A program made the translations under genes and the position numbers. This document shows, piece by piece, positions 1 through 11,247 of a stretch of DNA of 11,247 bases. Positions within the stretch are counted from its first letter, which is position 1. Each line of letters opens with the position of its first letter. The stretch covers positions 1 through 11,247 of the forward strand of contig QOAV01000156.1 of assembly GCA_003972845.1 (NCBI GenBank). Direction: 5' to 3'. This DNA is from Gammaproteobacteria bacterium. Lineage in GTDB: Bacteria; Pseudomonadota; Gammaproteobacteria; QOAV01. The notes beneath the pieces were generated by a model. It did no database searches. It had not been told where the DNA came from and worked only from the letters and a program-made list of their open reading frames with translations.

Positions 1-1
1 A

Positions 2-190
2 ATGAACCACGAATGGGATAATGCACTTGCGGAGAGATGATTCAGAAACTTTAAAACAGAGCGGATGCCCAGGCAAGGCTACAGCAGCTTTGCCTCTGCA
101 AAAACCGATATCGCAGCCTTTGTTCACCAGTAAAATTACTGCCGTGGTCAGAGCTATAATGTTTATGCTACGCCCGTTGCCGCTGACGGT
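2..190 (+). pseudogene. IS3-family transposase (OrfB) C-terminal remnant
   Basis: One frame reads WDNALAER, then KTERMPRQGYSSFASAKTD, IAAFV and SYNVYATPVAAD. This is the C-terminal pattern of IS3-family OrfB DDE transposases: the last catalytic Glu lies in the DNAxAE motif, and an HSYNGYxxPVAAE-like block follows. The frame has in-frame stops at 38-40 (probably TGG to TGA after the AER) and at 131-133, so it cannot make a transposase. The upstream part lies outside the window. I could not define the terminal inverted repeat of the element. Family assignment is good; the exact IS is unknown. Confidence 0.75.
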
Positions 191-243
191 TTAATTGCGC
201 CAATGGGCTGGTACGGAAATTATGAGCCACTACATGGCGCGCC

Positions 244-265
244 CGGTTATGACGGGTTATAACCG
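244..265. repeat. Short inverted repeat, 7-bp arms
   Basis: CGGTTAT (244-250) and ATAACCG (259-265) are exact reverse complements around an 8-base loop. It lies between the IS remnant and the 3' end of the VOC gene. It could act as a weak hairpin downstream of that gene, or be part of the degraded IS end. No T-run follows on the minus strand, so a canonical intrinsic terminator is not supported. Confidence 0.3.
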
Positions 266-276
266 CTTCGCTGCGA

Positions 277-831
277 TCAATTCTGGTCTGTTTTTGACGG
301 CAAGCTGCGCATGGCTTCCTTCCAGGGCGGCTTTTCCCATTCGGGGTGCTTCTTCCATATCTGTTTCAAAACCCGCAGCCAGCGACGGAAAGAAGACACG
401 GAAGGAATCGACGGGGTATGCGCCAGCTCGAAGTGAATGCCGGTCATGGGGTCATCGAAAAATACCGCGTAATAGCCGGGCGTATAGGTCGGATATTCTG
501 CCGGAGCATCGGTAACGACCACCTTGTTCTTCAGCAGAAAAAACTCATGGAAATCGTCGATTTCCTGTCGGCTCCGCGCCCAGAGCGCAATATGGTGTAT
601 GCCGGTGGCGTGGTCGGCATGATGTAATTTGCCGCCGGTTTTGGCGGGCTGAATACCGATATAGCTGTGAAAAAAAGGGTATCTCGCCATGTAATAGGTG
701 GAGCGATAATCAATGTCCAGCGTCCAGAAACTCTTGTAACCCAGCCAGCCAAACATCTTGTCAAAGAATTTTATCGACTCGTCATAATCGAGAACTGAAA
801 ATTCCACATGGTGAACACCCTTCCATCGCAT
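277..831 (-). CDS. VOC superfamily (glyoxalase/dioxygenase-fold) protein
   Basis: A 184-residue protein with the paired beta-alpha-beta-beta-beta modules of the vicinal oxygen chelate superfamily. Module 1 begins GVHHVEFSVLDYDESIKFF (5-23). Module 2 begins GIHHIALWA (78-86) and ends in DDPMTGIHFELAHTP (126-140). The likely metal ligands are a His of the first HH (7-8), His80 and Glu135, the usual H/H/E spacing positions of the fold. A basic, Trp-rich tail of about 40 residues (150-184) follows the domain. The start at 831 is chosen because an AGGAGA ribosome binding site lies just upstream; the frame stays open to 972 but that extension has no such site. It is divergent from the Crp/Fnr gene at 979. 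The substrate cannot be told: the superfamily includes glyoxalase I, extradiol dioxygenases, fosfomycin resistance proteins and many uncharacterised members. Confidence 0.87.
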   Translation of the reverse strand: MRWKGVHHVEFSVLDYDESIKFFDKMFGWLGYKSFWTLDIDYRSTYYMARYPFFHSYIGIQPAKTGGKLHHADHATGIHHIALWARSRQEIDDFHEFFLLKNKVVVTDAPAEYPTYTPGYYAVFFDDPMTGIHFELAHTPSIPSVSSFRRWLRVLKQIWKKHPEWEKPPWKEAMRSLPSKTDQN

Positions 832-978
832 TGAATCTCTCCTTGTTTTGATGAATACTCGATCGGACAAAAGCCGATGGCTTCCAGTAACAGCTTTAAG
901 TCGGGTCAATCGGCCGTTCGGCCTTGTAAGCTCCCATATGCCGCTTCCGATTCTCCGTTTCTTGCAGAGCACAAATTG

Positions 979-1710
979 ATGAACAGCGACTCGCCCCTGT
1001 TTCTTTATTACAAAAGCCGGCTCGCCAGATCCCCCATTTTTCGCGGCCTTTCAGATGACGTCCTGGCCGACATGCTCGAATGTTTTCGACCTGTCACATG
1101 GAACAAGGGCGTTGCAACTGACCCTGCCTCACTGGTTGATCGATTTCACCTGATTATCAATGGCCGGGTCAAAATGGAATATGTCGACGCAACATCGGGA
1201 AACTGGGTCACTCTTTTTGTGTTGGGACCGGGTGACGGCTTCGATATCGTCTCTCTGCTCGACGGAAAACCGCACGAGGCTTCTCCAGTCGCTCTGGAAG
1301 ATGTGCAGCTACTCAGCGCTCCCACCGAGAAAGTACGCGAATGGATCAGCCGCCACCCTGATTTTAACCGCAATTTTTTGCCTTACCTGGGCGAAAGAAT
1401 GCGCAAAATGGAGGATCTGGTGGCCGATCTTGGCTTGAAAGACACCATCACCCGCCTGGCCCACCTGATACTCCGCCACACCGTAGAAAAACCTTCAGCC
1501 GATGAAGACGCGCACCCGGTAAAACTGATTCATGACCTCACCAACGAATCACTCGCGCACATGATTGGCTCCACCCGTCAGGCGGTGAATCGCCATCTGC
1601 AGGAACTGCGCAAGAAGGGCATCCTGGACAGCCACCCCGGACATCTTGTGGTCAGGGAACTGGAAGCCTTGAAAAAGCAGGCGGACGCTTACCTTTCTCA
1701 TCGAAGCTAG
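979..1710 (+). CDS. Crp/Fnr family transcriptional regulator (copy 1)
   Basis: A 243-residue regulator. Residues about 18-120 form a cNMP-binding-like beta-roll (FRGLSDDVLADML at 21-33, LIINGRVKMEYVD at 58-70, GPGDGFDIVSLLDG at 83-96), followed by a dimerisation helix (about 130-170). A winged HTH follows at 187-216; its recognition helix carries STRQAVNRHLQEL (198-210). In the Crp alignment the contact residues R-E-x-x-x-R become R-Q-x-x-x-R. There is a single cysteine (C35), so an FNR-type [4Fe-4S] sensor is excluded. The RxA-type cAMP-contact motif of Crp is not evident, so the signal is unknown. Start ATG 979 is chosen because homology begins there and the paralog at 8329 starts in the same place; the frame is open from 877 but the extension looks non-coding, and the RBS (GCAGAG) is weak. 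It converges with the DUF3096 gene 22 bases away. I infer it binds the CTGTCA-N6-TGACAG palindromes in this window. Confidence 0.92.
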   Translation: MNSDSPLFLYYKSRLARSPIFRGLSDDVLADMLECFRPVTWNKGVATDPASLVDRFHLIINGRVKMEYVDATSGNWVTLFVLGPGDGFDIVSLLDGKPHEASPVALEDVQLLSAPTEKVREWISRHPDFNRNFLPYLGERMRKMEDLVADLGLKDTITRLAHLILRHTVEKPSADEDAHPVKLIHDLTNESLAHMIGSTRQAVNRHLQELRKKGILDSHPGHLVVRELEALKKQADAYLSHRS

Positions 1711-1732
1711 GAGTCTGACTTTCCGCACCCTG

Positions 1733-1882
1733 TCAGATCAGCGGCAACAAGCCGATCATGCCAAACAGAATCAGGTAAAAAGCCACGATATAATTGAGCA
1801 GCTTGGGCCAGATCAGAATAGCTATACCGGCCAGCAACGAGATCAGCGGTGGGCCGATCATCATGAAATCTACATCCATCAT
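1733..1882 (-). CDS. DUF3096-like 49-residue membrane protein
   Basis: A 49-residue protein starting MMDVDFMMIGPPLISLLAGI. Almost the whole chain is hydrophobic: one span at about 9-24, WPKLLNY at 25-31, and a second span at 32-49 (IVAFYLILFGMIGLLPLI). This fits the small DUF3096 family, whose members have a PLLSLLAGxxILxxPxLLNYIVA-type core. An AGGAGA ribosome binding site sits seven bases upstream of the first ATG. It is the last gene of the minus-strand operon, 20 bases after the DUF4010 gene. Function unknown; the structure suggests a two-span or hairpin inner-membrane peptide. Confidence 0.82.
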   Translation of the reverse strand: MMDVDFMMIGPPLISLLAGIAILIWPKLLNYIVAFYLILFGMIGLLPLI

Positions 1883-1902
1883 TTTTATGTCTCCTGTAAA
1901 AG

Positions 1903-3192
1903 TTAAAACAACAAACCCCAGGCAATGGTCAACAACCCCAGAGCCAGCAACATCAACGACACCCGCCCACTGCTCCTGCGACCGCCCAGAGTCAGCGCAT
2001 ACAGCGCCTTGAGCAAATCATTGCTGCCGGCCGCAATGATGATCGCGCTGACCAGTTGTTGCGTGGTGGCCACCGCGTAATGGCCGCTGAGAATGGAAAG
2101 CACGAACGGGTCGATATCGGTAAAACCGACACCGAAGGACAATATATTCAGCCCGGTGTCGCCAAAACGGGAAATAACCTGTTGGGTAATGACCATCATA
2201 ACCACAAACAACAGGGCGAACAGCAGGGCAATTCCCAGCTCCAGCGGGTTGGAACGGCCAAGATCGGGAGAAATATCATCTGATTTTCCGGTTTTTCTGT
2301 CCAGGAACACGGCGCCGCCAATGGCGATGGCGCTGAACAACAGCATGGGCAGCGCCGCACGCGGTAACAGGTTGGCATTCATGATGGCGATCAAAACCAG
2401 CAGGCGCAGATACATCATACCCGACGCGGCAAGAATTCCCGCCTCGATAGCCGGGTCAGGGTTTGGCAGATCATGGCTTTTACGCGCCAGCACCACCGTT
2501 GCTGCCGTGCTGGAATACAGGCCGCCCAGCAAACCGGTAACCAGATAGCCCTGTCGTTTCAGCACATATTTTTTAAGAATATAACCGGCGTAGGAGATCG
2601 CCGAAATGACCACCACGGCCATCCATATCTTGAACGGCGACGCCGGTATCCACGACGATATGGCGTGATTCGGCAACAAGGGAAGGATAACGCCGGACAC
2701 CAGCAGGAATTTGGCCAGTGTGGTGATTTCCCCCGGCTCCAGCGCCTTGATGAGCTGCTGATTCAGCGACCGCGCGCTCAGGGTGAACACCACCGAAACG
2801 AACACCAGTACCAGAAACCAGGCGGGCATCAGAACCGCAACAGGCCCATATGCGTAAACAATCAGAGAAATCAGTGGTTGCAGCAGACCGGACTGGCCTG
2901 CGTTCAGTTTATGGTGATAAAACACGGCAAAAAACAGCGTGAGCGCCACCATGCCCGCCAGAAACAGGTGGAAACTGGCATCCAGCGTGTACAGCACAAA
3001 CCCGAGTATGGCGATAAAGGTAAAGGTGCGGCTGGAGCCAAATTTGCGGGTAGATAAACCGGCTGTCTCGTTGTTCTTCTGAGTCAGGTAGCTGCGAAAT
3101 TCAAGCCCGGTAAGAAAACCAAATACCGCCACCAGGGCAAAATGAAACCAGACCTGGGACGCCAGTTCGCCGATCAATGTATCGTAGTTCAT
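1903..3192 (-). CDS. MgtC/SapB-like, DUF4010 family integral membrane protein
   Basis: A 429-residue polytopic membrane protein. The N-terminal span contains FLTGLEFRSY (26-35), matching the glycine/LER signature of MgtC/SapB-like proteins. About ten more hydrophobic segments follow. The conserved DUF4010 block is YVLKRQGYLVTGLLGGLYSS (209-228) followed by TAATVVLARKS. Late blocks include FGVGFTDIDPFVLSI and a final span ending in ALGLLTIAWGLLF. Length and order match full-length DUF4010 proteins. The role is not established; MgtC itself modulates ATP synthase and Mg2+/acid adaptation in enterobacteria, but that should not be transferred directly. The start at 3192 has a GGAG element about nine bases upstream. 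It lies 16 bases after the permease stop and 20 bases before the DUF3096 gene, so it is almost certainly co-transcribed with both. Confidence 0.9.
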   Translation of the reverse strand: MNYDTLIGELASQVWFHFALVAVFGFLTGLEFRSYLTQKNNETAGLSTRKFGSSRTFTFIAILGFVLYTLDASFHLFLAGMVALTLFFAVFYHHKLNAGQSGLLQPLISLIVYAYGPVAVLMPAWFLVLVFVSVVFTLSARSLNQQLIKALEPGEITTLAKFLLVSGVILPLLPNHAISSWIPASPFKIWMAVVVISAISYAGYILKKYVLKRQGYLVTGLLGGLYSSTAATVVLARKSHDLPNPDPAIEAGILAASGMMYLRLLVLIAIMNANLLPRAALPMLLFSAIAIGGAVFLDRKTGKSDDISPDLGRSNPLELGIALLFALLFVVMMVITQQVISRFGDTGLNILSFGVGFTDIDPFVLSILSGHYAVATTQQLVSAIIIAAGSNDLLKALYALTLGGRRSSGRVSLMLLALGLLTIAWGLLF

Positions 3193-3208
3193 GCCCTGCT
3201 CCGCGCGC

Positions 3209-4543
3209 CTACGACGATTTCAGGAACAGCCGGCGTTTGCTGAACAGCAGCTCCGCCGCCACCACGAACAGATAGGTGATTCCAATCCAGTAAAGGCTCT
3301 GACGTGACGATTGCCACAAATACGCCATCAAAGTTGCCCAGGAAGCCAGACAAAGCAGCAGCCCCACCAGCATGCCGCTGCTGTTGCCACCCACGGTTTT
3401 GCGCAAGCGCCACGCGGACAGATTGATGGCGGCGAAGATCAGCAAAAAGGTGGAACTGGCAAATGACGAAATGATGGTCAGGTTTGCCGCATTGACAAAA
3501 ACCAGCGTCGCCGCCGTAATGATCATCAGACTGGCCCAGGGAATATTGTTCTGCTTGCGCATGAAGCCAAAAACACCGGGCAGCGCATCTTCGGTGGCCA
3601 TCACCTTGCCCAGGCGAGCGGTGCCAAACATGGTGGCGTTGATGGCCGAAGCAGTGGAAAACAGCGCCGCCAGACCAATCAGCAGATAACCCGCCTGCCC
3701 GAGGAAGGGCCGCGCTGCTTCCGCCAAGGCATATTCGCCATATTTTTTTACTTGCTCCGGAGTCAGGTTGCCAACGGCAACCAGCGATACCAGTACATAA
3801 ATGAAAATGGTAATGCCGATGGACCACACAATACCGCGCTTCAGATTGCGTTCGGGCTTTTCCATTTCATTGACGGCGTTGGGAATCAGCTCAAAACCTT
3901 CATAGGCGACGAAAATCAGCGCCGCGCCCATGAGCACGCCCAGCCCGCCCTTGTTGAATATGGGCGTCAAATGGTCAGGGTTCATGTAAAACAGGCCGAT
4001 GACGGCGAACAGCCCCAGTATCAGCACCTTGACGGTCACTATCAGCAATTCGCTGGAGCCGCTGGCCTTGACGCCATACAGATTGATGGACAGAAAAACC
4101 AGCAGCACCAGCGATTCCAGCAAATGATGCACCGGTATACTGGCGCTATTGTCACCACCGAGCATGGCCGCGCCATACACGCCGAAAGTGTAGGCATACA
4201 GGGCCATCGTTCCCACATAACCCACCAGCAACAGCCAGCCGCCGATGCCGGCAATATTGCGATTGCTGAAAGCACGTTCAAGGTAGGTAAAACTGCCGCC
4301 ATCCGACTGGAACGTCAGACCCAGACGCGCGTAGGACAACCCGGTCAGCAACGCAATAATCCCGCCCAGCGCAAACGCGATGGGCGCGGCGTGACCAGAC
4401 TGCGCCATGGCCAGACCCAGCACGGAAAAAATACCGCCGCCCACCATGCCGCCAACGCCCATGGCGATGACCTCTTTCAGAGTCAGGCGTTCATTTCCAC
4501 TCCCCGGGGTGGAACCAGCTTGATCGGCTTTTCTGTTATGCAT
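3209..4543 (-). CDS. APC superfamily amino-acid permease
   Basis: A 444-residue, roughly 12-span transporter of the amino acid-polyamine-organocation superfamily, acting in the inner membrane. After a short hydrophilic N-terminus, LTLKEVIAMGVGGMVGGGIF (20-39) is the TM1 substrate-binding signature with the unwound GGGIF. SYARLGLTF (70-78) is in TM2-TM3. FVAYEGFELI (211-220) followed by NEMEKPERNLKRGI (225-238) is the characteristic TM6 and following loop. The start ATG at 4543 is preferred because GGGGAGA lies five or six bases upstream; an in-frame ATG at 4561 lacks good spacing. The substrate is not deducible, but amino acids or a polyamine are likely. In amino-acid-dependent acid resistance systems such permeases act as antiporters and can be found near HdeD-like DUF308 proteins, as here. 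No decarboxylase or glutaminase gene is present in the window to support that role. Confidence 0.93.
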   Translation of the reverse strand: MHNRKADQAGSTPGSGNERLTLKEVIAMGVGGMVGGGIFSVLGLAMAQSGHAAPIAFALGGIIALLTGLSYARLGLTFQSDGGSFTYLERAFSNRNIAGIGGWLLLVGYVGTMALYAYTFGVYGAAMLGGDNSASIPVHHLLESLVLLVFLSINLYGVKASGSSELLIVTVKVLILGLFAVIGLFYMNPDHLTPIFNKGGLGVLMGAALIFVAYEGFELIPNAVNEMEKPERNLKRGIVWSIGITIFIYVLVSLVAVGNLTPEQVKKYGEYALAEAARPFLGQAGYLLIGLAALFSTASAINATMFGTARLGKVMATEDALPGVFGFMRKQNNIPWASLMIITAATLVFVNAANLTIISSFASSTFLLIFAAINLSAWRLRKTVGGNSSGMLVGLLLCLASWATLMAYLWQSSRQSLYWIGITYLFVVAAELLFSKRRLFLKSS

Positions 4544-4568
4544 GTTTTCTCCCCATTGCATGGTGACA

Positions 4569-5165
4569 TCAATCCTTCTTTAGATTGGAGCCAATGACAA
4601 ACAACGCCCAGCCGTCAAATATCAGGCTCACGCCCACATAAATCCCCAGCATGAAGATGGAAGTCTCCGGCCAGCCGAAGAAAAAGATGATGGCAAGCAG
4701 AATATCGATAATGCCATTGACCACCATCCAGCCCCAGCCTTTTTCCGGCTTCCTGCGTCGCGCCCAGGTAAAGCTGCTGACGGCATCAAACGTCAGGTAG
4801 ACGCCAAGGAAGATGACCAGCGCAGCTACGCCCGGGAGCGGGAAAGCCACCAATACCGCACCCGCCGCCAGCAACACCAGTGATTTCATCCAGCTCATGG
4901 CGTCACTGCGTTCCGACCTGGCGGTATGAATCCCCCATAGGATGCCGCCGGCGATAAATAACCCGGCGACCGCACCTTCAGACACCAGCGACAACAATTC
5001 GGGCATAACCAGGCCCAATACACCCAGCAGCATTAACAAAACACCGATGAGAGTCGAATGCGGGCCAAAATACTCCAGCTCTTTCTTGATGATTTTCCGA
5101 CTGACCGATGCGCTCAGCGGAGCGTCCTGCTTTTCATCATTTCCTGCGGTTTGTTGTTGTTTCAT
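4569..5165 (-). CDS. HdeD-like DUF308 membrane protein (copy 1)
   Basis: A 198-residue protein with a charged N-terminal tail (1-30) and six hydrophobic segments at about 38-55, 65-80, 93-109, 112-131, 145-164 and 168-191. Conserved blocks are FLGVYLTFDAVSSF (119-132), KGWGWM (142-147), GWPETSIFMLGIYVGVSLIF (164-183) and DGWALFVIG (184-192). These are typical of DUF308, whose best-known member is the E. coli acid-resistance membrane protein HdeD. Start ATG 5165 has a GAGGA site seven bases upstream; the longer open frame to 5258 is not supported. It is the first gene of the minus-strand operon (25 bases before the permease). It is a clear paralog of the protein at 6310, sharing KGWGWM, GWPxTS and LFDG/IFDG. 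A Crp-type palindrome and a possible promoter lie 160-220 bases upstream. Confidence 0.9.
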   Translation of the reverse strand: MKQQQTAGNDEKQDAPLSASVSRKIIKKELEYFGPHSTLIGVLLMLLGVLGLVMPELLSLVSEGAVAGLFIAGGILWGIHTARSERSDAMSWMKSLVLLAAGAVLVAFPLPGVAALVIFLGVYLTFDAVSSFTWARRRKPEKGWGWMVVNGIIDILLAIIFFFGWPETSIFMLGIYVGVSLIFDGWALFVIGSNLKKD

Positions 5166-5321
5166 TACAAATCCTCGCGAGTATTCAGTTGATGTATAAC
5201 GACTTGTTTCTTCGGCTGTCTCAACCGCGCTGAAGCCTGCTATGAGCGCGGCAACCATGGCATTGCCCGCGCCCGACGTTGATGCCGCTGCCGCCGGGTT
5301 GAGCGTGAGGATGGCAATATT

Positions 5322-5351
5322 GATATATCGGCCGCCACAATACTATTTCAA
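5322..5351 (-). promoter_or_regulatory. Possible sigma-70 promoter for the DUF308-led operon
   Basis: On the minus strand TTGAAA (5351-5346) is followed, after 18 bases, by TATATC (5327-5322). A transcript would start near 5315 and carry a leader of about 150 bases before ATG 5165. The palindrome at 5366-5383 would then be centred near -60, close to the class I Crp position of -61.5. The match is moderate and rests on position and sequence only. Confidence 0.4.
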
Positions 5352-5365
5352 ATGTTTTCCGCAGA

Positions 5366-5383
5366 CTGTCATGTGAGTGACAG
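5366..5383. promoter_or_regulatory. Crp/Fnr-type operator palindrome (site A)
   Basis: CTGTCA-TGTGAG-TGACAG has six-base arms that are perfectly inverted around six bases. It shares both arms with the site at 5866 and is closely similar to those at 6226 and 7519. It lies upstream of the DUF308-led minus-strand operon and just ahead of the MBL remnant on the plus strand, so it could have served either. The spacing to the operon start (about 210 bases) differs from the other three sites. Confidence 0.6.
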
Positions 5384-5415
5384 CCTGAGGAAAAAATGCC
5401 TGACACACTCTTTCC

Positions 5416-5791
5416 GGCAAGGACCCATTTCTCCTGCGGGGACTGCATTTCACCCGTGAAACGGCTGAATCCATTGCTCTGAATAAAGTCAGCGGCGCGG
5501 TCATCATGGCGGGTTCCAGCATGTGCACCGGCGGGCGCATTCGCCACCATTTACGGCATAGTATTTGTGACAACCGCAATGTCATCGTCTTTGTCGGGTA
5601 CGCTGGCGAGAGGTATTGTCGATGGCGCCAGACAAGTGTGCATATTCGGCGAAGAATACGCCGAATATGCCGACGTCTACACCATCTGCGAAATCTCGGC
5701 GCACGCCGATCAGTCCGAACTGCTGGCGTGGCTGGAACATACCGGCAATCCTGACAAGACTATCCCGGGGACACATTCGGTAGATTGCTGA
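5416..5791 (+). pseudogene. MBL-fold/beta-CASP RNA-nuclease-like C-terminal remnant, frameshifted
   Basis: From about 5416 one frame reads GKDPFLLRGLHFTRETAES, then IALNKVSGAVIMAGSSMCTG and GRIRHHLRH, up to VIVFVGY (about 5600). From about 5605 the next frame continues TLARGIVDGARQVCIFGEEY, then CEISAHADQSELLAWLEHTG and NPDKT. Joined, these match the beta-CASP and final MBL segments of RNA-processing metallo-beta-lactamases (GSGMCTGGRIxHHL, VGFQAxGTLGRxIVDGA, SAHADQxELLxWL). Between GY and TLAR a few codons typical of the family are missing together with a frame change, so a small deletion near 5601-5606 is likely. The N-terminal MBL half with the HxHxDH site is absent, and a stop at 5401 closes the frame. 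The intact family is usually about 450 residues. Further coding-like sequence (TVLKPVLGDGYQW, DPVEITIALSFK) runs in frame 1 to about 5880 with a stop inside; I do not recognise it. Confidence 0.8.
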
Positions 5792-5865
5792 ACAACACCA
5801 CCGTGCTGAAACCAGTGCTGGGTGACGGATACCAATGGTGAGACCCGGTAGAAATCACCATCGCA

Positions 5866-5909
5866 CTGTCATTCAAGTGACAGATGTGGCTCGGCCCGCA
5901 TATTATCGT
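5866..5909 (+). promoter_or_regulatory. Crp/Fnr-type operator (site B) with class II-like promoter
   Basis: CTGTCA-TTCAAG-TGACAG occupies 5866-5883 with perfect six-base arms (centre 5874.5). If the centre is at -41.5, the -10 hexamer falls at 5904-5909, which reads TATCGT, and the start point at about 5916. An overlapping alternative -10, TATTAT, lies at 5901-5906. The centre is 72.5 bases upstream of ATG 5947, so the leader would be about 31 bases. This suggests class II activation of the 64-residue protein gene, and perhaps of DUF308 copy 2 by read-through. Confidence 0.6.
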
Positions 5910-5946
5910 GGAAAACACATCACTACCCAACGCAGGAGACATGAGC

Positions 5947-6141
5947 ATGAACGAAACCATCACAAAAACCTACCAGTCGGAAGAAGCGCTGAAAAACGTT
6001 TGGGAAGATCTGGTCGCCACCGGCATGGAGCAGGAACAGATATTCCTCGACAAGAAGAACAATCAGGTAAGAGTCATCACCCCGAAGGAAACCGAGGCCG
6101 AAGTGCTGGAAATACTTGTGCGCCACCAACCCATCGATTGA
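5947..6141 (+). CDS. Small 64-residue protein, YflT-like or ACT-like single module
   Basis: A 64-residue soluble, acidic protein beginning MNETITKTYQSEEALKNVWE. The predicted order is strand (3-9), helix (11-25, SEEALKNVWEDLVATG), strand (30-36, EQIFLDK), strand (39-45, NQVRVIT) and helix (47-60, ETEAEVLEILVRH). This resembles one module of the proteins that include YflT-type heat-induced stress proteins. The first half echoes the N-terminus of the protein at 7455 (strand, then an A-rich helix ending in G, then acidic residues and a hydrophobic strand). ATG 5947 is chosen over ATG 5941 because AGGAGA (5934-5939) is then seven bases away rather than one. Codon use and strong RBS support a real gene. 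Family assignment is tentative and no function can be named. Confidence 0.75.
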   Translation: MNETITKTYQSEEALKNVWEDLVATGMEQEQIFLDKKNNQVRVITPKETEAEVLEILVRHQPID

Positions 6142-6225
6142 GACGACAGCACCCGCCGTTCAGCTCGGCAAAGCGCAGGGACGCGGCTTCGCAACGAAAA
6201 CCGATGGCCCGCCAAATCACACAAA

Positions 6226-6243
6226 CTGTCACGCAAGTTACAG
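6226..6243 (+). promoter_or_regulatory. Crp/Fnr-type operator (site C)
   Basis: CTGTCA-CGCAAG-TTACAG matches sites A and B except for one base in the right arm. Its centre (6234.5) is 75.5 bases upstream of GTG 6310, three bases more than for sites B and D. The hexamer at the expected -10 position (6264-6269, CAAAGT) is a weak match, so this promoter would depend more on an activator or use another start point. Confidence 0.55.
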
Positions 6244-6309
6244 ACCATTCTCGCGGGAAAAGGCAAAGTCGGCTTTTCATTGAATGGCATAACGTCAGGA
6301 GAAAACAAC

Positions 6310-6894
6310 GTGACAAACGACAACGCTACCGACAAGGCGGAAACCTTGCGCCATCTGGCCGACCTCACCAAAGCGATTCCACATTTCGGCCGGGATTCCA
6401 TCCTTCTGGGCATTTTACTGGCCGTCCTTGGCGTGACAGGCATTTTCCTGCCTCAGCTCATGTCTCTGGAAACATCCATTTTCATCGGCAGTCTGTTCCT
6501 TGTCGGCGGATTGTTCTGGATCATCCATTCCTGCAAATACAGCCGCAAAGACTGGGGAGACTGGCTCAAACCGGTTGTATTGCTGATCGCTGGCGGTCTG
6601 ATGCTGTTCTATCCGTTGAGCGGTATCGCCGCTATCGGCCTGTTGCTGGCCATATACCTGTTGCTGGATGCATTCAGCAGCTTTGCCATGGCGCGTACGC
6701 TGCACCCGCAGAAAGGCTGGGGCTGGATGGCGACCAACGGCGTCATCTCACTGGTGCTCGCTCTGCTGTTTCTGATTGGCTGGCCCGCCACTTCGCTGTT
6801 GCTGGTTGGCCTGTATGTGGGGATCAGTCTTTTATTTGACGGTCTTGCCCTGATCTTTATCGGCATCATGCAGAAAGGAAAAAACGAATCCTGA
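6310..6894 (+). CDS. HdeD-like DUF308 membrane protein (copy 2)
   Basis: A 194-residue, six-span membrane protein: hydrophobic segments at about 30-48, 57-74, 88-101, 104-123, 139-158 and 162-187. Conserved blocks include LLAIYLLLDAFSSFAMAR (112-129), KGWGWM (135-140), GWPATS (157-162) and LYVGISLLFDGLALIFIG (168-185), each matched in the protein at 4569-5165. The start is a GTG at 6310 with AGGAGA (6297-6302) seven bases upstream. The same frame can be read from a TTG at 6280, but the RBS would then lie inside it. The gene has its own operator-like palindrome (site C) and follows the 64-residue gene by 168 bases. HdeD-type proteins are linked to acid resistance in enterobacteria; here the role is inferred only as membrane stress. 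Confidence 0.9.
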   Translation: MTNDNATDKAETLRHLADLTKAIPHFGRDSILLGILLAVLGVTGIFLPQLMSLETSIFIGSLFLVGGLFWIIHSCKYSRKDWGDWLKPVVLLIAGGLMLFYPLSGIAAIGLLLAIYLLLDAFSSFAMARTLHPQKGWGWMATNGVISLVLALLFLIGWPATSLLLVGLYVGISLLFDGLALIFIGIMQKGKNES

Positions 6895-7092
6895 ACAGCC
6901 AAAGCCGCTGGCTATCCACAAATAACCGGGCCAGGCGTCCAGTGACGGCGCCGAGACCGGTTTGCCATTGACGCCACATTGTTAAAATCGACTGGTTCCC
7001 CGCCGCAATATTTCGTGTCACCCTCGGCCAGGCCGGCAAGCCATACACTGAATTGGCGCACTTGTTATCAAAGCGCGCCCTTTCTGACATGT

Positions 7093-7455
7093 TCAGAGTC
7101 TGGCCGGTTGTGGCGGCGCATTGAAATGCAAAGACACATCAGCGTGTTTGGTTTTTTCCAGATGACTGCAGGCATGGTCGACCTGGGTATGGTTGCCCGA
7201 TATGATCACCAGAAAGAAACCGCCAAAAACCAGACACTTGTAGCAATGCAGATTGGCTTCCTGTACGCCCAGCAAGGGCAACTCATCATCCAGCATTTCC
7301 AGACCCTGCGCGGCGACGAGGCCTTCCTGCACATGCTCGCCGATCAGAGAAATACTTTTTGCGTCTACACCAACATCAAGCAATCGATCGATCGCCTGCT
7401 TCGCATCCCGGTACCGGATAAACACCGCGATACAACTGCTCGCCTGTTGAATCAT
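7093..7455 (-). CDS. YflT-like (general stress protein 17M-type) small protein
   Basis: A 120-residue protein. The N-terminal module CIAVFIRYRDAKQAIDRLLD (8-27), followed by VGVDAKSISLIG (28-39), has the strand-helix-strand pattern of heat-induced stress protein YflT and related GSP-17M domains, in which a strand is followed by an (A/E)xxAIxxLxxxG helix. The C-terminal block FLVIISGNHTQVDHACSHLE (81-100) resembles the second module (a (V/I)SG strand, then a helix). The glycine-rich hydrophobic segment usually between the modules is short here (KCLVFGGFF, 73-81), so a full membrane span is doubtful. Start ATG 7455 is the first in frame; AAAGG is directly adjacent and GGCGG lies further upstream, so the RBS is not ideal. 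It has its own palindrome (site D) upstream and converges with DUF308 copy 2. Molecular function unknown. Confidence 0.78.
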   Translation of the reverse strand: MIQQASSCIAVFIRYRDAKQAIDRLLDVGVDAKSISLIGEHVQEGLVAAQGLEMLDDELPLLGVQEANLHCYKCLVFGGFFLVIISGNHTQVDHACSHLEKTKHADVSLHFNAPPQPARL

Positions 7456-7492
7456 CCTTTAGCCGCCTTTTCCGTCCCGTCCCTTTCGGGCA

Positions 7493-7536
7493 AGCATATG
7501 AACGGCGTCTGGCGCAAACTGTCACCTGGGTGACTT
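7493..7536 (-). promoter_or_regulatory. Crp/Fnr-type operator (site D) with class II-like promoter
   Basis: On the plus strand 7519-7536 reads CTGTCA-CCTGGG-TGACTT; one arm is perfect and the other differs in its last base. The centre (7527.5) is 72.5 bases upstream of ATG 7455, the same distance as for site B. With the centre at -41.5 the -10 hexamer on the minus strand falls at 7498-7493, reading TATGCT, and the start point at about 7486, giving a leader of 31 bases. Confidence 0.6.
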
Positions 7537-7579
7537 TTCCGAGTAAAGAAATCGGTCTGCCCACTGGGCGGCCAGCCGT

Positions 7580-8329
7580 TCAACCCGCTTGTGAATATTG
7601 CCTGCCCAGGTCGTCAGCGTGCCGCCGAAGCTTTCTCAGATCATCGATGATGAGATGATGGTTTTCATAATGCAGAACGCCATCCCTCTTCATCGACTGT
7701 AAATGCCGGTTTACCACCTGGCGCGCAGAGCCGATCATTCTGGCCAGTTCTTCGTTGGATAGATCATGCAATAAATCCACATCCAGCCCGTCGGCAACAT
7801 CGTCAGAGGGCTTGCTGTCAACAGTGGCATAGCGCAGGATCATGCGCGCCAGCCGGGCGTGCGTATCGTACAGGCTGATATCCTCCACCAGCGCCTCCCG
7901 CAAGCGTATCTGCCTGCCCAGATAGGGGAAGAGATTCCGGTTGAATTCAGGGTGTTCGCTGACCCACTGACGCACTGCTTCCACAGGTGCTGATATCAGT
8001 TTGACATCATCCAGGCTGGTGGGAATCACGGGGTTTTCCTTGCCATCCAGTAGACTCAGCACGTCATACACATCGCCTTCGCGCAAAATCATCAGAACCA
8101 CTTGCTTGCCGCTACCGGGGTTCACCTGCGTCAGTTCCAGACGCCCGTCCAGAATCACATAGAAACGCCGGTTCGCCAGCCCACTATCGCGAATCACGCC
8201 CTTGTTCCAGGATTCAAAGCGGAAAGATGCCAGCATATCGTCAAGCATATCCAGTGACAGACTGTTGAATAACAATGTCTGTGCGAGGCGGTGACGGCAG
8301 GTTTTGTACAGCGGCAGACTGTTTTTCAT
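7580..8329 (-). CDS. Crp/Fnr family transcriptional regulator (copy 2)
   Basis: A 249-residue paralog of the regulator at 979. The beta-roll spans about 18-120 (FYVILDGRLELTQVN at 56-70, REGDVYDVLSLLDG at 83-96). The linker HPEFNRNLFPYLGRQIR (126-142) matches HPDFNRNFLPYLGERMR of copy 1. The winged HTH is at about 189-218 with recognition helix SARQVVNRHLQSM (201-213), nearly identical to copy 1 (R-Q-x-V-N-R-H-L-Q). One cysteine only (C11), so no FNR-type cluster, and no clear cAMP-contact motif. Start ATG 8329 has CAGGATC upstream at good spacing; the frame stays open to 8377 without one. The near-identical recognition helices suggest both proteins read the same operator, here inferred to be CTGTCA-N6-TGACAG. 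The stop lies 44 bases from site D. It may be an independent sensor, or one of the two may modulate the other by heterodimerisation or competition. Confidence 0.92.
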   Translation of the reverse strand: MKNSLPLYKTCRHRLAQTLLFNSLSLDMLDDMLASFRFESWNKGVIRDSGLANRRFYVILDGRLELTQVNPGSGKQVVLMILREGDVYDVLSLLDGKENPVIPTSLDDVKLISAPVEAVRQWVSEHPEFNRNLFPYLGRQIRLREALVEDISLYDTHARLARMILRYATVDSKPSDDVADGLDVDLLHDLSNEELARMIGSARQVVNRHLQSMKRDGVLHYENHHLIIDDLRKLRRHADDLGRQYSQAG

Positions 8330-8401
8330 CACGATCCTGACCACGCGGCTTGATAGCCCGAAAAAACTGACGGGCACGGTTTATTTTCATAATGCGCCTA
8401 A

Positions 8402-8430
8402 TATATTTCTATTACATTAAGAAAAATCAA
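8402..8430 (-). promoter_or_regulatory. Possible promoter of the second Crp/Fnr gene
   Basis: On the minus strand TTGATT (8430-8425) is followed after 17 bases by AATATA (8407-8402), in a markedly A+T-rich stretch (about 8385-8450) upstream of ATG 8329. The match is moderate and other overlapping hexamers are possible. No CTGTCA palindrome is seen here, so autoregulation through that site is not supported. Confidence 0.35.
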
Positions 8431-8678
8431 ATACAGAAAAATGTACAAGCATTACGGCAAAAAAACATGTCCGCGCAGGGGGGCTTTTTCCGGGATTTTC
8501 GTATTTTTCAGCTGAAATACCACGTAATACCACTTCCGCGGCTGGCCGTGAACGCCCGCTTGCGCGCCCGTCAACACCGTCTGCCTCATGAACAAAATCG
8601 CACAGAGAGAAAAACCCGGTGAAAGCGGTCGCCGCACAGAGGACGTCATGCGCGTACAGATGTTAAAAACTCATATCG
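8431..8678. other. Intergenic stretch without a supported gene
   Basis: Between the second Crp/Fnr gene and the promoter of the DedA operon. Short open frames exist (for example 8588-8791, plus) but have no recognisable domain and no convincing ribosome binding site, and the latter runs over the palindrome and start of the next gene. I see nothing else in this stretch. Confidence 0.6.
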
Positions 8679-8707
8679 TTGCAAAGCAAGGTAAGCTGGG
8701 CGATAGT
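8679..8707 (+). promoter_or_regulatory. Possible sigma-70 promoter of the DedA operon
   Basis: TTGCAA (8679-8684), a 17-base spacer and GATAGT (8702-8707), with a start point near 8714. The 18-bp palindrome at 8737-8754 would lie at about +24 to +41, a position expected for a repressor operator or a leader hairpin. Confidence 0.4.
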
Positions 8708-8736
8708 GCGCTGAAAACACACCCGGCCAATATCAG

Positions 8737-8754
8737 TTTGACACGGGTGTCAAA
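8737..8754. promoter_or_regulatory. 18-bp perfect palindrome ahead of the DedA operon
   Basis: TTTGACAC-GG-GTGTCAAA has eight-base arms that are exact reverse complements. It ends one base before the GGGAGG ribosome binding site (8756-8761) of the small gene at 8770. The half-site order (TGACA then TGTCA) is the reverse of the CTGTCA-N6-TGACAG sites, so a different DNA-binding protein, or an RNA hairpin controlling access to the ribosome site, is more likely. Confidence 0.55.
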
Positions 8755-8769
8755 CGGGAGGTTCATGCC

Positions 8770-8892
8770 ATGTCAGCCGAAATCACATTGATATTCATCG
8801 CTACCGCCGGCTTCATGCTGGCAAAGTGGTTGCTGTTCGAACCGGTTTGTCCACCGCCAGTGAACCGGGCCGCGCCCGGTTTCGGAAGTTAA
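8770..8892 (+). CDS. 40-residue single-span membrane peptide upstream of DedA
   Basis: A 40-residue peptide: MSAEITLIFIATAGFMLAKW is a hydrophobic helix of about 20 residues, followed by LLFEPVCPPPVNR, a proline-rich end with one cysteine (C27), and a short tail ending GFGS. GGGAGG (8756-8761) is eight bases upstream of the ATG. The stop is four bases from the GTG of dedA, and the dedA RBS (GGAAG) lies inside its last codons, so translational coupling is likely. I do not recognise a family. An alternative ATG at 8765 leads only to an eight-residue frame. It may be a small accessory subunit of the DedA protein, a membrane-stress peptide or a leader peptide. Confidence 0.65.
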   Translation: MSAEITLIFIATAGFMLAKWLLFEPVCPPPVNRAAPGFGS

Positions 8893-8896
8893 CAGC

Positions 8897-9502
8897 GTGT
8901 CGGCACAGGAACTGCTCCACTACCTGAAAACCCTGGAGTTCGGGCCGTGGGCGGCATCCGGCATCGTGGTGCTGTTTTTTCTCGAATCGGCGCCATTCAC
9001 CGGCTTGTTCCTGCCCGGGATTTTTCTCATGGTCGCGCTCGGCTCCATCGTGCAGGCGGGCTATGTCGACTTCACGGATGCGATACTGTACGCCAGTTTT
9101 GGCGCGATTCTTGGCGATAGTGTCGGCTACTGGCTGGGCAGGCTGGGCGCAGATTCCGGCATAGTCGCCAGATCCTTGCGCAAAAACAGCAGCAAGCATG
9201 CTCGCATCAATCAGCTACTCGAACGCTACGGCACAATCGCGGTGTTTCTCGGGCGCTTCGCCTGGCTGGTTCATCCGCTCGTGCCGCTGGCGGCGGGTGT
9301 CAGCCGCATCAAACCCGTCTGGTTTTATCTCGCGGACACGCCCGCCGTCATCATATGGGTATTGTTGTATGGCGCTGTCGGCCACTTCGCCACGGGATTG
9401 GCGCGCGCACGAACACTGGAGTTTTTCATCGGTCTGGGTATTGTCGTTGTTGTCGCACTGGTGGTGTTGCTGGTTCGTCATTTCAGGCATCAGCAGACAT
9501 GA
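8897..9502 (+). CDS. DedA/SNARE-associated family membrane protein
   Basis: A 201-residue inner-membrane protein of the DedA family. Signatures in order: FFLESAPFTGLFLPG (27-41, the E-x-x-P-F-x-x-x-x-P-G re-entrant motif), GAILGDSVGYWLGRLG (69-84, the GDxxGYxxGR motif), and GRFAWLVHPLVPLAAGVSRI (119-138, the GRFxxxxRxxxPxxAG motif, with H at the position where many members have R). Two further spans follow (about 143-167 and 175-193). DedA proteins are linked to lipid-carrier flipping (undecaprenyl phosphate, phosphatidylethanolamine), to membrane potential and to antimicrobial-peptide tolerance. The start is GTG 8897 with GGAAG eight bases upstream. The stop overlaps the start of the phospholipase D-like gene (ATGA), which implies coupled translation of two envelope-lipid genes. 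Confidence 0.92.
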   Translation: MSAQELLHYLKTLEFGPWAASGIVVLFFLESAPFTGLFLPGIFLMVALGSIVQAGYVDFTDAILYASFGAILGDSVGYWLGRLGADSGIVARSLRKNSSKHARINQLLERYGTIAVFLGRFAWLVHPLVPLAAGVSRIKPVWFYLADTPAVIIWVLLYGAVGHFATGLARARTLEFFIGLGIVVVVALVVLLVRHFRHQQT

Positions 9503-10554
9503 CAGGCGCCGCAAACATCAATGCTCTCTTGCCGCCCGTCGTTTTTCACCTGGCGACGATACTCGGCGCGCTTCTGGCGCTGCTGCTGGTATCTCGAATT
9601 CTGCGCGACCCGCGCATGCCGGCGGCGACCATGGGATGGCTGCTGATTATTCTGCTGGCGCCCTTTGTCGGTATCCCGCTGTATCTTTTTTTCGGTCAGA
9701 GAAAAATCAGGCATCTGCTGAATCGCAAAGGGAAAATGGATTTTCCCGACACGCCAGACACCGGCCATCACCCACTGAACTCCCTGCTGGTTTCTCTTGG
9801 CATTCCGTCCTCCAGTGACGGCCATCGTGTGGTTTTTCATGCTGATGGCCGCGAAGCATGGGGCGATCTCGTGTCTATGCTTCAAAACGCCCACAACAGC
9901 ATCGACATCGCCATGTTCATTCTGGCGCCAGACAGCGTTGGTGAGGAAATCCTGAGCATTCTGACGCAGAAAGCCCGACAGGGCGTCAAAATCCGCTTGT
10001 TGCTGGACGGCGTTGGCTCGTTCGCCCTGCCCAAGAAGCGCTTGCGACCGCTGGCAAAGGCAGGCGGCGACGTCGCCTGGTTTATCCCGGTGCTGCACAG
10101 GCCATTGCGCGGCAATATGAATTTGCGCAACCACCGCAAAATCATCATCGTCGATGGCGACGCCGTCTGGACCGGCGGACGCAATATTGAACGCGCTTAC
10201 CTTGGGCCGCACTGCCCCGACAATTGCTGGGTCGATCTGAGTTTTGTGCAGCAAGGCCCCGGCGTTCTGACTTATCGGGCAATATTCGAGGCTGACTGGC
10301 GTTTCTCCAAAGGTCTGAATCCGGATTTTGAAATGGATTTTCCACCCGTGCGCACATACGGGCAGAGCCGTATTCAGGTGACGCCTTCCGGCCCCGACGT
10401 GCAGGATGATCCGATTTATGCCACCATACTCAGCGCCTTTTTTGAAGCCCAACAACGCATCATGATCGCCACGCCCTATTTTGTCCCCGACAACAGCGCG
10501 CAGGAAGCGTTGCGACTGGCAGCGTTGCGCGGCGTCGAGGTGGATTTGCTCGTC
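9499..10554 (+). CDS. Phospholipase D family, cardiolipin synthase-like; truncated at the 3' end
   Basis: The recognisable part is about 352 residues. Two N-terminal spans (about 13-34 and 44-66) end in PLYLFFGQRKIR, the PLDc_N region of bacterial cardiolipin synthases. The first PLD domain follows, with NHRKIIIVDG (211-220) containing H212, K214 and D219 of the HKD motif and GGRNIERAYLG (226-236) after it. The second domain begins (YFVPDNSAQEALRLAALRGV, 327-346, then EVDLL), but similarity ends there, before the second HKD. Intact enzymes need both HKD motifs and are about 480 residues. The frame stays open to the window edge, but beyond about 10554 it is the complement of another gene and does not look like PLD protein. 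It starts with ATG 9499 inside the dedA stop. Cardiolipin synthases condense phosphatidylglycerol into cardiolipin at the membrane. As it stands, this copy would be inactive unless the junction is an assembly error. Confidence 0.88.
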
Positions 10555-10557
10555 GAG
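10549..10557. other. Junction of two truncated genes (rearrangement or assembly chimera)
   Basis: The plus-strand PLD gene is recognisable up to the Val codon at 10552-10554. The minus-strand R2-like gene is recognisable down to the PWLDE codons at 10549-10560. The shared stretch CTCGTCGAG is itself an inverted repeat (CTCG-T-CGAG). Leucine codons switch from mainly CTG to CTC or CTT at this point. Confidence 0.7.
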
Positions 10558-11247
10558 CCATGGGAAGGGGGAAGAGGCATGGTGGAATTGGAGTGGGAGT
10601 CCGCAGGCGGAGAGGCGGTGGTCGGCGAGGTATTCGATGTAGGTGGAGAGGGTGTCGGGGTCGAGTCCGGCATCGGCGACGGGGAGTGTGGAGATGAGGT
10701 CTTGCTCAAGTTTGACGCAGGCGGTCATGTGGGTGCTGAGTTCTTGTTGGAATGCAGGTGTCCAGACATCGGGGTTCTCTTCGCGCATTTCGTAGAGGAG
10801 TTTGTTGAAGAGGGCGATGCGGTAGGCGGTGTCTTGGTGGAGCTTGCTGAGGATTTTTCCTGTGCCGGGGAGTTTGTTTTGGGCGGCAAGGGAGAAGAGG
10901 GATGCCCAGAGGGAGACGAATTGGGTGCCTTCCATGCACTGATTGATGAGGAAAATGTTGCGGGCAAGTGCTTGTTTGTTTTCCGTGGTGGTGGTGTCTG
11001 TGGAGCGAGTGATGGTGGAGAGGTTGGCGGTAAGGTATTGCTCCTTGGCTACAATGGAGGGGGCTGCGGCGAGGGCGGCACATTCTGTGGGGTCAATGGC
11101 GAGGGTGCCGTGGAGGTAAACGAGGATGTCGCTGCGGGTGTTTTCCTCATGAACGAAGCGCCCGAAGACGAGTTTGAGTTCGGGAGCGGTGAGGAGGTCG
11201 CGGATGGTGTAGAGATTGGAGGAATGGAAGAAGTCTTGGGACTGCGC
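10549..11247 (-). CDS. Class I ribonucleotide reductase small subunit (R2)-like protein, partial at both ends
   Basis: About 233 residues, open at the window edge. Counting from 11247: NLYTIRDLLTAPELK (11-25), FGRFVHEENTRSDILVYL (28-45), then the long helix CMEGTQFVSLWASLFSLAAQ (104-123), NKLPGTGKILSK (124-135), LHQDTAYRIALFN, ENPDVWTPAFQQEL, YIEYLADHRL, and finally SSPFPWLDE. This order and the NPFPW-type C-terminal motif are those of R2/NrdB, the ferritin-like radical-generating subunit of class I ribonucleotide reductase. Compared with E. coli NrdB from memory, E115 and E204 match E35 and E106, and D237 matches D139. But H118 is R38, Y122 is L42, E238 is T140 and H241 is R143; the E204-to-238 spacing of 34 is preserved exactly. 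A normal di-iron tyrosyl-radical cofactor is therefore unlikely. Leucine is coded by CTC or CTT with no in-frame CTG seen, unlike the rest of the window. The C-terminal tail is lost at the junction. Confidence 0.8.

Follow-up and report, generated by a model that had tools for sequence, protein, structure and literature searches.

A conserved candidate Crp/Fnr class II regulon with a TGTCA half-site around two regulator genes of a gammaproteobacterium

The window analysed here, a stretch of 11,247 nucleotides from a gammaproteobacterial genome, harbors two Crp/Fnr regulator genes, four palindromes and the other genes listed in Table 1. All four palindromes lie where a preliminary description had placed them, and the distances it gave from their centres to the start codons at 5947 (72.5 bases), 6310 (a GTG start, 75.5 bases) and 7455 (72.5 bases) are correct. 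Its statement that the four share the same six-base arms holds exactly for the sites at 5366 and 5866, but not for those at 6226 and 7519, which carry mismatches. It had left the target of the site at 5366 open. On the plus side of this site only the remains of a beta-CASP gene are found, and the most probable target of the site is the DUF308 gene on the minus strand; since the intergenic gaps behind this gene are 7 and 16 bases, the DUF308, permease and DUF4010 genes possibly form a single operon, and the latter two are perhaps driven from the same site. At another locus (L154) a homologous permease gene has its own site, with TAAAGT 30 bases from the palindrome centre (+30), and at L150 an intact beta-CASP relative is preceded by a site with TATACT at +30. 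Relatives of the 64-aa protein in L050, L051 and L155 likewise lie downstream of a site. The YflT-like protein owes its identity to clustering with L056 and others, as its match to PF11181 is below the Pfam cut-off (E 0.0055).

Table 1. Candidate operators and genes in the window.
Feature	Position	Strand	Remarks
Crp/Fnr regulator B	979..1710	plus	48% identical to A; recognition helix MIGSTRQAVNRHLQ
DUF4010 gene	1903-3192		behind permease gene
Permease	3209-4561		behind DUF308 gene
DUF308/HdeD-like membrane protein	4569..5165	minus	likely target of operator 1
Operator 1 (candidate)	5366..5383	minus	perfect CTGTCA-N6-TGACAG; -10 TAGTAT 5345-5340; predicted start ~5333
Decayed beta-CASP metallo-beta-lactamase gene, C-terminal part	5400..5790	plus	pieces in two frames
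Operator 2 (candidate)	5866..5883	plus	perfect CTGTCA-N6-TGACAG; -10 TATCGT 5904-5909; predicted start ~5916
64-aa protein	5947..6141	plus	putative target of operator 2
Operator 3 (candidate)	6226..6243	plus	1 mismatch; weak -10 CAAAGT 6264-6269
DUF308/HdeD-like membrane protein	6310..6894	plus	putative target of operator 3
YflT-like protein	7093..7455	minus	putative target of operator 4
Operator 4 (candidate)	7519..7536	minus	2 mismatches; -10 TATGCT 7498-7493; predicted start ~7486
Crp/Fnr regulator A	7580..8329	minus	cNMP_binding + HTH_Crp_2; recognition helix MIGSARQVVNRHLQ

Matches to CTGTCA-N6-TGACAG with at most three mismatches number 11 in the window versus 4.46 expected, a count reached by none of 200 shuffles. 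A 24-column matrix spanning the site and the -10, with 58 regions from other genomes as its training set, peaks in the window only at the four sites, with best-direction scores of 30.2 (5366, minus; 26.7 on plus), 29.7 (5866), 24.5 (7519) and 23.6 (6226); the next-best place scores 6.0, and the top score among 40 Markov-1 random windows was 13.5. The comparison with genome-wide background, which the preliminary description had called for, came out differently by stringency: in the organism's own genome (1.24 Mb, 55% complete) there are three perfect sites versus none for a reversed-pattern control, whereas at no more than two mismatches there are 53 matches versus 34, so the loose matches are mostly background. 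A one-mismatch site is also present at C68:5626.

Among all 1024 five-base palindromic arms with a spacer of 6, TGTCA-N6-TGACA ranks first around homologues of the window's Crp/Fnr genes: 26 of the 79 loci hold 41 sites between them, and at any other spacer from 0 to 14 the same arm gives at most 3 sites. All 41 fall in the 29 loci whose regulator has an RQ helix, that is, Gln at the position of CRP Glu181 (0.31 expected); three RQ loci (L053, L066 and L070) have no site, and none was found in the 50 loci with another residue at this position. Since the RQ proteins form one clade in the tree, the link between helix and motif represents a single evolutionary event, and recurrent evolution of a Gln-TGTCA link was rejected. 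FNR-type and CRP-type arms were rejected as the operator because their counts are not enriched: TTGAT-N4-ATCAA occurs 3 times at spacer 4 in the 29 RQ loci, and TGTGA-N6-TCACA not once in the 79 loci, versus 41 TGTCA sites. No comparable palindrome was found near homologues with RT, RV, RH, RK, RA or RM/RI helices; a candidate TGCTA arm with a -10 occurs at 3 sites near the RH-helix homologues. The full 18-mer has 57 sites in 23 of the 26 regulator-bearing genomes, versus 9 for the reversed control, and 34 of the 57, counted by hand, share a contig with the regulator locus, these contigs making up 0.85 of about 74.7 Mb. Sites often lie directly behind the regulator gene. The 16 genomes with more distant homologues gave one 18-mer site, as did the control, and the exact 18-mer is absent from the congener G001.

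Both TATnnT hexamers that had been noted in the -10 register, at 5866 and 7519, were recovered; the -10 at 5366 had gone unreported, and the promoter at 6226, with only CAAAGT in this register, is weak. We compared promoter geometry over 81 sites, comprising 79 exact 16-mers and the two weak window sites, all read in both directions; 25 of the loci that supplied them were chosen for holding the 18-mer and four more for own-genome sites, and at the 18-mer-chosen loci the site count is selected and the -10 is unselected. Read blind, TAnnnT stands at +30 in 53 of the 162 directions (mean at other offsets, 2.4); 32 of the 81 sites have it on neither side, and a slight rise at +30 is seen for partnerless half-sites too (18 versus a mean of 10.1, sd 3.6). 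This concentration points to the class II geometry, with the palindrome centred at -41.5 relative to the -10, so the arrangement proposed earlier for the window is supported across genomes. In 64 oriented regions, which were hand-picked from the 81 by a conserved or plausible target before the -10 was inspected and which exclude sites without a clear target, the -10 is fixed at +30 and no -35 element is found at the usual spacing.

This is the pattern of an activator, and we infer activation rather than repression. Crp/Fnr proteins are known to do both (PMC545781), and four loci (L055, L062, L064 and L074) have sites upstream of crp itself that show no TAnnnT at +30 towards crp, on which ground crp autoactivation was rejected; set against the 64 regions, however, a purely repressing role for the window regulators at these sites, or a mixed one with activation at part of them and repression at the rest, is very improbable.

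Target families were delimited by clustering, with Pfam run on representatives only and a six-ORF cluster opposite the regulator gene excluded as shadow frames. The recurrent families are YflT-like proteins (the largest cluster), USP, DUF308/HdeD, YfdX, DnaJ and the 64-aa protein, and further PDH E1, class I aldolase and DsrC/TusE. Elsewhere in the own genome, sites that have TAnnnT at +30 precede the class I aldolase gene and another DUF308 gene, the third; the site in front of a DsrC-like gene lacks this hexamer. The aldolase promoter (palindrome plus TAGAAT) is kept in G001. The proposal of a single regulon gains support from other genomes, but the regulon is wider than the "local" set of "small envelope/stress proteins" first envisaged. 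A class scan that was not seeded on the regulator gave 43 promoter matches versus 12 control matches, with those in G100 and G123, both of which have an RQ regulator, standing before YfdX and DnaJ genes. Eighteen of the 25 genomes with a promoter match have no close regulator, and the regulator occurs in 7 of 25 versus 1 of 24 chosen genomes; a strict-core split, made after the matches had been seen, gives 7 of 11 versus 1 of 38 (p 2.8e-5). Three of the seven, G205, G247 and G314, duplicate assemblies already present in the 18-mer genome set (G059, G067 and G062, respectively); the new genomes among the seven are G001, G100 and G123. Genome comparison thus establishes the motif, its spacing, the -10 register, the target families and the co-occurrence with the regulator. 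As judged from sequence, the regulon is conserved, is of the Crp/Fnr class II type, uses TGTCA as its half-site, and is most concentrated by the regulator gene but not confined there; our literature search did not find it in print.

Both window regulators match the N-terminal cNMP_binding beta-roll and the C-terminal HTH_Crp of the Crp/Fnr superfamily above Pfam cut-offs, and all 19 A1 members match both domains. E. coli CRP activates class II promoters from a palindrome with a 6-base spacer centred at -41.5 and overlapping the -35 region, and its cAMP cassette carries the residues GEL and Arg-Ser/Thr. The present system is alike in its Crp-type HTH and in the spacer, position and -35 overlap of its palindrome, but differs in its half-site, in Gln for Glu181 and in the replaced cassette residues. 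Instead of the R180-E181-R185 with which CRP reads TGTGA, the helix has RQ..NR, and the cassette GEL...R[ST] is replaced by GDVYDVL...ENPV in A and GDGFDIV...PHEA in B, with His at the cassette position in 30 of the 31 Q-clade proteins; regulator B retains this His. The NCBIfam CRP model gives the window regulators 32.7 and 30.8 bits versus a cut-off of 266. The ligand is probably not cAMP. The half-site is probably TGTCA instead of TGTGA because Gln replaces the base-pair-reading Glu181, and the comparison across genomes supports the earlier suggestion that the Crp/Fnr proteins encoded nearby read it.

A different TGTC-reading member of the family could in principle occupy the sites, the nearby Crp/Fnr genes being mere neighbours. 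The obvious candidate is a CooA-type CO sensor: CooA sites (TGTCGGC-nn-GCCGACA; consensus TGTCGGCnnGCCGACA; PMC545781) share with ours the TGTC start of the half-site, the 16-base palindrome and the Crp/Fnr family, and there is a remote third Crp/Fnr match in the own genome (G000:C5). However, the fifth half-site base is A here and G there, the sites concentrate on the regulator's contig and often directly behind its gene, and loci without the RQ helix have none, which makes this reading very improbable; no coo gene was found among the target ORFs examined. A further reading would make the sites a dispersed repeat element, or hairpins in RNA that act as terminators or stabilise mRNA. Each does form an inverted repeat of 18 bases, and several are located directly behind a gene, but the 64 aligned regions show neither a T run after the site nor conserved flanks beyond motif and -10, and the window has no Rfam match at gathering score, so we rejected this reading as having a negligible probability. 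Chance in one window, which the near-background count of loose matches would favor, is hardly credible against the perfect sites, their fixed spacing, their recurrence in other genomes and the matrix scores.

Two further systems invite comparison. The low-oxygen lxa locus of Burkholderia cenocepacia, with its proposed Anr box TTGATCTCGATCAA (PMC6127331, PMC9104464), resembles the present target set in having USP, metallo-beta-lactamase and other stress/carbon genes together with a Crp/Fnr regulator. Unlike FNR/Anr, the proteins aligned here have no conserved cysteine set: no invariant or nearly invariant Cys was found in 19 full proteins, and the best Cys column has 17 of 31, in rows cut at BLAST ends. 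HcpR (PMC545781) offers a parallel in that comparative genomics linked its change of specificity to Arg180 in the helix, but its sites (TTGTGA-N6-TCACAA or atTTGAccnnggTCAAat) and its targets hcp and frdX differ from those here.

We consider it highly likely that the palindromes are operators of sigma-70-type class II promoters at which one or both window Crp/Fnr proteins activate stress/energy-economy genes. A dimer of one or both would bind CTGTCAY-N4-RTGACAG centred at -41.5, stand in for the -35 element and bring RNA polymerase to the -10 hexamer, which lies at a distance of 30-35 bases from the palindrome centre. This would turn on the DUF308/HdeD membrane proteins, the YflT-like protein and the 64-aa protein in the window, and elsewhere in the genome the class I aldolase and perhaps the DsrC-like protein. 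By analogy with the lxa locus, our guess is that the signal may be low oxygen or energy limitation. More tentatively, and with rather less confidence than doubt, these regulators might constitute an undescribed Crp/Fnr subfamily of TGTCA-N6-TGACA readers, mainly in Gammaproteobacteria such as Sedimenticola, Thiolapillus, Thiohalobacter and Methylophaga, in which a pocket with conserved Asp and His replaces the cAMP cassette, the ligand is new to the family and the programme is an lxa-like one of stress and energy economy.

The sites are very probably switches for stress/energy genes, operated by a little-studied relative of the Crp/Fnr activators, and they recur beside like genes in related bacteria. 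For regulators labelled only "Crp/Fnr family" in databases, this would supply an operator together with the geometry of the promoter and a set of targets, and YflT-like, DUF308/HdeD, YfdX, 64-aa and DUF302 proteins, whose function is unknown, would be joined in one testable programme. The regulon may also offer a natural case in which a single-residue change at the CRP-181 position is paired with a change of the half-site.

All four palindromes of the form CTGTCA-N6-TGACAG claimed in the preliminary description were verified at their positions in the window sequence (see table), and the stated centre-to-start distances, like both -10 hexamers, also proved correct on re-measurement. The six-base arms, said to be shared by all four, are perfect in two only.

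Positions of the palindromes, regulator genes and neighbouring features in the window
Feature	Position	Strand	Remark
Crp/Fnr gene, regulator B	979-1710	plus	
DUF308 gene	4569-5165	minus	start 209.5 bases from centre of site 5366-5383
-10 hexamer TAGTAT	5345-5340	minus	belongs to site 5366-5383
Palindrome	5366-5383		perfect
Decayed beta-CASP metallo-beta-lactamase gene	5400-5790		pieces in two frames
Palindrome	5866-5883		perfect; centre 72.5 bases from start at 5947
Palindrome	6226-6243		one mismatch; centre 75.5 bases from start at 6310
Palindrome	7519-7536		two mismatches; centre 72.5 bases from start at 7455
Crp/Fnr gene, regulator A	7580-8329	minus	
PLD-type gene (PLDc_2) and region it runs into	9499-11247		
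Partial ribonucleotide reductase small chain	from ~10561	minus	PF00268, E 2.5e-25

With up to three mismatches, the window holds 11 matches against 4.46 expected, a number reached in none of 200 shuffles. A matrix trained on 58 regions from other genomes, with 18 columns for the site and six for the -10, peaks in the window at the four sites only (30.2, 29.7, 24.5 and 23.6), the next place scoring 6.0 and the best of 40 random windows 13.5. In the proposed check against genome-wide background, the window's own genome (1.24 Mb assembly, 55% complete) contains three perfect sites against none for the reversed pattern, but at up to two mismatches there are 53 (3 perfect, 4 with one and 46 with two) against 34, and loose matching therefore barely parts signal from noise. 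Palindromes resembling the classical Crp type TGTGA-N6-TCACA occur among the two-mismatch matches, at C134:2985, C60:1932 and C8:10500 (contig:position). At the end of the window, the boundary between the PLDc_2 gene and the ribonucleotide reductase probably marks a chimera at the contig end or a junction formed recently.

The comparison covered 79 loci (0.995 Mb) from named genomes, each encoding a homologue of regulator A, drawn from the best 80 of 111 candidates. With 41 sites, spread over 26 of these loci, TGTCA outnumbers every other one of the 1024 possible five-base arms at spacer 6, the runner-up being AAAAA with 19; TGTCA at other spacers within 0-14 yields 0-3 sites, and CRP-type TGTGA at spacer 6 none. 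All 41 sites, against 0.31 expected, fall within the 29 loci of this set whose regulator carries Arg-Gln (RQ) at the CRP 180-181 position of the recognition helix, and none falls within the other 50, where Thr, Val, His, Lys, Ala, Met or Ile takes the place of Gln. Three of the 29 RQ loci (L053, L066 and L070) lack a site, and FNR-type TTGAT at spacer 4 occurs three times in the 29. As the RQ proteins, both window regulators included, form a single clade (36 rows, support 99/98), the link between helix and motif counts as having arisen once in evolution, rather than as a correlation observed repeatedly. In 14 Campylobacterota loci with an RH helix (among L094-L117), there are three instances of TGCTA-N6-TAGCA accompanied by a -10 at +30, a candidate operator for the RH subgroup. 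According to PMC11253593, the fourth base pair of TGTGA in CRP is contacted by Arg185 at G and by Glu181 at C; base-contact residues of CRP also appear in Table 1 of PMC12531629. The window regulators differ in having Gln at 181, and the fourth half-site base pair of their putative motif is C:G, which Gln could account for, a fit rather than a proof.

At the scale of whole genomes, 23 of the 26 with RQ regulators contain the 18-mer, for a total of 57 occurrences, against 9 for the reversed control. By hand count, 34 of these 57 share a contig with a regulator locus, even though such contigs account for 0.85 of about 74.7 Mb. The 16 genomes with more distant homologues gave one 18-mer and one control match, and 56 genomes of the class gave eight in six genomes, three of them from the window's own, with a control of 2. 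As a regulator-independent test, 369 genomes of the class were scanned for a site with its -10, giving 43 matches in 25 genomes against 12 for the reversed control. Seven of the 25, the window's genome among them, encode a close regulator (E up to 1e-25) and hold 21 of the 43 matches; of 24 chosen match-free genomes, one encodes such a regulator, there with an RV helix. Three of the seven duplicate genomes of the 26-genome count; in the quite new genomes G100 and G123, matches lie upstream of YfdX genes (both) and a DnaJ gene (G123). The remaining 18 match-bearing genomes stand at about the level expected from the control.

In 64 target-oriented regions, TAnnnT lies 30 bases from the palindrome centre (+30) in 31, the mean across offsets 8-99 being 1.3 and the next best 6; between site and -10, the sole further signal is a weak T at +25. 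A blind count of 81 sites in both directions found it at +30 in 53 of 162 cases (mean 2.4 at other offsets, next 10), on both sides of four sites, one side of 45 and neither side of 32. Partnerless TGTCA half-sites have it in 18 of 1016 cases (mean 10.1, sd 3.6). This is the class II arrangement centred at -41.5, as had been proposed. Two of the four sites beside PDH E1 genes (L150 and L153) carry TAAGAT and TAGAAT one base nearer, at +29, and that of L159 has no such hexamer at +28 to +32.

The third -10 in the window, TAGTAT on the minus strand, was missed earlier and makes the DUF308 gene the likely target of the 5366 site; a permease follows this gene at 7 bases, and then a DUF4010 gene at 16. 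The plus side of the site scores 26.7 with the matrix, yet its hexamer is merely CACACT. The decayed beta-CASP gene adjoins the operator on this side, and in L150, which lies on a contig from the same Sedimenticola MAG as L051, an intact relative is preceded by a site with TATACT; the 5366 site may be an operator that survived the loss of one of its genes.

Target families, obtained by clustering the ORFs that flank sites, with Pfam on representatives (counts include some ORFs on a site's far side), are led by YflT-like proteins (21 ORFs; for 12 of them, the window's included, the site lies downstream of the regulator gene by no more than 450 bases), USP and SpoIIAA-USP proteins (9) and DUF308/HdeD (7, three from the window's own genome). 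YfdX, a 64-aa protein and PDH E1 alpha follow with four each, then DnaJ (3), amino-acid permeases (L064, L154 and L167; no site lies immediately upstream of the copy in the window), class I aldolase (2) and DsrC/TusE (2). The own genome's DsrC-like gene also lies beside a site, without TAnnnT at +30: at G000:C27:4281 (L174), GTGTCA-N6-TGACAG separates it from a long membrane-transporter-like ORF (pyrophosphatase by eye). Single or paired targets are P-type ATPase, TauE, CMD, phage-holin-4-like, DUF302, Hsp20, thioredoxin, carbohydrate phosphorylase and beta-CASP. The aldolase promoter in the congener G001 keeps both palindrome and TAGAAT.

The cAMP cassette of CRP is GEL...R[ST]. It is not retained in regulator A, where alignment to PDB entry 3h3u, which we take to be a mycobacterial CRP, shows DVL...NP replacing GEL...RT, and no FNR-type cysteine set is conserved in the aligned proteins, the 31 of the RQ clade included; cAMP or an Fe-S cluster is therefore an unlikely ligand, judging from these alignments. 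In 30 of the 31 the cassette region has a His, in most cases with Asp or Glu as the next residue, the exception being regulator A with Asn (residue 99, or 98 without the first Met); the His possibly marks a new ligand pocket.

CooA sites begin with TGTC, as does the TGTCA arm (PMC545781), the lxa locus of B. cenocepacia resembles the target set in that USP and metallo-beta-lactamase genes accompany a Crp/Fnr protein in both (PMC6127331), and an Anr box, TTGATCTCGATCAA, is proposed upstream of cytochrome bd genes in B. cenocepacia (PMC9104464). Among the matches listed in the open-access literature, we found no paper on a TGTCA palindrome for a Crp/Fnr protein; given this scope, the motif may already have been described in other sources, regulon databases for instance. 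The cross-genome comparison upholds the proposal of one TGTCA Crp/Fnr regulon, with corrections such as the minus-strand target of 5366, and argues that the window sites belong to a genuine class II regulon, one that is conserved and goes with a Crp/Fnr subfamily as yet uncharacterised.
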